Shown here: positions 1-64,000 of the stretch, piece by piece
Numbering within the stretch: position 1 is the stretch's first letter
Layout: each line of letters opens with the position of its first letter
Assembly: GCF_008935055.1 (NCBI RefSeq)
Contig: NZ_CP043028.1
Coordinates: 899,801-963,800, forward strand
DNA: 64,000 bases
Reading direction: 5' to 3'
DNA from: Pseudobutyrivibrio xylanivorans
GTDB lineage: Bacteria > Bacillota > Clostridia > Lachnospirales > Lachnospiraceae
The notes under the pieces: generated by a model
What the model was told of the DNA's origin: nothing
The model's database searches: none
The model's input: only the letters and a program-made list of their open reading frames with translations
Made by a program: the position numbers and the translations under genes

Positions 1-1047
<1,047 letters not shown>

Positions 1048-1051
1048 TTAG

Positions 1052-1918
1052 TTACGAAAGTGCTTCTGCACCAGCGATAATCTCGGTCAACTCCTGAGTA
1101 ATTGATCCCTGGCGGGCACGATTGTATTTTAATGATAGATCACTAATGATTTCCTCAGCATTATTTGTGGCTGAATCCATGGCTTGCATTCTAGCGCCAT
1201 TTTCTGAAGCAATAGCTTCAACCAATGCACCGTACACAAGTGAGGTTACATACTTAGGAACGATAAGATCAAGTGCCTCCTCTTCGTTCGGCTCGAAGTT
1301 CATAAGAGCTTCAGCCGCTGAAGACTTAGCTGCCTCAACATCCTCCTCTGCAATCTCTGCTGGAAGTAGCTTCATAAGCTTTGGAATCTGGCTAACTGTG
1401 TTTTTGAAGTGAGTATAAACAAGATAAATCTGTCCAATTTCCCCACTTGCATAAGCCGTAAGAACATCTTTACAAATGTTCATGGCATCTGCATAGGTTG
1501 GTGCCTCCATTACTGGAGAATAGTCCTTAGCCACCTCATATCCCTTGTGGGCAAGGCTATCACCGCCCTTGTGACCTACTACGTAAAGCTTAACATCCTC
1601 GGCCTTTAAGTCTGAGCCAGTAATCATCTTTACAATATTTGAATTGTATCCACCTGCAAGACCACGGTTGGATGTGATGACGATAACACCAATCTTTTCC
1701 GAGCCATTGTCCCTAAGATACTTATTGTTTACTGAACCAGCCTTTGCGAGCATACTACAAATCGTATTGTACATTGCATTAAAATACGGTGTAGTCTGCT
1801 CTGCTTTAGCACGAGCCTTTTGGAGCTTTACCGTAGAAACAAGCTTCATGGCCTTAGTGATCTGCTGAGTGCTACTTACACTCTGTTTTCTTCTTTTTAT
1901 GTCTCTCATTGAGGCCAT
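1052..1918 (-). CDS. atpG: F1 ATP synthase subunit gamma
   Basis: Central rotor shaft of F1, 288 residues, normal length. The N-terminal coiled helix (MASMRDIKRRKQSVSSTQQI, TKAMKLVSTVKLQKA) and the C-terminal signature ATNNAEEIISDLSLKYNRAR plus QGSITQELTEI are typical of gamma. The start at 1918 has GGAGGG about 10 bases upstream; the alternative ATG three codons later is worse placed. It lies between atpA and atpD in the standard order and is surely cotranscribed with them. Confidence 0.98.
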   Translation of the reverse strand: MASMRDIKRRKQSVSSTQQITKAMKLVSTVKLQKARAKAEQTTPYFNAMYNTICSMLAKAGSVNNKYLRDNGSEKIGVIVITSNRGLAGGYNSNIVKMITGSDLKAEDVKLYVVGHKGGDSLAHKGYEVAKDYSPVMEAPTYADAMNICKDVLTAYASGEIGQIYLVYTHFKNTVSQIPKLMKLLPAEIAEEDVEAAKSSAAEALMNFEPNEEEALDLIVPKYVTSLVYGALVEAIASENGARMQAMDSATNNAEEIISDLSLKYNRARQGSITQELTEIIAGAEALS

Positions 1919-1933
1919 AACAGATCACCCTCC

Positions 1934-3442
1934 TTACTTGTTGTAGGTCTTTTTACACTCCTCGATAGCCGAAATTAGCTTCTTTTCCATGTCGTCCTCG
2001 AGGACCTTAGTGCTTCTAATAGCCTCTGGAACTTCTGGATACTTGGTATCAACCAAATCAAACAGAGCCTTCTCAAAAGCCTGAATGTCTGCTGTTGGAA
2101 TATCAAGCAAATATTTCTTAGTAGCAGCATAGATAATCATAATCTGATACTCTACTGGCATTGGAGCATACTGTGGCTGCTTCAACATCTCTTTGATTCT
2201 TTCACCTTGAGCAAGCTTTTCAGCTGTATCTGCATCAAGCTCTGAACCAAACTGTGCGAAAGCAGCAAGCTCACGGTACTGAGCAAGCTCTACACGGATA
2301 GGAGCTGCAATTTTCTTCATAGCCTTAATCTGAGCAGAACCACCTACACGGGATACTGAAAGACCTGCGTTTACGGCTGGTCTGAAACCTGCATTAAATG
2401 CTTCTGTCTCAAGATAAATCTGACCATCAGTAATTGAGATAACGTTTGTAGGGATGTATGCAGATACATCTCCTGCCTGTGTCTCGATGATAGGTAATGC
2501 TGTAAGTGAGCCTCCGCCCAACTTATCAGAAAGTCTAGCTGCACGCTCAAGTAGTCTTGAGTGGAGGTAGAATACATCACCTGGATAAGCCTCACGTCCT
2601 GGTGGACGACGAAGAAGTAATGAAAGTGTACGATAAGCAGTAGCGTGCTTACTTAAATCATCATAGATGATAAGTACATCCTGTCCATTCTCCATCCACT
2701 CCTCACCGATAGCGCATCCTGAATAAGGAGCGATATACTGAAGTGGTGCAAGCTCTGATGCTGTAGCTGCAACTACTGTTGTCCAAGCCATAGCACCATA
2801 TTCTTCCAAAGTCTTAACAAGGGCTGCAACTGTTGATGCCTTCTGGCCAATCGCAACGTAAATACACTTTACGCCCTGCCCCTTCTGATTGATGATTGTA
2901 TCAATAGCAATAGCAGTCTTACCAGTCTGTCTATCACCGATAATAAGCTCACGCTGTCCACGTCCAATAGGAATCATGGAGTCGATAGCTTTAATACCTG
3001 TCTGCAGCGGAGTATCTACGGATTTACGAGAGATAACGCCTGATGCAACACGCTCGATAGGACGGAATTTTGAAGAATCAATAGGTCCTTTTCCATCGAT
3101 AGGCTGTCCCAATGCATTAACTACACGTCCAAGCATTGCGTCTCCAACTGGAACCTCAACAACACGACCTGTTGTTTTAACCTGATCGCCCTCGTTGATA
3201 TTCTTATCGTTTCCTAAAAGAACACAACCAACATTGTCTTCCTCAAGGTTTAAGACCATGCCGTAAACTTCGCCAGGGAACTCTAAAAGCTCACCCTGCA
3301 TAGCGTTTTGTAATCCGTGAATACGTGCGATTCCATCGGCAACCTGAATAACAGTTCCTACATCTGCCACGTCAAGCTGCGCTGCATAGCGTTTCATTTG
3401 CTCTTTAATAACCGAGCTAATCTCTTCTGGTTTTAAATTCAT
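1934..3442 (-). CDS. atpA: F1 ATP synthase subunit alpha
   Basis: Non-catalytic nucleotide-binding alpha subunit of F1, 502 residues from the chosen start. The Walker A motif GDRQTGKTA and the [16 protein letters not shown] segment identify it. I chose the ATG at 3442 ([13 protein letters not shown]): its A and TG overlap the atpH stop as ATGA, and AGGTG lies ten bases upstream. An in-frame ATG at 3451 has the same AGGTG only one base away, which is too close. The 4-base overlap suggests translational coupling with atpH. Confidence 0.97.
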
Positions 3443-4005
3443 GGAGCGCATTCACCTACTTTCAATTGAATATTTGATAACTCGTGTGACAATTTACTAA
3501 TTTGAGTCTTGATAGAACTATCAACGACTCTATCCTTAATGCGAATTACCATGCCCCCGATTAACTCAGGGTCTACTGTATAATCCATAACAAATGAACT
3601 ATAAGCGGTAGTTTCTAATAAACGCTTCTCGACATCATTTTTCTGAGCATCGGTAAGCTCAAATGGTGTTGAAATAAAGGCACGTCCGATTTTCTTATAA
3701 TCGTATACTCTTTCGATGAAGTATTTTAATACGTCCTCTATATCTTTAATGTGGTCCTTCTCCTCAAGCATTCTAAGTAGACCAACCATTTCACCACTTA
3801 CTCTGCCCTTGAAAATCTCGTCGATAATCTGAAGCTTTTCTTCTTTATTGATCTTAGGATGATTCATCATTTGAGAAAAGCCGTCGTTTGTTTTTACAAC
3901 TTCTATTACGCCCTCGGCTTCCTGTAAGAAGTCGTCGACCTTTCCTGTTTCCACGGCTAGCTCAAACAACGCATCACCATATACGTTTGAGACTAATTTA
4001 GCCAT
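3439..4005 (-). CDS. atpH: F1 ATP synthase subunit delta
   Basis: Peripheral-stalk delta subunit (OSCP type) that joins F1 to the b subunits, 188 residues. The N-terminal helical domain ([19 protein letters not shown]) and the C-terminal conserved stretch [21 protein letters not shown] are the family hallmarks. The start overlaps the end of atpF by 13 bases and its stop overlaps atpA by 4, so the three genes form a tightly coupled block. Confidence 0.97.
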
Positions 4006-4508
4006 GTTTTTTCACCCATTTCCTTAAGTGTCTGCTCTACTAAGGTATTCTGAATAGTTGTATCCATGTTAGCAGCAACAACCTTCTGTGCTAAAACTGC
4101 AGCAACAGAAATCATCTCCTGCTTAACCTCGTCTGCAACCTTCTTCTTCTCAAGCTCTGCCTCTTCGTTAGCACGAGCAACGATTGCGGCTGCCTCTTCC
4201 TTAGCATCGCTTACAATCTTGGTTTCATTCTTCAAGGCCTTTTGTCTTGCTTCAGCCAGGATAGCATCTCTTTCTTTGTTGATATCCTTAAGCTTTGCCT
4301 CGTACTCAAGCCTTAGCTTTTCTGCCTCTTCCTTATCTTTCTTAGCATCTGCGATGTCCCTTGCAATGCCATCCTTTCTATCCTGCAAAAGCTTTCTTGC
4401 TGGATTGAAAAGCTTGTTTGACATTATAAGGAATAGGAAGAATACTGCTATGGCTAAAAGTACTACGTCGTTCACCAACTGAACGTCTAAGTCAAATAGT
4501 CTTTCCAA
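3993..4508 (-). CDS. atpF: Fo ATP synthase subunit b
   Basis: Peripheral stalk b subunit, 171 residues. One N-terminal membrane segment (about residues 12-32, VNDVVLLAIAVFFLFLIMSN) is followed by a long charged Ala/Glu/Lys-rich helix that would form the dimeric coiled coil. The frame starts with TTG at 4508 (TTG GAA AGA CTA), with GGAGGGG about eight bases upstream; there is no better ATG. Two strong hairpins lie between it and atpE (see separate entry). The 3' end overlaps atpH. Confidence 0.96.
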   Translation of the reverse strand: MERLFDLDVQLVNDVVLLAIAVFFLFLIMSNKLFNPARKLLQDRKDGIARDIADAKKDKEEAEKLRLEYEAKLKDINKERDAILAEARQKALKNETKIVSDAKEEAAAIVARANEEAELEKKKVADEVKQEMISVAAVLAQKVVAANMDTTIQNTLVEQTLKEMGEKTWLN

Positions 4509-4558
4509 CTTTTAGCCCCTCCTTAACTTCCTAAAAATTTATTACTCTAACTTATTGA

Positions 4559-4639
4559 AGAAGTGCCATTAAAGATTTGCTTCGCAAATGGGCACTTCTG
4601 GATATCAAGGAACCTCCCTAAAGGGTCCCTCCTTGATAT
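4559..4639 (-). promoter_or_regulatory. Two tandem hairpins between atpE and atpF
   Basis: In the atpE-atpF gap of the minus-strand transcript there are two consecutive inverted repeats. One pairs AGAAGTGCC (4559-4567) with GGCACTTCT (4591-4599), with a nested ATTTGC/GCAAAT. The other pairs ATATCAAGGA (4602-4611) with TCCTTGATAT (4630-4639). Neither is followed on the minus strand by a clear U run. They sit just downstream of atpE, whose product is needed in excess, so they may stabilise or process the atpE 3' end; that role is inferred. Confidence 0.75.
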
Positions 4640-4641
4640 AT

Positions 4642-4947
<306 letters not shown>

Positions 4948-4955
4948 TCAAAGTT

Positions 4956-5684
4956 TTACGAATCCCCATAACTTTGAGTTATGTACGTCATAGTTAACAT
5001 ACAGAATACGTAGGTCTGGATTGCACCTGAGAAAATATCGAAATAGACATGCAATGCTGCAGGCCATACAAGGGCGAACTTTCCTAGCAATCCATACACA
5101 AGACCCATGATGATAGTTCCTGAAAGAACGTTTGCAAACAAACGTAGTGACATAGAAATTGGTACCGCAATGTCGGAAATGACATTGATAGGCATCCAAA
5201 TTGGCAACCATGGTGGCAATGGAGAACACTTGTCAATCCAAATGTCCTTTGCACTCTGATGCCTAATCTTAACTACATGGATGCAAACAAAGGTAATTAA
5301 TGCCAGCGCAAGTGTTGTACCGTAATCGGCTGTTGGTGGTCTTAGTCCAACCAAACCAGATAAGTTAGATACCAAGATGAAGCAGAATATCGTACAAATC
5401 CAGTTTGCAAACACTGGTGCGTGCTTACCCATACTGCCTTCCACCATTCCATCTAAAAGTGAAACAATCAACTCCAAGATGCTTTGGAAGGTATCAGGAA
5501 CTTCAGTGGCATGCTTAAGCTTTCTGTTAGCGATTATGGAGAAAACCACTAAAGACAGCCATACGATTAGTATGCAAACATGAGACGTGGTAATCCATAC
5601 TTCCTGTCCGAAGACTGTGTAAGAGAACAATCCTTTTATCATGTCTACAGTATCGCTTGAGGCCAGTAAAATTCCTTCTGTCAC
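4956..5684 (-). CDS. atpB: Fo ATP synthase subunit a
   Basis: Stator channel subunit a, 242 residues, five or six membrane helices. The essential arginine lies in PISMSLRLFANVLSGTIIMG, the best conserved stretch of this family, and the last helices (FSGAIQTYVFCMLTMTYI) are also typical. Together with the c ring it forms the ion path. First of the standard Fo genes in the operon, preceded by two small membrane proteins of the AtpI/AtpZ kind. Confidence 0.97.
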   Translation of the reverse strand: MTEGILLASSDTVDMIKGLFSYTVFGQEVWITTSHVCILIVWLSLVVFSIIANRKLKHATEVPDTFQSILELIVSLLDGMVEGSMGKHAPVFANWICTIFCFILVSNLSGLVGLRPPTADYGTTLALALITFVCIHVVKIRHQSAKDIWIDKCSPLPPWLPIWMPINVISDIAVPISMSLRLFANVLSGTIIMGLVYGLLGKFALVWPAALHVYFDIFSGAIQTYVFCMLTMTYITQSYGDS

Positions 5685-5715
5685 ACTTTCACCTCCTCCT
5701 ACTATTAAATTTCTC

Positions 5716-6141
5716 CTAACTAAGTACTTCCCTTTCTATATCTTTATCAACTTTGTTGATATGGAAAGCCTTTATTAGCAAAGGTTGTGCGTAGGCACTA
5801 ACCTTGAGCCCAAGAACACCGATGAGTGCTGTAAACATATTTCCCAGCTTAAAGTACGTCATCGTAATCATAATTGCACACAATACCAGATATCTCATAA
5901 CCGACTTAAAGGACAATAGTTTTTCATGTCCCTGTCCAATTCTTACTGATTCCTCAATAATCATAGAAATATGAATGGCCATTCCAACCGCACAGGCTAT
6001 TCCGATTAAAAGTCCAGTTGTATATCTGATTTTGTCGCTGACAAACCAAACTCCAATCAACTCTACAAGTAGTCCGTAAGCAAGTATTCCTAAAACAAGC
6101 ATTGGCAATGCCTGATTCAGACGCTTCATCCATTTAATCAT
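5716..6141 (-). CDS. ATP synthase subunit I-like membrane protein
   Basis: A 141-residue protein with about four predicted membrane segments (around residues 13-31, 42-60, 85-100 and 103-120), just upstream of atpB with a 31-base gap. Position, size and topology match the poorly conserved AtpI-like protein of Firmicutes ATP synthase operons, which helps c-ring assembly or ion supply. Sequence identity to named families cannot be judged by eye, so the call depends mostly on context. Confidence 0.75.
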   Translation of the reverse strand: MIKWMKRLNQALPMLVLGILAYGLLVELIGVWFVSDKIRYTTGLLIGIACAVGMAIHISMIIEESVRIGQGHEKLLSFKSVMRYLVLCAIMITMTYFKLGNMFTALIGVLGLKVSAYAQPLLIKAFHINKVDKDIEREVLS

Positions 6142-6147
6142 GTCTAA

Positions 6148-6453
6148 TTATTCCCTATTTAGTTCTCCCTGAGCCTTATTATTATCAAGAGCCTCTTTTT
6201 CCAGTCTTCTTGCCCGCTGTCCTGGGGATTCCTCATTTTTAAGATACCCCCTAACCGACCGGTAGGCCCCATTAAAAGCTGCTACAATACCGATTAGTAT
6301 TCCGCCTATAGCAAATCCCTGCTTTCCAGTCTTTGATGTAATAAAAGTTCCTATCAAAGTACAAAGCAGAATCGGTACAATTACATTTATTCCAAATTGA
6401 AGCACCATCACCAATGAATTGGCAACAGCCTTATATTGCTTTTTATCTCTCAT
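6148..6453 (-). CDS. AtpZ/AtpI family membrane protein
   Basis: A 101-residue protein with two membrane helices (about residues 11-33 and 45-62), the second containing GFAIGGILIGIVAAFNGAYR, as in the AtpZ/AtpI family (a Gly-rich hairpin followed by a basic tail). The C-terminal third is charged (EESPGQRARRLEKEALDNNK). It is the first gene of the ATP synthase operon proper, with a 6-base gap to the next gene. AtpZ-type proteins form ion channels with AtpI in some bacteria; the function here is inferred from family and place. Confidence 0.8.
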   Translation of the reverse strand: MRDKKQYKAVANSLVMVLQFGINVIVPILLCTLIGTFITSKTGKQGFAIGGILIGIVAAFNGAYRSVRGYLKNEESPGQRARRLEKEALDNNKAQGELNRE

Positions 6454-6473
6454 ACTAGTGTCGTCACTTAGTA

Positions 6474-6959
6474 CTACATTACTATCTTTACTTCTCTACC
6501 AGTGTGCTCATACTGATAGAATTCTACTCCAGCTGCTCTAAGCATTCTCTTTGATGCAATAACTGAAGGTGTGTTTTCATATTTATCGCTATCGTAGATG
6601 ATAGTTTTGATGCCAGACTGAATTATAGCCTTAGCACATTCGTTACATGGGAAAAGTGATACATACAACTTTGAGCCTTCAAGTGAACCTCCCCTATAGT
6701 TCAAAATCGCATTCAGCTCGCTGTGTGTTGTGTAGAAATATTTATTTTCCAGAGGGTCCCCTACTCTTGCCCAAGGGAACTCATCATCTGAACAACCATT
6801 TGGAAAACCATTGTAGCCCATTGATAAAATCTTGTTATCCTGGCTAACAATACAAGCTCCAACCTGTGTATTTGGGTCTTTAGATCTCATACCCGATAAT
6901 ACTGCAACGCCCATAAAGTACTCATCCCAGCTAATGTAATCTAGTCTCTTGTCACTCAT
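6474..6959 (-). CDS. dCMP deaminase (ComEB-like)
   Basis: Cytidine/deoxycytidylate deaminase family, 161 residues, converting dCMP to dUMP for thymidylate synthesis. The zinc site is clear: HSELNAILN supplies His and the catalytic Glu, and PCNECAKAI the two Cys ligands. MGYNGFPNGCSDDEFPW resembles the substrate-binding part of ComEB-type enzymes. It lies 20 bases upstream of the AtpZ-like gene and may read into the ATP synthase operon. Confidence 0.93.
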   Translation of the reverse strand: MSDKRLDYISWDEYFMGVAVLSGMRSKDPNTQVGACIVSQDNKILSMGYNGFPNGCSDDEFPWARVGDPLENKYFYTTHSELNAILNYRGGSLEGSKLYVSLFPCNECAKAIIQSGIKTIIYDSDKYENTPSVIASKRMLRAAGVEFYQYEHTGREVKIVM

Positions 6960-7013
6960 GGTCCTTCCTCCAATACATTTGTGCCCTAGTTTTTAGTAAT
7001 AATATTTGGTGGT

Positions 7014-7466
7014 CTATGCCTCCAATAACTTAATAAGCTTTTCTATTGATACCTTTAAAACCTCATAACACAAACCGTAGGTTTGCACTGATCCACCGTA
7101 AGGATCCATTACTTCAAGCTCGTCCCCAACGAGCTCATTCAGAAGTCTGGTGTTTTCCTCGGTGGCATTTGAATATTCACTTAAAATCTTACGCAGCCCT
7201 GCCTCTTCCATTGTTATTACAAGGGTGTTTTCCGAAAAATCGGTATCCTGAAGCTGCTTAGAGGAATAGTCCTTAAGTTCTATTCCATTGCTGATAAGAA
7301 CTGCGTCCGCCTTTTGATTTAGGGGCTCTGGAAACTGAACTATCAATCCCCTGGCCTCACAAATTATAGGCCTGGAATGTGGAATCGCATGGAATATAGC
7401 CGTAGCCATAGGTGCCCGCGACGTTCCACTACCCGACGCAAAAATCACTCTGTTAATATTATTCAT
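7014..7466 (-). CDS. Low-molecular-weight phosphotyrosine phosphatase-like protein lacking the catalytic Cys
   Basis: A 150-residue protein with the overall layout of LMW-PTP: an N-terminal P-loop region and a later DPYGGS with the general-acid Asp. In active enzymes the P-loop is CxxxxxR with a Cys nucleophile (VCxGNxCRSP). Here the aligned stretch reads FASGSGTSRAP, so both cysteines are serines while the Arg stays. The codon is TCG in the given sequence. Activity as a normal phosphatase is unlikely; a binding or regulatory role is possible. It lies directly after tsaC, the same arrangement as ywlC-ywlE in Bacillus. Confidence 0.75.
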   Translation of the reverse strand: MNNINRVIFASGSGTSRAPMATAIFHAIPHSRPIICEARGLIVQFPEPLNQKADAVLISNGIELKDYSSKQLQDTDFSENTLVITMEEAGLRKILSEYSNATEENTRLLNELVGDELEVMDPYGGSVQTYGLCYEVLKVSIEKLIKLLEA

Positions 7467-7481
7467 CCCTCAATCCTCTTG

Positions 7482-8543
7482 CTAGACCTCCAAGGTTTTC
7501 TGTCCCGCAGCCTTGAGCAATCTATTCATAATTGCCTGTCCCATCTTTGGAGTAACGAAGCTTTCTGAATAAATCAAATCAACGTCCAGCTCATCAAATT
7601 CTCTCAAAATATTGTAAAGGTTGTGAGCAATGGACTTCTCATCCGCTCTGTCACCAATGACAAGCACTTCTCCGCATTTATACTTGTCCTTTGTCTCCTC
7701 GGTGGCAATAACTCCCACCTTCTTGCCAGCTTCAGTCCCCTCTAAAGCAAGCCTATTAATGGTTTCAACAACCTTATTATCTTCTCCTGAAACGATTGTC
7801 AAATCGCCCTTCGGTGCATAATGCTTGTAGCGCATACCTGGTGCCTTTGGCTTCGCTCCGCCTGTGGTACCCTTGTCGTTATACACGATACCCGGATCGA
7901 TTCGAACCTCTCCAACCACCTCTCTTAGCATGTCCATATTGATATAACCAGGACGAAGTATTGTAACAACATCCTCTGTCAAATCAACAATTGTGGACTC
8001 AAGACCTATATCAACTGCACCACCGTCAAGAATTGCCTCTATCTTTCCAGACAAATCCTCATATACATGACTTGCCTTGGTAGGACTAGGCCTTCCTGAT
8101 GTATTTGCACTTGGTGCTGCAATCATACAGCCGCTTTCCTCAATAAGAGCAAGTGCCACCGGATTATTTGGCATTCTAACTGCCACCGTATCAAGACCTC
8201 CCGTGGTCTCGTAAGGAATGACCTCATTCTTGTTGCAGACCATTGTAAGTGGACCTGGCCAAAACGCATCCGCAAGCCTTCGTGCCGTGTCTGGTAAATC
8301 CTTTGTAATCTGCTCAAGCTGTTCAAACTTTGCTATATGTACAATTAAAGGGTTGTCCGACGGACGACCCTTTGCCTGATATATCTTTCTTGAGGCCTCT
8401 TTGTCCGTGGCGTCACCGCCTAATCCATAAACTGTTTCAGTGGGAAATGCAACCAGCCCACCATTTTTTAGAATCTCAGAAGCCTCTCTGATATGCTCTA
8501 TATTGATTGGCTCCTGTGAAACATCCATAATCCTAGTAATCAT
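7482..8543 (-). CDS. Threonylcarbamoyl-AMP synthase (TsaC/Sua5 family)
   Basis: Makes L-threonylcarbamoyl-AMP from threonine, bicarbonate and ATP for the t6A tRNA modification. The YrdC core is clear: GLVAFPTETVYGLGG, KGRPSDNPLIVHI, GPLTMVCNK, APSANTSGRPSPT. Residues from about 205 onward form the extra Sua5 domain, so this is the long Sua5 type (about 353 residues). The start is uncertain: ATG 8543 or ATG 8528 (MDVSQEP, with a weak AGG). A TATAAT lies so close upstream of 8543 that the transcript may start near that codon. Confidence 0.93.
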   Translation of the reverse strand: MITRIMDVSQEPINIEHIREASEILKNGGLVAFPTETVYGLGGDATDKEASRKIYQAKGRPSDNPLIVHIAKFEQLEQITKDLPDTARRLADAFWPGPLTMVCNKNEVIPYETTGGLDTVAVRMPNNPVALALIEESGCMIAAPSANTSGRPSPTKASHVYEDLSGKIEAILDGGAVDIGLESTIVDLTEDVVTILRPGYINMDMLREVVGEVRIDPGIVYNDKGTTGGAKPKAPGMRYKHYAPKGDLTIVSGEDNKVVETINRLALEGTEAGKKVGVIATEETKDKYKCGEVLVIGDRADEKSIAHNLYNILREFDELDVDLIYSESFVTPKMGQAIMNRLLKAAGQKTLEV

Positions 8544-8550
8544 ACTCAAA

Positions 8551-8578
8551 ATTATATCACTTTTCCCTTAGAACACAA
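8551..8578 (-). promoter_or_regulatory. Predicted promoter of the tsaC gene
   Basis: On the minus strand TTGTGT (8573-8578) and TATAAT (8551-8556) are separated by 16 bases. The expected start of transcription would be only a few bases before or at the first ATG at 8543, hinting at a leaderless message or use of the ATG at 8528. Confidence 0.5.
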
Positions 8579-8596
8579 TCTTTTTAACACTGTGAA

Positions 8597-8616
8597 ACAC
8601 CCGTCGCTACGGGTAA
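8597..8616. terminator. Hairpin between GH18 and tsaC genes
   Basis: ACCCGT (8599-8604) and ACGGGT (8609-8614) form a six-base stem with a four-base loop just beyond the GH18 stop codon. There is no good U run, so if it is a terminator it is a weak one. Confidence 0.4.
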
Positions 8617-8646
8617 ACTATGATTTTTCTGTGACTTTACACCAAT

Positions 8647-10383
8647 TTAGAAATATTTAGCTATGATATTCCATACTCCTGTACTATCAAAGCCTTTCTT
8701 CCAAAAGGCTCCACCAGCCAAGCCGGCCTCTTTCATAACCTTAAGCTTTTCCTCTATTGAAGTTTCATCCTCAACCCAAATCTTGTAGGTAGTATCACCC
8801 TTAGTATATTCTCCGTAATACTGCCCCTCTGTCTCATCCCAATTTGTAGTTACACCATTAGTCTTTAAATAGCTTTGGATTGCATTCATACCATACGCTG
8901 TACTGCTTACGCTGCCATCAGATGCTACTTCCCAAACTCTACAGTAAAATGGCATTCCAAGAATTACCTGCTCTGCTGGAACTTCACTCACTGTATCCTC
9001 AACACCCTGCTTAACCCAGTCCAGAGATGCCACTGAGCCAGCTTCCTCACTACCACCGTAGTGCTCGTCGTAACCCATTATTACCACATAATCCGCATAC
9101 TTAGCCTGCTCTGCTCTACTATAGATTGCTGAAGATGCAGTAGGAACATAATTGTCGACAGAAAGAACGATATCATTCTTTTCACACTTAATCGAAAGTT
9201 CCTTAATAAACTGGATATATCCGTCCGCTGCTGCACCTGAGAGCTGCTCTATGTCAATATTAATTCCATCCAAACCATAGGTAATTGCCTGTGCAATCAA
9301 ATTGTTTACTAGCGTATCTCTTGCGGATGTTGTATTAAGCACAGTAGTTGTATCAACACTATCGTCTTCAAGATTACTAATAAGGCCCCAAACCTGAACA
9401 TTATTTGCATGACAAACGCTCACATAACTACTGCTGGCAATTGATGCTATTCCGCCCTTATTATCATTAAGGTAAAACCATGTTGGTGACATTACTGTCA
9501 CCTTTCCACAATTTGACAGGATATTTGCGATATCACCATTAGCTGCCTGAGATGTAACCTGATGCCACAAAAGAGCTATATCTTTCCCAGCAGAAATATG
9601 CTTGTAATTGCGCTCTGGTAACGAGGCAGCTACCACATAATTTTCATCATCATTTAATGAAAAAGCACTATTCTTGATGTAACCCATTACACCTTTTTCA
9701 GATATTACAAAGCTCCACTTTCCAGTGTCTCTAAGCACATAAAGGACTTCTCCTTTTGTCGTATCTTCAAGAACAGGACTCTTTGGACCGTTTAGTTTTC
9801 TAATTTGAGACTTATGCTTTATCTGCCCCAAACTGCATTCATAACCGACTGTATTTACAAATACTCTGTCTGGTGAAGAGTAATACATACAGTCAAAATC
9901 TGTCAGAAGCTTCATATAGTCTGTGGCAATATAAACAGTTCCGTCCTGTGCCAGCATAACCTCATGTCCAAGACTATTATTGCTCTTATCGATTGTATAA
10001 TCGCTGCTTCCAACTGTAGCTGTGTAAATCTCTGAATCAGTTGCATATCTTAATGTAATTTCTGTCGGATCATAAACATAACCATCGTCAAGGTATTCCT
10101 TCACGAAGCCAATTTCCAGATATACATTATCATTCTTTACTATCGCATATCCTGCAGACTCCTCTTCTGAAACAGTCTTGTATTCACCATTTAAAATCAC
10201 AACCGCTTCGTTATCATGCGAATTTGTGAAATAATCGCTAAGCTCCATGTGCTCCTTTGTGGGTGCATACTTTTTGATGTAATATGCTCCTCCAATCAGT
10301 AGCATCACTGCCAACATTCCTACTGCGATATATATGTATCCTCTAGGGATATAGTGTCTTTTTTTTCTCCTTCGGTAGCCCAT
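8647..10383 (-). CDS. Membrane-anchored GH18 family glycoside hydrolase with SH3-like domain
   Basis: A 578-residue protein with a basic N-terminus (MGYRRRKKRHYIP), one membrane segment (about residues 17-36), a middle part with SH3-like features (VLYVLRDTGKWSFVISEKGVMGYI) and a C-terminal TIM barrel. The GH18 catalytic motif is LDGINIDIEQL, with Asn at the second acidic position, as in cortex-lytic YaaH/SleL-type enzymes; the acid Glu is present. It resembles spore germination or cell-wall hydrolases of the N-acetylglucosaminidase type, exposed outside the membrane. Probably a single-gene unit. Confidence 0.88.
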   Translation of the reverse strand: MGYRRRKKRHYIPRGYIYIAVGMLAVMLLIGGAYYIKKYAPTKEHMELSDYFTNSHDNEAVVILNGEYKTVSEEESAGYAIVKNDNVYLEIGFVKEYLDDGYVYDPTEITLRYATDSEIYTATVGSSDYTIDKSNNSLGHEVMLAQDGTVYIATDYMKLLTDFDCMYYSSPDRVFVNTVGYECSLGQIKHKSQIRKLNGPKSPVLEDTTKGEVLYVLRDTGKWSFVISEKGVMGYIKNSAFSLNDDENYVVAASLPERNYKHISAGKDIALLWHQVTSQAANGDIANILSNCGKVTVMSPTWFYLNDNKGGIASIASSSYVSVCHANNVQVWGLISNLEDDSVDTTTVLNTTSARDTLVNNLIAQAITYGLDGINIDIEQLSGAAADGYIQFIKELSIKCEKNDIVLSVDNYVPTASSAIYSRAEQAKYADYVVIMGYDEHYGGSEEAGSVASLDWVKQGVEDTVSEVPAEQVILGMPFYCRVWEVASDGSVSSTAYGMNAIQSYLKTNGVTTNWDETEGQYYGEYTKGDTTYKIWVEDETSIEEKLKVMKEAGLAGGAFWKKGFDSTGVWNIIAKYF

Positions 10384-10700
10384 AGCTTCCCCCTTTAAAT
10401 CTAGATTTCCTTGTAAAGTATAGCAAATGACACCCTTAAATTCTACTTTTAGGGTCGTCTCAAATCTTAAAAAAATCTAAAAAAAGAGCGGCAAGCGCCG
10501 CTCAAATTTATAACCACTTTCATATTCAACATTTATATACAAACTTAATCATTTTCTTATTTTTTGTCTTTTCGTGTGTTGAATTCCAATCAAAAGGATA
10601 ACCGTCTTTTTCCCAAAAGTTATCACGTAAATATTGATGATACTTACATCTTCCAAGCGGTTCTTTATACATTTTTCTCTATGGCGCCTCCTTTCCGCAG
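10384..10700. other. Intergenic stretch with one terminator
   Basis: No gene seen. It holds the region upstream of the GH18 gene, a strong terminator for the minus-strand gene ending at 10701 (see next entry), and A/T-rich sequence without recognisable structure. Confidence 0.6.
10479..10503 (-). terminator. Rho-independent terminator after the MinD-like gene
   Basis: Reading the minus strand, GAGCGGC (10497-10503) and GCCGCTC (10486-10492) form a perfect 7-base GC-rich stem with a 4-base loop, followed by seven T. It lies about 200 bases after the stop at 10701. Confidence 0.85.
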
Positions 10701-11363
10701 CTACTGTAAAATCTTTAATAAAGTTTCAAATTCCTGTTCTTTCAATAAAAAAGGGTCTTCAATACATGGTATTGTATAGATATTGCATCCTAGAATTCGT
10801 CTATGACTATCGTTTTCTTTTCTATTTTGTATTGTCCTCGAACAATACAACACTTGATTTATTCGTGTATTATTTTTTATTTTTAATTCTACGAATTCAT
10901 AATACTCACTTTTACACCAGGGACTCAAAGGCCCTATTACGATCCTGTTATCACATCTTTCAAATATAGTCTGTGTCTGTTCATCGAGTTGTTTCATATC
11001 TATGATTATCCAAGCCTTCTTATCATCTATTAGCTGGTTTACCTCATCCAGATTGCTTGTCAAAATATAGTAAACACCCCCGTATTTATATGCTTTGTGC
11101 CCGTTCAACTTCGTCCCATTCAATCCTACTACGCTTAGAAGCTTGCTTTCATCACTCAGTTCTATGTAAATCACTTTTTTCTTCAATACTGAACTTATAA
11201 AGCTTGCCAAGCAAAGACAAAGATGTGTGACACCTGCCTTTGGACAAACACCTACTATACAAGTCTTTTTGTTTTGTCTCCCTCTATTATTACGTGATAA
11301 TAAAATCTTTATTGTTTTTAAAAATCGCCGAAAAACACTTCTCCTCATCCTTAGATAAACCAT
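10701..11363 (-). CDS. MinD/CpaE-like protein with degenerate P-loop, unknown function
   Basis: A 220-residue protein with a basic N-terminus (MVYLRMRRSVFRRFLKTIK). A MinD-like alpha/beta fold is suggested by CIVGVCPKAGVTHLCLCLA (deviant P-loop place), KKKVIYIELSD and AWIIIDMKQLDE. The usual KGGxGKT is not intact. Its 5' end overlaps the kinase gene by 74 bases (59 if the second ATG at 11348 is used), implying coupled translation. A similar degenerate P-loop domain forms the C-terminal half of that kinase, so the two may form a heterodimer. Function not recognised. Confidence 0.7.
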   Translation of the reverse strand: MVYLRMRRSVFRRFLKTIKILLSRNNRGRQNKKTCIVGVCPKAGVTHLCLCLASFISSVLKKKVIYIELSDESKLLSVVGLNGTKLNGHKAYKYGGVYYILTSNLDEVNQLIDDKKAWIIIDMKQLDEQTQTIFERCDNRIVIGPLSPWCKSEYYEFVELKIKNNTRINQVLYCSRTIQNRKENDSHRRILGCNIYTIPCIEDPFLLKEQEFETLLKILQ

Positions 11364-12588
11364 TTCCTTTAACTGTTGGGTACTTATATACTTTTTTCCC
11401 TATATCCTTTGCAAGCAGTACACTTGTTAACCTGTCAGAAAAATTCGTTACGACATACACGTTTTCATTTTTTATCCATTCTGGATAATCTTCAGCCATC
11501 TGCCAGGGTGCTCCGCCCATCACATATATAATCAAATCTGTGTCAACTGGCACATTTATATTCGTTCCACAGTCATAAATATACAAACCATCAGGAGGTC
11601 TAAAATGCTCTACGTTCTCTCCATATTCAGGAATTCCCCTAAAGCCTTCGTGGTATAAAACACCTCTATCCAATTTGGTATTTTTAAGATTTCTCCATAG
11701 ATTTAGTACTGTGTTTCTCTCTATATCCTTATAATAACAGTCGATTTTTCTCTTATTAAAAAATCTACACATGGATATGGCAATGCGGGTTGTACCCACT
11801 GCATGGGTTCCGCCAATCACCGCGATTTTTCTATCGAGATGCGTTTTTCCGATTCCGTCATAAACTCTGTCTCCCTGTAGATTTTCAAGCAGCCGCCTCA
11901 GTTCTGTAATAGACTGAATTCGTCTTTCTACATCAACTTCAGTTGCGCATTCTACAATTCGTTTAATCCTGAAATCATCTTTTGCATAACTATTAATTTG
12001 CATAAAACCAATAACTTTTCCAACGCCGTACACATCACAACGTTCATCCAAACAACGTCCCGATTGTTGCTCCGGTGCTGCCCAGTCTTTCGTTCCAACG
12101 GGCTTTGCCCTATCAGCCTCAGACTTTGCTATGGAAATGCCAAAATCGATAAGTTTTATTGTGTTCCGCTGCATAATACAATGTTCAGGCTTCATATCCC
12201 TGTAAAGCACAGGCTCACTTCCTGCTGTATGCAGCGTTTCAACAACCTTACATATCTCAATAGCAATCGCTATTAGCTTTTCTTTTGTTATTTTGGTTTT
12301 CAGCAAATACTCCCGTAGAGAAATTCCCTCTACATATTCCTCAACCAAATAAATCATTTCTTCTGTATCTTCTACTTCGTAAATGGTGGGTATTTGGGAT
12401 GATTTAATCCCTTGTAAAAGATGTGCTTCGGATAGGATGCTGTTCGCATCAGGATGGGCTCTGTGAATAGCCTTAAGAATCCTTAATGCTCCTATCTTTT
12501 TGTAATTGACAAGTATGACTGCCGTAGCTGCTGACTCGCGCAGTACCCGAATTACTTCGTACCTGTCATCAATACCTTTTGGTATCAA
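11290..12588 (-). CDS. Ser/Thr protein kinase-like domain fused to a MinD-like domain
   Basis: A 432-residue protein. Residues about 8-215 form a Hanks-type kinase domain: the catalytic loop is YRDMKPEHCI (HRD replaced by YRD, Asn by His), DFG is intact in IDFGISIAK, and APE is present as AAPEQQ. The Gly-rich loop is lost (VLRESAATAVILVN). Residues about 248-432 start with KIAVIGGTHAVGTTRIAISM, a degenerate P-loop, and contain LYIYDCGTN and LIIYVMGGAPWQ. The start is TTG at 12588 with GGAAGGAG upstream. It may be a weak kinase or a pseudokinase. Next to it is a MinD-like partner; the role is unknown. Confidence 0.8.
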   Translation of the reverse strand: MIPKGIDDRYEVIRVLRESAATAVILVNYKKIGALRILKAIHRAHPDANSILSEAHLLQGIKSSQIPTIYEVEDTEEMIYLVEEYVEGISLREYLLKTKITKEKLIAIAIEICKVVETLHTAGSEPVLYRDMKPEHCIMQRNTIKLIDFGISIAKSEADRAKPVGTKDWAAPEQQSGRCLDERCDVYGVGKVIGFMQINSYAKDDFRIKRIVECATEVDVERRIQSITELRRLLENLQGDRVYDGIGKTHLDRKIAVIGGTHAVGTTRIAISMCRFFNKRKIDCYYKDIERNTVLNLWRNLKNTKLDRGVLYHEGFRGIPEYGENVEHFRPPDGLYIYDCGTNINVPVDTDLIIYVMGGAPWQMAEDYPEWIKNENVYVVTNFSDRLTSVLLAKDIGKKVYKYPTVKGNGLSKDEEKCFSAIFKNNKDFIIT

Positions 12589-12838
12589 ATTACATCAGCT
12601 CCTTCCGTTTTGAAATATCGGAAAAAGCATCTCGCGGATAATTTTATATCACAGATAAAATTATATTGCAACCCCTATTTTGAAATTTATAATTTTTCTG
12701 TAATATTCTCTTAATAAAAATTTTATACATTTATCATCATTTTTTATAGTAAGTTTCCTTTACTTTCCGATATAATATATATATAATAATTCGAACAAGA
12801 CAAGCTACAGCATCTTTTTCGATTCGGGAGGTGATTTT
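12589..12838. promoter_or_regulatory. Divergent promoter region between the kinase gene and mecA
   Basis: Very A/T-rich. TATAAT-like boxes around 12770-12785 point toward mecA, which has GGGAGGTGA just before its ATG. No exact -35 box is convincing. Confidence 0.45.
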
Positions 12839-13588
12839 ATGAAAATTGAAAAAATCAACGAGAACCAGATCAGATGCACTCTTTCAAGAGAAGATTTAAT
12901 TAGCCGTCACATCAAACTTTCAGAGCTAGCCTATGGCTCAGCAAAGGCCAGAGAGCTTTTTAGAGAGCTTATGGAGCAAGCTTCGTACCAATATGGTTTT
13001 GAAGCGGAAGATATTCCACTTATGATAGAGGCTATACCGCTTTCATCAGAATCCATCGTACTTTTAGTTACAAAAGTCGACAGTCCAGACGAGCTAGACA
13101 CTCGTTTTTCTCGATTCTCTGAGGACGATGACGATTATGATGATGACGATATGAATGTGACTGATGCTCCATCAAAGCCATTTAACGAGGCAGCAGCAGA
13201 TGACATTCTAAACATATTCAACAGTTTACTTCAAAAAGCAGAGGAAGCCATCAAGGCATCTCCTGAAAAGGCAGCTGCAAAAGGCTTGCCAGTTGATATC
13301 ACTAAGATGTTCGTTTTCGACAATCTCGAGGATGTCATAAAGCTTTCAGGAATCCTGGCTCCATTCTATACAGGAAAGAATTCTCTTTATAAGAGTCCAT
13401 TTGATGATAGATATTACTTAGTAGTGAGCAAATCCAAGGACAGTGTGGAAACCTACAATAAGGTCTGCAACATCCTCTCAGAGTACAGTGATCAACAGAA
13501 TTATGTAGTTGGTACTGATGCGTATATGTCTGAGCACTACGAGACAATGGTTCAAAATAACGCAATTCAAGAGCTTGCTCTTATATAA
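12839..13588 (+). CDS. mecA: Adaptor protein MecA
   Basis: ClpCP protease adaptor that delivers targets such as ComK in Bacillus relatives, 249 residues. The N-terminal part (MKIEKINENQIRCTLSREDL, LISRHIKLSELAYGS) and the acidic linker (FSEDDDDYDDDDMN) followed by a conserved C-terminal domain (FDNLEDVIKLSGIL, SLYKSPFDDRYYL) match the MecA/YpbH family. The start ATG has GGGAGGTG six bases upstream. Monocistronic, with a strong terminator directly after it. Confidence 0.93.
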   Translation: MKIEKINENQIRCTLSREDLISRHIKLSELAYGSAKARELFRELMEQASYQYGFEAEDIPLMIEAIPLSSESIVLLVTKVDSPDELDTRFSRFSEDDDDYDDDDMNVTDAPSKPFNEAAADDILNIFNSLLQKAEEAIKASPEKAAAKGLPVDITKMFVFDNLEDVIKLSGILAPFYTGKNSLYKSPFDDRYYLVVSKSKDSVETYNKVCNILSEYSDQQNYVVGTDAYMSEHYETMVQNNAIQELALI

Positions 13589-13619
13589 AAAATGACCTGC
13601 GAAAGCAGGTCATTTTTTT
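13587..13619. terminator. Bidirectional terminator between mecA and the ferredoxin gene
   Basis: AATGACCTGC (13591-13600) and GCAGGTCATT (13605-13614) form a ten-base stem with a GAAA loop, with seven T on the right and an A run on the left. It can serve mecA (+) and the ferredoxin gene (-). Confidence 0.92.
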
Positions 13620-13642
13620 AACCGAGTTTCTTCGAGAAACTA

Positions 13643-13813
13643 TTAGCCCTGTGAAATAGCACCTGTTGGGCAAACGCCAGCGCATGTACCACACTCAACA
13701 CAAGCTGTCTCATCGATCTGGAACTGTGAATCGCCCTGTGAGATTGCTCCTACTGGACACTCTGGCTCGCATGTTCCACAAGATACGCATGAATCAGAAA
13801 TTACATATGCCAT
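13643..13813 (-). CDS. 2[4Fe-4S] ferredoxin
   Basis: A 56-residue clostridial-type ferredoxin, an electron carrier at low potential. Both cluster motifs are present and nearly identical: CVSCGTCEPECP and CVECGTCAGVCP, each followed by GAISQG, which shows the ancient internal duplication. The ATG at 13813 has AAGGAGGA eight bases upstream. It ends just before the shared terminator with mecA. Confidence 0.96.
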   Translation of the reverse strand: MAYVISDSCVSCGTCEPECPVGAISQGDSQFQIDETACVECGTCAGVCPTGAISQG

Positions 13814-14091
13814 AATTAAAATCCTCCTTAAACTCTTATTGATAATATTTTATCAATTTCATGTGATGAAATCATCATACACCTTAATTGTGTCCAAATC
13901 AAGAACAGAATTGTTTTTTTCAAAATACCTAGAAAATCAGGACTTACTGTGGTTTTTGGCTTCTAATCCATGTTGATTTATACTAACTTTAGTTCAAATT
14001 GTGTACACAACTTAATTATCAGATATCATTGCTTATTATTACGAACCGTGTTATTATTTTTAAGAATTTTGTGAAAGGAAGGAATATAAAA

Positions 14092-14298
14092 ATGGCAAGA
14101 GTTTCAAAGTCAACAATGATTGGCGAGCTCCTTCAGATTGATGCTGATGTAGCTCCTATTTTACTTAATATCGGTATGCACTGCCTTGGATGCCCATCAT
14201 CACAGATGGAGACAATCGAGGAGGCAGCTATGGTACACGGTATTGATGCTGATGACCTCGTTGAAGAGATTAACACATTCTTAGATTCAAAAGCATAA
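14092..14298 (+). CDS. DUF1858 (hybrid-cluster-associated redox) small protein
   Basis: A 68-residue protein of the DUF1858 kind, with the CxxC pair in IGMHCLGCPSSQMETIEEA and the repeated helical pattern typical of this family, often found near hybrid cluster proteins and redox enzymes. The ATG at 14092 (MARVSKSTMIGELL) follows GGAAGGAA. A longer frame from 13999 has no ribosome binding site and was discarded. Probably a redox or metal-binding helper; partner not visible here. Confidence 0.88.
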   Translation: MARVSKSTMIGELLQIDADVAPILLNIGMHCLGCPSSQMETIEEAAMVHGIDADDLVEEINTFLDSKA

Positions 14299-14328
14299 AA
14301 AATGGCCTGCCTATGCAGGCCATTTTTT
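14297..14328. terminator. Bidirectional terminator between the DUF1858 gene and dnaB
   Basis: AATGGCCTGC (14301-14310) and GCAGGCCATT (14315-14324) form a perfect 10-base stem with a CTAT loop, T run on the right, A run on the left. The dnaB stop codon follows at 14330. Confidence 0.92.
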
Positions 14329-14329
14329 C

Positions 14330-15679
14330 TTATTCTTCTCTATTCGAGTACTGACTTCTATCTCTATTAGCAAATCTTGTGTATTCAGGAAGCCATGTAA
14401 GCTCGATGGTACCAATAGGACCATTACGCTGCTTGGCAACAATGATTTCTGATACACCCTTCATTTCCGAATCATGATTATAATAATCATCACGGTATAT
14501 GAACATTACCACGTCTGCATCCTGCTCGATGGCTCCAGACTCACGCAAGTCAGACATCATAGGACGATGATCAGGTCTCTGCTCAACAGCTCGAGAAAGC
14601 TGTGACAGTGCAATAACTGGTACATTAAGCTCACGGGCCAAGCCCTTTAACGAACGTGAAATCTCCGAAATCTCCTGCTGTCTACTCTCTGACTTACCAT
14701 TTCCAGACATAAGCTGTAGGTAGTCAATGATGATAATGGATAATCCCATTTCCATCTTGAATTTTCGACATTTACTCCTAAGCTCGCCTATTGATATACC
14801 TGGTGTATCATCGATAATAAGCTTTGAATTACCAATCTTTCCAGCACCTTCAATAAGGTTTTCCCAATCTGCCTCCTGAAGGTTACCTGTACGGAGCTTC
14901 TGCGCGTCTACTCTGGATTCCAGTGCAAACATACGGTTAACCAGCTGCTCCTTTGACATTTCCAGTGAGAATATTGCAGCACACAAATGCTCATGGATAG
15001 TAATGTGCTGTGCCAGGTTCAATACAAATGCTGTCTTACCCATTGAAGGACGAGCCGCAATCAATATAAGATCCGATGGTTGCAAGCCGGCAGTCTGTCT
15101 GTCCAAATCAATAAATCCAGTTGGTATTCCTGTAACAACACCCTTCTGCTTTGAAGCCTGCTCAATCTTTGCAATGGCATTCATTACAACCTGCTTGATT
15201 GGGACATAGTCTGTATTTCCTCTGTTCTGAACCAATGAGAAAATATCTCTCTCAGTCTGATTCAAAATAGAATCCACTTCTTCAGCGCCCTCAAAGCACA
15301 TATTTTCAATATTTTGATTTACCTTGATAATGTTTCTAAGTATTGCCTTATCTTTAACGATATTGGCGTAATTCTTAGCATTTACTGTTGTTGGCACATT
15401 GAGGATAAGCTGCTGAATATACTCAATTGATGCCACTTCTGGAGAAACACCCTTTTCCTTAAGCTTGTTCTGAAGTGTAACCTCATCTACAGCTACGTTT
15501 GCATTGAACAGCTCTACTATGGCCTCAAAAATAATTCCATTCTGTTGATGATAAAAATCATCCTTTATTAGGATTTCCGAGCATTCGATAATTGTATCTC
15601 TATCAACAATCATTGAACCGATTACCGACTGCTCAGCCTCCAAGGAATTGGGCATCTGTCTGCGTATTACGTCATCCAT
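14330..15679 (-). CDS. dnaB: Replicative DNA helicase DnaB
   Basis: Ring-shaped 5'-3' helicase of the replication fork, 449 residues, full length. The N-terminal primase-binding domain (PNSLEAEQSVIGSMI) is followed by the RecA-like domain with Walker A ARPSMGKTAF, Walker B IIIIDYLQLM and the DnaB signature ELNVPVIALSQLSRAVEQR. It lies 14 bases after rplI, in the common Firmicutes order gdpP-rplI-dnaB. Confidence 0.97.
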   Translation of the reverse strand: MDDVIRRQMPNSLEAEQSVIGSMIVDRDTIIECSEILIKDDFYHQQNGIIFEAIVELFNANVAVDEVTLQNKLKEKGVSPEVASIEYIQQLILNVPTTVNAKNYANIVKDKAILRNIIKVNQNIENMCFEGAEEVDSILNQTERDIFSLVQNRGNTDYVPIKQVVMNAIAKIEQASKQKGVVTGIPTGFIDLDRQTAGLQPSDLILIAARPSMGKTAFVLNLAQHITIHEHLCAAIFSLEMSKEQLVNRMFALESRVDAQKLRTGNLQEADWENLIEGAGKIGNSKLIIDDTPGISIGELRSKCRKFKMEMGLSIIIIDYLQLMSGNGKSESRQQEISEISRSLKGLARELNVPVIALSQLSRAVEQRPDHRPMMSDLRESGAIEQDADVVMFIYRDDYYNHDSEMKGVSEIIVAKQRNGPIGTIELTWLPEYTRFANRDRSQYSNREE

Positions 15680-15693
15680 AAGTAATTATTCCC

Positions 15694-16143
15694 CTATTTT
15701 CCCTCACTAACGTGAACTCTAAGTGTAGCTGTAACCTTTGGGTGAAGCTTAACCTTTACCTCATAGGTACCAAGTGCTCTGATTGGATCTTCTAATACAA
15801 TCTTTTTCTTGTCAATTTCCTTGCCGTACTGCTTCTTTGCAGCTTCAGCAATTTCCTTTGTTGAAACTGAACCGAAAGTTCTTCCACCTTCGCCGGTCTT
15901 AATTGTAGTCTCAACCTTCCACTCTTCGATTTCGTTGCCAAATGCAACGGCTGCCTCGTAATTTTCCTGCGCAACCTTTTCATCGTGCTTATTTTGGAGC
16001 TTTAAATCATTGAGAGCTGCATTTGTAGCCTCTACACCAAGCTTTTTCTTAAAGAGCATGTTGCGTGCGTAGCCTTCGCTAACTTCAACAACCTCTCCCT
16101 TCTTTCCAAGTGATTTTACATCCTGAAGTAATATTACCTTCAT
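15694..16143 (-). CDS. rplI: 50S ribosomal protein L9
   Basis: Large-subunit protein L9, 149 residues. The N-terminal domain [20 protein letters not shown] plus [13 protein letters not shown] is the family signature; a long connecting helix leads to the C-terminal domain with [16 protein letters not shown]. The start ATG overlaps the gdpP stop by four bases (ATGA), so the two are coupled. Confidence 0.97.
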
Positions 16144-18197
16144 AGTCTGATTTCTCCTTCTTCTAGCATTTTATCAATAGTCTCTTCCAAATCCTTATGC
16201 ACTTCTTCAAGAGTTCTGTTTTGAATCTGTGCACCGGCGATATTAACATGTCCACCGCCTCCAAGGCGTATCATTATGCTCTGAACATCGATTTCATCGA
16301 TTGAACGAGAGCTAATGTAAATCTTGTCCATAAACTTTGTAAGAACAAAGGACGCCTTTATTCCTACAATATTGAGAAGTTCATTTGCAGCCTGAGCTCC
16401 AATGACTGTTGGTGATTCAAGCTGTCCATCTGGCTCGCACTCTGAAATTGCGAATGCTCCTCGATAAGTCTTAGCATTTCTCACCACCTCAGCTCTAGCC
16501 TTATAGGTCTCCATGTTTTCACGAAGCATCTTACGAACTCGTGTAACCTCTGCACCGTTTCTTCTAAGAAATGCCGCAGCTTCAAAAGTTCTGACACCAG
16601 TCTTTGTCATGAAGTTGTTGGTATCAATAAGGATACCAGCGTATATAGCATCTGCTTCTGTAGAATTAATATTAATCTTTTCAGCAAAATACTGAAGAAC
16701 TTCTGCAATCATCTCACAGGCTGATGATGCATAAGGCTCAATGTAGGAAAGAATTGGGTTTTCAATAATTTCCTCAACCTGACGATGATGATCAATTACG
16801 ACAATGTTTTTATTCTTATATAAGAGTGCAGGACACTCAACATAGCTTGGTCGGTTTGTATCAACAACCATGATAAGTGTATTGTCGTTACAAAGATTAA
16901 TTGCCTGCTCACTTGTGATGAACATATCATCAGGATATTCATCCTTTTCTGTGAAACTTTCAACAACTGGCCTCATGGAGCTTGTAATTGTGTCGATAAC
17001 GATATTTACTGGCTTTCCAATTTCACGTCCTGCACAAAATACACCAACTGATGTACCTATACAATCTGCATCTGAAAGATTGTGTCCCATAACGATTATT
17101 CTGTCTCGGGACTCCATAATCTCACGAAGAGCCTGTGCTTTTACACGGGCCTTTACACGAGTGGTTCTCTCAACTTCCTTGCCATGTGTTCCGTAATAAG
17201 AAACGTTCTGCCCATTTTTTACAACAACCTGGCAACCGCCACGTGCAAGAGCAAGATCGATAGCCATGTGGGCATACTGCGCTTTCTGTGCGTAACTGTC
17301 ACTTCCAAGACCTACACCAATGCTGACTGTAATGTCTCTGTCGTTGCCCATTTTTATAGTAGTAATATCCTCTACAATAGAGAATTTATCTTTCTCAAAA
17401 GCATCCAGATATTTCCTTTGGAAAGCTATTAAATACTTATCCTTCTCGAGACGGCGAACTATTGCATCACCTTCTCCAAAATACTTGTTAATCTTTCGAT
17501 CTAAAAGTGCCAATAGCATTGAGCGCTTTGCATTTTCAACCTGCTCAAACACTTCATCATAATTATCAATATAAAGTAATGCCATGACCATAGCCTGGTC
17601 ATTAATCTTTGCCTTTGTTTCCTGAACATCAGTCTCGTCAAAGAGAATAATTGCAACAAGTCCATCTGCACTTCCATCAAGGCTAGCAATCATTCTGCTA
17701 CCTGAAAGTGGTTCTGTCATATCAAGACGTTGAAGGCTTGCAAGATATTTTCTTTCATTATACTCAATGTGAATATCAAAGCTGTCATCCTTGGCATGGT
17801 CGATACCCTCTCGAGTAATTTCTGGGAAAATTGTAGTAATTGATTTGTTGTAAGTCTTATTTTTCTCAACAAGCTTTCTAAACTCCTCGTTCATCCACAT
17901 GATTCGTCCTGTGGAATCCAAAAGTACATAAGGAAGTCTGAAATTCTTAATCAATTCCTTCTGCACAGTGCCATAATGTACTGCATATTCAATTATTGTG
18001 TTTTTAAATGCTTTGAGATTTGCTCTGTAATAGATATAAGCGACTATCCCGTAAATAAGCACAAAAATAGTCATCACTCCGGCAATTCGGGTGTTTACAA
18101 AGCCAACGACGATACATCCTATTAAAAATATAATTAGCATGTATAGAGGGAATCTTAGATATCTCTTCAACCGATTCCTATATTTTAATGCTTCCAT
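16140..18197 (-). CDS. gdpP: Cyclic-di-AMP phosphodiesterase GdpP
   Basis: Membrane phosphodiesterase that breaks down c-di-AMP, 685 residues. Order: two membrane helices (about residues 13-55), a PAS-like domain ([20 protein letters not shown]), a degenerate GGDEF domain, and the DHH/DHHA1 catalytic part with [32 protein letters not shown] and the C-terminal [15 protein letters not shown]. All metal ligands of the DHH domain look intact. Cotranscribed with rplI and dnaB. Confidence 0.95.
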
Positions 18198-18384
18198 ATG
18201 AAAATTCTCCCGATTTCAAAAAATCATCCTTTGGACAATATTATATCACAACACCTCTTGATATATGCTATTTATTCTTGAAGTATAGGCTATTTGTTCA
18301 ATTATCTTTGATCCAAATTGTGCACTTCTGCCAATGGGTTGGTAAAATAACGAAAGCTTTTTGTATTTTTTGGTTATTCTAACA

Positions 18385-18413
18385 TTGTTCACAATTTCTT
18401 CATTTTCTATAAT
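18385..18413 (+). promoter_or_regulatory. Predicted promoter for the sugar ABC ATPase gene
   Basis: TTGTTC (18385-18390) and TATAAT (18408-18413) with exactly 17 bases between them, 58 bases ahead of the ATG. The rest of the gdpP-ATPase gap is A/T-rich without other features. Confidence 0.65.
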
Positions 18414-18471
18414 CGTTATTAGTTAAGGGGTGACCCGAATTTTTACAAAATAAAAGAGAGGATATTTTATT

Positions 18472-19578
18472 ATGGCAGACATTGTATTAAAAGACATTAA
18501 CAAGAAATACCCAAACGGTTTCCACGCTGTAAAGGATTTCAATCTTGACATTAAGGACAAGGAGTTCATCATCTTCGTAGGTCCTTCAGGTTGTGGTAAG
18601 TCTACAACACTTCGTATGATCGCTGGTCTTGAGGAGATTTCTTCTGGTGAGCTTCTCATCGATGGAAAGCTTATGAACGACGTAGAGCCAAAGGACAGAG
18701 ATATCGCAATGGTATTCCAGAACTACGCTCTTTATCCACATATGACAGTTTACGATAACATGGCATTCGGACTTAAGCTCCGCAAGGTACCAAAGGACGA
18801 AATCGATAAGAAGGTTCGTGAGGCAGCTAGAATCCTTGACCTTGAGAAGCTTCTTGACAGAAAGCCAAAGGCTCTTTCAGGTGGTCAGAGACAGCGTGTT
18901 GCTATGGGTCGTGCAATCGTTCGTAATCCTAAGGTATTCCTTATGGATGAGCCTCTTTCAAACCTTGATGCAAAGCTTCGTGTTCAGATGAGAACAGAGA
19001 TTTCTAAGCTTCATGATTCACTTGGAGCTACAATGATTTACGTTACACACGATCAGACAGAGGCTATGACACTTGGTACAAGAATCGTTGTTATGAAGGA
19101 CGGTGTTGTTCAGCAGATCGATACACCAGCTAACCTTTACCAGAAGCCTTGCAACCTCTTCGTTGCTGGATTCATTGGATCACCACAGATGAACTTCCTT
19201 GAGGGAACACTTAATGCTGATTGCACAGCTATCCAGGTTAACGGTGCAAGCCTTCAGGTTCCACCTGCAAAGGCAAAGACTCTTTCAGAGAAGAACTACG
19301 GTGGAAAGACAGTTATCCTTGGTATCCGTCCAGAGGATATTCACGATTCACAGATTTTCGTTGATACACAGGCTTCTTCAGTTATCGAGGCTAAGATTTC
19401 TGTATACGAGCTTCTTGGTGCAGAGGTTTACTTATACTTTGATTATGCTGGTACACAGGTTACAGCAAGAGTTGACCCACGTACAACAGCTAGAGGTGGC
19501 GACACAGTTAAGTTTGCTCTTGATATGGAGAAGGCTCATTTCTTCGATAAGGATACAGAGCTTACAATTGCAAACTAA
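18472..19578 (+). CDS. Carbohydrate ABC transporter ATPase (MsmK/UgpC family)
   Basis: ATP-binding subunit for carbohydrate importers, 368 residues. Walker A GPSGCGKST, Q loop, signature LSGGQRQRVAMGRAIVR, Walker B VFLMDEPLSNLDAKLR and switch His in YVTHDQTEAM, then the C-terminal OB-type regulatory domain (GIRPEDIHDSQ). MsmK-type ATPases serve several sugar importers; the lac-type permease operon nearby has no ATPase gene of its own. Start with AGAGGA upstream. Followed by a hairpin that may end the message or control the next gene. Confidence 0.95.
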   Translation: MADIVLKDINKKYPNGFHAVKDFNLDIKDKEFIIFVGPSGCGKSTTLRMIAGLEEISSGELLIDGKLMNDVEPKDRDIAMVFQNYALYPHMTVYDNMAFGLKLRKVPKDEIDKKVREAARILDLEKLLDRKPKALSGGQRQRVAMGRAIVRNPKVFLMDEPLSNLDAKLRVQMRTEISKLHDSLGATMIYVTHDQTEAMTLGTRIVVMKDGVVQQIDTPANLYQKPCNLFVAGFIGSPQMNFLEGTLNADCTAIQVNGASLQVPPAKAKTLSEKNYGGKTVILGIRPEDIHDSQIFVDTQASSVIEAKISVYELLGAEVYLYFDYAGTQVTARVDPRTTARGGDTVKFALDMEKAHFFDKDTELTIAN

Positions 19579-19607
19579 TTGCAAACCTGTAATTATTGAT
19601 TTAAGAT

Positions 19608-19640
19608 GGAGGTATCTTTTTGAAAGGTACCTCTTTTTTT
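19608..19640 (+). terminator. Hairpin overlapping the start of the PucR-like gene
   Basis: GAGGTATCTTT (19609-19619) pairs with AAAGGTACCTC (19623-19633), one G-U, followed by a run of seven T. It has the shape of an intrinsic terminator for the ATPase gene. The 5' arm contains the GGAGG of the next gene and the loop contains its TTG start codon, so it would also hide the translation start. Confidence 0.8.
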
Positions 19641-20534
19641 ATGGATTTTAATAGTAAAAAAGAAAAACTACTAGAACAATTAAATAAAGCAACTGGAATT
19701 AATTTTGATATAACGGACTCTTCACTTTCCGAAGAAGAAACCATCAATAAACTAAAAGAACTGGTTGTCCATTTTAATGTAATTGATTCTAAAACAGGCT
19801 TATACAGGCTCTATCTTACTGGTGAGCTGGCATATTCTGATGCTGTTTCATCCCTTAGCAGATTTCACATTGAGGAAAATATTCCAAGACAAGTTTTCTA
19901 TATGGAAAGTCATCAAAGCTACACTAAAGAATCTGTTTCGCTTCTTAAGAGTATGCTTCCGGAATCCCACGATGTTGTTATTGAATTAGATGCTAAGCAC
20001 TTGATTGTTATCCTTAATTATCAGATTACTCCTAATGAGGAAAGCGTGAAGCAAAATGCCAATCAGTTCCTTGATATGTTGGAAGCAGAAGCCTTTACTT
20101 CATTTAAACTAAGCTATTGCAGTCCTGTTGAGAGCTTTAAAGAAATGCCTCAGGCGTATAAATCAGCTGTTCTTGCAATGCAGATTGGAAAGACTTTCCA
20201 GCATAACTATCGAATCTATGATTATGAATCATTAGGCCTTGGCCGTTTGCTATTTAATGTGCCAAGAACTGAAGTAGAAACCTACATAGAAAGACATATT
20301 AAGGCTGATATTCTCTCGCAAATTGATGAAGAAACCCTGAATTTATTAGATTCTTTCTTTGAAAATGATTTATCACTTGCTGAAACAAGCCGTAAGATGT
20401 TTATTCACAGAAATACACTTATATATAGACTTGATAAGTTCGCAGACTTAACAGGATATGATGTAAGAAAATTCAGTGATGCCATCACTGTAAAAATTTC
20501 ATTGATGCTATATAACTATATAAAATCACAATAA
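19620..20534 (+). CDS. PucR/CdaR-family transcriptional regulator
   Basis: A 304-residue protein whose C-terminus carries the PucR-type helix-turn-helix: FENDLSLAETSRKMFIHRNT followed by LIYRLDKFADLTGYDVR. The N-terminal 220 residues are a sensor region without clear motifs. The TTG at 19620 has GGAGG seven bases upstream; an ATG at 19641 directly follows the T run and has no ribosome binding site, so TTG is chosen. Placed right after the sugar ABC ATPase, it probably controls carbohydrate uptake, perhaps that gene itself. Confidence 0.85.
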   Translation: MKGTSFFMDFNSKKEKLLEQLNKATGINFDITDSSLSEEETINKLKELVVHFNVIDSKTGLYRLYLTGELAYSDAVSSLSRFHIEENIPRQVFYMESHQSYTKESVSLLKSMLPESHDVVIELDAKHLIVILNYQITPNEESVKQNANQFLDMLEAEAFTSFKLSYCSPVESFKEMPQAYKSAVLAMQIGKTFQHNYRIYDYESLGLGRLLFNVPRTEVETYIERHIKADILSQIDEETLNLLDSFFENDLSLAETSRKMFIHRNTLIYRLDKFADLTGYDVRKFSDAITVKISLMLYNYIKSQ

Positions 20535-20541
20535 AAAATAA

Positions 20542-20631
20542 GAGCTGGTTACGGCTACAAGCTTTAGTGTTTCTATGCTCAGCTAACAATGCTTCGCTTA
20601 AGAAACCTAAAAGCTTGTCACCTACCAGCTC
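20542..20631. repeat. Long imperfect inverted repeat between convergent genes
   Basis: Between the PucR-like gene (+) and galK (-). GAGCTGGT (20542-20549) pairs with ACCAGCTC (20624-20631), ACAAGCTTTAG with CTAAAAGCTTGT (one bulge), and GTTTCT with AGAAAC, leaving a loop of about 26 bases. It likely acts as a two-way terminator, although U runs are weak on both sides. Confidence 0.75.
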
Positions 20632-20649
20632 CCTTTATATTATATATCA

Positions 20650-21819
20650 CTATGAAAGACGACGAGCGCCATCGCCAATATCTACTACGTAGAATTCAGC
20701 GTCTAAATCAAACTTCTTTTTGTATGCCTTACCTACAACTTCCTTGAAGTTTTCTACAGCATCATTCTCTACGATTGCAACTGTGCAGCCACCAAATCCG
20801 CCGCCAGTGATACGAGCGCCAATAACTCCTGGTACACTCCACTCAGTCTCCACAAGAAAATCAACCTCCTCACAAGAAACTTCGTAATCATCACGAAGCG
20901 ATACATGGCTGGCATTCATAAGCTCACCAAATTTCTTGATATCGTTATTGTTGAGGGCTTCTACAGCTGTGATGGTACGCTGATTCTCAGCTACAGCATG
21001 CTTTGCACGACGATAGCAAACCTCATCCTTAATAGCGCTTCCATACTTTTCAAATTCCTCGTTTGTAAGCTCTCCAAGCTCATTGATACCGCATACAGTC
21101 TGAAGATCTTTAAGTGCCTGTGAGCTCTCATTTCTTCTATCGTTGTAAGCACTGTCTACTAGTGAATGCTTAACCTTTGAATTTGTGATAACAATCTTAG
21201 CATTTGGAAGCTTAACTGATGCATATTTATAGGATAAATCTGCACAGTCAAGGAAAATGGCGTGGTCTTTTTGTCCCATAGCAACCGCAAACTGGTCCAT
21301 TATACCGCAATTACATCCATTAAAATTGTTCTCTGAGTACTGTCCGATAAGGGCAAGCTCTGTCATAGTCTTCTCAAGACCAAAAATATCATTGAGTGCT
21401 GTACCTGTAAGTACCTCTAAAGAGGCAGATGAGGAAAGGCCTGAGCCATTAGGAATATTGCCCCAAACAGCCATTTCAAATCCTGATTTAATTTCAGAGT
21501 CTTTCTCTTTCAGAGCCCAAACCACACCAAGTGGATAGTTTGCCCAGTGATATGCATCCTTATTTGTGAGGTCATCAAGACTGCTCTCGATTACTCCTAC
21601 ACTTTCAAGATTTGCTGAATATAGCTTGATTACTCTATCTTCTCTCTTTCTTGCTACTGCGTAAGTTCCAATTGTGAGAGCGCATGGAAATACATGGCCT
21701 CCGTTGTAATCAGTATGCTCGCCGATAAGATTAACACGGCCTGGAGCAAAGTATGTGCGAATGTCTCCACCCTCACCAAATTTCTCTTCGAATATAACTT
21801 TTAGTTCTTTTTCGTTCAT
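20650..21819 (-). CDS. galK: Galactokinase
   Basis: Phosphorylates galactose to galactose-1-phosphate (Leloir pathway), 389 residues. The GHMP signature GRVNLIGEHTDYNGGHVF, the ATP-binding motif NGSGLSSSASLEVLTG and the C-terminal GARITGGGFGGCTVAIV are all present. It is the last gene of the lac operon and handles galactose released by the LacZ protein. galT and galE are not in the window. Confidence 0.97.
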   Translation of the reverse strand: MNEKELKVIFEEKFGEGGDIRTYFAPGRVNLIGEHTDYNGGHVFPCALTIGTYAVARKREDRVIKLYSANLESVGVIESSLDDLTNKDAYHWANYPLGVVWALKEKDSEIKSGFEMAVWGNIPNGSGLSSSASLEVLTGTALNDIFGLEKTMTELALIGQYSENNFNGCNCGIMDQFAVAMGQKDHAIFLDCADLSYKYASVKLPNAKIVITNSKVKHSLVDSAYNDRRNESSQALKDLQTVCGINELGELTNEEFEKYGSAIKDEVCYRRAKHAVAENQRTITAVEALNNNDIKKFGELMNASHVSLRDDYEVSCEEVDFLVETEWSVPGVIGARITGGGFGGCTVAIVENDAVENFKEVVGKAYKKKFDLDAEFYVVDIGDGARRLS

Positions 21820-21821
21820 TT

Positions 21822-22352
21822 TTAACCTCTATAAATATCTCTCTTATTGTATCTAGACATGGCGTCCAATAATTTATCAGAAGGCGAGAAAACAACCTTA
21901 AAATCGTAGCCTTTTTCCTCGTTATGAGCTACTAAGATGTAATCTTTTATCTCTTCATCATGGGCACTGCAGTCATATGTTTTAAGCTTAACATGATCAT
22001 ACTTTAAAGATTCATTTGTTCCCACTGCAGCAACCATCTTTAATTGTGCAGATTCGACTGTTAAAAGCTCTTTTCTTTTTGAATTATCAATTATCTTTGC
22101 AATTGAAAGGCTTCCATTTGTGTAATCGTACTCGTACTCTACATTTTTATTGTTAACAATTAAAAATAAATCAATGAGCATTAATACAATAAATGCGATA
22201 AGAAAAATGTACTTTAAATGATTATTCATAACAGTGAATGAGCCTAAAGAAACTAGGCACATTGCCATTAGCCCAAGTTTTCTATTTCGCTCCTGAGCTG
22301 TCTCAATTACCTTTACCGCCTCTTCTACAAAAGTATCATTTGATTCAAACAT
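21822..22352 (-). CDS. Small membrane protein of unknown function in the lac operon
   Basis: A 176-residue protein with two adjacent membrane helices (LGLMAMCLVSLGSFTVM and YIFLIAFIVLMLIDLFLI) and a C-terminal soluble domain rich in beta strands (YEYDYTNGSLSIAKI). It resembles DUF6106-type Lachnospiraceae proteins, with low certainty. The ATG at 22352 has GGAGGG eight bases upstream, while the ATG at 22367 lies in that site and is rejected. It sits between lacZ and galK with a 2-base gap to galK; its role is unknown. Confidence 0.75.
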   Translation of the reverse strand: MFESNDTFVEEAVKVIETAQERNRKLGLMAMCLVSLGSFTVMNNHLKYIFLIAFIVLMLIDLFLIVNNKNVEYEYDYTNGSLSIAKIIDNSKRKELLTVESAQLKMVAAVGTNESLKYDHVKLKTYDCSAHDEEIKDYILVAHNEEKGYDFKVVFSPSDKLLDAMSRYNKRDIYRG

Positions 22353-22376
22353 AATTCGTCCCTCCATATAAACAAT

Positions 22377-22403
22377 TGCCGACTGTTACAATAACAGTCG
22401 ACA
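22377..22403 (-). promoter_or_regulatory. Hairpin after lacZ
   Basis: CGACTGTTA (22380-22388) and TAACAGTCG (22392-22400) form a perfect 9-base stem with loop CAA; three more pairs follow past one mismatch. It lies between the lacZ stop and the next gene. No proper U run, so an attenuator or RNA-stabilising role is more likely than full termination. Confidence 0.7.
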
Positions 22404-22414
22404 ATTATTATATC

Positions 22415-25400
22415 TTAGATTCCCCTAAAACTAAAGGATATTTGCATTTCGCGGCTATTATCGAGCATGAATTCTGGATGTGTTTTTGCGCCCCAGGTAT
22501 CGTCTCCTGCAACACCCATTTGCTTGCCCACTCTGACATGTGTGAAATGGGATTTAGGTAACTCTGTATGATGCATAGCCTCATCAATTTCATGTGCTGT
22601 ATATGGAAGTGCTGAAAAACCAAGCTCTCCTGGGAAGAATAACACTCCATCGCCCTTATCATCTGTAAGAGATGCGTATCGTACCTCCTGATGATTTCCA
22701 CATTCCTGTGGCACAAGGTTCTTTGTCATATTATCCTCGACCTTATTTCTGTATACTCCAAGCTTTGCATGATTTCTATCGTTATAAGTTTCCTCCGGAC
22801 CCTTGCCATACCATTCAAGATTTGAAAGGCTTCTATCCAGTGCAAATGCCATTGAAAGCTCTGGAATTTCACCAATTTCATCTGACTTTGGTAATTTCAG
22901 CGTGCAATCAATCAGTCCATCTGCATGAACCATGTACTCAACTCTGCATTTTCCTGCTGGTCTAGTAGGAAGATGATAAGTATATGTAACCTTTACTACA
23001 TCCTCTTTAACGTCAATCTCTGGATTCTCGTTAATGTTTTCATCCATCACTGATGTTGAAAGATACTTGCTGGCAAGCTTCCACTGTCCTGCTCTGAATG
23101 GCAGCTGATTAGCAATATCATTTTCAGTCATTGGTCTCCAGAAATTAGGAAGAACAAATCTCTTTAAAAGCTCCTTGCTATGGTATTTATAAGAGCTAAG
23201 GCCCTTCTGGTAAACAAACAATACTTCAAAATCCTCACCCTTTACTCCCACATTGTGGAAACCAGTTGTCACCTTAAGAGGCTGCTTGCGCCCTCTCTCA
23301 TAAGTGAAATGACCAACAGTTGCCTGTCCATAAGCGACTTCATGTCCCTTTCTAGCCCAAAGTGTATCCTCAGAAAGTACAAATGAAATTGTTACCACAT
23401 ATTCGTTATCCTTTGGAAGCTCAAGTTCAAGCTCATAATCAATACTCTCGAGAGGGGGACAGTCAATTGTAAGCTCCTCCTCTGCTATTATCTCACCTAT
23501 CTTTTCAACTGTAAGAATTGCTGTGTACTCATTAGTATTTGTAAACAGATTTCTGTTCTCGATATGAGCCTTTCCTTCTTCTATTGTTATTTTGATATTC
23601 TGATAATCGTACTTTACTTCCTGCATCTTAGGACTTGGTACTCTGCCCTTGCTATAGCAGATACCATCGCCTGAAAAGCTACCATCGTTTGGTCTATCAT
23701 CAAAATCACCGCCGTAGCCCTCGAATTCTACGCCATAGCAGTCTTTTGTTGTAATAGCCTGATCAATATAATCCCAAATAAATCCGCCTTGGAATAATGG
23801 CTCTTCATAGGCAAGTTCTGTGTATTTAAACATTGCCCCCAGTGAATTTCCCATTGCATGCATGTACTCGCAATTTATATATGGCTTATCACGATGTACT
23901 TTAAGCCATTCCTTGATATCTGCCACCTTAGCATACATGGTAGATTCCATATCAGATAAATCAACACGTCTATCGTTAAATACACCCTCATAATGAACCA
24001 AACGGCCATTGTCCCACTCATGGAACTTATCCTGCATCTTACGAAGGTTTGAACCTCCAAAGCTTTCATTTCCAAGTGACCAAATCAGGATACATGGGTG
24101 ATTCTTGTCACGTTCAAACATACTGTGAGCTCTGTCAATCACGTTGTCTGTATATTCTGGTCTATCTCCAGGAACCGCATAACTATTATCCTTACGCTTA
24201 CTAAAAAGAATAGGAATCTGCCATGTTCCGTGGGTCTCAAGGTTTGTCTCATCAATTACATATAATCCGAAAATATCACATAATCTGTAAAATACAGTCT
24301 GATTTGGATAGTGGCTTGTACGTATTGCATTTATATTATTCTTTTTGATGGTGATAATATCCTGAAGGATTTCTTCCTCAGATAAAACACGACCTGTGGA
24401 TGATGAGAATTCGTGACGATTTACACCCTTGAAAACAATTCGTTTTCCATTAATGTGCATCATGCCATCCTTCATCTCAAAGCGTCTAAATCCAACCTTT
24501 TCTTTTATGACTTCAGTCAAACGCCCAGTCTCACCAAAAACGTTAAGCTGTAAATCAAAAAGATAAGGATTCTCTGCACTCCAAAGCTTTGGTGCCTTGA
24601 TTGGCATTTCCATGTGATTTTTGCCTTCTGTTACGTTTACCTTGTTAAGGATATCTGCATCATCATCAGACAAAATCATCTGAACAAGTCCGTTTCCAAC
24701 TACGTCCATATCAATTACAAGAGTAGCATCCTTGTAGTCATCATCCAACAATGTTTGGATTCGCAAATCTCTAATATGTGTTGCAGGAATGGTATATAGA
24801 TATACTTCTCTAAAAATGCCTGAAAATCTAAAGAAATCCTGATCCTCACACCAGCTACCTGAGGTCCATTTAAACACTTGTACTGCCAGCTTGTTTTCTC
24901 CTTCCTTGATGAATGGAGTCAAATCAAACTCTGATGGTGTAAAAGAATCCTCACTATAACCTACATACTTTCCATTAAGCCAAAGAGCAAATCCGCTTTC
25001 AACACCCTGGAACGAAATGTAAACAGGGCCTTTCTTCATGAATTCTGGTACTTCAAAATATTTTACATAATTACCAACTGGATTCTCCTCTGTAGGAATA
25101 TCCCCTGGCTCAAGGTCCTCGTGACCATCCCAAGGATACTGGGTGTTCACATACATTATTTTATCGTAGCCCTCCATCTGAATATGGGCAGGTACCTTTA
25201 TATCATTCCAGCTACGGCAATCTCTATCCTCTTCATAAAAGGTCTTATCGCAGCTTTCATAATTCTTTGCAAATTCAAACTTCCACATTCCATTCAATGA
25301 ATGCTTGAAGCTAGACTTCTCCCCGTATGTATAACCTTCACCGTCATAAAATTCGTGGTCTGAATGTGCTTCTAATCTATTCTGTTGAAAAATCGTTGGG

Positions 25401-25432
25401 TCCTTTACTATTGCATAGTTAAATTCAGACAT
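22415..25432 (-). CDS. lacZ: Beta-galactosidase (GH2)
   Basis: Hydrolyses lactose to glucose and galactose, 1005 residues, full length for LacZ. The GH2 active site is visible: NAIRTSHYPNQ, acid/base Glu in ILIWSLGNESFGGSN, nucleophile Glu in PYINCEYMHAMGNSLG, and the C-terminal small-chain domain (LEWYGKGPEETYNDRNHAK). No signal peptide, so it acts in the cytoplasm on lactose brought in by the ABC permease encoded just upstream. Followed by a hairpin. Confidence 0.97.
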   Translation of the reverse strand: MSEFNYAIVKDPTIFQQNRLEAHSDHEFYDGEGYTYGEKSSFKHSLNGMWKFEFAKNYESCDKTFYEEDRDCRSWNDIKVPAHIQMEGYDKIMYVNTQYPWDGHEDLEPGDIPTEENPVGNYVKYFEVPEFMKKGPVYISFQGVESGFALWLNGKYVGYSEDSFTPSEFDLTPFIKEGENKLAVQVFKWTSGSWCEDQDFFRFSGIFREVYLYTIPATHIRDLRIQTLLDDDYKDATLVIDMDVVGNGLVQMILSDDDADILNKVNVTEGKNHMEMPIKAPKLWSAENPYLFDLQLNVFGETGRLTEVIKEKVGFRRFEMKDGMMHINGKRIVFKGVNRHEFSSSTGRVLSEEEILQDIITIKKNNINAIRTSHYPNQTVFYRLCDIFGLYVIDETNLETHGTWQIPILFSKRKDNSYAVPGDRPEYTDNVIDRAHSMFERDKNHPCILIWSLGNESFGGSNLRKMQDKFHEWDNGRLVHYEGVFNDRRVDLSDMESTMYAKVADIKEWLKVHRDKPYINCEYMHAMGNSLGAMFKYTELAYEEPLFQGGFIWDYIDQAITTKDCYGVEFEGYGGDFDDRPNDGSFSGDGICYSKGRVPSPKMQEVKYDYQNIKITIEEGKAHIENRNLFTNTNEYTAILTVEKIGEIIAEEELTIDCPPLESIDYELELELPKDNEYVVTISFVLSEDTLWARKGHEVAYGQATVGHFTYERGRKQPLKVTTGFHNVGVKGEDFEVLFVYQKGLSSYKYHSKELLKRFVLPNFWRPMTENDIANQLPFRAGQWKLASKYLSTSVMDENINENPEIDVKEDVVKVTYTYHLPTRPAGKCRVEYMVHADGLIDCTLKLPKSDEIGEIPELSMAFALDRSLSNLEWYGKGPEETYNDRNHAKLGVYRNKVEDNMTKNLVPQECGNHQEVRYASLTDDKGDGVLFFPGELGFSALPYTAHEIDEAMHHTELPKSHFTHVRVGKQMGVAGDDTWGAKTHPEFMLDNSREMQISFSFRGI

Positions 25433-25453
25433 ATCATTTCCCCTTTATTTTAC

Positions 25454-25479
25454 TTGAGGGCAGGTCTCCCTGCCCTCAA
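25454..25479 (-). promoter_or_regulatory. Hairpin between the second permease gene and lacZ
   Basis: TTGAGGGCAGG (25454-25464) and CCTGCCCTCAA (25469-25479), a perfect 11-base stem with a 4-base loop, no U run. One of three hairpins in this operon's gaps. Confidence 0.8.
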
Positions 25480-25489
25480 TATAGTCTTA

Positions 25490-26335
25490 TTACTTGACTG
25501 AACCTGTAATACCTTCTGCGAACTGCTTCTGTAATACGAAGAATACAATCATTGTAGGAAGTGAGCAGAACAATACGCCAAGCATTGTCATACCGTAATC
25601 TACTGTGTAACCACTAGAAATATTTGCGATAAACATTGGCATTGTCTGTGCTCTATTGTCACTCATTACTACCTTTGGCCACATATATGCATTCCAAGCG
25701 TTCATGAATGTAATAACTGCTGCTGCAGCATAAATTGATTTCTGAATTGGAACATACATCTTGAAAAAGATTTTCCATTCAGGAAGTCCATCAATACGTG
25801 CTGCCTCCATGATGTCAGGTGGGAAATTACGAGAATTCTGTCTGAACATCATAATCATAAATGGTGTCGAAATACCAGGAAGGATGAAAGCCCAAACTGT
25901 ATTGAGGAGCTTTGCCTTTGAAACCAAACCATACAATGGAACCATAGTTGCAACTGCTGGTACCATCATTGCAAGAAGAAGGATTCCAAAAAGTCTGTCC
26001 TTGCCCTTGTCATGATAAAGCTCAAAACCATAACCTGCTATTGAACATACAAAAAGTGTAAATACTGTCTGCACAATTGAGTAGAGGAATGAATTTCCCA
26101 TACTGCTCCAGAGTGTTCCCTGTACAGCTGCCTTAAGGTGCTCGAAATTGACCATAAGCTGATTTCCAAATGCTATTGAACCTCTTGCAACTGAAACTGT
26201 GTCATTTGTTGCTGCTGCGAACATCCAGTAAAGTGGAAATACCGAAATGAGTGAGCAGATTGTAAGAAATATATATGTAGGGATAAGCCTACGCTGAATC
26301 ATTGATTTATTCTTTTTCTTAGTCACGTGTATCAC
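25490..26335 (-). CDS. Sugar ABC transporter permease (MalG/LacG-like)
   Basis: Inner-membrane permease of a CUT1 importer, 281 residues, six membrane segments. The EAA motif that docks the ATPase is EAARIDGLPEWKIFFKMYVP. The basic N-terminus (MIHVTKKKNKSMIQRRL) overlaps the upstream permease gene by 17 bases. In the lac-type operon it likely imports lactose or a galactoside. Confidence 0.94.
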   Translation of the reverse strand: MIHVTKKKNKSMIQRRLIPTYIFLTICSLISVFPLYWMFAAATNDTVSVARGSIAFGNQLMVNFEHLKAAVQGTLWSSMGNSFLYSIVQTVFTLFVCSIAGYGFELYHDKGKDRLFGILLLAMMVPAVATMVPLYGLVSKAKLLNTVWAFILPGISTPFMIMMFRQNSRNFPPDIMEAARIDGLPEWKIFFKMYVPIQKSIYAAAAVITFMNAWNAYMWPKVVMSDNRAQTMPMFIANISSGYTVDYGMTMLGVLFCSLPTMIVFFVLQKQFAEGITGSVK

Positions 26336-27221
26336 CTACTTTCAAATTGATGAATGCAAGGATTGCAACCATGATAAATACTACAAATGACATTGCAGAT
26401 GTATATCCGAAGTTACCAACGCCCTGTCCAAATGCCTGATTGTAAATGTAATGTGACATTGTGATAGTCTGGTTTGCAGGACCACCACTTGTTAAGTTTA
26501 CTGACTCATCAAAGAGCTGTAATGTACCATTGATTGACATGATTGCTGTCATAACGATTGTTGGCTTAAGAAGTGGTACGGTAATGTTCCAGAAGGTCTT
26601 CCATCCGTTTGCTCCGTCGATCTTTGCTGCTTCATATACTGAATATTCAATATTCTGAAGACCTGCAAGATAGAATACCATGTTATAACCTGTCCATCTC
26701 CAAATAAGAGCGATGATAATTACAGCTCTTGCTGTGCTTGCTGTACCAAGGAAATTAATATTCTCATGAATTAATCCTAGGTTCATAAGAACTGTGTTGA
26801 TAAGACCCTGTGTAGCAAACATTGACTTGAAAATCAATGAATATGATACAAGCGATGTTGCACATGGTAAGAAGATTGCTGTTCTAAATAAGCCTTTGAA
26901 CTTGAGATCCTTGTTGTTAAGAAGCTGTGCTAAAAGAATAGCCAGAATTAACATGATAGGAACTTCTACTATTAAATAAAGGAATGTATTTTTCATAGAT
27001 GTCTTGAAAATTACATCCTGTAGCATTCGAGAGTAATTGTATGTAAGTGGGTTTGCAAACTGGATGTTTACACCCTTACCTGTTTTAAATGATGTAATAA
27101 AAGCCTGAATAATTGGATAAAAGCTCATTATGAAAATGAGAATTGTTGCTGGAGTAAGAAACAACCAGCCGGCTGCCAATTGCTTGTTAGCAAGTGTCAT
27201 TCCATGTTTTTTCTTTTCCAC
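26319..27221 (-). CDS. Sugar ABC transporter permease (MalF/LacF-like)
   Basis: Partner permease of the CUT1 importer, 300 residues, six membrane segments, with the EAA motif EAAKIDGANGWKTFWNITVP. The first segment LAAGWLFLTPATILIFIMSF is typical. It lies between the binding-protein gene (across a hairpin) and the second permease gene. Confidence 0.94.
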   Translation of the reverse strand: MEKKKHGMTLANKQLAAGWLFLTPATILIFIMSFYPIIQAFITSFKTGKGVNIQFANPLTYNYSRMLQDVIFKTSMKNTFLYLIVEVPIMLILAILLAQLLNNKDLKFKGLFRTAIFLPCATSLVSYSLIFKSMFATQGLINTVLMNLGLIHENINFLGTASTARAVIIIALIWRWTGYNMVFYLAGLQNIEYSVYEAAKIDGANGWKTFWNITVPLLKPTIVMTAIMSINGTLQLFDESVNLTSGGPANQTITMSHYIYNQAFGQGVGNFGYTSAMSFVVFIMVAILAFINLKVGDTRD

Positions 27222-27245
27222 TTTGGCATCCCCTTTCTTTAAAAA

Positions 27246-27270
27246 TGGGAAGTGGGCTAACCACTTCCCA
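27246..27270 (-). terminator. Hairpin between binding-protein and first permease gene
   Basis: On the minus strand TGGGAAGTGG and CCACTTCCCA form a perfect 10-base stem with a 5-base loop, followed by ATTTTT. It looks like a partial terminator that would give more binding protein than permease, as is usual for such operons. Confidence 0.8.
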
Positions 27271-27302
27271 ATGAAAATCTAATAATCAGTTATTTGTTTT
27301 GA

Positions 27303-28670
27303 TTAAAGTCCCATTTCGAACTTAAGGTTTGTCTCAGCCTCTTCGAGAGCCTGGTCAGCTGTGTATCCGTTCTGAAGAACATTGATAAGAGCTGTTGCAA
27401 GAGCTGTTCTTGCCTGATAGTGATAATCTGACTGCTCTACTGTTGGTACATGCTGTGTGTACTCTACGATGTCAGCATAGATAGCCTGATTGTTGAAGTA
27501 CTCAACACCCTGCTGGTAAACATCTGAGTTTGCAGCTGCTGCACATGTTCCGATAACACCACCGTTAAGAAGAGCATCATCATATGTTGTAGACTGTCCG
27601 TCCTCAGCTGAACGACCACCAAATGTGTAAGCTAAGAAATCCTTAGCAAGGTCTGCCTTTGTGCAGTTAGCTGTGATGTAAAGTGAAGAACCACCATTTG
27701 AAGCATAGCCTTCCTTACCTGTAAGTGTAGGAGCTGTTGTGATAGCCCACTTACCCTTGTTTGAATCAACCTTCTTGATTGTTGGGATGATCCAGTTACC
27801 ATTGAATACACCTGCAACCATGTCGCCCTGGATTGCCTGATCTGTGTAATCTGACCAGTCATTTGCAAGGTAAAGAACGTTGTCCTGCGCAAGTGTTACG
27901 AGTGTGTTGAATACGCTAACAAGTGTCTCATTCTCTGTGATGTATGGCTTTCCATCCTTGAACTGTGAAACGCCTTCCTCCTGAAGCATCATGTAGAATA
28001 AGTCGTTTCCATCACCATCCATGCAAAGGAGGTACTTGCCTGTCTCAGCGTATACCTTCTTACCAATCTCATCGAACTTATCCCAAGTAATACCTGTTAC
28101 ATCATCAATTGTGTAACCACACTGCTCAAGAAGATCTGTCCTATATGCAAAGATTGCTGTACCTGCATCTACAGGGAAGCCATAGTGCTTGCCATCAACT
28201 GTAGAGTATGAAAGCTTCTCTGCTCCAAGTCCTGCCCAATCACAGTTTGCATCGTTAGCATCCTGCCATGCATCTGGGTAGTTTGTAACGTACTGCTGGA
28301 AATAGTGATCCTGGAAAAGTACGATATCTGGTAATGTGCTGTAGTCACCAGCTTCTGCTGCAAGTGTAATTGCATTTTCAACATCTGAAGACTGTGACTG
28401 TGTGATGATTTCAAGCTTGAAATCAGGGTTTACATCCTGATAATCTTTCTCAGCTGCCTGAAGTGCTGGGATGTTGAAGTTCTCGTCCCAAGCGTAAACT
28501 GTAAGTGTGTTCTCGTCTGCTGACTGAACATCTGCTGCTGCAGCGCCTTCCTCTGTTGTAGCTGCTGCATCTGTTGTTGTGTCTGTGCTAGCTGTTTCTG
28601 AGCTTCCGCAAGCAACCATTGATGTTGCCATTGCTCCAACAAGCATGAGTGAAAGTAACTTTTTCTTCAT
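27303..28670 (-). CDS. Sugar-binding lipoprotein of the lac-type ABC importer
   Basis: Extracellular substrate-binding protein, 455 residues. The N-terminus is a lipoprotein signal (MKKKLLSLMLVGAMATSMVA, then C21), followed by a Thr/Ala/Glu-rich linker and the family 1 solute-binding fold (LTVYAWDENFNIPALQAAEK, SNGGSSLYITAN). First gene of the operon with permeases, lacZ and galK, so lactose or another galactoside is the probable ligand; this is inferred from context. Confidence 0.92.
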   Translation of the reverse strand: MKKKLLSLMLVGAMATSMVACGSSETASTDTTTDAAATTEEGAAAADVQSADENTLTVYAWDENFNIPALQAAEKDYQDVNPDFKLEIITQSQSSDVENAITLAAEAGDYSTLPDIVLFQDHYFQQYVTNYPDAWQDANDANCDWAGLGAEKLSYSTVDGKHYGFPVDAGTAIFAYRTDLLEQCGYTIDDVTGITWDKFDEIGKKVYAETGKYLLCMDGDGNDLFYMMLQEEGVSQFKDGKPYITENETLVSVFNTLVTLAQDNVLYLANDWSDYTDQAIQGDMVAGVFNGNWIIPTIKKVDSNKGKWAITTAPTLTGKEGYASNGGSSLYITANCTKADLAKDFLAYTFGGRSAEDGQSTTYDDALLNGGVIGTCAAAANSDVYQQGVEYFNNQAIYADIVEYTQHVPTVEQSDYHYQARTALATALINVLQNGYTADQALEEAETNLKFEMGL

Positions 28671-28709
28671 TTCTCTTCCTTCTCCTTATTTGTAAAAAAT
28701 TCTGGCGTC

Positions 28710-28732
28710 TAATTGTGCACCTTGCACAATTA
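28710..28732. promoter_or_regulatory. Inverted repeat in the lac operon leader (possible operator)
   Basis: TAATTGTGC (28710-28718) and GCACAATTA (28724-28732) are perfect 9-base arms around a 5-base spacer, located about 25-45 bases after the predicted start of transcription. It may be an operator or form a leader hairpin. Confidence 0.65.
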
Positions 28733-28764
28733 TCAACTGTTTTAACGCCCCTCATATGGTCATA

Positions 28765-28793
28765 ATACTAGTCTAAGCCTTTTTTGTGTCCAA
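28765..28793 (-). promoter_or_regulatory. Predicted lac operon promoter
   Basis: On the minus strand TTGGAC (28788-28793) and TAGTAT (28765-28770) with a 17-base spacer. It lies between the AraC gene terminator and the binding-protein gene. Confidence 0.55.
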
Positions 28794-28900
28794 TAGAAAT
28801 GCGCTAAAAAATTGCAAATTCGACTATTTACTCATCTGTGTATAAGTGTTTTTCAACTAAAATGTGGCGAAAATATGAAGAAAAACCACTAAAATCCACT

Positions 28901-28925
28901 AAAAAAAGGATGGTTTCTACCATCC
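28901..28925 (-). terminator. Terminator of the AraC-family gene
   Basis: Minus strand GGATGGT (28919-28925) and ACCATCC (28908-28914) form a 7-base stem followed by seven T. The stop codon of the gene lies in the hairpin. Confidence 0.9.
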
Positions 28926-29852
28926 CTTCTTTGCACTAATTTTATAATTTTTCTTGGTTATTCCAAGGGTATTTTCCTCTTTCTTCCACTGGTACGGGGT
29001 CTTTCCCGTCAATTTTTTGAAATTCCTGTTGAATGTGGACGGCGTCTGATAACCAACCCTAAAACCAACCTCTTCCATTGCGTAATCCTTATTCTGGATT
29101 ATCTCACAGGCCTTATCTATTCTCACCATATTCAGATAATCAAGAGGCTTCATGCTCATGCTCTCTTCAAAAATACGTCTGAAATGACTCTCAGACAAAC
29201 CGCATTCATGGGCCACATCCGACATTTTTAAATCTTCAGCGTAATGCTCTGAAATATAGCTTACACTCTTCTCGATGTAGCTGCTTAAACGCTTTTCCTC
29301 AAGGGTAAGGCTTGAGCTCATATCCTCATTTATGCGAAGAAGCTCTGCAACAAATGCCCTAAGATAACCTCTTACCGCATCCTTGTAATATGGTTTTTTC
29401 TCTCTGTACTCTTCAATGATGTTCCTGACAATATTCGTCAGAGCCTTATTCTGATTCCACTGGACAATATAGCCCTGATTATTGATTCTCTTAATAACTT
29501 CCTCTGGAAGCATTCGCTTAAACTGCATTTCATTTCGAATGTAGCTGTCTAAATCAATGTACAGGTATTCCCACTTACAGATTCCGTGATTAAAGCTTTT
29601 TGTTTCATGGGGAATATTCTCAGGAATAATCGTGATAATTCCACCCTTATAGGCTACATTTGACTCCTCAATTGTAAGCATACCATTTCCCCAATAACAG
29701 TATCCTATTTCCATGTAATTGTGGAAATGCAAAAGGTTCTCCTTCTCTGCACCGTAACTGCGAACCCAAGTATTTCCCAAAAGAGCCATTACATAATGCC
29801 CGTCAGGAATCTCATAGTATCTGTATTCAATCTGTTTTTTCTGCTTTGCCAT
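28917..29852 (-). CDS. AraC-family regulator, probably of the lac operon
   Basis: A 311-residue protein with a cupin-like sugar-sensing N-terminus (HFHNYMEIGYCYWGNG, IIPENIPHETKSF) and two C-terminal helix-turn-helix units (MSDVAHECGLSESHFRRIF; MEEVGFRVGYQTPSTFNRNF). It lies directly upstream of the lac operon on the same strand but has its own terminator. Regulation of lactose or galactoside use is inferred from this position. Confidence 0.92.
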   Translation of the reverse strand: MAKQKKQIEYRYYEIPDGHYVMALLGNTWVRSYGAEKENLLHFHNYMEIGYCYWGNGMLTIEESNVAYKGGIITIIPENIPHETKSFNHGICKWEYLYIDLDSYIRNEMQFKRMLPEEVIKRINNQGYIVQWNQNKALTNIVRNIIEEYREKKPYYKDAVRGYLRAFVAELLRINEDMSSSLTLEEKRLSSYIEKSVSYISEHYAEDLKMSDVAHECGLSESHFRRIFEESMSMKPLDYLNMVRIDKACEIIQNKDYAMEEVGFRVGYQTPSTFNRNFKKLTGKTPYQWKKEENTLGITKKNYKISAKKGW

Positions 29853-29875
29853 AATCTCCCTGTTCTAAACCGCCT

Positions 29876-31066
29876 TTATTTCTGGTATTCTTCCCTCACA
29901 AATCGCCTGAATACCTCTATCGATCTTTCTACCTTTTCTGTATCTATGCAATATGCCATTCTGAAATATCCTGGACATCCAAAATTATCAGCAGGCACTA
30001 GTATTAAATCATATTTCTTAGCCTTCATGCAAAAGGCATTTGCATCTTCCTCAAGAGCCTTTGGAAAAATATAAAAGGTTCCGCCTGGACGAACCACCTC
30101 AAATCCCATATCCACTAAAGAGTCATAAATGATATTCATATTACGCTCGTATACGCTAAGGTCACTTGTCTCGTCAAGAACCTTGCTCACTGCCAGCTGA
30201 GATGTAGATGCTGGACAGTTGTGGCCTATTCCACGGCTAATCTGACCCATAATAACTGCCAGTATATCCGCATCTGTAGCCTTTGGATTTACAGCTACAT
30301 AGCCTATACGCTCTCCAGGAAGTGAAAGACTCTTTGAAAACGAATAACAGGTCAACGTGTTGTCATAATATTTTGCAGGATATGGACATTCTTTTCCATC
30401 AAAGACAATTTCACGATATGGCTCATCACTGATAAGGAAAATATCATGACCGTATTCCTGCTGCTTTTCCTCCAAAATACCAGCAAGTCGCTTGATTGTC
30501 TCCTCACTGTATACTATTCCAGTAGGATTGTTTGGAGTGTTTATCAACACAGCCATTGTCTTCTCATTTAGGATATCCACAAAAGCATCAAAGTTTATCT
30601 GGAAATCCGCAGTACTAGGAGGGACAACCTTCATTATTGCCCCAGTCCTGCCTATATACTCGTTATATTCTGGGAAGAAAGGTGCAAAAACAATTATCTC
30701 ATCTCCCGGTTCAGTAACCAGCCTAAAAGCATGTGCCAATGCTCCTGCTGCACCGATTGCCATGAAAATATGCTTTGCCTCATAAGAAATTCCGAAACGC
30801 CTAGAGATGGATTTAGCCACAGCACTTCTGACATCCTCTATACCAAGAGATGGGCTATATCCATGAATTGCCATTGGATCTTCATCCTGATACATCTTAA
30901 CAACAGCATCAGTATAGCCTGTTGGACATGGAACGCTTGGGTTACCAAGACTGTAATCAAATACATTCTCGTAACCAATCTCCTTGCCACGGGCTGTTGC
31001 ATACTCACTGAGCTCTCTGATGATAGACTTCCCCTCAAGCATCTTCTTATACGACTTGTTAATCAT
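29876..31066 (-). CDS. PLP-dependent aminotransferase, class I
   Basis: Fold-type I aminotransferase, 396 residues. The PLP lysine lies in YSFSKSLSLPGERIGYV; LINTPNNPTGIVYSEE and ISDEPYREIVF carry the Asn and Asp/Tyr contacts. The closing part (GYFRMAYCIDTEKVERSIEV) is typical for aspartate or aromatic aminotransferases. Substrate cannot be told from sequence. Lies 23 bases upstream of the AraC gene and may be cotranscribed with it. Confidence 0.92.
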   Translation of the reverse strand: MINKSYKKMLEGKSIIRELSEYATARGKEIGYENVFDYSLGNPSVPCPTGYTDAVVKMYQDEDPMAIHGYSPSLGIEDVRSAVAKSISRRFGISYEAKHIFMAIGAAGALAHAFRLVTEPGDEIIVFAPFFPEYNEYIGRTGAIMKVVPPSTADFQINFDAFVDILNEKTMAVLINTPNNPTGIVYSEETIKRLAGILEEKQQEYGHDIFLISDEPYREIVFDGKECPYPAKYYDNTLTCYSFSKSLSLPGERIGYVAVNPKATDADILAVIMGQISRGIGHNCPASTSQLAVSKVLDETSDLSVYERNMNIIYDSLVDMGFEVVRPGGTFYIFPKALEEDANAFCMKAKKYDLILVPADNFGCPGYFRMAYCIDTEKVERSIEVFRRFVREEYQK

Positions 31067-31109
31067 GACATTCTCTCCCTTTCTAGCCTAAACCAAATTC
31101 TACTGTCTT

Positions 31110-32492
31110 CTATTTATGCCTTCTGTCATGCTCCTTGAAATAGTCGGTCTTGTCAACGTGCATCAATCTATCTGCCTGATTGACTAGCCCCTTAACATCT
31201 TCTGCAGTATCCGCCCATACCGCACCAACAGCAATGGAAACATTTTTTGCTTTCTTTTTCAGCTTATCTACCTGCTCATAAAAGTGCTCCTCACTAATCT
31301 GAGGAATCAAAGCAACGAATTCATCTCCGCCTATCCTGTAGCAATATTTTTTCTTGAAGGCCGAACCCATAATGGTTGCAACTTCTTTTATAACATTATC
31401 ACCACCATCATGTCCATGCTCCTCATTGTACATCTTTAAACCATTTATATCTATAAAACATACACCAATAGACACATTTAATTCCTCAAGCATGTGGTCT
31501 GCAGCTGCATATGCATTCCTATTTCCCAGTCCTGTCAACTCATCATGGGCACTAATGTGCGCCATTTCCTGAGCCAGTCTATAGTTTTTCACTTCCTCAG
31601 ACAGGAAAATGCTAATTGATTCTACCACCTCTTTGACATTGACATCTAAATCAAGAGAATAATTGTCCACCACAAGATACCCAATTATATGGCTCTTATC
31701 CCTAAGTGCAGAAACAATATATCGTGAAATTGAACCTTCCAGAATTGAGCGATAGGCCGCAACATCCTCACCACTTATCTCCGTTATATCCTCAGCAAAA
31801 TAAACATCCTTATCTTTCAATTGATGATTCCAGAGTGTAAAGAAATCACACTCCTCAAAAACCTTTTTTGTTGGCAGTCCTATTCCACTTACCCTGTCTG
31901 ACCAGAAATGTATTTCTCCCAGCTTACCATGCTTGCTTTCAATGATTCCAACTCTATCAGCATGTAAAACCTTGCCAAGTTCATTTAACGCATGCTTCAC
32001 ACCTTTTTTGAATTCATTTCTTGAAAGCTCTTTTGCGCAATCTAAAATAACGTTAGTAGAATTCGTTGTAATTACACGCTTTTCTTCCTTACGTTTTTCT
32101 GCGGTTACATCATGAATAATAAAGGCACAAAATCCCTTTTGATAAACTGGGACTGCCCAAAATTCAAACCATCTGTTAAATTGTGTGTTGTAGGTGCTGT
32201 TAATTACCGATTGGCGCATGATAGCTGCCTGATAGCTGAGTTTAATCCAATCCTCATCGCGATTGCTTACGGTTGTATAATAAGTTGAACCAATAAGCTC
32301 GCTTGTCGGTTTTCCAACAAGCGAGGCATATTTCTCGTTAACAAACAGGAACAACATATCCTTAACCGTTCCAAAAGGATCAGTCACCACTTTAAAAACA
32401 CAGCATGCATCAGGCAAATCTCTGAGCATATATAGAATATCCTGAGCTGAAAATTCAGCATTACCCATCAAATCTTTTCCACTATTATCCAT
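31110..32492 (-). CDS. PAS-GAF-GGDEF diguanylate cyclase
   Basis: Predicted to make cyclic-di-GMP from two GTP, 460 residues. PAS-like part about 15-130 (DLPDACCVFKVVTDPFG), GAF-like part about 150-300, GGDEF domain about 310-455 with DELTGLGNRNAY, GVCFIDINGLKMYNEEHGHD and an intact RIGGDEFVALIP. No RxxD inhibitory site is seen just before GGDEF. No membrane helix. The gene follows a chemoreceptor by 9 bases, suggesting a shared signal circuit. Confidence 0.93.
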   Translation of the reverse strand: MDNSGKDLMGNAEFSAQDILYMLRDLPDACCVFKVVTDPFGTVKDMLFLFVNEKYASLVGKPTSELIGSTYYTTVSNRDEDWIKLSYQAAIMRQSVINSTYNTQFNRWFEFWAVPVYQKGFCAFIIHDVTAEKRKEEKRVITTNSTNVILDCAKELSRNEFKKGVKHALNELGKVLHADRVGIIESKHGKLGEIHFWSDRVSGIGLPTKKVFEECDFFTLWNHQLKDKDVYFAEDITEISGEDVAAYRSILEGSISRYIVSALRDKSHIIGYLVVDNYSLDLDVNVKEVVESISIFLSEEVKNYRLAQEMAHISAHDELTGLGNRNAYAAADHMLEELNVSIGVCFIDINGLKMYNEEHGHDGGDNVIKEVATIMGSAFKKKYCYRIGGDEFVALIPQISEEHFYEQVDKLKKKAKNVSIAVGAVWADTAEDVKGLVNQADRLMHVDKTDYFKEHDRRHK

Positions 32493-32501
32493 CTTGTCCC
32501 T

Positions 32502-34202
32502 CTAGCGGAAGAATGACATCTCCTCATCCAATACTTTAGCAATCTCATTCAAGCCATTAGCTTTGCTTGAAAGAACCTCCATTGTGTCTGAAAGATCCTG
32601 CATTGAAGCCCTTGTTTCCTCAGAGCTTGCTGCATTCTCCTGTGAAATAGATGACAGGTTTGTAATTGTATCTGAGATAGAATTACTTGCTGCTTCTGTC
32701 TTGTCTACATTTTCAACAATTTCTTTTGTCAGAGCAACTGACTTATTAATATCGTCAATCAATAAGTCAACCTGCTCGATTGTTCTGTGAATTGTGCTTC
32801 GCTGCTTGCTGATAGCTTCCTGTACACTACCGGCCTCAGCCATGGTCTTGTTAGAATCTGATGCAAGACCCTTCATAGCCTCCTGAATATTCTGAGCCGC
32901 TGCTGCAGACTGATCTGCCAGCTGACGAATTTCATCTGCTACTACTGCGAAGCCCTTACCAGCTTCACCAGCTCTTGCTGCCTCAATACTTGCATTTAAC
33001 GAAAGAAGATTTGTCTGGGCTGCAATTGCATCAATAATCTGAACTGCTTCACTAATAGTTGTAACAGCAGTATTTGTATTTCCAATCAAATCAACAATAC
33101 CATCAATTGCTGCAATACTTTCTCGTGTTGACATTCTAAGCTCAGTAAGCTTATCCTGACTGGCCTTTGAGTTCTCCTGCATAGAATCTGCAAGGCCCTG
33201 CATCTCCTCAGTATTAGCTGTAATCAATTGAACTGCGTCATTGATATCATTGACATTCTCAACTGCTTCCTGAAGGGCATCTGCCTGACTTGAAGCACCA
33301 GTTGCAACCTGAGTTACTGCTATTGTTACATTATCTGCTGTTTCGGCGATAGTCTGAACAGTTTCGTTAAGATATCCTGCTGAATCATCCACCTCATTCG
33401 ATGATACCCTGGCATTTCCAATAACTTCTCGAATCTTTGCTGCCATATCGAAAAGAGCATTAGACATCTCACCCAATTCATCTTTTCGATCTTTAACCTT
33501 ATCGGAAAGTCTGATTTCCAAATCACCTGTTGACATCTGACGAACAGCTCTAACGTTTTCATCAATAGCCTTAATGATTTGTATAATGTAAAGCACTGCA
33601 ATTATTGCAAATACGATAATAATTCCAAATGAAATAGTAACAGTCCAAGCTACTTTCTTACTTATGTACTCTGTAACTTCAATTTTTCTTAAACCAACAA
33701 ATGCCATTCCATAAATAGCACCATCATTATCCTTTAAAGGAATATACGCTACATAATATGGCTGCTCATTAATCATTACGTTTTCTGCAGAATATCGGTT
33801 TCCTTTATTTAATACTTCTTCGATTATAGCGTCGCCAGCTTTTGTACCTACTGCGCCTTCGATACTTGAGCGCTCACGAGTGTCCCCTCTAAAGAAAGTA
33901 TAATCATAACCCGTTTCTTCATGCATTTCCTGCTCAAGAGTAATGCTTACTGCATCCTCTGCAGTTACGGTCTCTGCCATATAGCCTAATACCTGGGCAT
34001 ATGATGCACAAGTGGCCATTACGCCAGTTTCAACTTCGTATTCCATGCCTCGACGCATATTTGTAGTACCAACAATTGTGGCTGCCACGCCTACACATAC
34101 TAACGACGCAATTAATAAACCCAAAATAGCTGTTCTCAATGACGAAAGCTTTACCATTTTGGCTAGTTTATCCATTGTCCGTACATTTTCCTTGCTCTCC
34201 AT
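32502..34202 (-). CDS. Methyl-accepting chemotaxis protein with Cache-type sensor
   Basis: Transmembrane chemoreceptor, 566 residues. First membrane helix about 20-43, a periplasm-side sCache_3-like domain ([19 protein letters not shown] region), second helix about 183-212, HAMP, then the signalling domain with the hairpin tip [20 protein letters not shown] and [19 protein letters not shown]. The C-terminal methylation helix ([16 protein letters not shown]) is complete. In an operon with the diguanylate cyclase. Confidence 0.95.
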
Positions 34203-34318
34203 ATTCGACCTCCGTTTACTCTCTCCCTTGGCCGATTGAACAGTATTACTCTACAAGGCTAGAAAACCGACTATTTGGATTATAGCCTATAACTACGTAC
34301 AAACTGTGAAAAAAGTGT

Positions 34319-34356
34319 AAAAAAAGGCAACTGTTGTAACGTTGTGAACAGTTGCC
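34319..34356 (-). terminator. Terminator after the small acidic protein gene
   Basis: GGCAACTGTT (34326-34335) and AACAGTTGCC (34347-34356) form a perfect 10-base stem; on the minus strand seven T follow (34319-34325). Right next to the small gene's stop codon. Confidence 0.9.
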
Positions 34357-34358
34357 CT

Positions 34359-34538
34359 TTAATGATTATTATCATCGTCTAATTCTATATTTAAACTTAT
34401 GTCTATACCACTATCTTCAAGCTTACTTCGATTTATCTTTTTCTTAGCCTCATGAAGCATTGCCTTTATAGCTTCCAAATCTTCGTAAGCATCGTCGGAA
34501 CTATATGGTTTACTCTCATCTTCAAAATTCCAACCCAT
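34359..34538 (-). CDS. Small acidic protein, unknown
   Basis: A 59-residue frame: starts MGWNFEDESKPYSSDDAYED, contains a basic stretch LHEAKKKINRSKLED and ends in a cluster of Asp and Asn. AGAGG lies about ten bases before the ATG and a strong terminator follows at once, which supports it as a real gene. No family recognised. Confidence 0.6.
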   Translation of the reverse strand: MGWNFEDESKPYSSDDAYEDLEAIKAMLHEAKKKINRSKLEDSGIDISLNIELDDDNNH

Positions 34539-34613
34539 AGAATAATACCTCTAGAGTTCTCCCAGTAGTACTAGTCTAACAAATTAGTTTGAAGAAATGA
34601 TGTCTTTATCTCT

Positions 34614-35546
34614 TTATTTAAGGAACTCTTCAACCTGTCCCTCAATAATCTTCATCAAACGCTGTCTGGCTTCAACTGCAGCCCATGCAATGTGAGGTGT
34701 AATAATAAATTTATCGCTATCTTTGATTCTTACCAAAGGATTATCTGGTGACATAGGCTCAACATCAAGTACATCCAAGCCTGCTGCAGCAATTTGTCCA
34801 CTTTCTAAAGCCTCTGCAAGATCTTTTTCCACAATAATTGGACCTCTGCCAACATTTATTAGAATGGCTGACTTTTTCATTTTTGAGAAAGCTGCTGCAT
34901 CCATAAGATGCATAGTATTCTCATCCAATGGTGCATGAATTGAAATAATATCAGATTCCTTCAAAAGTGTATCAAAATCCACTTCCTTGAACTCATTGTT
35001 ATGATTTCTACCACTAGTCGAGTAGTAAGAAACATTTGCACCAAAGCAGGTTGCCACCTGTGCAACTCTCTTTCCTATAGCCCCAAGACCGATGATTCCC
35101 CAATTTTTTCCACTAAGCTCGTGGAAATGCTTTTCAAAATGGGTAAACATCTTGTCACCTACATATTTCTCACTCTTAACATAGTTGTCATAGTAATTAA
35201 GATGCTCCAGCAAATAAAAAGCTAATGAAAATGTGTGCTGTGTCACTGCCTCAGTAGAATATCCAGCCACATTGCGCCATTCTATTCCTCTGCTTGCAAG
35301 AAATTCCTTATCCAGATTGTTAGTACCAGTTGCTGTAACACATACAAGCTTAAGATTCTTGGCCTGTCCCACTGTAGCCTCATTTACAAGCACCTTATTT
35401 AGTACAATAATATCTGCATCTTTTACTCGCTCAGGTACCTCCTCAGAAGATGAATAATCATAGATAACCACTTCTCCAAAGTTTTCAAAAGCCGATAAGT
35501 CAATATCTTCTCCTATTGTTTTTCTGTCTAAAAATACTATCTTCAT
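34614..35546 (-). CDS. D-2-hydroxyacid dehydrogenase
   Basis: NAD-dependent reductase of the D-isomer 2-hydroxyacid family, 310 residues. NAD fold WGIIGLGAIGKRVAQVA, followed by the catalytic residues in LINVGRGPIIVEKDLAEAL (Arg), GLDVLDVEPM (Glu region) and ITPHIAWAA (His). The N-terminus (MKIVFLDRKTIGEDIDLSAF) and overall look recall glycerate/hydroxypyruvate reductase-like members; the substrate is not known. Confidence 0.92.
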   Translation of the reverse strand: MKIVFLDRKTIGEDIDLSAFENFGEVVIYDYSSSEEVPERVKDADIIVLNKVLVNEATVGQAKNLKLVCVTATGTNNLDKEFLASRGIEWRNVAGYSTEAVTQHTFSLAFYLLEHLNYYDNYVKSEKYVGDKMFTHFEKHFHELSGKNWGIIGLGAIGKRVAQVATCFGANVSYYSTSGRNHNNEFKEVDFDTLLKESDIISIHAPLDENTMHLMDAAAFSKMKKSAILINVGRGPIIVEKDLAEALESGQIAAAGLDVLDVEPMSPDNPLVRIKDSDKFIITPHIAWAAVEARQRLMKIIEGQVEEFLK

Positions 35547-35562
35547 AATCTACCTCTCTTAA

Positions 35563-36849
35563 TTACTCTTTAGAAATTGATTTTTGTAATTCCTCGATAC
35601 CTTTTTCTATATTCTCTTCTGAAATTTTACTACAAGACAACAATATTAGCACATCATCTTTTTCTTTTTGCAAGATTGTTACCTTCACTGACGATTTCTC
35701 TAATCTCTCCTTCACATTAGGTTCGCGGATAAGTATTCCCATCTCCATTCCGCTATCCCCGAATAGAATCTCTGTGTTATCTCCAAATTTCTTTTCAACA
35801 CATTGCTGCAATCTTTGCCTTTTTTCTCCGTACAGCCTTTTTATCTTTTTCAAATGCCTTCTCAGATGACCATCTCGCAAAAATTGACTTAAAGCAATCT
35901 GTTCTGCCTTAGATGCCGTCTGATTATAATATGGTTTTATCCCTTGATATTTTTCTCTTACCCCCTTAGGCAAAATGAGGTAACTAATTCGCACACTAGG
36001 TAATAATACTCTTGAAAATGATCCCAAAAAAGCAGTATTCTCACCTCCGGTAAGAGCATATAAGCTTGGTGTGGCTTTCGTTGAAAATACAAAATCGTTT
36101 TGATAATCATCCTCTATTATCAAATGATTATTTTTAATTGCATGATTAATAAGCTCTCTCCTACGCTTCATGGTCATAACCTCTCCCCATTTTGTCATAT
36201 AAGATGGAGCAACATAAATTACATGAGACTCTTTATTTCTGTATGCCACCTCGAATCCTGCATTTTTAAAGGTTGTGGCACCCTCGATAAAATCCTTTGT
36301 AGGAAAAGAAATAGTGCGCTCACCTGGTACCAAAGCAATTAGTATTTGCAAAAGATTTTGGAAGCCAGCTCCAATAACAACATCCTCTTTTGTGCAGATT
36401 ATATTTCTAGTGCGACGCACATATTTTACAATCTCCTCCCTCAAATCCTCCTCTCCTTGATTGTCGGCATATGAAAGAAGCCTGTCTTCCTGTCTCAGAG
36501 CAGATTTCATATACCGTCTCCACAAATCAAGGCATGACACCAGTTTATCCTCTCCAATAGTAGCAAAATCATATTTTATTATTCTGTCTTCGCTTATTTT
36601 TGAGTTTGTGGCTGCTTTATCCTCCAGATGGTTGCGTTTAGCCATCTCCGAAACAAAAAAACCGACTTTCTCTACAGAATATATATATCCATCTGCTGCG
36701 AGCTGTTGATATGCTGTTTCAACTGAAGTCTTACTTACATCAAGTGATTTTTCGCACTCTCTTATAGATGGCATTTTCTGCCCTATCTCTAGCCCTCCAT
36801 TACGTATTTGATTTATGTAATATTCATATACTTTTTCATATATCTTCAT
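35563..36849 (-). CDS. MocR-type regulator (GntR HTH fused to aminotransferase domain)
   Basis: A 428-residue regulator. N-terminal GntR helix-turn-helix (about 1-70: GQKMPSIRECEKSLDVSKTS, VETAYQQLAADGYI) and a fold-type I aminotransferase-like domain (KEDVVIGAGFQNLLQIL, LIIEDDYQNDFVF, AFLGSFSRVLLPSVRISYLI). In the last motif the usual PLP Lys place reads SFSRVL, with Arg where Lys is normal, so PLP may not be bound as an internal aldimine. It is divergent from an ECF S-component gene, the classical layout for a MocR regulator and its target. Confidence 0.9.
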   Translation of the reverse strand: MKIYEKVYEYYINQIRNGGLEIGQKMPSIRECEKSLDVSKTSVETAYQQLAADGYIYSVEKVGFFVSEMAKRNHLEDKAATNSKISEDRIIKYDFATIGEDKLVSCLDLWRRYMKSALRQEDRLLSYADNQGEEDLREEIVKYVRRTRNIICTKEDVVIGAGFQNLLQILIALVPGERTISFPTKDFIEGATTFKNAGFEVAYRNKESHVIYVAPSYMTKWGEVMTMKRRRELINHAIKNNHLIIEDDYQNDFVFSTKATPSLYALTGGENTAFLGSFSRVLLPSVRISYLILPKGVREKYQGIKPYYNQTASKAEQIALSQFLRDGHLRRHLKKIKRLYGEKRQRLQQCVEKKFGDNTEILFGDSGMEMGILIREPNVKERLEKSSVKVTILQKEKDDVLILLSCSKISEENIEKGIEELQKSISKE

Positions 36850-36970
36850 ATCTGTCCCCTAAAAAATAATTGTATTTGAGCATTTCTTCGATAACAGTTT
36901 GATGGTATTATAGCTCCAACATAAGAGCAGGAAAAGTACTTTTTCATTTTACGACATAGGAGGATTCATC
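36850..36970. promoter_or_regulatory. Divergent control region between MocR and ECF genes
   Basis: 120 bases, A/T-rich, with TATTAT (about 36907-36912) toward the ECF gene and AGGAGGA before its ATG. MocR operators are expected here, but I cannot define repeats by eye. Confidence 0.5.
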
Positions 36971-37534
36971 ATGAGCGACACAACATTATCTATTACAAAC
37001 ACTGATAAGACTAGAAAAATGATTTTTGCAGCGCTTTTTGCCTCACTTACCTGTGTCTCTACGATGATTATCAAAATTCCTACACCTACTAATGGCTACA
37101 TTCATCCAGGAGACGGATTTGTTCTACTTAGCAGTTTATTGCTTGGTCCAGTTTGGGGAACTCTTGCAGCTGGTATCGGCTCAGCCCTTTCAGATTTGAT
37201 TGGAGGCTATTTCATTTATGTTCCTGCCACCTTTATTATTAAATCCCTCACAGCTTTAGTTGGTTACTATGTCTTTCATTTTCTACTTCGACTTATTGGT
37301 ACTAATACTAATGCACCGCAGCTTATTTTAGGCGGTATCGCAGGGGAGTTCATTATGGTTGCTGGGTATTTTCTTTTTGAAATTTTTATGCTATCAGTTT
37401 TGAATGATACAAGTCTTGAAGCTTCAACAATAGCTTCTGCTGCGAGTATCATTCCAAATATAATTCAGGCTATGTTTGGAGTTATTATCTCCACAATTTT
37501 ATATCCTATCCTATTCAAAAAGCTGCCTATTTAA
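36971..37534 (+). CDS. ECF transporter S component, possible vitamin B6 family
   Basis: Substrate-binding membrane subunit of an energy-coupling factor importer, 187 residues, about six membrane helices. Typical S-component features: HPGDGFVLLSSLLLGPVWGT, GIGSALSDLIGGYFIYVPAT and FIIKSL. The divergent MocR gene makes pyridoxine/pyridoxal or a related compound the most likely substrate, since PdxR/MocR regulators often control PdxU-type S components; this is inference. The shared A, A' and T subunits are not in the window. Confidence 0.87.
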   Translation: MSDTTLSITNTDKTRKMIFAALFASLTCVSTMIIKIPTPTNGYIHPGDGFVLLSSLLLGPVWGTLAAGIGSALSDLIGGYFIYVPATFIIKSLTALVGYYVFHFLLRLIGTNTNAPQLILGGIAGEFIMVAGYFLFEIFMLSVLNDTSLEASTIASAASIIPNIIQAMFGVIISTILYPILFKKLPI

Positions 37535-37544
37535 GGCAGCTTTT
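37518..37544. terminator. Bidirectional terminator shared by ECF and sfsA genes
   Basis: AAAAGCTGCCT (37518-37528) and AGGCAGCTTTT (37534-37544), a perfect 11-base stem with loop ATTTA. The stop codons of both convergent genes fall in the loop. Confidence 0.93.
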
Positions 37545-38190
37545 CTAATATCACTATTTCATTTTCTGTCACATGGCAAGGGAGGTTCAATACCTCTACT
37601 CCAATATCTATAGCCTCTTTTAATGCAACTCCAAACTCTGGATGTGTTTCAATATTAGGTCTCACCTCCGTTATGCTATTCACTTGAATCACAAAAGCAA
37701 CCATGGCTTTATATCCCTTTTTAGTTGCCCCAGCCAACTCTCGTAAATGTTTTACTCCACGTTCTGTCGGAGCATCTGGAAAATAACCAATTCCGTCTTT
37801 TATCAACGTGCAGCCTTTCACTTCAAGCAAATACTTGTCTTCGCCCTTTTCCATATAAAAATCAATTCTTGAATTTCCATGCTTGTATTCAGGAATAACC
37901 AAATCATAATCCTGCTTCATCAGCCATTCTTTTACTACCGCATTTGGGGCCTGTGAATCGATATTTATTATCCCAATTGGGGTATCTACTGCCACCAAAT
38001 CATAAAGTGTTTTGCGTTCAGGGTTATTTGCCTTTTCTAAATATACTGTCCTTCCAGGAATTAATAGTTCCTTACATCTGCCTGTATTTTTCACATGAAC
38101 TGTGATTTCCTTGCCTTCTATTTCAACCTGTGCAATAAATCGATTTGGCCTAGATAAGAATTTTGCTTCAACAATTTCTTTATACTTCAT
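37531..38190 (-). CDS. sfsA: SfsA family DNA-binding/nuclease protein
   Basis: SfsA, 219 residues, first known as a sugar fermentation stimulation protein, with an OB-like N-terminal part and a nuclease-like C-terminal core. Conserved stretches: RPNRFIAQVEIEGKEITVHV, HVKNTGRCKELLIPGRTVYL, GNSRIDFYME, YLLEVKGCTLI and FPDAPTERGVKHLREL. The start overlaps the end of the ABC gene by one base. Confidence 0.95.
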   Translation of the reverse strand: MKYKEIVEAKFLSRPNRFIAQVEIEGKEITVHVKNTGRCKELLIPGRTVYLEKANNPERKTLYDLVAVDTPIGIINIDSQAPNAVVKEWLMKQDYDLVIPEYKHGNSRIDFYMEKGEDKYLLEVKGCTLIKDGIGYFPDAPTERGVKHLRELAGATKKGYKAMVAFVIQVNSITEVRPNIETHPEFGVALKEAIDIGVEVLNLPCHVTENEIVILEKLP

Positions 38191-39923
38191 TAAATAGCCC
38201 CTAACTGCATTCTGTAATATTTTTCATATAAGCCGCCTTCTTTTATCAGCTGCTTGTGTGTTCCACGTTCTTTTATTCCGTCACCATCTAATACAATTAT
38301 TTCATCTGCACCAAGGATTGTTGATAAGCGATGAGCAATAGTTATAGTTGTCCTTCCCACTGCAAGCTTATCAAGGCTTTCCTGTATGTATCGCTCACTT
38401 TCGTTGTCAAGGGCGCTAGTGGCCTCATCCAAAATAAGAATCGGCGGATTCTTTAGGAATACACGTGAAATAGATATACGTTGCTTTTGTCCTCCAGAAA
38501 GCCTTGTTCCTCGCTCACCTACCTCTGTGTCAAAACCATTTGGAAGGCTTTCTATGAAATCAAGAAGGTCCGCGTTCTTTGCAGCCTCTACTATTTCATC
38601 CATTGTGGCATCTGGCTTTCCATAAGCTATGTTCTCCTTTATAGTTCCGTTAAACAGATAAACATCCTGCTGTACGATGCCAATGTAGGAACGAAGGGAT
38701 TTCTGTGTAACCGTCTTTACATCTACTCCATCTATGCACACCTGTCCTCCAGTCACATCATAAAATCTTGGTATCAAAGCACAAAGTGTAGTCTTTCCTC
38801 CTCCAGAAGGTCCTACAATGGCCACTGATTTTCCTGCATCAACATGGAGATCGATATTTTCCAGAACTGTCTCCTCTTCCTCGTAAGAGAATGACACATT
38901 CTTAAAATCAATCACACCAGTAACATCTTTAAGCTCTTTAGCATCTGGTCTATCTACTATTTCAGGCATTGTATCCATGACCTCTATAAAACGTTCAAAT
39001 CCAGCCAACCCCTTTTGGAGCTGTTCTGTAAATTCCACAAGTACATTTACTGGATTAATAAAAATATTAATATAAAGGGCATAAATGGCCAAATCCTCGC
39101 CCGTCAGCTGTCCTTTAGCAATGAAGCATCCTCCTGCCACTAATACCGTTATAAACATAAGTCCTTCAAAGAGGCTGTTTCCCGCATTAAAGGTTCCCAT
39201 AAGGATGTAATTCTGTTTCTTAGAAGATAGGAATGATATATTGCTTTTATCAAACTTTTCTGTCTCAATATCTTCACCCGTGAAGGACTTTACTACTCTG
39301 ATTCCACCAAGAGTATCCTGAAGTGATGAATTAATTCCAGCAATCTTCTTGCGATTATCTGCAAATGTAGCACGCATCTTCCTATTCTGCTTAATTGCAA
39401 ATATCGCCATAAAGAATACCACTACCATCAGACAGCTAGTCATTGGCACATTAATTCTCATCAAAAGAATTAATGAACCAATTATCTTAATTACTGAAAT
39501 AAAAATATTCTCTGGGCCATGATGTGCAAGCTCCGAAATATCAAATAAATCAGATACCAGCTTACTCATCATCTCTCCAGTGTTGTGATTGTCATAATAT
39601 GAAAAAGAGAATGCCTCATATCGTTCAAAAAGCTCACGTCTCATCCCAGATTCCATTTGGGCTCCCATCATATGCCCTTGATAACTGACATAATATCTAC
39701 ATGCGCTTCTAACGATATACATAGCAAGCAACAGAAACGCAATCATTCCAAGCTTACTGAGGATTACCTCTGGAGCCTCAAGAAAAAGAGTAGCTCTTAA
39801 TATCCTTAGAAACTGCGGAAATGTAAGATCAATGATTGAAAGTACTGTAGCACATATCAAATCTAAAACGAATACACCTATATATGGTTTGTAATATGGG
39901 ATAAATCTTTTGATAAGCTTCAC
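38190..39923 (-). CDS. ABC transporter, fused membrane and ATPase domains
   Basis: A 577-residue half transporter of the multidrug/lipid exporter type. Six membrane helices over about residues 1-310, then the ATPase with Walker A GPSGGGKTTLC, signature LSGGQKQRISISRVFLK, Walker B PILILDEATSALDNESE and switch His IAHRLSTI. Likely works as a homodimer; no partner gene adjoins. The cargo is unknown. Confidence 0.93.
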   Translation of the reverse strand: MKLIKRFIPYYKPYIGVFVLDLICATVLSIIDLTFPQFLRILRATLFLEAPEVILSKLGMIAFLLLAMYIVRSACRYYVSYQGHMMGAQMESGMRRELFERYEAFSFSYYDNHNTGEMMSKLVSDLFDISELAHHGPENIFISVIKIIGSLILLMRINVPMTSCLMVVVFFMAIFAIKQNRKMRATFADNRKKIAGINSSLQDTLGGIRVVKSFTGEDIETEKFDKSNISFLSSKKQNYILMGTFNAGNSLFEGLMFITVLVAGGCFIAKGQLTGEDLAIYALYINIFINPVNVLVEFTEQLQKGLAGFERFIEVMDTMPEIVDRPDAKELKDVTGVIDFKNVSFSYEEEETVLENIDLHVDAGKSVAIVGPSGGGKTTLCALIPRFYDVTGGQVCIDGVDVKTVTQKSLRSYIGIVQQDVYLFNGTIKENIAYGKPDATMDEIVEAAKNADLLDFIESLPNGFDTEVGERGTRLSGGQKQRISISRVFLKNPPILILDEATSALDNESERYIQESLDKLAVGRTTITIAHRLSTILGADEIIVLDGDGIKERGTHKQLIKEGGLYEKYYRMQLGAI

Positions 39924-40058
39924 CTGGTGCCTCCTTATTTTCTCTGTCTATACTTTATCTCCAAATCTGTTCCTTAAATTATAGCTATTCCGTAATTGTA
40001 ATTCAAAGAAATAATACCTATAATTTCACTGAATAAACTAATTCTTGAGAGGTACATT

Positions 40059-40673
40059 ATGATTAAAACAATAATTTTTGACATTGGTGGCGTTCTAATC
40101 GGATACGACTGGACTAAATATCTGATGAAGGAATTTGATTATGATGAAGTTCTTGTAGAAAAAATTAAAGCTAATGTATTTGGCAATCATAAATGGGATG
40201 AAGTAGATAGAGGTGTTCTTACGAACGAAGAACTTGAACAGCTCTTTACCAAAGATGCTCCCGAGATTAAAGAAGAAATTCTTCATTTTTGGCATACTGC
40301 TGGAAATGCCCTTTGGCAGTATGATTTTGCAAAAGATTGGATAAATGAACTTAAAAATAGAGGCTATCAAGTCCTTTTCCTTTCCAACTGGTCATCACAC
40401 TTAAGAGAGCTTGCAGTAAAGCAGCTTGATTTCCTGCCTCTTCTTGATGGTGGTGTCTTCTCATACGAAGTGAAACTTATCAAGCCAGACCACGCTATCT
40501 ACCAGACCATTGTTGATAAGTACAATCTTAATCCCTCAGAATGTGTATTTCTTGATGACAGTGAAAGAAACGTCATCGGAGCCAGAGAATTTGGAATGAA
40601 TGCGGTTTGGGTTGAAAATAAAAACCACGATATTGCTGTTAATGGATTAGAAGAGCTGCTGTCAACTTCATAG
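40059..40673 (+). CDS. HAD-superfamily hydrolase, subfamily IA
   Basis: A 204-residue HAD protein. Motif I FDIGGVLIGYDW (Asp, with Gly at the second acidic place, as in YihX-like proteins), motif II LFLSNWSSHLRE, motif III Lys in EVKLIKPDHAIY, motif IV VFLDDSERNV. Probably a small-molecule phosphatase. Convergent with the PreA-like gene, with a 6-base overlap of 3' ends. Confidence 0.9.
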   Translation: MIKTIIFDIGGVLIGYDWTKYLMKEFDYDEVLVEKIKANVFGNHKWDEVDRGVLTNEELEQLFTKDAPEIKEEILHFWHTAGNALWQYDFAKDWINELKNRGYQVLFLSNWSSHLRELAVKQLDFLPLLDGGVFSYEVKLIKPDHAIYQTIVDKYNLNPSECVFLDDSERNVIGAREFGMNAVWVENKNHDIAVNGLEELLSTS

Positions 40674-42173
40674 AGACTTCGTTCTTTTAATTCTTTTCTT
40701 AGCAGGAGTAATCGCATTTTGTGGACACACTAATAGACAAAGATGACAACCAACACACTTGCTGCCATCTAGCTTTGGTATACGATTTTCAAATTTGATA
40801 GCCTGATGGCCACCATCATTGCAGGAAATCATACAGCGTCCACAGCCAATGCACTTATCCGAAATGAACTTAGGAAACAGAATCGTATCTCGTTCCAAAA
40901 CGTCGGTGCTATCGCTGACTAAATCAATTCCCGCTCCAATTATATCTTTTATTGAATTGTATCCCATCTGAGTAAGATAGTAATTCAATCCAGCCTTCAA
41001 ATCATCAATTATTCTATATCCATACTGCATTACTGCAGTAGTTATCTGAATTGACCCTGCTCCTAGGGTAATAAATTCAAGAGCATCTTTCCAGGTTTCA
41101 ACACCACCCATTCCACTGATATGTATGCTCTTGAGTTTTGGATTCTGAGCTATTTCTGATATAAATCTCAGAGCAATTGGTTTTACCGCATTTCCGCTAT
41201 ATCCACCCAATGCAGACTGCCCATGCACTGCTGGTTCAGGAACAAATGTAATAGGATTAACACCAGTAATACTTTTGATTGTATTTATAGCAGCGATTCC
41301 GTCTGCGCCCCCTCTAAGAGCAGCCTCAGCCGCTGGACTCATTGTGGCAACATTAGGAGTTAATTTTGCAAGAACTGGAATTGAACAACTGCTTTTTGCA
41401 GCCCTGGTGTATTGTTCCACAAGCTCTGGAATCTGCCCTATATCCGAGCCTAGTCCATCCTCCTGCATATTCGGGCAGGAAAAATTAAGTTCGATGGCAT
41501 CCGCTCCATTTTCCTGGCACAATCGCGCCAACTCCCCCCACTCTGCTTCATCCTGTCCCATGATAGAAGCCAAAATGAACTTTGTAGGATAATTCTTCTT
41601 TAATCTCCTAAAAATCTCCATGTTTTCAGCTACGCTATGGTCAGAAAGCTGCTCGATATTTTTAAAACCGATTATACTTCCATTGTCTCCTGTTATTGCT
41701 GAAAAACGAGGCGAAGCCTCATGTATCTCAAAGGAACAAATGGTCTTAAAGCATATTCCGGCCCACCCCGCTTCAAAGGCTCTGGCACACATATCATAAG
41801 TTGATGCCACTACCGATGAAGAGAGCATAAAAGGATTATCCAGTGGAATTCCACATAATTCACACTTTAATCTGTTCTCATCTGCTGGTATCTCAATCTC
41901 TACTTCAGGTCGAACTGTCTCATGCAGTCTTGTCATCAAATCTTTTATTTTTACATCACCGCTTTTTACACATGCTTTTTCGCATGGTGCAGCACAATTA
42001 GCACAGGGATTCTCTAATGGAATTTCAAGAGCAGCGATGTCCTCATTACCAAACCAAACATGTCTTAATATCTCGCCTGGCTGCATAAATACGCAGGCCA
42101 TATTGCATGGTCCGTCATAACATAATACGCAACTAATCATATCAGAACGTTTAACTATATTTTTTATGACCAT
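40668..42173 (-). CDS. preA: Dihydropyrimidine dehydrogenase-like protein (PreA) with extra N-terminal Fe-S domain
   Basis: A 501-residue protein. C-terminal two thirds are the FMN barrel and ferredoxin part of PreA: NFSCPNMQEDGLGSDIGQ, HISGMGGVETWKDALEFITL, and two clusters CIGCGRCMISC and CVGCHLCLLVC. PreA alone is about 410 residues. Here about 90 N-terminal residues add CVLCYDGPCNMAC and CANCAAPCEKAC, which resemble the N-terminal Fe-S domain of PreT/DPD without its flavin domain. Reduction of pyrimidines is likely but the electron donor may differ. The start may be ATG 42173 or 42140. Confidence 0.88.
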   Translation of the reverse strand: MVIKNIVKRSDMISCVLCYDGPCNMACVFMQPGEILRHVWFGNEDIAALEIPLENPCANCAAPCEKACVKSGDVKIKDLMTRLHETVRPEVEIEIPADENRLKCELCGIPLDNPFMLSSSVVASTYDMCARAFEAGWAGICFKTICSFEIHEASPRFSAITGDNGSIIGFKNIEQLSDHSVAENMEIFRRLKKNYPTKFILASIMGQDEAEWGELARLCQENGADAIELNFSCPNMQEDGLGSDIGQIPELVEQYTRAAKSSCSIPVLAKLTPNVATMSPAAEAALRGGADGIAAINTIKSITGVNPITFVPEPAVHGQSALGGYSGNAVKPIALRFISEIAQNPKLKSIHISGMGGVETWKDALEFITLGAGSIQITTAVMQYGYRIIDDLKAGLNYYLTQMGYNSIKDIIGAGIDLVSDSTDVLERDTILFPKFISDKCIGCGRCMISCNDGGHQAIKFENRIPKLDGSKCVGCHLCLLVCPQNAITPAKKRIKRTKSL

Positions 42174-42325
42174 AAGATTCCCTCATAATTTACAGACAAT
42201 ATATAGTAACAGCTTAATAATACAATAAAATTATGTCAGTTTTAGGTTCTTATGTTATACGTTTTCTATTTTGGCACACACGTGTGCCAAAACTATCTTT
42301 CTATAATTTTAGCATACTAAAATAT

Positions 42326-42371
42326 AGCAGTCACTCTGAGAAATGCTTCGAATTTCTCAGAGGATACTGCT
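42326..42371. repeat. Stem-loop upstream of the island terminator
   Basis: CTCTGAGAAAT (42334-42344) and ATTTCTCAGAG (42352-42362), perfect 11-base arms, flanked by a second pair AGCAGT/ACTGCT. No U run in either direction, so not a standard terminator. Confidence 0.75.
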
Positions 42372-42388
42372 GTCGCCGTACCCCACAT

Positions 42389-42447
42389 AAAAAGAGGAGC
42401 CAAACCCTCTTGGAAATAAATTTCCATCAGATTTGACTCCTCTTTTT
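42389..42447. terminator. Bidirectional terminator beyond the integrase gene
   Basis: AAAAAGAGGAG (42389-42399) and CTCCTCTTTTT (42437-42447), 11-base arms that provide their own U runs in both directions, with inner pairing (CAAA/TTTG). Confidence 0.8.
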
Positions 42448-42678
42448 ATATGCTGCTACTTCTCGTAGCTACGCTTCTAATCCTGTACGTATGGCATAAG
42501 TGCAACGCGACTTACTGTCCAATAATAAGGACGCATTCTCAGTCACTATTGGTAACTATGCCCCCGACTCGTAAATAGATAAAAGCATTATTAAGTACTA
42601 TTAGTCTTTATAAACCATAAAAAATAGGTCTATAGATATGTACTTTCATTATATATATGTCCGAAGAAAGAGCTCCTT

Positions 42679-43917
42679 CTAAAAATCCTTCCATTTCGCA
42701 GATAGATTCTGCATCGCTTCCTTCTTCTTTTCATCAGTGCATTCAGCGTATACTTCCATAGTGGTTTTGATGTTCTTATGGCCCATTACACTCTGAATCA
42801 CTTTTAAATTAGTTTCGTTCTCACAAAATCGAGTACAGAAGGTGTGTCTCAAATAGTGACATGAGAAGTGTGGTAACAACTCTGGCTCTCTTCGCTCTCT
42901 GGCTGCTCGTACCTCTTCCTTCATATTGTAAGCCTCTGTGATACGTCTGATAGCTGCATTGATATTCTGCTCTGATAGAACATTTCCCTGTTCATTCTTA
43001 AAAATGAAACCGCTCATTCCATCTATCTCTGTTTCATTGAAGCCTGTCTCACACTGTTCCTTGTACACTCTATCAAATGCTTCGTATACCTGATCCAGCA
43101 TCGGAATTGTTCTAATACCTGCCTCAGTCTTTGGAAGTGATACCGTCATTCTTTCCTTCTTATTAAATCGACTTTTCTTAGCTCTAACCAATGCGTGATT
43201 AATGCTAATCATTCGATTTTCCATATCGATATCTTCCCAACGAAGCCCTATAAACTCACCACAACGACAACCAGTACCTAATAATACTGTAAAAGCTGGA
43301 CTCCAATGATCAAATACTGGATGACCATCAATGAAATCCATAAAAGCCTTCTGCTGGTTGATAGTAAGAGCATTTCTAACACCCTTATTCTTACCAAGCT
43401 CAGCTGACATCTCATGATAAGCATCATTACATGGATTACTTCTTATTATTTCATCCCTAACTGCCATCTGAAATGTAGGATGCAAACAGCAATGTATGGT
43501 TCCTACTGTATTAGGCTTTATCTTGTCGTCCTCGACTAGCTGCTGATAGAACTTCTTAACATCAGAGAACTTGATATCTCCAATCAGCCTTTCACCAAAG
43601 CCTTTTCTAACATGAGCATTATACATAAGCTCGTAGTTTGTCTTAGTTGTCATTCTCAGATTGGTCTTTACTGCCATGTATCTGTCGAATGCCTGGTTTA
43701 CTGTAACATGTCCTCTTATATAATTATCAATCCCATCTAGCTGGTCTCGTTTGATTTCGTCTTCTCGTTCGCGCAGCTTCATCAAGTCTACTGAATAGAT
43801 AGTCCTGCGCTTTTTACGTGAGTCTAGGTAAGTGTACAGATAGCGACCTTCCTTTGGTCTATATTGTTCACCTGTTCTAAGTACTCTTCCTTTATTATCC
43901 TTTCTGGCCTTTGCCAT
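42679..43917 (-). CDS. Tyrosine recombinase/integrase (Tn916-type), island 1
   Basis: Site-specific integrase, 412 residues. N-terminal AP2-like arm-binding domain (KEGRYLYTYLDSRKKRRTIY), core-binding domain, then the catalytic domain with the five residues: Arg in LLGTGCRCGEFIGLRW, Lys in SLPKTEAGIRTIP, H-x-x-R in HYLRHTFCTRF, His in MGHKNIKTTMEVY and Tyr at its end. It lies at the left border of a small island with RHH, excisionase-like and sigma-like genes. It is clearly related to the second integrase at 49-50 kb but only distantly. Confidence 0.95.
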   Translation of the reverse strand: MAKARKDNKGRVLRTGEQYRPKEGRYLYTYLDSRKKRRTIYSVDLMKLREREDEIKRDQLDGIDNYIRGHVTVNQAFDRYMAVKTNLRMTTKTNYELMYNAHVRKGFGERLIGDIKFSDVKKFYQQLVEDDKIKPNTVGTIHCCLHPTFQMAVRDEIIRSNPCNDAYHEMSAELGKNKGVRNALTINQQKAFMDFIDGHPVFDHWSPAFTVLLGTGCRCGEFIGLRWEDIDMENRMISINHALVRAKKSRFNKKERMTVSLPKTEAGIRTIPMLDQVYEAFDRVYKEQCETGFNETEIDGMSGFIFKNEQGNVLSEQNINAAIRRITEAYNMKEEVRAARERREPELLPHFSCHYLRHTFCTRFCENETNLKVIQSVMGHKNIKTTMEVYAECTDEKKKEAMQNLSAKWKDF

Positions 43918-43960
43918 AACTGCCTCCTTCTTACTAATAAGAAAGAAGCTCCTGCCTTAG

Positions 43961-44137
43961 CTATTCTGAATAAACCTTTTCAAGTCCCTCCAAAATAACC
44001 TGTGTCTTTGTTAATGATTTCTGTTTGGAATATGCTTCTAAGCGAGAATACTGTTCCGCTGTTAAACGAAGCGTCACTATTCTGTTCTTAGGATCATCAG
44101 CCTTAGGCCTTCCACCCTTGTTCTTTTCCTCGCTCAT
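43961..44137 (-). CDS. Ribbon-helix-helix (CopG/Arc-like) protein
   Basis: A 58-residue protein: basic Lys/Gly-rich start (MSEEKNKGGRPKADDPK), then the strand-helix-helix pattern NRIVTLRLTAEQYSRLEAYS and LTKTQVILEGLEKVY. The ATG at 44137 has AGGAGGA seven bases upstream; the longer frame from 44188 lacks one. It probably regulates the integrase or excision in the island. Confidence 0.85.
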   Translation of the reverse strand: MSEEKNKGGRPKADDPKNRIVTLRLTAEQYSRLEAYSKQKSLTKTQVILEGLEKVYSE

Positions 44138-44198
44138 CAATATTCCTCCTACAACAAATATTATAGTTTTTGTAATACAATAACGCAAGAGTTTCTTT

Positions 44199-44381
44199 CT
44201 ACAATCTAAATGATTCCAAATACTGGTCGAACACCTCTGTGTTTACCAAACAAAGCTTGTCCAGCTTATACACTGCGCCTGCATCATGGGCCATTCTTTC
44301 AAACTTCTTTTGACACATGGAGTACATTTCTGCACCTTCTTTATATCTTACAAACTTCTTGTTTTTGATTTCCTGATCCAT
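44199..44381 (-). CDS. Excisionase-like small protein (DUF6462 type)
   Basis: A 60-residue basic protein: KFVRYKEGAEMYSMCQKKFE and RMAHDAGAVYKLDKLCLVNT look like a winged-helix excisionase, with the wing-like KLDKLCLVN. Such proteins next to Tn916-type integrases bind near att sites and direct excision. Only 3 bases separate it from the sigma-like gene. Confidence 0.75.
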   Translation of the reverse strand: MDQEIKNKKFVRYKEGAEMYSMCQKKFERMAHDAGAVYKLDKLCLVNTEVFDQYLESFRL

Positions 44382-44384
44382 TTG

Positions 44385-44960
44385 CTATACCCCCTGCACC
44401 TTTGAATATCTCACGCTTGTAAACGCTATTACATTTGCCTTTATTTCTTTCTTAATTCTTCTAACCCTCTGATATGCTGACTCGTACTGAATGCCTCGCT
44501 CGTCTGCTATCGCTGTTAAATCCTTTTCCTTTAATAAGAAGCTTTGAATCAACAACATGTCATTCTCCTTCAGCTGCTGCATCTGGCTGTTAAACAATTC
44601 AAAGTCTCTTCGCATCTGTCGAAGCACTGCTGCATCTCTCATGAATTCCTCATCATGATCTGTATCATCCAGCACTCCATCTGAGAAATCACAAGCTATA
44701 ATTGCATCTCTTAATGATACATTTCTAATAGCCTGGTTTGCTGTACGGTCACTATGGAAGCCTCCACCTTGAACACGTACTCCTAAATCTCCTCTGTCTT
44801 CTCTGCGATTGAAGTCCTGCTCTTCCTCAATCATGTACACTAATCCTTGTGTATAGCTCTCAATGATTCCTGTAAATCTTGAATAGTTCTTACAGATATA
44901 ATCCACTCTCTTCTCAGGTGTTAAACCTGCATATTTTTCTAATACATTAGCCTCAGCCAT
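44385..44960 (-). CDS. Sigma-70-like/HTH protein of the integrative island
   Basis: A 191-residue protein that ends in a sigma region-4-like helix-turn-helix (KEKDLTAIADERGIQYESAY, then QRVRRIKKEI). The ATG at 44960 (MAEANVLEKYAGLTPEKR) has AGGAGGAA eight bases upstream; a longer frame to 45074 has no site. Genes of this sort are common in Firmicutes integrative elements and control the transfer or excision genes. Transcribed into the excisionase-like and integrase genes. Confidence 0.8.
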   Translation of the reverse strand: MAEANVLEKYAGLTPEKRVDYICKNYSRFTGIIESYTQGLVYMIEEEQDFNRREDRGDLGVRVQGGGFHSDRTANQAIRNVSLRDAIIACDFSDGVLDDTDHDEEFMRDAAVLRQMRRDFELFNSQMQQLKENDMLLIQSFLLKEKDLTAIADERGIQYESAYQRVRRIKKEIKANVIAFTSVRYSKVQGV

Positions 44961-45074
44961 ACTCTTATTCCTCCTATTGAATCTGATGTATGTCTTTGGC
45001 AAACCGGTTTGTCCTCTTGACTTCTTTATAATACCCGGTAATACTTCATGGTTCGATGTATGAACCGACAACAA

Positions 45075-45097
45075 AAGGTTGTCGCTATGACAACCTT
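45075..45097 (-). repeat. Leader hairpin upstream of the sigma-like gene
   Basis: AAGGTTGTC (45075-45083) and GACAACCTT (45089-45097), perfect 9-base arms, 5-base loop. No U run. Confidence 0.7.
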
Positions 45098-45104
45098 CAC
45101 AAAT

Positions 45105-45132
45105 AAAAAAGCACTACCAAAATTGGTAATGC
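45105..45132 (-). terminator. Terminator/attenuator upstream of the sigma-like gene
   Basis: On the minus strand GCATTACCA and TGGTAGTGC pair (one G-U), followed by six T (45105-45110). It lies after the TGAGACT modules and before the sigma-like gene, so it can stop read-through from the AlbA_2 gene or act as an attenuator. Confidence 0.75.
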
Positions 45133-45142
45133 TATATACTTC

Positions 45143-45196
45143 AGTCTCACGTAGTCTCAATATGTAAATGAGACTACATGAGACTAGCGTGAGACT
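45143..45196. promoter_or_regulatory. AGTCTCA/TGAGACT site cluster 1 (five sites)
   Basis: AGTCTCA at 45143 and 45153, and its reverse complement TGAGACT at 45169, 45179 and 45190. Steps are 10, 16, 10 and 11 bases, i.e. about one helical turn. Likely binding sites for a dimeric or cooperative protein, possibly one encoded by this island. Confidence 0.85.
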
Positions 45197-45250
45197 GATT
45201 ATATATAAATCCTACTTTTTGTGATAAAACTGCGTGATTTTAACAACTTT

Positions 45251-45294
45251 AGTCTCATTATTTAAATGAGACTGCATGAGACTAGCATGAGACT
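45251..45294. promoter_or_regulatory. AGTCTCA/TGAGACT site cluster 2 (four sites)
   Basis: AGTCTCA at 45251 and TGAGACT at 45267, 45277 and 45288. Spacing 16, 10, 11 is identical to the last four sites of cluster 1, so the module was duplicated. It ends five bases from the stop codon of the AlbA_2 gene. Confidence 0.85.
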
Positions 45295-45298
45295 ATGT

Positions 45299-46684
45299 TT
45301 ACTTTAATTTCCAAATCCCATCTGCTTTATCATAAAATGCCCCAGTCACAACTTTGATTTTTGCATACTCTCTAAAGACTGTTGCTCTAGAAATGTCAAA
45401 CTCTGACATAACCTGTTCGACTGTAAGATATTTATTGTCGCATATCATATTATAAATTTTTTGCTGTCTTTCAGATAAAGTTTTCTTCTCTTCTGCTTCT
45501 TTTGCTGCTGTCTCGTTAAGCGGAATAACTATTTTAAAAACATCATCTTCAAACAATTCTGGTTTACCACCATCAGAATAGATAGGCGTATATTTATATA
45601 AGTTTCTCACACCCGAGCCAAGTGTATCAGTACGTCCTATATTAGCAAAGAAACTCTGAATAATTGGATTCTTAGGATATGGCTGAAACTCATCCTGCAT
45701 TATATTCCCATGTTTCCTTGGTATACACCAATTTTCTGTTTTAAGCCAATCCTTCTCGATAATTAATTTTGCAGGAAATGCACTTGAATAATCTCTATGA
45801 ACTAATATATTTCCTATTACTTCTCTTGAAATTAAATCTCGTACACTTGTATTAACATTATCAATTAAATAAAATCTATCATCTGTATGCTTTGCTACAA
45901 AATCAGTAAGTTGATCATATGCATCTATTAAATTTGTAGTTACCTTTAATCTATCATCATAACGATCAACATTATTAACTCTATATATCGCATCTGTAAT
46001 ATACCCTGGACAACATGATTTTATAACATCATCTTTACCAAATAATAGGACACCTGCCAAATTAAATCCCTGAACACCTGATGAAAAATCTTTTTCCCAC
46101 AACCCTGCACTTCTAAATATCTCATCATCAGAAAGTTTGAGCCATTCATGATTCGGATTTTTGCTTTTTATAAGATTTCTAACCTTATCAAATAATTCCA
46201 TACGCAAATCATCCTTAGTGACATATGGGAATATCTTCCTCTCCACATATGTATTACTTTTTCTCGTATATAAATTTTGTAACTGAAGTGGTGAATCCGT
46301 TATATCCATATCACCATCTTCATTACGGTCGTAAATTCTATTTGAACATTTTTCCACTGTGGATGTTGGAGGAACATATACCCATAGTAAAAGCTTCTCC
46401 TCATATTCATATTCTTCAATAGACAAATATAATGTTGGTGACATTTTAGCTGGATTATTTAGTTGATTAACGAAGTTTTTCTTCATATCCTTAATCATAC
46501 TAGGATTAAGTCCAATAGGCTTTCCTCCGTCCTTCACTCCCATAATAATATAGCCACCATATCTATTAGAAAACGAGCAAACTGTTTCGTACACGTCTTC
46601 CTGTATTCCATTTTGACATGCTTTATATTCTACTGTTATCTTCTCGTCTTTAGACAATAACTCATGCATCAATTCTTTTGTCAT
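45299..46684 (-). CDS. AlbA_2-domain ATP-binding protein with C-terminal HTH
   Basis: A 461-residue protein. The N-terminal AlbA_2/Schlafen-like domain (EYKACQNGIQEDVYETVCSF, SNRYGGYIIMGVKD) is followed by a GHKL ATPase-like part (LISREVIGNILVHRDYSSAF; TLGSGVRNLYKY) and a C-terminal winged helix (LTVEQVMSEFDISRATVFRE). This family includes regulators and defence-related proteins. The TGAGACT clusters directly after its stop codon are candidate targets for the HTH, but that is a guess. Confidence 0.87.
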   Translation of the reverse strand: MTKELMHELLSKDEKITVEYKACQNGIQEDVYETVCSFSNRYGGYIIMGVKDGGKPIGLNPSMIKDMKKNFVNQLNNPAKMSPTLYLSIEEYEYEEKLLLWVYVPPTSTVEKCSNRIYDRNEDGDMDITDSPLQLQNLYTRKSNTYVERKIFPYVTKDDLRMELFDKVRNLIKSKNPNHEWLKLSDDEIFRSAGLWEKDFSSGVQGFNLAGVLLFGKDDVIKSCCPGYITDAIYRVNNVDRYDDRLKVTTNLIDAYDQLTDFVAKHTDDRFYLIDNVNTSVRDLISREVIGNILVHRDYSSAFPAKLIIEKDWLKTENWCIPRKHGNIMQDEFQPYPKNPIIQSFFANIGRTDTLGSGVRNLYKYTPIYSDGGKPELFEDDVFKIVIPLNETAAKEAEEKKTLSERQQKIYNMICDNKYLTVEQVMSEFDISRATVFREYAKIKVVTGAFYDKADGIWKLK

Positions 46685-46755
46685 AAATAGTCTCCTGTGT
46701 ATTCATCTATACGCTATATTTCTTAGCCTATTATAACAAAAAATCTATCTACTGT

Positions 46756-46884
46756 TTATTGATTTAGTTGGTTTAAACAGAATAATCCTAATAGTTTAAC
46801 TTGCTCCAATGCTAACTGCTCCTGTGTCATATTGTTTTGCTTTCTTAAGGCTTTAATTCTTTCTCCAAATGTCTGTGTATTCAA
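46756..46884 (-). pseudogene. Truncated XRE-type HTH gene
   Basis: A 42-codon frame begins with TTG at 46884 (AGAGG upstream). It reads NTQTFGERIKALRKQNNMTQ then EQLA, the classical first half of an XRE helix-turn-helix, but breaks off into EQVKLLGLFCLNQLNQ and a stop. The recognition helix is missing, so it is most likely a gene remnant. Confidence 0.6.
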
Positions 46885-46930
46885 AAAATCCTCTCTTCCC
46901 GGCTAATAACCAGGAAAAGAGGATTCTTTT
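46883..46930. terminator. Terminator-like hairpin
   Basis: AATCCTCT (46887-46894) and AGAGGATT (46918-46925) with inner TTCC/GGAA pairing; T runs on both strands. May end the zinc-ribbon transcript coming from the right. Confidence 0.65.
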
Positions 46931-46952
46931 CTTGTCTCTATATTCAATTGAA

Positions 46953-47002
46953 GGCACATAGGAAAAGCTCCAGCGATAGCTGGTTATCTTTCCCATGTGT
47001 CC
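46953..47002. repeat. Long imperfect stem-loop of unknown role
   Basis: An imperfect stem of about 20 pairs: GGCACATAGGAAAAG (from 46953) against CTTTCCCATGTGTCC (to 47002), capped by CCAGC (46970-46974) and GCTGG (46979-46983). It could be a small structured RNA or part of an element end. Confidence 0.55.
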
Positions 47003-47071
47003 CTAGGATTACGATTATCGTCTCCTTATATCATGGGGCCTTCATTCAATTTTAATTTATTGTCGCGTGGG

Positions 47072-47272
47072 TTAAATAAAAACCCTATATTCATTATCCA
47101 TTCTCTCAAGAAGCATCTGTTCTGTGTACTTCTTCAAAGTTGATACCTTTTTGCAGGTATGACATTTCAATGTGATATTTGGTAGAACCGGGGCTAATGG
47201 CTTACCTACTGCATTGTATGTCAAACCCATAGATTTCTTGCATTTCTTGCAATGAATCTTAATTTCCTGCAT
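47072..47272 (-). CDS. Small zinc-ribbon protein
   Basis: A 66-residue protein with two CxxC pairs (HCKKCKKS and KCHTCKKV) about 26 residues apart, fitting one zinc ribbon. Rich in Lys. The ATG lies after AAAGGAGGG. No family could be named; small zinc ribbons in mobile islands often bind nucleic acid or partner proteins. Confidence 0.75.
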   Translation of the reverse strand: MQEIKIHCKKCKKSMGLTYNAVGKPLAPVLPNITLKCHTCKKVSTLKKYTEQMLLERMDNEYRVFI

Positions 47273-47410
47273 GTTTCATAACACCCTCCTTTGAACTGAA
47301 ATGACAATTTCGTACTGCTAAAAGGAAAAGGGAATCACCTTCCGCATGTACATTTACCCTTTTATTTACTCCCTCAGAAAACAAGAACAACTGTTTGTTT
47401 TTATGGTTAA

Positions 47411-47440
47411 ATTATAGGCTAGGACAGGTGTGTATTACAA
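47411..47440 (-). promoter_or_regulatory. Predicted promoter of the zinc-ribbon gene
   Basis: TTGTAA (47435-47440) and TATAAT (47411-47416) with 18 bases between, on the minus strand, followed by a short leader that contains an AAAAGGG/CCCTTTT repeat. Confidence 0.5.
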
Positions 47441-47474
47441 GTGCAACATACTGCTCAAGTACATTTTAACGGAC

Positions 47475-47681
47475 TTAAATTTCTTGATTATACAGGTCCT
47501 CCAGTCCAACATCCAAATAAGTCATCAAGCGTTTGACTGTACTTAATCTTGGATCTGCACCTTCATCAGATTCCATTGAGATAATAGTTCTACGACTAAT
47601 GCCTGTAGCAGATGCTAATTGATCCTGAGAAATACCTATCCGCTCACGAATCTCTCGCAGATTTGATTTATAATGCTCCAT
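47475..47681 (-). CDS. XRE-family HTH regulator
   Basis: A 68-residue Cro/CI-type regulator: LREIRERIGISQDQLASATG and ISRRTIISMESDEGADPRLS show a complete helix-turn-helix, followed by TVKRLMTYLDVGLEDLY. The ATG at 47681 has GGAGGA six to seven bases upstream; the ATG at 47699 lacks a site. It follows the HIRAN gene with almost no gap if that gene is read through its frameshift. Confidence 0.88.
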   Translation of the reverse strand: MEHYKSNLREIRERIGISQDQLASATGISRRTIISMESDEGADPRLSTVKRLMTYLDVGLEDLYNQEI

Positions 47682-47698
47682 AGATTCCTCCACGTTCA

Positions 47699-48099
47699 TC
47701 AGCTATTTATAGAAGTCATCGTTCCATCTTTCAAATTAACTAATTCTTCCTCTGATAACCCCATTTCAGCATCAGATGAATTTGATTTAATAATTCTTGC
47801 ACTCTTTTTTCAACAATCTTACACACCGCGCCACCTGGAATAACATATACTATCTTTGCTTTTGCCTTCTTGCCAATCTTGTCATAAAGTCTACCTGCGC
47901 TCATTGTGTCCCCTTTTACAGTATATGTACTATTTGCCACGTGACCTATGGCCCCTATACCTTTCATCTTTACTAAAATAGCCTCAGCATCATACTCATT
48001 ATCAGGCTCTTTCTCTAGCTTTATCTTCATTCCTGGTTTAAGAAAATCTGTTCCAAAATAATACTTACAACCTACTAATGTGAAATACTTCTTACTCAT
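47699..48099 (-). pseudogene. HIRAN-domain protein with apparent frameshift near the 3' end
   Basis: As read, the frame stops at 47740 (119 residues). The body is a HIRAN domain: FTLVGCKYYFGTDFLKPGMK, LEKEPDNEYDAEAILVKM, GAIGHVANST; such domains bind DNA ends or occur in small phage and plasmid proteins. After a run of six A (47815-47820 on the plus strand) the frame ends in RVQELLNQIHLMLKWGYQRKN. Adding one A gives a coherent acidic tail (SSDAEMGLSEEELVNLKDGT then MTSINS) that stops at 47699 against the next gene. The gene is thus probably frameshifted, phase-variable or misread. Confidence 0.75.
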
Positions 48100-48204
48100 A
48101 GCAATACCTCCTTGCTACGTGTCTCTTTTTCTGATTCTATAATAAAAAAAGAAGTGCCCTATAAAAAGGACACCCCAAAAACGTTGATTAATGTGCATGC
48201 AGGG

Positions 48205-48528
48205 ATGAACTTCTTAAAGATGTACTCTTACGCCAGGGATAAAAAGTCGAAGGATGAAGCTATTGTCAGATATTATGATGATATTCAGTTATATCCTTTT
48301 CAGAAAGCGGATCTTTTAAGGTTGCTGGATGAGGCAAATATTGACAATAGTAGCATAAAGCTGAGCTTGATAACCTCATTCGATAGAACCAGAAATACAG
48401 GAATAATGACATCAGCAGAGGCGGCGGATTTTATTATTTATGAATTATCGGGAGAGGTGGAAAAGTCGCGAGAGCTGAGCTATAAATTAGCACAGGCGGC
48501 TACAAAAAAGATAAAGAGTTACAGATAA
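48205..48528 (+). CDS. Hypothetical protein
   Basis: About 107 residues from ATG 48205: MNFLKMYSYARDKKSKDEAI, then RYYDDIQLYPFQKADLLRLL and a C-terminal helix rich in Lys/Ala. No family recognised. A TATAAT near 48138 could be its promoter; GTG 48193 or TTG 48184 (AGGACA upstream) are other possible starts. It is divergent from the HIRAN gene and followed by a strong terminator, which supports a real gene. Confidence 0.6.
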   Translation: MNFLKMYSYARDKKSKDEAIVRYYDDIQLYPFQKADLLRLLDEANIDNSSIKLSLITSFDRTRNTGIMTSAEAADFIIYELSGEVEKSRELSYKLAQAATKKIKSYR

Positions 48529-48543
48529 TAATTGCTAAGGCTG

Positions 48544-48570
48544 AAAAGCAGGGTCAAAACCCTGCTTTTT
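48544..48570 (+). terminator. Terminator after the hypothetical gene
   Basis: AAAAGCAGGGT (48544-48554) pairs with ACCCTGCTTTT (48559-48569), loop CAAA, then T. The A/T ends make it usable in both directions. Confidence 0.9.
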
Positions 48571-48695
48571 GTATGATCAAAAAAATGCACATCGCTTATG
48601 TTAGATGCGTTTTGCGCCGCCCGTCGGCCACTGATGCGATAACCAGCGGCCCATGGTTTATGGATAGCGGAAAAGCGTTGGAAATTATTGCCATG

Positions 48696-48782
48696 TTAAT
48701 TGATAGGATACTGTTCGATTTCAAGCCGTTTCTCGAATTCATCCAGAGGAAGCGGCTTGTCATAATAGTATCCCTGAGCATT
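48696..48782 (-). pseudogene. Detached C-terminal end of an EAL-domain gene
   Basis: On the minus strand 28 codons read NAQGYYYDKPLPLDEFEKRL then EIEQYPIN and stop. This is the classical last motif of EAL phosphodiesterases (QGYYxxKPLP). The large EAL gene at 52428-54056 stops exactly before this motif. The two pieces together make a complete EAL domain, so the gene was split by the DNA between them. Confidence 0.85.
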
Positions 48783-48812
48783 GGTAGTATTCTCTAAGAG
48801 AATACTACCAAT
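48780..48812. repeat. 33-bp near-perfect palindrome beside integrase 2
   Basis: Two 16-base arms, ATTGGTAGTATTCTCT (48780-48795) and its exact reverse complement (48797-48812), around one A. It lies exactly at the break of the EAL gene, so it is probably the element end or recombination site. Confidence 0.9.
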
Positions 48813-48998
48813 ACAGGAGGGTGGTTCCTAGACGCGCTTGTTGCACCGCTTACGATAATATCATTATTGTGTAAGTAAATCCACGACATTTATGAGTGTC
48901 AAATGATTTGTATTGTGCGCTAATGATAACAGGTTAAGCCAATATGGCAGCAAGGAGGTTGAAACCAGGACCGTTCTTCACCGGAAAGAGGTGATAGA

Positions 48999-50252
48999 AT
49001 GTCAAGACCAAGTAAATCTGACAAAAGAAAAGACAAAGACGGATATGTGCTTCGAAAGGGCGAGAGCCAGAAGAAAGGCGATGGTAGGTATGTATACACC
49101 TACACGGACGGATATAAAAAACGTCGATATGTTTATGCTAGAACGCTGGTAGAGCTGAGAGAGTTGGAAAAGAAGATCAGGGATGATATGACATTTGACC
49201 TGGACTATTCAGCTGCATCTCGAATGACGCTCAATGATCTTTTTGACAGATACATAAAACAAAAGTATAACCTTAAGCCTTCGACAAAACTCAACTATAT
49301 AAATAATTACAGAAATCATGTCAGGGATGGATTTGGAAAGAAAAGAATAGTTGATATCCGTTACACTGATATTAAAATTTTCTACCATGAATTGCTTGTC
49401 GATAAGAAGTTATCTATATCTACAGTTGAGAATATTAATAATGCGATTCACCCTGCATTTAAGATGGCTATAAGAGATCAGCTTCTTATAAGAAATCCCA
49501 CAGATGATATCATGGGAGAGATTAAGAAAAGCAAGGAATTCAAATCACCGGAAAAGAGAATTGCTCTTTCTATTCCTGAGCAAAAATCATTCATGCAGTT
49601 TCTGTATAATAGCCCGGAGTATAAGGGATGGTACCCTATAATTGCTGTTCTTGTGGGAACCGGAATGAGAATATCTGAATGCCTCGGATTGCGTTGGGAA
49701 GACGTTGACATGAAGGAGCGGCTGATCAGCGTAAATCACACATTGGAATATAGACCAATAGAGGAACATGGGAGATGTGAGAAGCACATTGAAACACCTA
49801 AAACTGATGCGGGTGAACGTACAATTCCCATTTTCGATGAGGTATTTGAGGCTATTTTGCTGGAATACCAGTATCAGAAATGTCTGGGGTTCTGTAAAGA
49901 GGAGATAGATGGGTATTCTGGTTTTGTGTTTTCTACAGCAGAGAATAAGACATACCTTCAGACAGCTGTAAATAATGGTATTCATAGAGCTGTTAAAGCT
50001 CATAATGCTCAGGAAAAGATTAAGGCAGATCTGGAAGGTCGTGATCCTATTATTGTTCCGGATATAAGTGCTCATAATCTCAGACATACATTTTGTACAA
50101 GGTTGTGCGAAGTGGAGCAGAATCTAAAAGTTATTATGAGTATTATGGGACACTCAGATATCAGAACAACTATGGAAATCTATGCAGAAGTCAAAAAAGA
50201 AAAGAAGCAGGAAGTCTTGTCTAACTTACAGGGAAAGATTATAATTAGTTAG
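48999..50252 (+). CDS. Tyrosine recombinase/integrase (Tn916-type), second element
   Basis: A 417-residue integrase. N-terminal domain KKGDGRYVYTYTDGYKKRRY, catalytic domain with Arg in LVGTGMRISECLGLRW, Lys in ETPKTDAGERTIP, H-x-x-R in HNLRHTFCTRL, His in MGHSDIRTTMEIY and Tyr at its end. All residues for activity are there. AGAGGTGA precedes the ATG by a few bases. No excisionase gene is seen in this segment, so excision might rely on other factors. Confidence 0.95.
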   Translation: MSRPSKSDKRKDKDGYVLRKGESQKKGDGRYVYTYTDGYKKRRYVYARTLVELRELEKKIRDDMTFDLDYSAASRMTLNDLFDRYIKQKYNLKPSTKLNYINNYRNHVRDGFGKKRIVDIRYTDIKIFYHELLVDKKLSISTVENINNAIHPAFKMAIRDQLLIRNPTDDIMGEIKKSKEFKSPEKRIALSIPEQKSFMQFLYNSPEYKGWYPIIAVLVGTGMRISECLGLRWEDVDMKERLISVNHTLEYRPIEEHGRCEKHIETPKTDAGERTIPIFDEVFEAILLEYQYQKCLGFCKEEIDGYSGFVFSTAENKTYLQTAVNNGIHRAVKAHNAQEKIKADLEGRDPIIVPDISAHNLRHTFCTRLCEVEQNLKVIMSIMGHSDIRTTMEIYAEVKKEKKQEVLSNLQGKIIIS

Positions 50253-50349
50253 TAAATTAAAAATACAATATGTATGGCAATGTAAAATAAAGTGTGTAAG
50301 TTGGAAATCAATCGTCCTAACCCTACTCTCTTTATCTACAGGTTTCCAC

Positions 50350-50388
50350 AAGCACTACAAGATGGAAAATCCATCTTGTAGTGCTTTT
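50350..50388. terminator. Bidirectional terminator between integrase 2 and chemoreceptor
   Basis: AAGCACTACAAGATGGA (50350-50366) and its exact complement (50370-50386), 17-base stem with AAA loop. A very stable hairpin; T run weak (TTTT on the plus side). Confidence 0.88.
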
Positions 50389-50400
50389 ATCATTCTGTAA

Positions 50401-52413
50401 TTATGACTTAAAGAACTTCATTTCTTCATTGAGCTTTTCTGCGATTTCCTTAAGCCCGTTGGCTGATCCCGCAAGAGTTGTTACCGTAGCGGAAAGCTCC
50501 TGCATGGAAGCGCCGGTCTCTTCTGAGGATGCGGCATTTTCTTCGGAAATGGCTGAAAGAGCGCTCATGGTATCGACAACAGCATTCTTGGATGTCTCAC
50601 ATGTATCAGCACCATCGGAGATAAGCCTTACACCTCCTACCGTACTTCCGATATCATCAAGCATACCGTTTACCGCATCTAAGGTTTCACCAAGAGCTAT
50701 CTGCTGCTCATTGTTTCCGTTCTTAACTTCGGCAGCTGCTGCAACTGCAGCTTCAGACTGCTCAAGAAGTGATTCCATCTCAAGTCTGATGTCATCTGCC
50801 ATCTGCTTGGAGTCCTCAGCAAGTTTACCGATTTCTTCTGCAACAACGGCAAATCCCTTACCTGCTTCACCTGCTCGTGCAGCCTCGATAGAAGCATTGA
50901 GAGACAACAGATTGGTCTGGGTTGCAATTGATGTGATGCCTTCAACCTTTTCGCTTATGCTGTTAACGGCATCTTTGGTTGCACTGATCGTACGTGTGAT
51001 ATCATCGATCTTCACTGTCATCTCGGCAGATGAATCCTGAAGCTGAGCAAGGGACCTACTGGAAACTTCCGATGCTTCCTTCATCTTACCTGCAAGAGTT
51101 GACAGATCTCCGGAGGATGTCTGCACGCTTCCTACCGCATCGCCAATCCTGCCGACATTTTCTGTTGCCTGCTGGATTTCATCTGCCTGCTGAGTAGCGC
51201 CGGAAGCGATTTCCTGAACAGCATTGGATACATCTTCTGCTGTCTGGGATATCTGATTAGCCATATCCGATAGCTCTTCCGAGGATGATCCGACATCGCT
51301 GGCTGATTTCTTGATATTTGTAACAATAGCATCCAGCTTATCTATCAAAGAATTGGTTGCGTTTGAAATAAGTCCGAACTCGTCTTTTCTCTTATCGTGC
51401 TTTTCTACCTTCTGGAATCTTCCGTCCGACAATGCTTCAAGTGATTTTGCTACAGCTATTGTCGGTGTTGTGAAGCTGTTTGCCATGAAAAGTGAAATAA
51501 TGATAGCTGCGATCAGAAGAACAGCACCGACGCAAATTACAATGATTGCAGATTTTCTTGCTGCGCTAAGCACATCATCTTCACTGGTTGCAGTACATAC
51601 ATAGAAGTTGGTTGTTTCATTTCTGGCAAAAGCGATGTAATTGTTATTATATTTTTTCTCTAGGTAGAAGCCTTCTTCGTCACTGCCGGTAAAGAAATCA
51701 AGGTTAGACATATCCTCTTCTTCGTGAGCACCCTCTCCAATTTCATAAGCAGCATGTGCACATACTTTTCCTGTTCTGTCGATTATAAAAGCATTGGTTG
51801 TGTCTGCTGCAAGTATTTCATGAAAATTGTTGAGATCATAGTTTCTGTGAACTATACCTATTACATCATTACCATTTTTAACAGGTACTGCGAAGGTTAT
51901 CATTCTACGACCATTGGTTTTACTTACCTGGATATTGGAAACAAAAACATTTCCTTTCATTGCTTCCTGGAAATACTCTCTCTCGGAAACATCAATAAAA
52001 TCACCCTGGGCTCTCAAAACCTGCATACCATCGGCACCGGCTATAGAAGTATGATCACCGTCATCAAGAGCCTCATCACATTTTATTAAAACAGCCTGTG
52101 CTTCTTCATAGGGTATACTGGTATCTCCCAGCATATAATCTATAACCGTCTGATTTTTGGCCACACTCTCAATCATTTTTATATTGTTACTGCATACTGT
52201 TTCAAACCGTTCTTCCAGATACCAGACCTGCCACTCGTAAATATCCTTGGCATCCGCAAGAGCTTTATCAGTTGAAGTAAAATAGCTAACAACCACCGCC
52301 ACGATAAGAGGTATTGCCGCAACAAGAACCATTATTGCAATAAGCTTGGTCTTGATGCTGTCTTTCATGCTTATTCTACTTCCATCCTGTTTTTCGACTT
52401 CCTTTTTACTCAT
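50401..52413 (-). CDS. Methyl-accepting chemotaxis protein, dCache type
   Basis: A 670-residue chemoreceptor. Membrane helices at about 22-44 and 295-320 enclose a large dCache-like sensor ([60 protein letters not shown]). Then HAMP and signalling hairpin [20 protein letters not shown]. The ATG at 52413 has GGAGG seven bases upstream, and this site directly follows the premature stop of the split EAL gene, so the two are likely translated from one message. Its codons look more G/C-rich than the core genes. Confidence 0.94.
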
Positions 52414-52427
52414 AATGCACCTCCGAA

Positions 52428-54056
52428 TCATAAGCAACAATTGTCACGAAGAATCTGAACCTGCTCAGCAGTTTCAACACCTTCTGTAAGGCATTCGATT
52501 CCCATGTCAGATGCCATAGCTGTTATGTGCTTATATAGAACTGTAGAGAGATCTTTTTGGTCGGTTGAAGATATCGGAAGTAGACTTCTGTCAATCTTCA
52601 TTACGTTCCATGGCAACTCCCTGATAAGATTTAAGGAAGAGTAGCCGATACCAAAATCATCAATGGATGTATGTATACCTATCTTTGTAAGACCTTCGAC
52701 CAGCTTTTTGAGTTTAAGATAATCGCCTTCTGTAGTTGTCTCGGTTAGCTCTATCTCAATGTATTCATATGGGATATCATATCGGTTTATTATACTGACG
52801 ACTTTATCCAAAAGTTCCGGATCAGCCAGGTGCTTACGGGAAAAGTTAATAGATATCCGAACCACGTTTTTCCCTTCATCCAACCATTTTCTTATATTCT
52901 TACAAACAAGATCAAGCATATAGAAATCCAGCCGGAATATATCCGTGTTACGTTCGAGTATCGGAATGAAATCCATAGGTGGTATTATCCTTCCATCCCT
53001 GATCCATCTGCATAGAGCCTCTGCGCCTATGATCCTGCCCGTTTCAACATTTACTTTTGGCTGATAGTATGCATGGAATTCATAATTATTTAGAGCTTCT
53101 TCAAAATGTCTGCGGATTTTTGAAACATTCTCTTTATCCTCTATATACTGCATACTCGCATATACAACATCAGTTTCATCGGATATTTTTGCAGTCTGAC
53201 AAGTGGGCAAGATCATTTCAACAATGTTGCCCGGCCTTTCATATTTGAAATCACTCGGAATGATAAATACTCCGGCATATGCTGATACGATTGCGCTGCT
53301 TGAAGTCAGCCGGTCATATATGATAGGTGTGCCTTCAAAAAAAGCGAGAATTTTCTCCAACATTTCATTTGGGAATATAGCTGCGAAGCTATCCCCTCCC
53401 ACACGACACACAGTACCACTATTTCCAATCATATCCCTTAAAGTATCGAAATGGGCTTTCATAACGGCGTTGCCTTCTTCGAATCCCAAATCACGATTTA
53501 TGACAGAAAAATCCTTAAGGTTATACATAATGGCGGTAAAGCCGTTAAATCCACCTGTTTTATTCATTTTTTCAAGATGGCGGAAGAAATATGCAAAATT
53601 CGGATATCCATTGTTGTCATGAAACGCGAGATTCTCGATTGCTTTCTGCATACGGTTCCGTCCTACGTAACTCATCATGGAACGCAGACAGATGTCAAGC
53701 TGCTGTTCTTCTTTATTGCTCAAATGTTCTGTGCCTTTGGCAGAATATGCTATGGCTCTAACTATAGCCCCTGTTCTTGAAATGAGTTCTTTTTTGAGCA
53801 CAACAATGTCCGCAGAACCTTCATTGAAATCACAGAGGATTTCTCCCTTGCCGTCTTTTTCATCCACACTGCTCCTATAAAACTCTGTGACAACTTTGGT
53901 CAGACGAAAAGAACGAGCCAATCTGCAAAGAACATCAACCAGGGGTTCTCTGGAAAAATGTTCAAAATCAACCATGGCATCGATGTATTTTATGAATAGT
54001 TCTGAAAAATCATCTTGTGTTGTCAATTTTTCATCAGTATTATCTGAGTTGGCCAT
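52428..54056 (-). pseudogene. GGDEF-EAL protein, C-terminus lost
   Basis: A 542-residue frame. A degenerate GGDEF domain (CRVGGDSFAAIF instead of GGDEF; about 145-280) is followed by an EAL domain with EALCRWIRDGR, ELTETTTEGDYLKLKKLVEG, SIDDFGIGYSSLNLI and [20 protein letters not shown], where it suddenly ends. The closing motif QGYxxxKP, which carries a conserved substrate/metal-side Gln, is missing and lies at 48696-48782. The truncated protein is likely inactive in breaking down c-di-GMP, but might still bind. Start with AGAGGAGAA upstream. Confidence 0.88.
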
Positions 54057-54120
54057 TATTTCTCCTCTGGTTCTCAGTCCGAGATTACTATAAATTGAAA
54101 ATGGGGTCAGGGGGGTACCG

Positions 54121-54137
54121 TTATCTAAATGACATTG
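54121..54137 (+). repeat. IS-end-like repeat, copy 1
   Basis: TTATCTAAATGACATTG, followed by GGGACGGTTCTGACC. The same 17 bases occur at 55918-55934, and with one mismatch in the other direction at 62508-62524. Probably a remnant of an insertion sequence end between the chemoreceptor and the EAL gene. Confidence 0.7.
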
Positions 54138-54160
54138 GGACGGTTCTGACCGGTATTACA

Positions 54161-55609
54161 TTATTTCAGCCTCTGCGCCTGATCATATATCCCCTTCAGC
54201 AGAATATCAAACTCATCAAATTTCTCCACCGCTGTCCTTGCTCCCTCTTCGCCCATACCGGACAAAGCTGCCACCTGCTCACTTGTGGCGGCGAGGCTCG
54301 CAATATTATTATTGATCTCCGTTGCACTTCTTCCTATAGCTTCTATGGAAGTACCGATATCATTAAATCTTCCTATAAGGTTTCCAACGTTCTCCCCGAT
54401 CTCTTCAAAAGTATCTGCGGTCTCTCTGATAAGAATGTCCTGAGCCTTGACAGACTCAGCTGCCGCATTGGTAGAGTCTACCGCATTCTGAACATCAGCG
54501 GAAAGCTCCTGCATGATGCTGGTGATCTGATTTGAAGCACTGCTGGTCTGCTCCGACAGCTGCCTTATCTCATCGGCAACCACAGCGAAACCTTTCCCGG
54601 CTTCTCCCGCACGCGCTGCCTCAATTGAAGCATTGAGCGCAAGAAGATTGGTCTGCATTGATATCGATATGATGGAACCGACAATCTTCTCAACCTTTTC
54701 GACCTTCTCAGTGACAGCTCTTGTGGATGCCACCGTCTTATCACTCATCTCAACAACATTTGCGGTCTTGTCCTTGAGCTGGTCGATGACCTTAGTCCCA
54801 TCAATAACGGCTTTCTGCGTGCTCTCGGACATCTCAACCATCTGATTTCTCTTGGCATCAGCCACTTCCGTCTGCTCATGGATATCTGCTATCTGATGTG
54901 ACTGCTCTGTCACGGCAGCTGCGGTATCTCCTGTGCTGTCCGCAATATCCCTCATGCCATCGTGGTTTCTTCCTATGATGCTCTTTAACTCATCGACTTC
55001 CCCATGGGCCTCATCAAACAGCCTCGTAATTTCCTTGGCGATCTCCACCATCTGGATACGGGTCTTTTCCTGGGTCTCCTGCCCTTTCTTGATGGCCTCG
55101 TCGTCCTCTCTTACCAGGGTCCGCCTCATCTTAAGCGACTCTATTCCGGCAATTCCCGCAAGAATGATTATGAAACCGGCCACAAAATGGTCCCTGGGTA
55201 TCGAACCTGTAGCAATAAGATTTCTGACCAGGACAATAAATCCGCCTATGGTCATAGCCATCTGTCCCACCACATAGAGCCTTAAGTCCAGATAAAGAAT
55301 ACACGACAGCATTACCGGTATCGCGAATGCATAAAAAATCATATCATTTTGTATTATCATGATAACCATATAGTAAAGAGTCGGACCTCCCAGAATAACC
55401 ACTGCGCCAAACCTGGTCTCTCTGAATTTGATAAATCCAACCGTCATCTGCAGCACAACTGCCGGGACAGCGACAATCTCGATGACAAGCCCCAGGCTCA
55501 TTCCGTGTGCTGCAGCATCCAGCACTACCATTAAAAGCGCAGCAAAGACAATAATAAGGTTGATCTGAAATACTTTTTTGTTTGATCTTGCATACTGGTC
55601 AGGGGTCAT
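54161..55609 (-). CDS. Methyl-accepting chemotaxis protein with multi-helix membrane domain
   Basis: A 482-residue receptor without a large extracellular domain: the first ~170 residues form about six membrane helices ([51 protein letters not shown]), followed directly by a signalling domain with [20 protein letters not shown]. The ATG at 55609 has AAAGGAGA eight bases upstream; earlier ATGs lack a site. A membrane-internal or cytosolic signal is likely. Downstream genes are the split EAL gene and another receptor. Confidence 0.93.
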
Positions 55610-55708
55610 ATAATTATCTCCTTTCGCCATGAAAACAGAATTTAACTGTACAATAACTGACAAAATAGGTACGCTACGTTCTTCAGATTATACAGTAGCG
55701 TGGACATT

Positions 55709-55874
55709 TACGTGACACAGCTTTATCTTTAGACTGTTATCACGTAGTTTCGCAATGATTTTCTGGCATTCTACGTGATACACCCCCGTTAACAAGCCTC
55801 TCCTCACGTATTTTTTCCAGATATCTGTTTAGTTTTACGTGTTCTACTACTAATAAAGAGCAGCATCTCACGTA
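55709..55874. repeat. Six-site alternating TACGTGA/TCACGTA array, 31-32 bp period
   Basis: TACGTGA (55709), TCACGTA (55740), TACGTGA (55772), TCACGTA (55804), TACGTGT (55836, last base differs) and TCACGTA (55868). Neighbours are reverse complements of each other and start-to-start distances are 31, 32, 32, 32 and 32; the 24-25 base spacers are unrelated. Lies 100-265 bases upstream of the chemoreceptor start codon and about 210 upstream of an AraC gene. Confidence 0.9.
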
Positions 55875-55917
55875 GACGCTATAAATATCATGCTTGTTGC
55901 TCTGTCACATCTTTTTC

Positions 55918-55951
55918 TTATCTAAATGACATTGACCGTGAATAGTAACAC
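55918..55951 (-). repeat. Solo IS4-type element end
   Basis: 34 bases that match the left end of the IS4-family element at 62491-62524 in reverse orientation, with two differences. The outer tip (GTGTTACTATTCAC when read inward) is at 55951. There is no transposase next to it, so it is a relic or a shared recognition site. Confidence 0.8.
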
Positions 55952-56083
55952 ATTAAAGCTTTTCATTCATTGCCGATTTTGCGACAACTATTTTGTATTG
56001 AAATATGACTAAAAATCCTTTATTCTATGAAATAAAATTAGTTCTTCGTTCCAGTCAACTCACACTAAAAAGGGTGAATATCT

Positions 56084-56893
56084 ATGGAAAAAAAGCCGTT
56101 CGCAATAAAATCAATCCCAGACATTACCGCATATACGAATACTGCACTGGATGAAAGAAAAGTGCACCGTCCTCCTAGCGAAGAAATCCGCTTTTATTTA
56201 GCTGTTGCTAGTGGTGATGTAGAGTATGTGCAACAAAACTGTTTGGAGGGACGATTTTATCGTCCAGAGGGCGGTGCCGGGATATTGTCAAAGAATCCTG
56301 TAACCAATCTCAAATATCATTATGTAATTACTATTTCCATCATTTGCCGTTTCTGTAGTGAAGCCGGCATAGATCATGAATTCGCTTACAATTTGGCCGA
56401 TTATTATATCGGTCTGCTTGACTCTGTAAAAACTGAAGAAGAAATCATTCAGTTGCACGATGCGATCGTAATGGCCATCACTTATCATATGCAAACATTT
56501 TCACATATGCTTTCATCTTCAAAGGTCGTGGACGAAGCCCTAGATTACATCTCTAAACATATCCTGGAGCGTATAACTGCCGACAATGTAGCGGATGCCC
56601 TACAGCTTTCCCGAAGCTACTTTTCCAGACTATTCAAGACGGAAACCAATCTATCCTTCTCAGACTATGTCAGAAAGGAAAAAGTCAAAGTAGCCGAAAA
56701 CCTCCTTCGCTATAGTGATTACAGTATCATCGAAATTTCCAACTATCTGGGGTATTCCACCCAGAGCTATTTTTCACAGGTTTTCAAAAAGGAAACCGGC
56801 TACTCGCCTAAAGACTTCCGTGATAAATTCTTCAAAACAGTGTGGCACACAAAATTTGAAAACCTTGCCAACTTTACTACACCTAAAAAATAA
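56084..56893 (+). CDS. AraC-family regulator
   Basis: A 269-residue protein with two helix-turn-helix units at the C-terminus (ITADNVADALQLSRSYFSRL; IIEISNYLGYSTQSYFSQVF, KKETGYSPKDFR). The N-terminal 150 residues are helical with no cupin motif, resembling regulators that act with two-component or nutrient systems. Its stop codon is three bases from the convergent binding-protein gene. A role in regulating that gene or the nearby chemoreceptors is possible. Confidence 0.9.
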   Translation: MEKKPFAIKSIPDITAYTNTALDERKVHRPPSEEIRFYLAVASGDVEYVQQNCLEGRFYRPEGGAGILSKNPVTNLKYHYVITISIICRFCSEAGIDHEFAYNLADYYIGLLDSVKTEEEIIQLHDAIVMAITYHMQTFSHMLSSSKVVDEALDYISKHILERITADNVADALQLSRSYFSRLFKTETNLSFSDYVRKEKVKVAENLLRYSDYSIIEISNYLGYSTQSYFSQVFKKETGYSPKDFRDKFFKTVWHTKFENLANFTTPKK

Positions 56894-56896
56894 TTA

Positions 56897-58306
56897 TTAC
56901 TGAACCGTGATAGGATCGTAGGTGAGTTCTGGGTATTTCACTACCGCATTTTTCAGGAAATTATTTATGGCCGTTTGCTTATCGCATTTACCACCTATAT
57001 AGTCTCCCATTTGCTTCTGGAACACCTCATTAAGACCGTGGTCATAAGGACCTACCTTAGACATATCAATCTTTGGAGCTGCTTGTGAAAACAACTTAAT
57101 ATGATTCTGTCCACTGAGGAAATCTGATTTATAATCTGATGCAGCAAGTGTCTCCATTCCAGAAACCGTATTAGTATAATCCTGAGTTTCCCCACTCATC
57201 TTCACCATGTTATCCTTGTCGCAGGTAAGCTTTCTCATTATGTCAACAACTAGCTCCTTGTTGTCGGTACCACGGGCTCCTGAAATCCAGGTGCCGCCCC
57301 AGTACCATGCCGCTGGTCCTTCACATACTGCCCAATCTCCAAAGCCTTCTTCTCCGGCATTTCCAACAAGTGTGAAATTTATTCCCCAGGTAGACATAAA
57401 GAATCCAAAGACCTTTCCCTCTGCACTCTGGTCAAAATTCCATCCGTCAGTCCACTGCTCGTTGTCTCCAATCCATCCATTTTCAGTGTATTTTTTACAC
57501 ATGTCAGCCCATTCAATAAGCTTTGAATCAACCTGAATCTTTGGAGAAACTGAACTTGGGTCATCTACCCAGGTCTGTGTTACATTATTTGAAAAAACTC
57601 TAAAGGTCTCAACCGGACCTGAGAGCATGTGATATCCCTTTTTGTTAGCCAAATCTGCCACATGGTCAAAACCGTTCCAGTCTGATAGTTCATTCTGAAC
57701 CACCACTGGGTCATCTGTTCCAAGTACATCTATAGCAATGGAACGTCGATAACCAAACAAGCCCGGTGTAGCCTGCCAGCTAACGCCCTTCAGCTTTCCC
57801 TCCTGGGATGTAGCAATAGTCTTTGTGTATTGATACTGATCTGCCAATTCTGATTCACTAATTCCCAAATTCCCCACAACATCCAGGGTATAATCAGAAT
57901 CCACATATTTTAAAATATAATCCGCTTCTAGCAGAAACAAATCCACTCGCTCATCCGCACTTCTTGTCATATTTAAAAGAAGTGCTTCATCTAACGCTGG
58001 CTGATAATCATTAGATGGAACTATAGTCCAAACAACCTTTACATTTCCAATTTTTCCTGTGCCATCACCATTATCTGTATAGCCAGGATAGTAATCCGTC
58101 ATACGCTCTTCAAACTCTGTATTCCAGCAATATATATTTAGCGTACTTCCTCCATCGGTCGCCACACCTTCAGCTGACTCTGATTCCAGAGTGGAGGTAC
58201 CTGTACCGTCGTTGCCCTCAGTGGCTCCACAACCAATGAAGGAAAATACTACTAAACAAAAACACATAATTGAACTTATAACAAATGCTTTATTTCTTAT
58301 TCTCAT
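56897..58306 (-). CDS. Extracellular solute-binding lipoprotein
   Basis: A 469-residue family 1 binding protein. The N-terminus MRIRNKAFVISSIMCFCLVV plus FSFIGC is a lipoprotein signal with Cys as lipid site, then a Gly/Ser/Glu linker and the binding fold (LNIYCWNTEFEERMTDYYPG; AWYWGGTWISGARG). The ATG at 58306 has GGAGG five bases upstream; a longer frame to 58369 has none. No permease or ATPase gene is adjacent. It directly follows a chemoreceptor gene, so it may present a sugar to that receptor rather than feed a transporter. Confidence 0.88.
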   Translation of the reverse strand: MRIRNKAFVISSIMCFCLVVFSFIGCGATEGNDGTGTSTLESESAEGVATDGGSTLNIYCWNTEFEERMTDYYPGYTDNGDGTGKIGNVKVVWTIVPSNDYQPALDEALLLNMTRSADERVDLFLLEADYILKYVDSDYTLDVVGNLGISESELADQYQYTKTIATSQEGKLKGVSWQATPGLFGYRRSIAIDVLGTDDPVVVQNELSDWNGFDHVADLANKKGYHMLSGPVETFRVFSNNVTQTWVDDPSSVSPKIQVDSKLIEWADMCKKYTENGWIGDNEQWTDGWNFDQSAEGKVFGFFMSTWGINFTLVGNAGEEGFGDWAVCEGPAAWYWGGTWISGARGTDNKELVVDIMRKLTCDKDNMVKMSGETQDYTNTVSGMETLAASDYKSDFLSGQNHIKLFSQAAPKIDMSKVGPYDHGLNEVFQKQMGDYIGGKCDKQTAINNFLKNAVVKYPELTYDPITVQ

Positions 58307-58325
58307 GGCAACCTCCAAAACAAAT

Positions 58326-60047
58326 CTAAATATGAATCTCATTAATGCTCTCATCCAGAATCTTGGCAATGTCGTTTAGCTTATCACTGCCATCTGCCAC
58401 CGACTTGAGCTGGTTAATAATATTTGTCATTGTATCTGAAGTTTCCTGAGAACTTGCTGCATTTTCCTCAGCAATTGCAGAAAGACTGATTACCGTATTT
58501 ACGATATTCTCTCTTGCTACATTCAGCCTGTCTGCACGCTGCCTGATTTGCTCAGCGCTTTCAAGGGATGTATCAATGCCATCCTGAACAATTCTAAATG
58601 CATGTTCAGTATCTTCAACCAGCTTACTTTGCTGCTGCATAACCTCCATGACTTCATCCATAATCTCAACTGCCTTGGATGAATTAGCAACCAGCTCTTG
58701 AATAATCAAATCAATACTCTTTGCCGATTCACTTGACTCTGCAGCCAGCTTAGAAATCTCTGAGGCAACAACGGCGAAGCCTTTTCCGGCTTCACCCGCG
58801 CGAGCTGCCTCAATACTTGCATTAAGTGATAACAAATTTGTTTCACTGGCAATATCTGCAATTAACTGTGTAACCTCTTTAATCTTTTGAGCCGCCTCAT
58901 TTGTTTCATTTGTCTGCTCGTAAATGCGCTCGATTGAATCGAATGTACTCTTGTTAATCTCACTCAGATCTTCGAGAATATTGAAAGCCTCCTCACTTGT
59001 GTTGCGCATATTATTTGCTGTTTCAGTAAGCTCTGAAACCTGATTGCTGGTATCTATAATCATCTCGCCGATAACACCCACATCCACGTTTGCCTTCTGG
59101 GTCTCATCAGCCTGTGAGCTGGCACCTGTAGCGATATCACCAACTGCTTGCTCAATATGAGATGCATCATCATTTGTATCTCTTGCACTCTGGTACAAAT
59201 CCTGTGATGTATTGTAGAGAATGGTACTTTGACTCTGAATCTTCTGAACAATTCCAACCAGCTTCTCGCGCATTTCCTCTACTGATTCAGCGATAACTCC
59301 AGTCTCGTCCTTGCGCGTTAGCAAAGCTCCGGTTCTCTCATCACCTGTGAAATCAAGATCTCCAATCTGATCCACAACCTCAGCCACAGTCTCAATTGGC
59401 TTTGTGATTCGAAGCGCCTGATAAAGTCCGAAGGAAAGCATCACTACAAAAATAACCACTCCGGTGATTATAGCAATCATGGTCATTTTATTTAAGGTTG
59501 CAAGAAAATCAGCCTTCTCAACTGCAACCACAAGTACAAAGCCCTTAGAGCTTGCATAATATGCCGCTATCTCATCCTGTCCATCTATGTTGTATTCAAC
59601 AATATCTGATGCATTTCCACTACCTAACGAAGTAGCTATATTTTTTATAGCTTCTACCTCAGCTGTTCGGCCAATCTTATCGTGATTTGGATGATAAAGA
59701 GTTATCCCGTCACTTCGAACTAAATAGCAATAACTGCTTTCGCAGTCAGCCATTTTTGCATTCTGTAAAAAAGACTCCAATCTAAATGGAACCTTGCGTA
59801 TATCGATATCGTACTGGGTAAGATTTACTGCTGTTTCCATACGCTGACCGTACATCTGGGCAGTCATGTACAGATAGTCGGAGTTTACACTTAAAAGCTC
59901 TTTTCTTACTGGAATTGTAACCACCAGAAGAATTGCAGTAACTGCAATAAAAACGGCTATTCCAACGGTGCTCATAACCCTAAAGCGTATTGATGCATGC
60001 ATTGGAACAGTTCTTGAAGATTTTACCTTATTCTCATTCCTAGCCAT
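58326..60047 (-). CDS. Methyl-accepting chemotaxis protein with Cache sensor
   Basis: A 573-residue receptor. Membrane helix about 25-47, Cache-like sensor with a PAS-type core ([34 protein letters not shown]), second helix about 190-212, HAMP, and signalling hairpin [20 protein letters not shown]. It forms a two-gene unit with the binding lipoprotein gene 20 bases downstream. Fourth chemoreceptor of this window. Confidence 0.94.
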
Positions 60048-60211
60048 ATGTCTCTCCTCTTACAGACATATCTCCCTTTGGAAGAAATTATAGCTTGTGA
60101 AAAAAATTCCTAATATCAATTTTTTGACCTGATTGTTCAAATAGTGACTTTTTATATTGTGCAAAATCAAGCCTCACAAAATGCTTAAGGTTTCGCCACA
60201 ATATCGCCATA

Positions 60212-60238
60212 AAAACCTGCTAACAAAAATCAAGCAGG
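60212..60238 (-). terminator. Terminator-like hairpin downstream of the IS110 transposase
   Basis: On the minus strand CCTGCT and AGCAGG pair around an 11-base loop, then five T. It may stop read-through from the IS110 element toward the chemoreceptor. Confidence 0.6.
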
Positions 60239-60279
60239 AATTTCAAATATACTTTTTAAATAATTAATTGCATCACAAT

Positions 60280-60302
60280 AAGGCTGGCGGTAGACCAGCC
60301 TT
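60280..60302 (-). terminator. Hairpin at the IS110 transposase 3' end
   Basis: AAGGCTGG (60280-60287) and CCAGCCTT (60295-60302), 8-base stem, 7-base loop, just after the transposase stop. U run weak. Confidence 0.6.
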
Positions 60303-60315
60303 TAACTATATTTTT

Positions 60316-61517
60316 CTATTTATACACTTCACTTACTCTTGCATAATATATCCTTAAAAACTTGTTTAAACCTGCTATTTTTGCATGTTTCTTTGTTTTA
60401 CCTTCAGCTTCCTTTTTCAGGATGTAATTGTATACAGCATTATCCTCTGGTTCAGGGTGACTCTTCAACACTCGCATAACTTCATACCCTACTTTTCGTA
60501 GCGTTGATGAACCTCTTTTCGTTATGCGCCGGTTTGAACCTACAAATTGTCCTGATTCATATGGAGGAGGATCTATTCCCGCAACAGCAATAAGGGCTTT
60601 TGCGCTATGAAGTTTTCTTATATCTCCAATTTCAGCAATCAACTTAGGTGCCAATACATCACCAACCCCACCCATTGCTCTAACAGTAGAATATTCAGGT
60701 AAACTCTTAGCAAGTTCCTTCATTCGTGTTAGAATTGTATTGAGGGTATCATCAATTGCTCTCAACACAGATATAGCTTCTTGTACTAACATTTTTGTAG
60801 ATGGAGTACTTGAAGATAACGTAGGAATACCATTAGATGCCAATTCATATATTTCTTCAGCTTTTGATTGGCTCTTTTGGTATTTCTTTTCTTTAGCCAC
60901 TCACAATAGGCCACCACAAAATCATCACGACTCATTCCGATAATCAGGTCATAATGCCAGAAGCGTTCTACAAAATCACTAAGTTTATCTTTATTATTCT
61001 TTTCATCCCAACTATTAAATTTAGTTTTTAAGCCTGGCATTGTGTAATCTAACATATGAGTTAATTCTTGAAGCGCTTTAATGTGTAGTTCCATATAGAA
61101 TCTGTAACGTCTCCCAAGCAACTTAAGCTCAGCATATATAGCCTCATCTTTGTCATAGTTTTGAAGCTTATACCATTTTTCAATACCATAGTTTGCTATG
61201 ACAATTGAGTCCAATTTGTCTGTTTTAGCGCCACGAATGCTGTTATCTTTAGCATATTTTCTCATGGCATATGGATTTATTACCGACACAAAATATCCAC
61301 GCTCAAGAAAATAAGTTAGCAATGGCAAATGGTATACACCTGTGGCTTCCATAACCAATCTTACTTCGCCATCCAGCTTCCTTAACATCTTCTCAAGTTC
61401 GCTGAGCTCACTTTCTGTATGCTGTACTTCAAACGGTTTTAATACAATTTCTCCGTATGGCTTCATAACGCATACAGTACTTTTACCTTTAGAAACATCA
61501 ACACCTACGCTTATCAT
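60316..61517 (-). pseudogene. IS110-family transposase, split by a frameshift
   Basis: Two overlapping frames make up one transposase of about 400 residues. The first (61517-60786) has the RuvC-like DEDD domain: VGVDVSKGKSTV, VMEATGVYHLPLL, AKTDKLDSIVIA. The second (60900-60316) carries the Transposase_20 part with MGGVGDVLAPKLIAEIGD and the serine region NRRITKRGSSTLRKVG. The change is by -1 near the A-rich 60882-60896. The first frame turns to nonsense after YCEWLKK while the second begins KEKKYQKSQSKAEE, the normal continuation. Either decayed or made by slippage. Confidence 0.9.
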
Positions 61518-61519
61518 TC

Positions 61520-61711
61520 TAAACCTCCCTCTACATAAAATTTAGTAATTGTTCCAACCGCACTTATTACCATTCAGTTTAGTTGGTTACGCGGGTGTCG
61601 CTCCCTACCTGCCTAATCGAATGCTTATAATAAGGGGTTGGTTAACGGTTTTTATTGCGGATGATTAATCCAAAAAGCCCCACGTCAGACCAATTACTCC
61701 CCTTATTATAA
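61520..61711 (-). ncRNA. Candidate IS110 bridge RNA leader
   Basis: The ~190 bases upstream of the transposase are strongly structured. TTATAATAAGGGG (61625-61637) and CCCCTTATTATAA (61699-61711) form a perfect 13-base stem with a 61-base loop, and CCAAC (61554-61558) with GTTGG (61582-61586) a second stem with a 23-base internal loop. IS110 elements are known to encode in such a leader a bridge RNA that pairs with target and donor DNA. Which loop bases pair with what is not determined here. Confidence 0.5.
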
Positions 61712-61760
61712 AAAAATAAGTGCAGAAGTTAGAGTTAATTACTCTCTAACTACTACACTT
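61709..61760 (-). terminator. Terminator of the aminotransferase gene
   Basis: On the minus strand a long imperfect stem (AAGTG..AGTTAGAGAGT against ACTCTAACT..CACTT) is followed by seven T (about 61711-61717 as A on the plus strand). It ends the message of the aminotransferase at 61840. Confidence 0.8.
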
Positions 61761-61839
61761 TTATGGTACTAAAATCCCCAGATAATTCATATTTTACTAT
61801 CAATTACCTGAGGAGTATTTTAGTTATTTTTTATTACTA

Positions 61840-62490
61840 TTATTCAGCTTTCGCAAGAATAAGCTTTTCAAGATATGCAATACGTGCACAAACTGTGAAT
61901 ACCTCAGCTGCCTGCTCAAGCTCCTCGATTGGAGGAAGTGATGGAGCGAAACGAATGATAGAGTCGTTAGGATCCATGTGATATGGGAATGGAGCTCCTG
62001 CTGGTGTAAGCTTAACGCCCGCCTCTGCTGCTAAATCTACGATACGAGTAGCTGTTCCCTTTGGAGCCTCGAATGTGATGAAGTATCCACCCTTTGGTGA
62101 AATCCAGCTACCACAGCCTGGCTCTACTAAATCTCTCTCCATTGTTCTGATTACAAGCTCAAACTTTGGACGGAGAATCTTTGCGTGCTTTTCCATGTGC
62201 TTGCTGACAGACTCAACATCTGCAAAATATCTGGCATGACGAAGCATGTTGATTTTGTCGAAGCCGATAGTCTGAACTGTAAGAGTCTTCTTGAGCTCCT
62301 CACGGTTCTTGTGATTACATGCAATAACTGCGATACCGCCACCTGCAAATGTAATCTTTGAAGTAGATGCAAACTCAAATACAAGATTTGGATTGTCTGC
62401 TTCCTCACACTCGTGAAGGATATTTAAGATTTTGCTCTTTTCCTTGTAGAGGTGATGTACAGCATATGCATTGTCCCAGAATACTCTGAA
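61840..62490 (-). pseudogene. Aminotransferase, 5' part separated by an IS4 element
   Basis: The last ~216 codons of a PLP aminotransferase: FASTSKITFAGGGIAVIACN carries the PLP Lys, followed by MLRHARYFADVESVSKHMEK, GGYFITFEAP and IRFAPSLPPIEELEQA. It resembles the aspartate/alanine aminotransferase-like family of clostridia (PF12897 type). The coding sequence runs without stop up to 62490, where the IS end begins. The N-terminal half is expected beyond the right edge, on the other side of the IS, if it still exists. Confidence 0.85.
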
Positions 62491-62524
62491 GTGTTACTAT
62501 TCACAGTCAATGTCATTTAGTTAA
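62491..62524 (+). repeat. Terminal repeat of the IS4-family element
   Basis: Outer end GTGTTACTATTCAC followed by AGTCAATGTCATTTAGTTAA. The same sequence in reverse with two differences lies at 55918-55951. Confidence 0.8.
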
Positions 62525-62678
62525 GGGGAAAGAAAGTGCGTTATTGAAGATGAATTAAGGTGTTTCCTAGAGTTTCATCGTTAAAATTAGGATGAAACAT
62601 AATAATTGAGTAAAGAAGAGCACGCAAAATAGACAGATTTTCATCTGCCTCATAAAGATGTATACTACTTATGATCTT

Positions 62679-64000
62679 TTAGAACCTGTAAGCAAAGCTG
62701 ACAGGTATTTGGAATCTATGCTGGCGGGCATAATTCCTACCAGGCCTGATGGGGAGTATGTTCTGCCTAATCAGGCCTTCTATATTTGGTGGGGAATCTC
62801 CATTTTTTATGCGGATAAAGTAATGACATGCATTGAATGCCACTGTGAAATTGACTTGATATTCATACTTTCGCTTTGCCCTTTTGAAAACTACATGTTG
62901 AGTGATTACTGAGCAGAAATTGTAAAGAATTAGTTTGGCCCAAATTTCATGCTCTATATACTCTCTTTTTTTAGATCGAAAATTACCAGTTCCGAGGATG
63001 TGTTTGAGCTCCCTGAAAGATGTTTCAATTCCCCAGCGTAAGTTATAGAGATCTTTTATATCATCTGCGGAGAATTCTTCAACAGGAAGATTAGTCACTA
63101 TGTTTTCGTAGGAAGGATCAGTTATCTTGAAGCGTAGAACACGAAGAGTTATTTCGTATTCATCTTTTGATCCTTCAGGAAGATAGTCAAACCTAACAGC
63201 TTTGCATATATACCTGTACGCATCAGGTTTATCTGGTTGCTTTCTGTTTTTCTTCGAAGCTGAGCGAGTAAGAATTCGAGTTACACTTATATCAAGATCA
63301 TCTGGAAGTTCATCGATGGAAGAACCGGTTAAACGCATCATGTTTTTGTCCTTTGCACGAATGAGAAAAAAAGATTTATTTTCTATTGCATGCGCAAAAA
63401 CGTTATACGCAAAGAACCCTCTGTCTGCTATAAATATAGGCATGAGGTCGTGATGTTCGTATTCGTCTATTAGTTCTGCCAATGCTTTAAATTCATTTTT
63501 CTTTTTGATTGGCTGAATTTTAGCGTTAACATAGTATCTGCTGATTAAGTCATACAAAGCAACTGTATGGATTTGGTTAAAGCCTTTAGTTGATTTACCA
63601 TCCGGCCCATAGAATGATATGGTATCTTCCGGATTTCGGGTAAAGGTAAAAGTACAACCATCAGCAGCCATTAACTGATACTTGTCTTTATACGGAGCGG
63701 GAGGAAAATGGGAATTGAAGCGTTGTAGAAGTGATTTGAATGTTTCTGGGGCTAGCTTGTTGCGTTGTTGACAGTATGCAGAGTTGGACAGTGTATCTTC
63801 CTGGTAGTTAAAGTATTTATACAGCTCATGTCTCATGGTTCCAGCTTCCATGGTAATAGGCAGTAAGACAAGATCTTTAAACGATATCTTTCTATGCCGG
63901 GTAAAGTCCTTTCCTGGATTCAACGCATAGGCTTCTGGTGTTGATGCCATAGCATCGATATCAGACATCAAATAGTTTTTTACAGTAACAGAATAGTTCA
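62679..64000 (-). CDS. IS4-family transposase, probably complete or nearly so
   Basis: DDE transposase, at least 430 residues. Catalytic triad: Asp in MAADGCTFTF, Asp in IFIADRGFF, and Glu in NLRWGIETSFRELKHILG, which fits the IS4 Y-(2)-R-(3)-E-(6)-K signature. From TTG 63971 or ATG 63968 the frame reads MSDIDAMASTPEAYALNPGK, but it stays open to the window edge (NYSVTVKNYL upstream), so the true start may lie outside. Apparently intact, so the element may be active. Confidence 0.92.
   Translation of the reverse strand, partial: NYSVTVKNYLMSDIDAMASTPEAYALNPGKDFTRHRKISFKDLVLLPITMEAGTMRHELYKYFNYQEDTLSNSAYCQQRNKLAPETFKSLLQRFNSHFPPAPYKDKYQLMAADGCTFTFTRNPEDTISFYGPDGKSTKGFNQIHTVALYDLISRYYVNAKIQPIKKKNEFKALAELIDEYEHHDLMPIFIADRGFFAYNVFAHAIENKSFFLIRAKDKNMMRLTGSSIDELPDDLDISVTRILTRSASKKNRKQPDKPDAYRYICKAVRFDYLPEGSKDEYEITLRVLRFKITDPSYENIVTNLPVEEFSADDIKDLYNLRWGIETSFRELKHILGTGNFRSKKREYIEHEIWAKLILYNFCSVITQHVVFKRAKRKYEYQVNFTVAFNACHYFIRIKNGDSPPNIEGLIRQNILPIRPGRNYARQHRFQIPVSFAYRF

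Follow-up and report, generated by a model that had tools for sequence, protein, structure and literature searches.

A helically phased array of alternating 7-bp sites in Pseudobutyrivibrio xylanivorans, probably an orphan, transposon-carried copy belonging to a family of nuclease-like genes

The question raised by this part of the Pseudobutyrivibrio xylanivorans chromosome is to what a set of six short sites, alternating in orientation and regularly spaced between two unrelated genes, belongs. The window, meaning here the whole 64,000-nucleotide stretch of DNA that was analysed, reads TACGTGA at 55709..55715 (site 1) and 55772..55778 (site 3) and TACGTGT at 55836..55842 (site 5), all on the plus strand, while the minus-strand sites at 55740..55746 (site 2), 55804..55810 (site 4) and 55868..55874 (site 6) each appear on the plus strand as TCACGTA. 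An earlier note made from the sequence had described six alternating sites, and its reading was confirmed: the steps are 31, 32, 32, 32 and 32 bp, the spacers 24, 25, 25, 25 and 25 bp, as first noted, and the single deviating base lies in site 5. The repeat is better described as an inverted pair, TACGTGA-N24/25-TCACGTA, of 38-39 bp, present three times at unit steps of 63 and 64 bp, or six helical turns; sites 1, 3 and 5 are the left arms and sites 2, 4 and 6 the right arms of units 1, 2 and 3, and the whole array occupies 55709..55874.

TACGTGA by itself is not rare in the window, with nine matches against a shuffle mean of 3.9 (two of 100 shuffles reach nine); the rare feature of the array is its alternation and spacing, not the 7-base word. 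When the window was scanned for alternating arrays of any motif in 123 tiles of 520 bp, the array tile alone scored 3.5 or more, the second-best tile, which is AT-rich, scored 3.0, and an array score of 3.5 was attained by two of 4040 sequences made by dinucleotide shuffling of similar stretches. A chance arrangement of the sites was ruled out by these shuffle and tiling controls. A CRISPR, already dismissed in the earlier note, was likewise rejected: the array shares with CRISPRs short repeats with unrelated spacers, but its sites are 7 bp long, strictly alternating and helically quantised, as described below, in place of direct repeats of about 20-50 bp, and no cas gene was recognised by eye among the ORFs read.

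The array lies between a divergent chemoreceptor gene (MCPsignal; 54161..55663, minus strand, start codon uncertain), to whose start it comes within about 100 bases, and a downstream gene for an AraC-family regulator (56084..56893, plus strand), a position that would suit an operator through which a host regulator acts on one of them. However, the same array stands among other genes in other genomes (by eye), arrays of such build occur family-wide upstream of another gene, and neither neighbour was seen at any of 14 other array loci, where ORFs were compared by eye. Because the ORFs beside those loci differ, both the chemoreceptor and the AraC gene are probably incidental, and the operator reading, taken together with a chance arrangement, is regarded as very improbable.

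The earlier note would have given up the pattern had no other genome shown it, and it was found elsewhere. Of 99 genomes, 5 contain the exact pair, namely the window's own, G004, G017, G032 and G063, the match in G063 being a lone pair within a longer inverted repeat, and at least 119 stretches in a species collection contain it. Among the matches listed, nine have three or more alternating, regularly spaced sites; seven of these are titled Butyrivibrio (L028, L034, L049, L062, L067, L077 and L082) and two are weak three-site chains in other phyla (L030 and L097). One of 120 viral stretches fetched has an array of at least three sites, an eight-site TACGTGA array near a viral contig end (L248 13261-13491) that adjoins a Phage_integrase ORF (11813-12892) and perhaps marks a host-virus boundary. 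Identity between the window array and those of L062, L082, L017 and L018 is 80-84%. In seven related arrays compared with it, 9 of 294 site bases and 141 of 868 spacer bases differ, counts that are not independent, as the arrays share ancestry; this check, which the earlier note had proposed, found spacers that drift while sites and period are kept.

The immediate surroundings of the array identify what carries it. Positions 55661..55934 are the remnant of an approximately 307-bp IS4-type miniature element, 95.6% identical to L019 8953-9226, and a complete copy of the element lies at L019 8920-9226. The window element is without its left end (approximately 33 bp, including the left terminal inverted repeat, TIR) and keeps the right TIR, CAATGTCATTTAGATAAGAAAA, of 22 bp (55913..55934, minus strand), so that the IS end noted earlier near the array is present and belongs to the array's own carrier. 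Two 1648-bp stretches in the same genome have ends matching the TIRs of the element at 20 of 22 bp, and the one in which ORFs were read encodes a 447-aa transposase with a DDE_Tnp_1 domain; this profile is the match itself, and we take the carrier and its transposase to be of the IS4 family. The ends of the miniature element thus match those of an autonomous element of the same genome, and what the window holds is an orphan array within a truncated MITE of IS4 type. Relatives at L019, L049, L067 and L077, of 94-96% identity, also carry IS4-type inverted repeats. In L019 and L049 both 22-bp TIRs are present (by eye), with 9-bp flanking repeats, also read by eye, that match at 9/9 positions in L019 and 8/9 in L049, as expected of a target-site duplication; the window copy has lost the left end at which such a repeat would lie. 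A search for the 22-bp end with up to three mismatches gave matches in four of eight genomes tried.

The link to a transposon suspected in the earlier note was therefore supported in part: the window copy is carried by a MITE, but the array belongs to a resident family of nuclease-like genes and not to a transposase. Compared with a simple MITE of an IS4-type IS, a single array class was seen travelling in this way, and the cargo is a predicted binding array, which is more than an internal deletion of the IS would leave. The copy found in the window would have been spread by an IS4-type transposase that acts at the 22-bp ends. Other mobile-element traces in the window are another ORF for an IS4-like transposase (62679-63971, minus strand, by eye) within 62508-63971, where the end CAATGTCATTTAG at 62508 is of the same type as that of the array's carrier; one more stretch resembling an end, at 54116-54137; and an IS110-family transposase at 60316-61517 that is split across two overlapping frames (DEDD_Tnp_IS110, Transposase_20).

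TACGTGA arrays occur in two settings, either upstream of a gene for a product of about 265 aa (L014, L015, L062 and L082, of which L015 is a locus in the window's own genome) or solo. The likely cognate gene of the window array lies at 2.19 Mb in the same genome (G000:C1:2190216-2191013) and is predicted to encode a nuclease-like protein of about 265 aa. Upstream of it, TACGTGA, TCACGTA, TACGTGC and GCACGTA follow one another at regular spacing in a partly degenerate array, two of whose four sites deviate; it scores 3.0, below the threshold of 3.5, and the gene (L259) is counted among the 22 without an array in the survey that follows.

The survey covered 105 distinct family loci, taken from the best and next-ranked matches plus L062 and L082, a set that is not random and includes near-identical orthologues; four loci with less than 150 bp upstream were left out and 101 were usable. 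A free scan, which allowed alternating spacings of 22-50 bp and units of 44-100 bp, used a threshold of 3.5 and by design left out near-palindromic words, detected an alternating array upstream of 79 of the 101 genes and none at that threshold upstream of 22, while among the controls arrays were called in 4 of 2020 shuffled sequences, in 0 of 102 stretches of coding sequence and in 5 of 65 stretches from downstream of the genes. With site spacing narrowed to 28-36 bp, 37 of 101 upstream regions reached 3.5, as against 79 at 22-50 bp. The motif varies by locus and paralog (e.g., TACGTGG, TGCATCC, TACAGTG, AGATAGT and GCTAAGA). Family matches were found in 28 of 29 genomes of the genus, with 1-11 in each, in 47 of 150 family-level genomes (E 1e-20) and, by profile search at class level, in 17 of 291 genomes (E 1e-30); two class-level genes outside the window's family, L512 (G472) and L514 (G457), have arrays of 10 and 12 sites nearby, at distances from the gene that are approximate only.

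Two further loci of the window's own genome deserve mention. At G000:C1:1149916-1150644 (L260), a family pseudogene interrupted by several stops has kept an upstream TACAGTG array. At 2.24 Mb, a family gene is flanked on both sides by alternating TTTATCAAT arrays (L264 683-1420 and 2396-2825) with a 72-73-bp unit, for which reason this locus was ruled out as a CRISPR. Its upstream spacers are unrelated to one another; because the downstream spacers are near-identical, the downstream array appears to reflect recent tandem growth.

The geometry of the arrays is set by the DNA helix. Unit length, determined in 84 arrays, is 51-54 bp in 43, 62-65 bp in 25 and 72-75 bp in 16, with nothing else observed, so that array units are 5, 6 or 7 turns of B-DNA. 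The 155 distances measured from one unit to the next are fitted best by a period of 10.45 bp and a phase of about 0, with a resultant length of 0.89 at 10.5 bp, and when the dominant 61-65.5 class is removed the resultant is still 0.85 (n=68); irregular distances of 84, 94-96 and 126-128 bp are included. These distances were obtained with a motif list typed by hand from pairs limited to an offset of 29-32 bp, and repeats were removed by the first 12 spacer bases, so that diverged orthologues may remain and some dependence is left among the 155 values, which falls far short of explaining the quantisation. The earlier suggestion of a cooperative array with sites on one face of the DNA thus gained support, as family-wide unit distances amount to whole helical turns.

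The same geometry bears on the proposal that the array acts as RNA, its sites pairing with either neighbour to form mutually exclusive hairpins of a switch. The arms are complementary by construction and RNA folding gave a z of -3.2, but such a value is expected anyway from inverted repeats, and an RNA would not need a spacing quantised by the DNA helix. Furthermore, six identical two-sided arm changes were counted against 153 one-sided ones, with a permutation mean of 6.05, so that changes in the arms are not compensated beyond random re-pairing. No Rfam family reached its gathering score in window positions 54000-62000, where a sub-threshold L31 match lies at 55618-55656. A switching RNA, as the earlier note had considered, is accordingly given hardly any credence.

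What the gene family encodes can be read mainly from its C-terminal domain. Searches of Pfam and NCBIfam with four members gave no model above cut-off, and over 35 members the best Pfam E-value was 0.0027, with no transposase among the matches. PADLOC profiles that match the C-terminal domain are those of PDC-S68 (E down to 8.9e-27) and of the PD-DEXK type, and in an alignment of 35 rows the residues SKSE (162-165), PD (195-196) and EH (211-212) are invariant. On the basis of these conserved residues and the PADLOC profiles, the domain appears to be of the PD-(D/E)XK type, and nuclease activity is predicted for the family; the best match to a nuclease in the PDB has an E-value of 0.73, and structure prediction from two sequences gave a pLDDT of 37. 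Relatives on viral contigs have only the C-terminal domain in common with the family, and nine of ten lie in long proteins, where such domains end helicase-like proteins that are RecD-like by eye.

Similarity between motifs tracks the N-terminal domain rather than the nuclease domain. In a partial Mantel test of 35 loci with motifs registered by hand, the correlation of motif with N-terminus given C-terminus was 0.48, a value as high in 0 of 2000 permutations, and the reverse (C-terminus given N-terminus) was -0.18. The 49 array loci available had been reduced to 43 by dropping those with few or unregistered sites (L332, L335, L342, L353, L359 and L363) and to 35 by requiring less than 85% N-terminal identity. 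An automatic version restricted to products of 255-292 aa, for which 78 loci were used and reduced to 66, gave 0.16 (0 of 2000 permutations) and a reverse of -0.06, the signal being strongest in residues 21-80. As an individual example, the products at L282 (motif TGCATCC) and L287 (motif TACGGAA) share 96% identity over the C-terminal part but 34% over the N-terminal part. Same-genome paralogs that were sampled had a common motif in 0 of 18 pairs (shuffle P 0.077), so that distinctness of motifs within genomes is not significant and suggestive only.

The locus downstream of guaA offers a view of such differences at one chromosomal position. The family gene is present there in 13 of 20 genus genomes with more than 1 kb of sequence, as a fragment only in G014, and in G004 and G008 a family gene lies about 1.9 kb from guaA by coordinates. 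Four motif types occur at the locus, TGCATCC, TACAGTT, TACGGAA and TACGGGT, with TACGTGA as a fifth in L062 and L082; the array signal was weak (2.5) in G014 and G021, although the G021 gene (L281) scored 4.5 in the free scan. Between G025 and G018, guaA is 92-99% identical and the C-terminal region 85-96%, while the array and N-terminal region fall to 52-70%, which is background. Such alignments demonstrate that related species carry different putative modules of array plus N-terminus between near-identical flanks at guaA. As a side observation, of 26 contigs with guaA, 6 stop no more than 140 bp beyond the gene, which suggests that repeats on the 3' side of guaA break assemblies.

These findings are brought together in the following model, in which the window array is, with good probability, an orphan, transposon-carried copy of a helically phased array, presumed to bind protein as double-stranded DNA, of the nuclease-like gene family. 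Its cognate protein would be the approximately 265-aa product of G000:C1:2190216-2191013. A dimer would bind the unit, an inverted pair of 7-bp half-sites, by means of the N-terminal domain of the protein (residues about 21-80), and whole-turn unit spacing would let dimers assemble on one face of the DNA; because of the helical quantisation, the kept sites with drifting spacers and the lack of excess arm compensation, binding to one face of double-stranded DNA is the interpretation favoured here. Where an array precedes the gene, the protein would most likely autoregulate. Of the 79 upstream arrays, 34 stop no more than 60 bp short of the start codon (median, 79 bp), and because 44 of 79 end within 100 bp, autoregulation is suggested for many loci; the remaining 35 end more than 100 bp away, which speaks against the model, as do the 22 of 101 family genes without an upstream array at the threshold, the proposed cognate gene among them. 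Arrays away from the gene would serve as dispersed platforms, and specificity would evolve as the array and the N-terminal half are exchanged together, as a single module, while the flanks stay conserved. What the sequences show directly is the arrays, their diverse motifs and quantised spacing, the tie of motif to N-terminus, the exchange of modules, the MITE ends and the conserved sites; physical DNA binding, dimerisation, autoregulation and nuclease activity are predictions.

Dispersed pairs were counted in 29 genomes of the genus and found for TGCATCC in 19, for TACGGAA in 11 and for TACAGTT in 7, whereas a reversed-pattern control gave 0, 5 and 4 genomes, respectively. Because the control yields one or two pairs per genome where it matches, single dispersed pairs are near background. 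Genomes with a sampled TACGGAA gene (G003, G008, G009, G013 and G022) have 3-27 TACGGAA pairs, counts that include the gene's own array, which is all that G003 has, and the other 24 have 0-2. G013 holds 27, mostly intergenic by eye and with differing spacers, no two of those listed being alike. The link between gene and pairs is looser for TGCATCC than for TACGGAA: all ten genomes counted with a TGCATCC gene have pairs of this motif and so do nine without a sampled gene, while G021, which has a gene of TGCATCC type, has zero. A TACGGAA match common to G007, G009, G014 and G023, with nearly the same spacer, was rejected as probably no array, being a repeat near a reverse-transcriptase ORF (L444). 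Around 29 dispersed pairs or arrays, 27 loci show no similarity to a family gene nearby, the others being a gene locus (L429) and a remnant (L018), and no such similarity was found near the array in the window. Because of these 27 loci and the window, dispersed arrays may do something other than autoregulate.

That arrays are themselves parasites offers a different explanation, in which REPIN-like non-autonomous elements are mobilised or maintained by the nuclease-like protein, 'enslaved' as has been suggested for RAYTs, and binding serves transposition, not regulation. The 27 pairs of G013 and the presence of dispersed arrays in general fit this explanation, as does the dependence of the motif on the gene, which resembles the possession by RAYTs of their own REPINs (PMC3116915). 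So do several element-like moves. A 393-bp array stretch is 94% identical between two species (G009 and G008; L442 and L416) with unrelated flanks, homology of the array common to L017 and L018 stops within about 10 bp of the outer sites, and in G013 about 1.2 kb with an array, extra DNA that exceeds the array, stands where 10 syntenic relatives have a short gap. However, neither common ends nor target duplications were found for these array-only moves, and the one clear mobile case uses IS4 ends. Most same-genome dispersed copies are without common spacers, recent copying not being seen for them, and the gene looks resident at guaA, where it is present in 13 of 20 genomes. This parasitic explanation is considered possible but on the whole unlikely. 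IS ends also lie beside array sites at four contig ends of G013 (L430 2491-2823, L434 2599-2931, L439 18-349 and L437 2644-2871); three share an identical 332-bp stretch with an orfA-like ORF that has no Pfam match, the fourth holds a transposase end (rve_3), and the IS concerned may target arrays. Insertion of IS elements into REPs has been reported (PMC1525189).

A further explanation is that arrays mark or titrate resident DNA and restrain the nuclease, modules being swapped as in restriction systems, so that cells would discriminate each other's DNA or mobile elements. In its favor, the C-terminal domain matches the end of the PDC-S68 candidate defence proteins, and is fused to those RecD-like helicases of viral contigs; the family has 1-11 matches per genome in 28 of 29 genus genomes, and allelic modules are replaced between conserved flanks. 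Against this, no recurrent partner gene was seen at the loci read, exact pairs are few per genome (at most 27 for one motif), unlike Chi-type marks, and motif distinctness within genomes falls short of significance. Methyltransferase ORFs do lie near three array loci (L082 1507-2262, L428 4391-5173 and L429 3358-4001), but they match general domains only (Methyltransf_25, Methyltransf_11), and no named DNA methylase family was matched among them. A function in self-recognition or defence is therefore thought improbable, and any role in defence or selfish spread is a hypothesis.

Among known systems, REPIN/RAYT is the nearest described arrangement. REPINs are short inverted-pair repeats dispersed in intergenic DNA, of several motif families per genome, with a cognate cluster beside each distinct single-copy enzyme gene (PMC3116915), and in BIMEs the REPs alternate in orientation at regular spacing (PMC2817692). 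The likeness lies in the dispersed inverted pairs of the genus genomes and in the arrays at 79 of 101 genes. The tyrosine (Y1) transposase, however, is absent here and its place is taken by a nuclease-like protein with a putative N-terminal specificity module; a REP is itself an imperfect palindrome, whereas the half-sites here are 7 bp, not self-palindromic and form no hairpins by themselves; the units keep to a spacing of 5, 6 or 7 helical turns; and specificity appears to be exchanged as a module at a fixed locus.

In type I restriction systems, a variable recognition half of HsdS is swapped between conserved flanks, which changes the DNA motif that is read. Here too, a variable half lies between conserved flanks and the motif changes, but the loci read showed no recognisable restriction partners, and the DNA array is itself part of the variable module. 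The similarity to PDC-S68 is confined to a homologous C-terminal nuclease-type domain: PDC-S68 models run to about 1200 residues, and the viral relatives are mostly large fusions of helicase-like type, whereas the family described here has a short N-terminal module and an array instead. No account of such arrays or of the gene family was found in the literature covered, which was without most subscription journals and preprints.

An orphan repeat has now been linked to a large unnamed gene family, and the link supplies a hypothesis on the biochemistry of that family that can be tested. About 80 naturally occurring combinations of a protein with its DNA motif, whose geometry can be read from sequence, constitute a data set for a DNA-recognition code, and the locus downstream of guaA is a chromosomal position at which nearly identical flanks enclose different recognition modules. 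The findings also suggest that the REPIN/RAYT arrangement has a second counterpart, built on an unrelated enzyme. It is proposed, as a tentative view that is nearly as likely to be right as wrong, that these genes and arrays constitute an undescribed bacterial DNA system in which nuclease-like proteins with exchangeable N-terminal recognition modules have their own phased arrays, up to 11 members per genome and dispersed mobile arrays, and which may serve to tell self from non-self DNA or may lead a selfish existence like that of REPINs, though with an unrelated enzyme. For Butyrivibrio and related bacteria, the family looks like an undescribed and readily re-targeted DNA-binding system.
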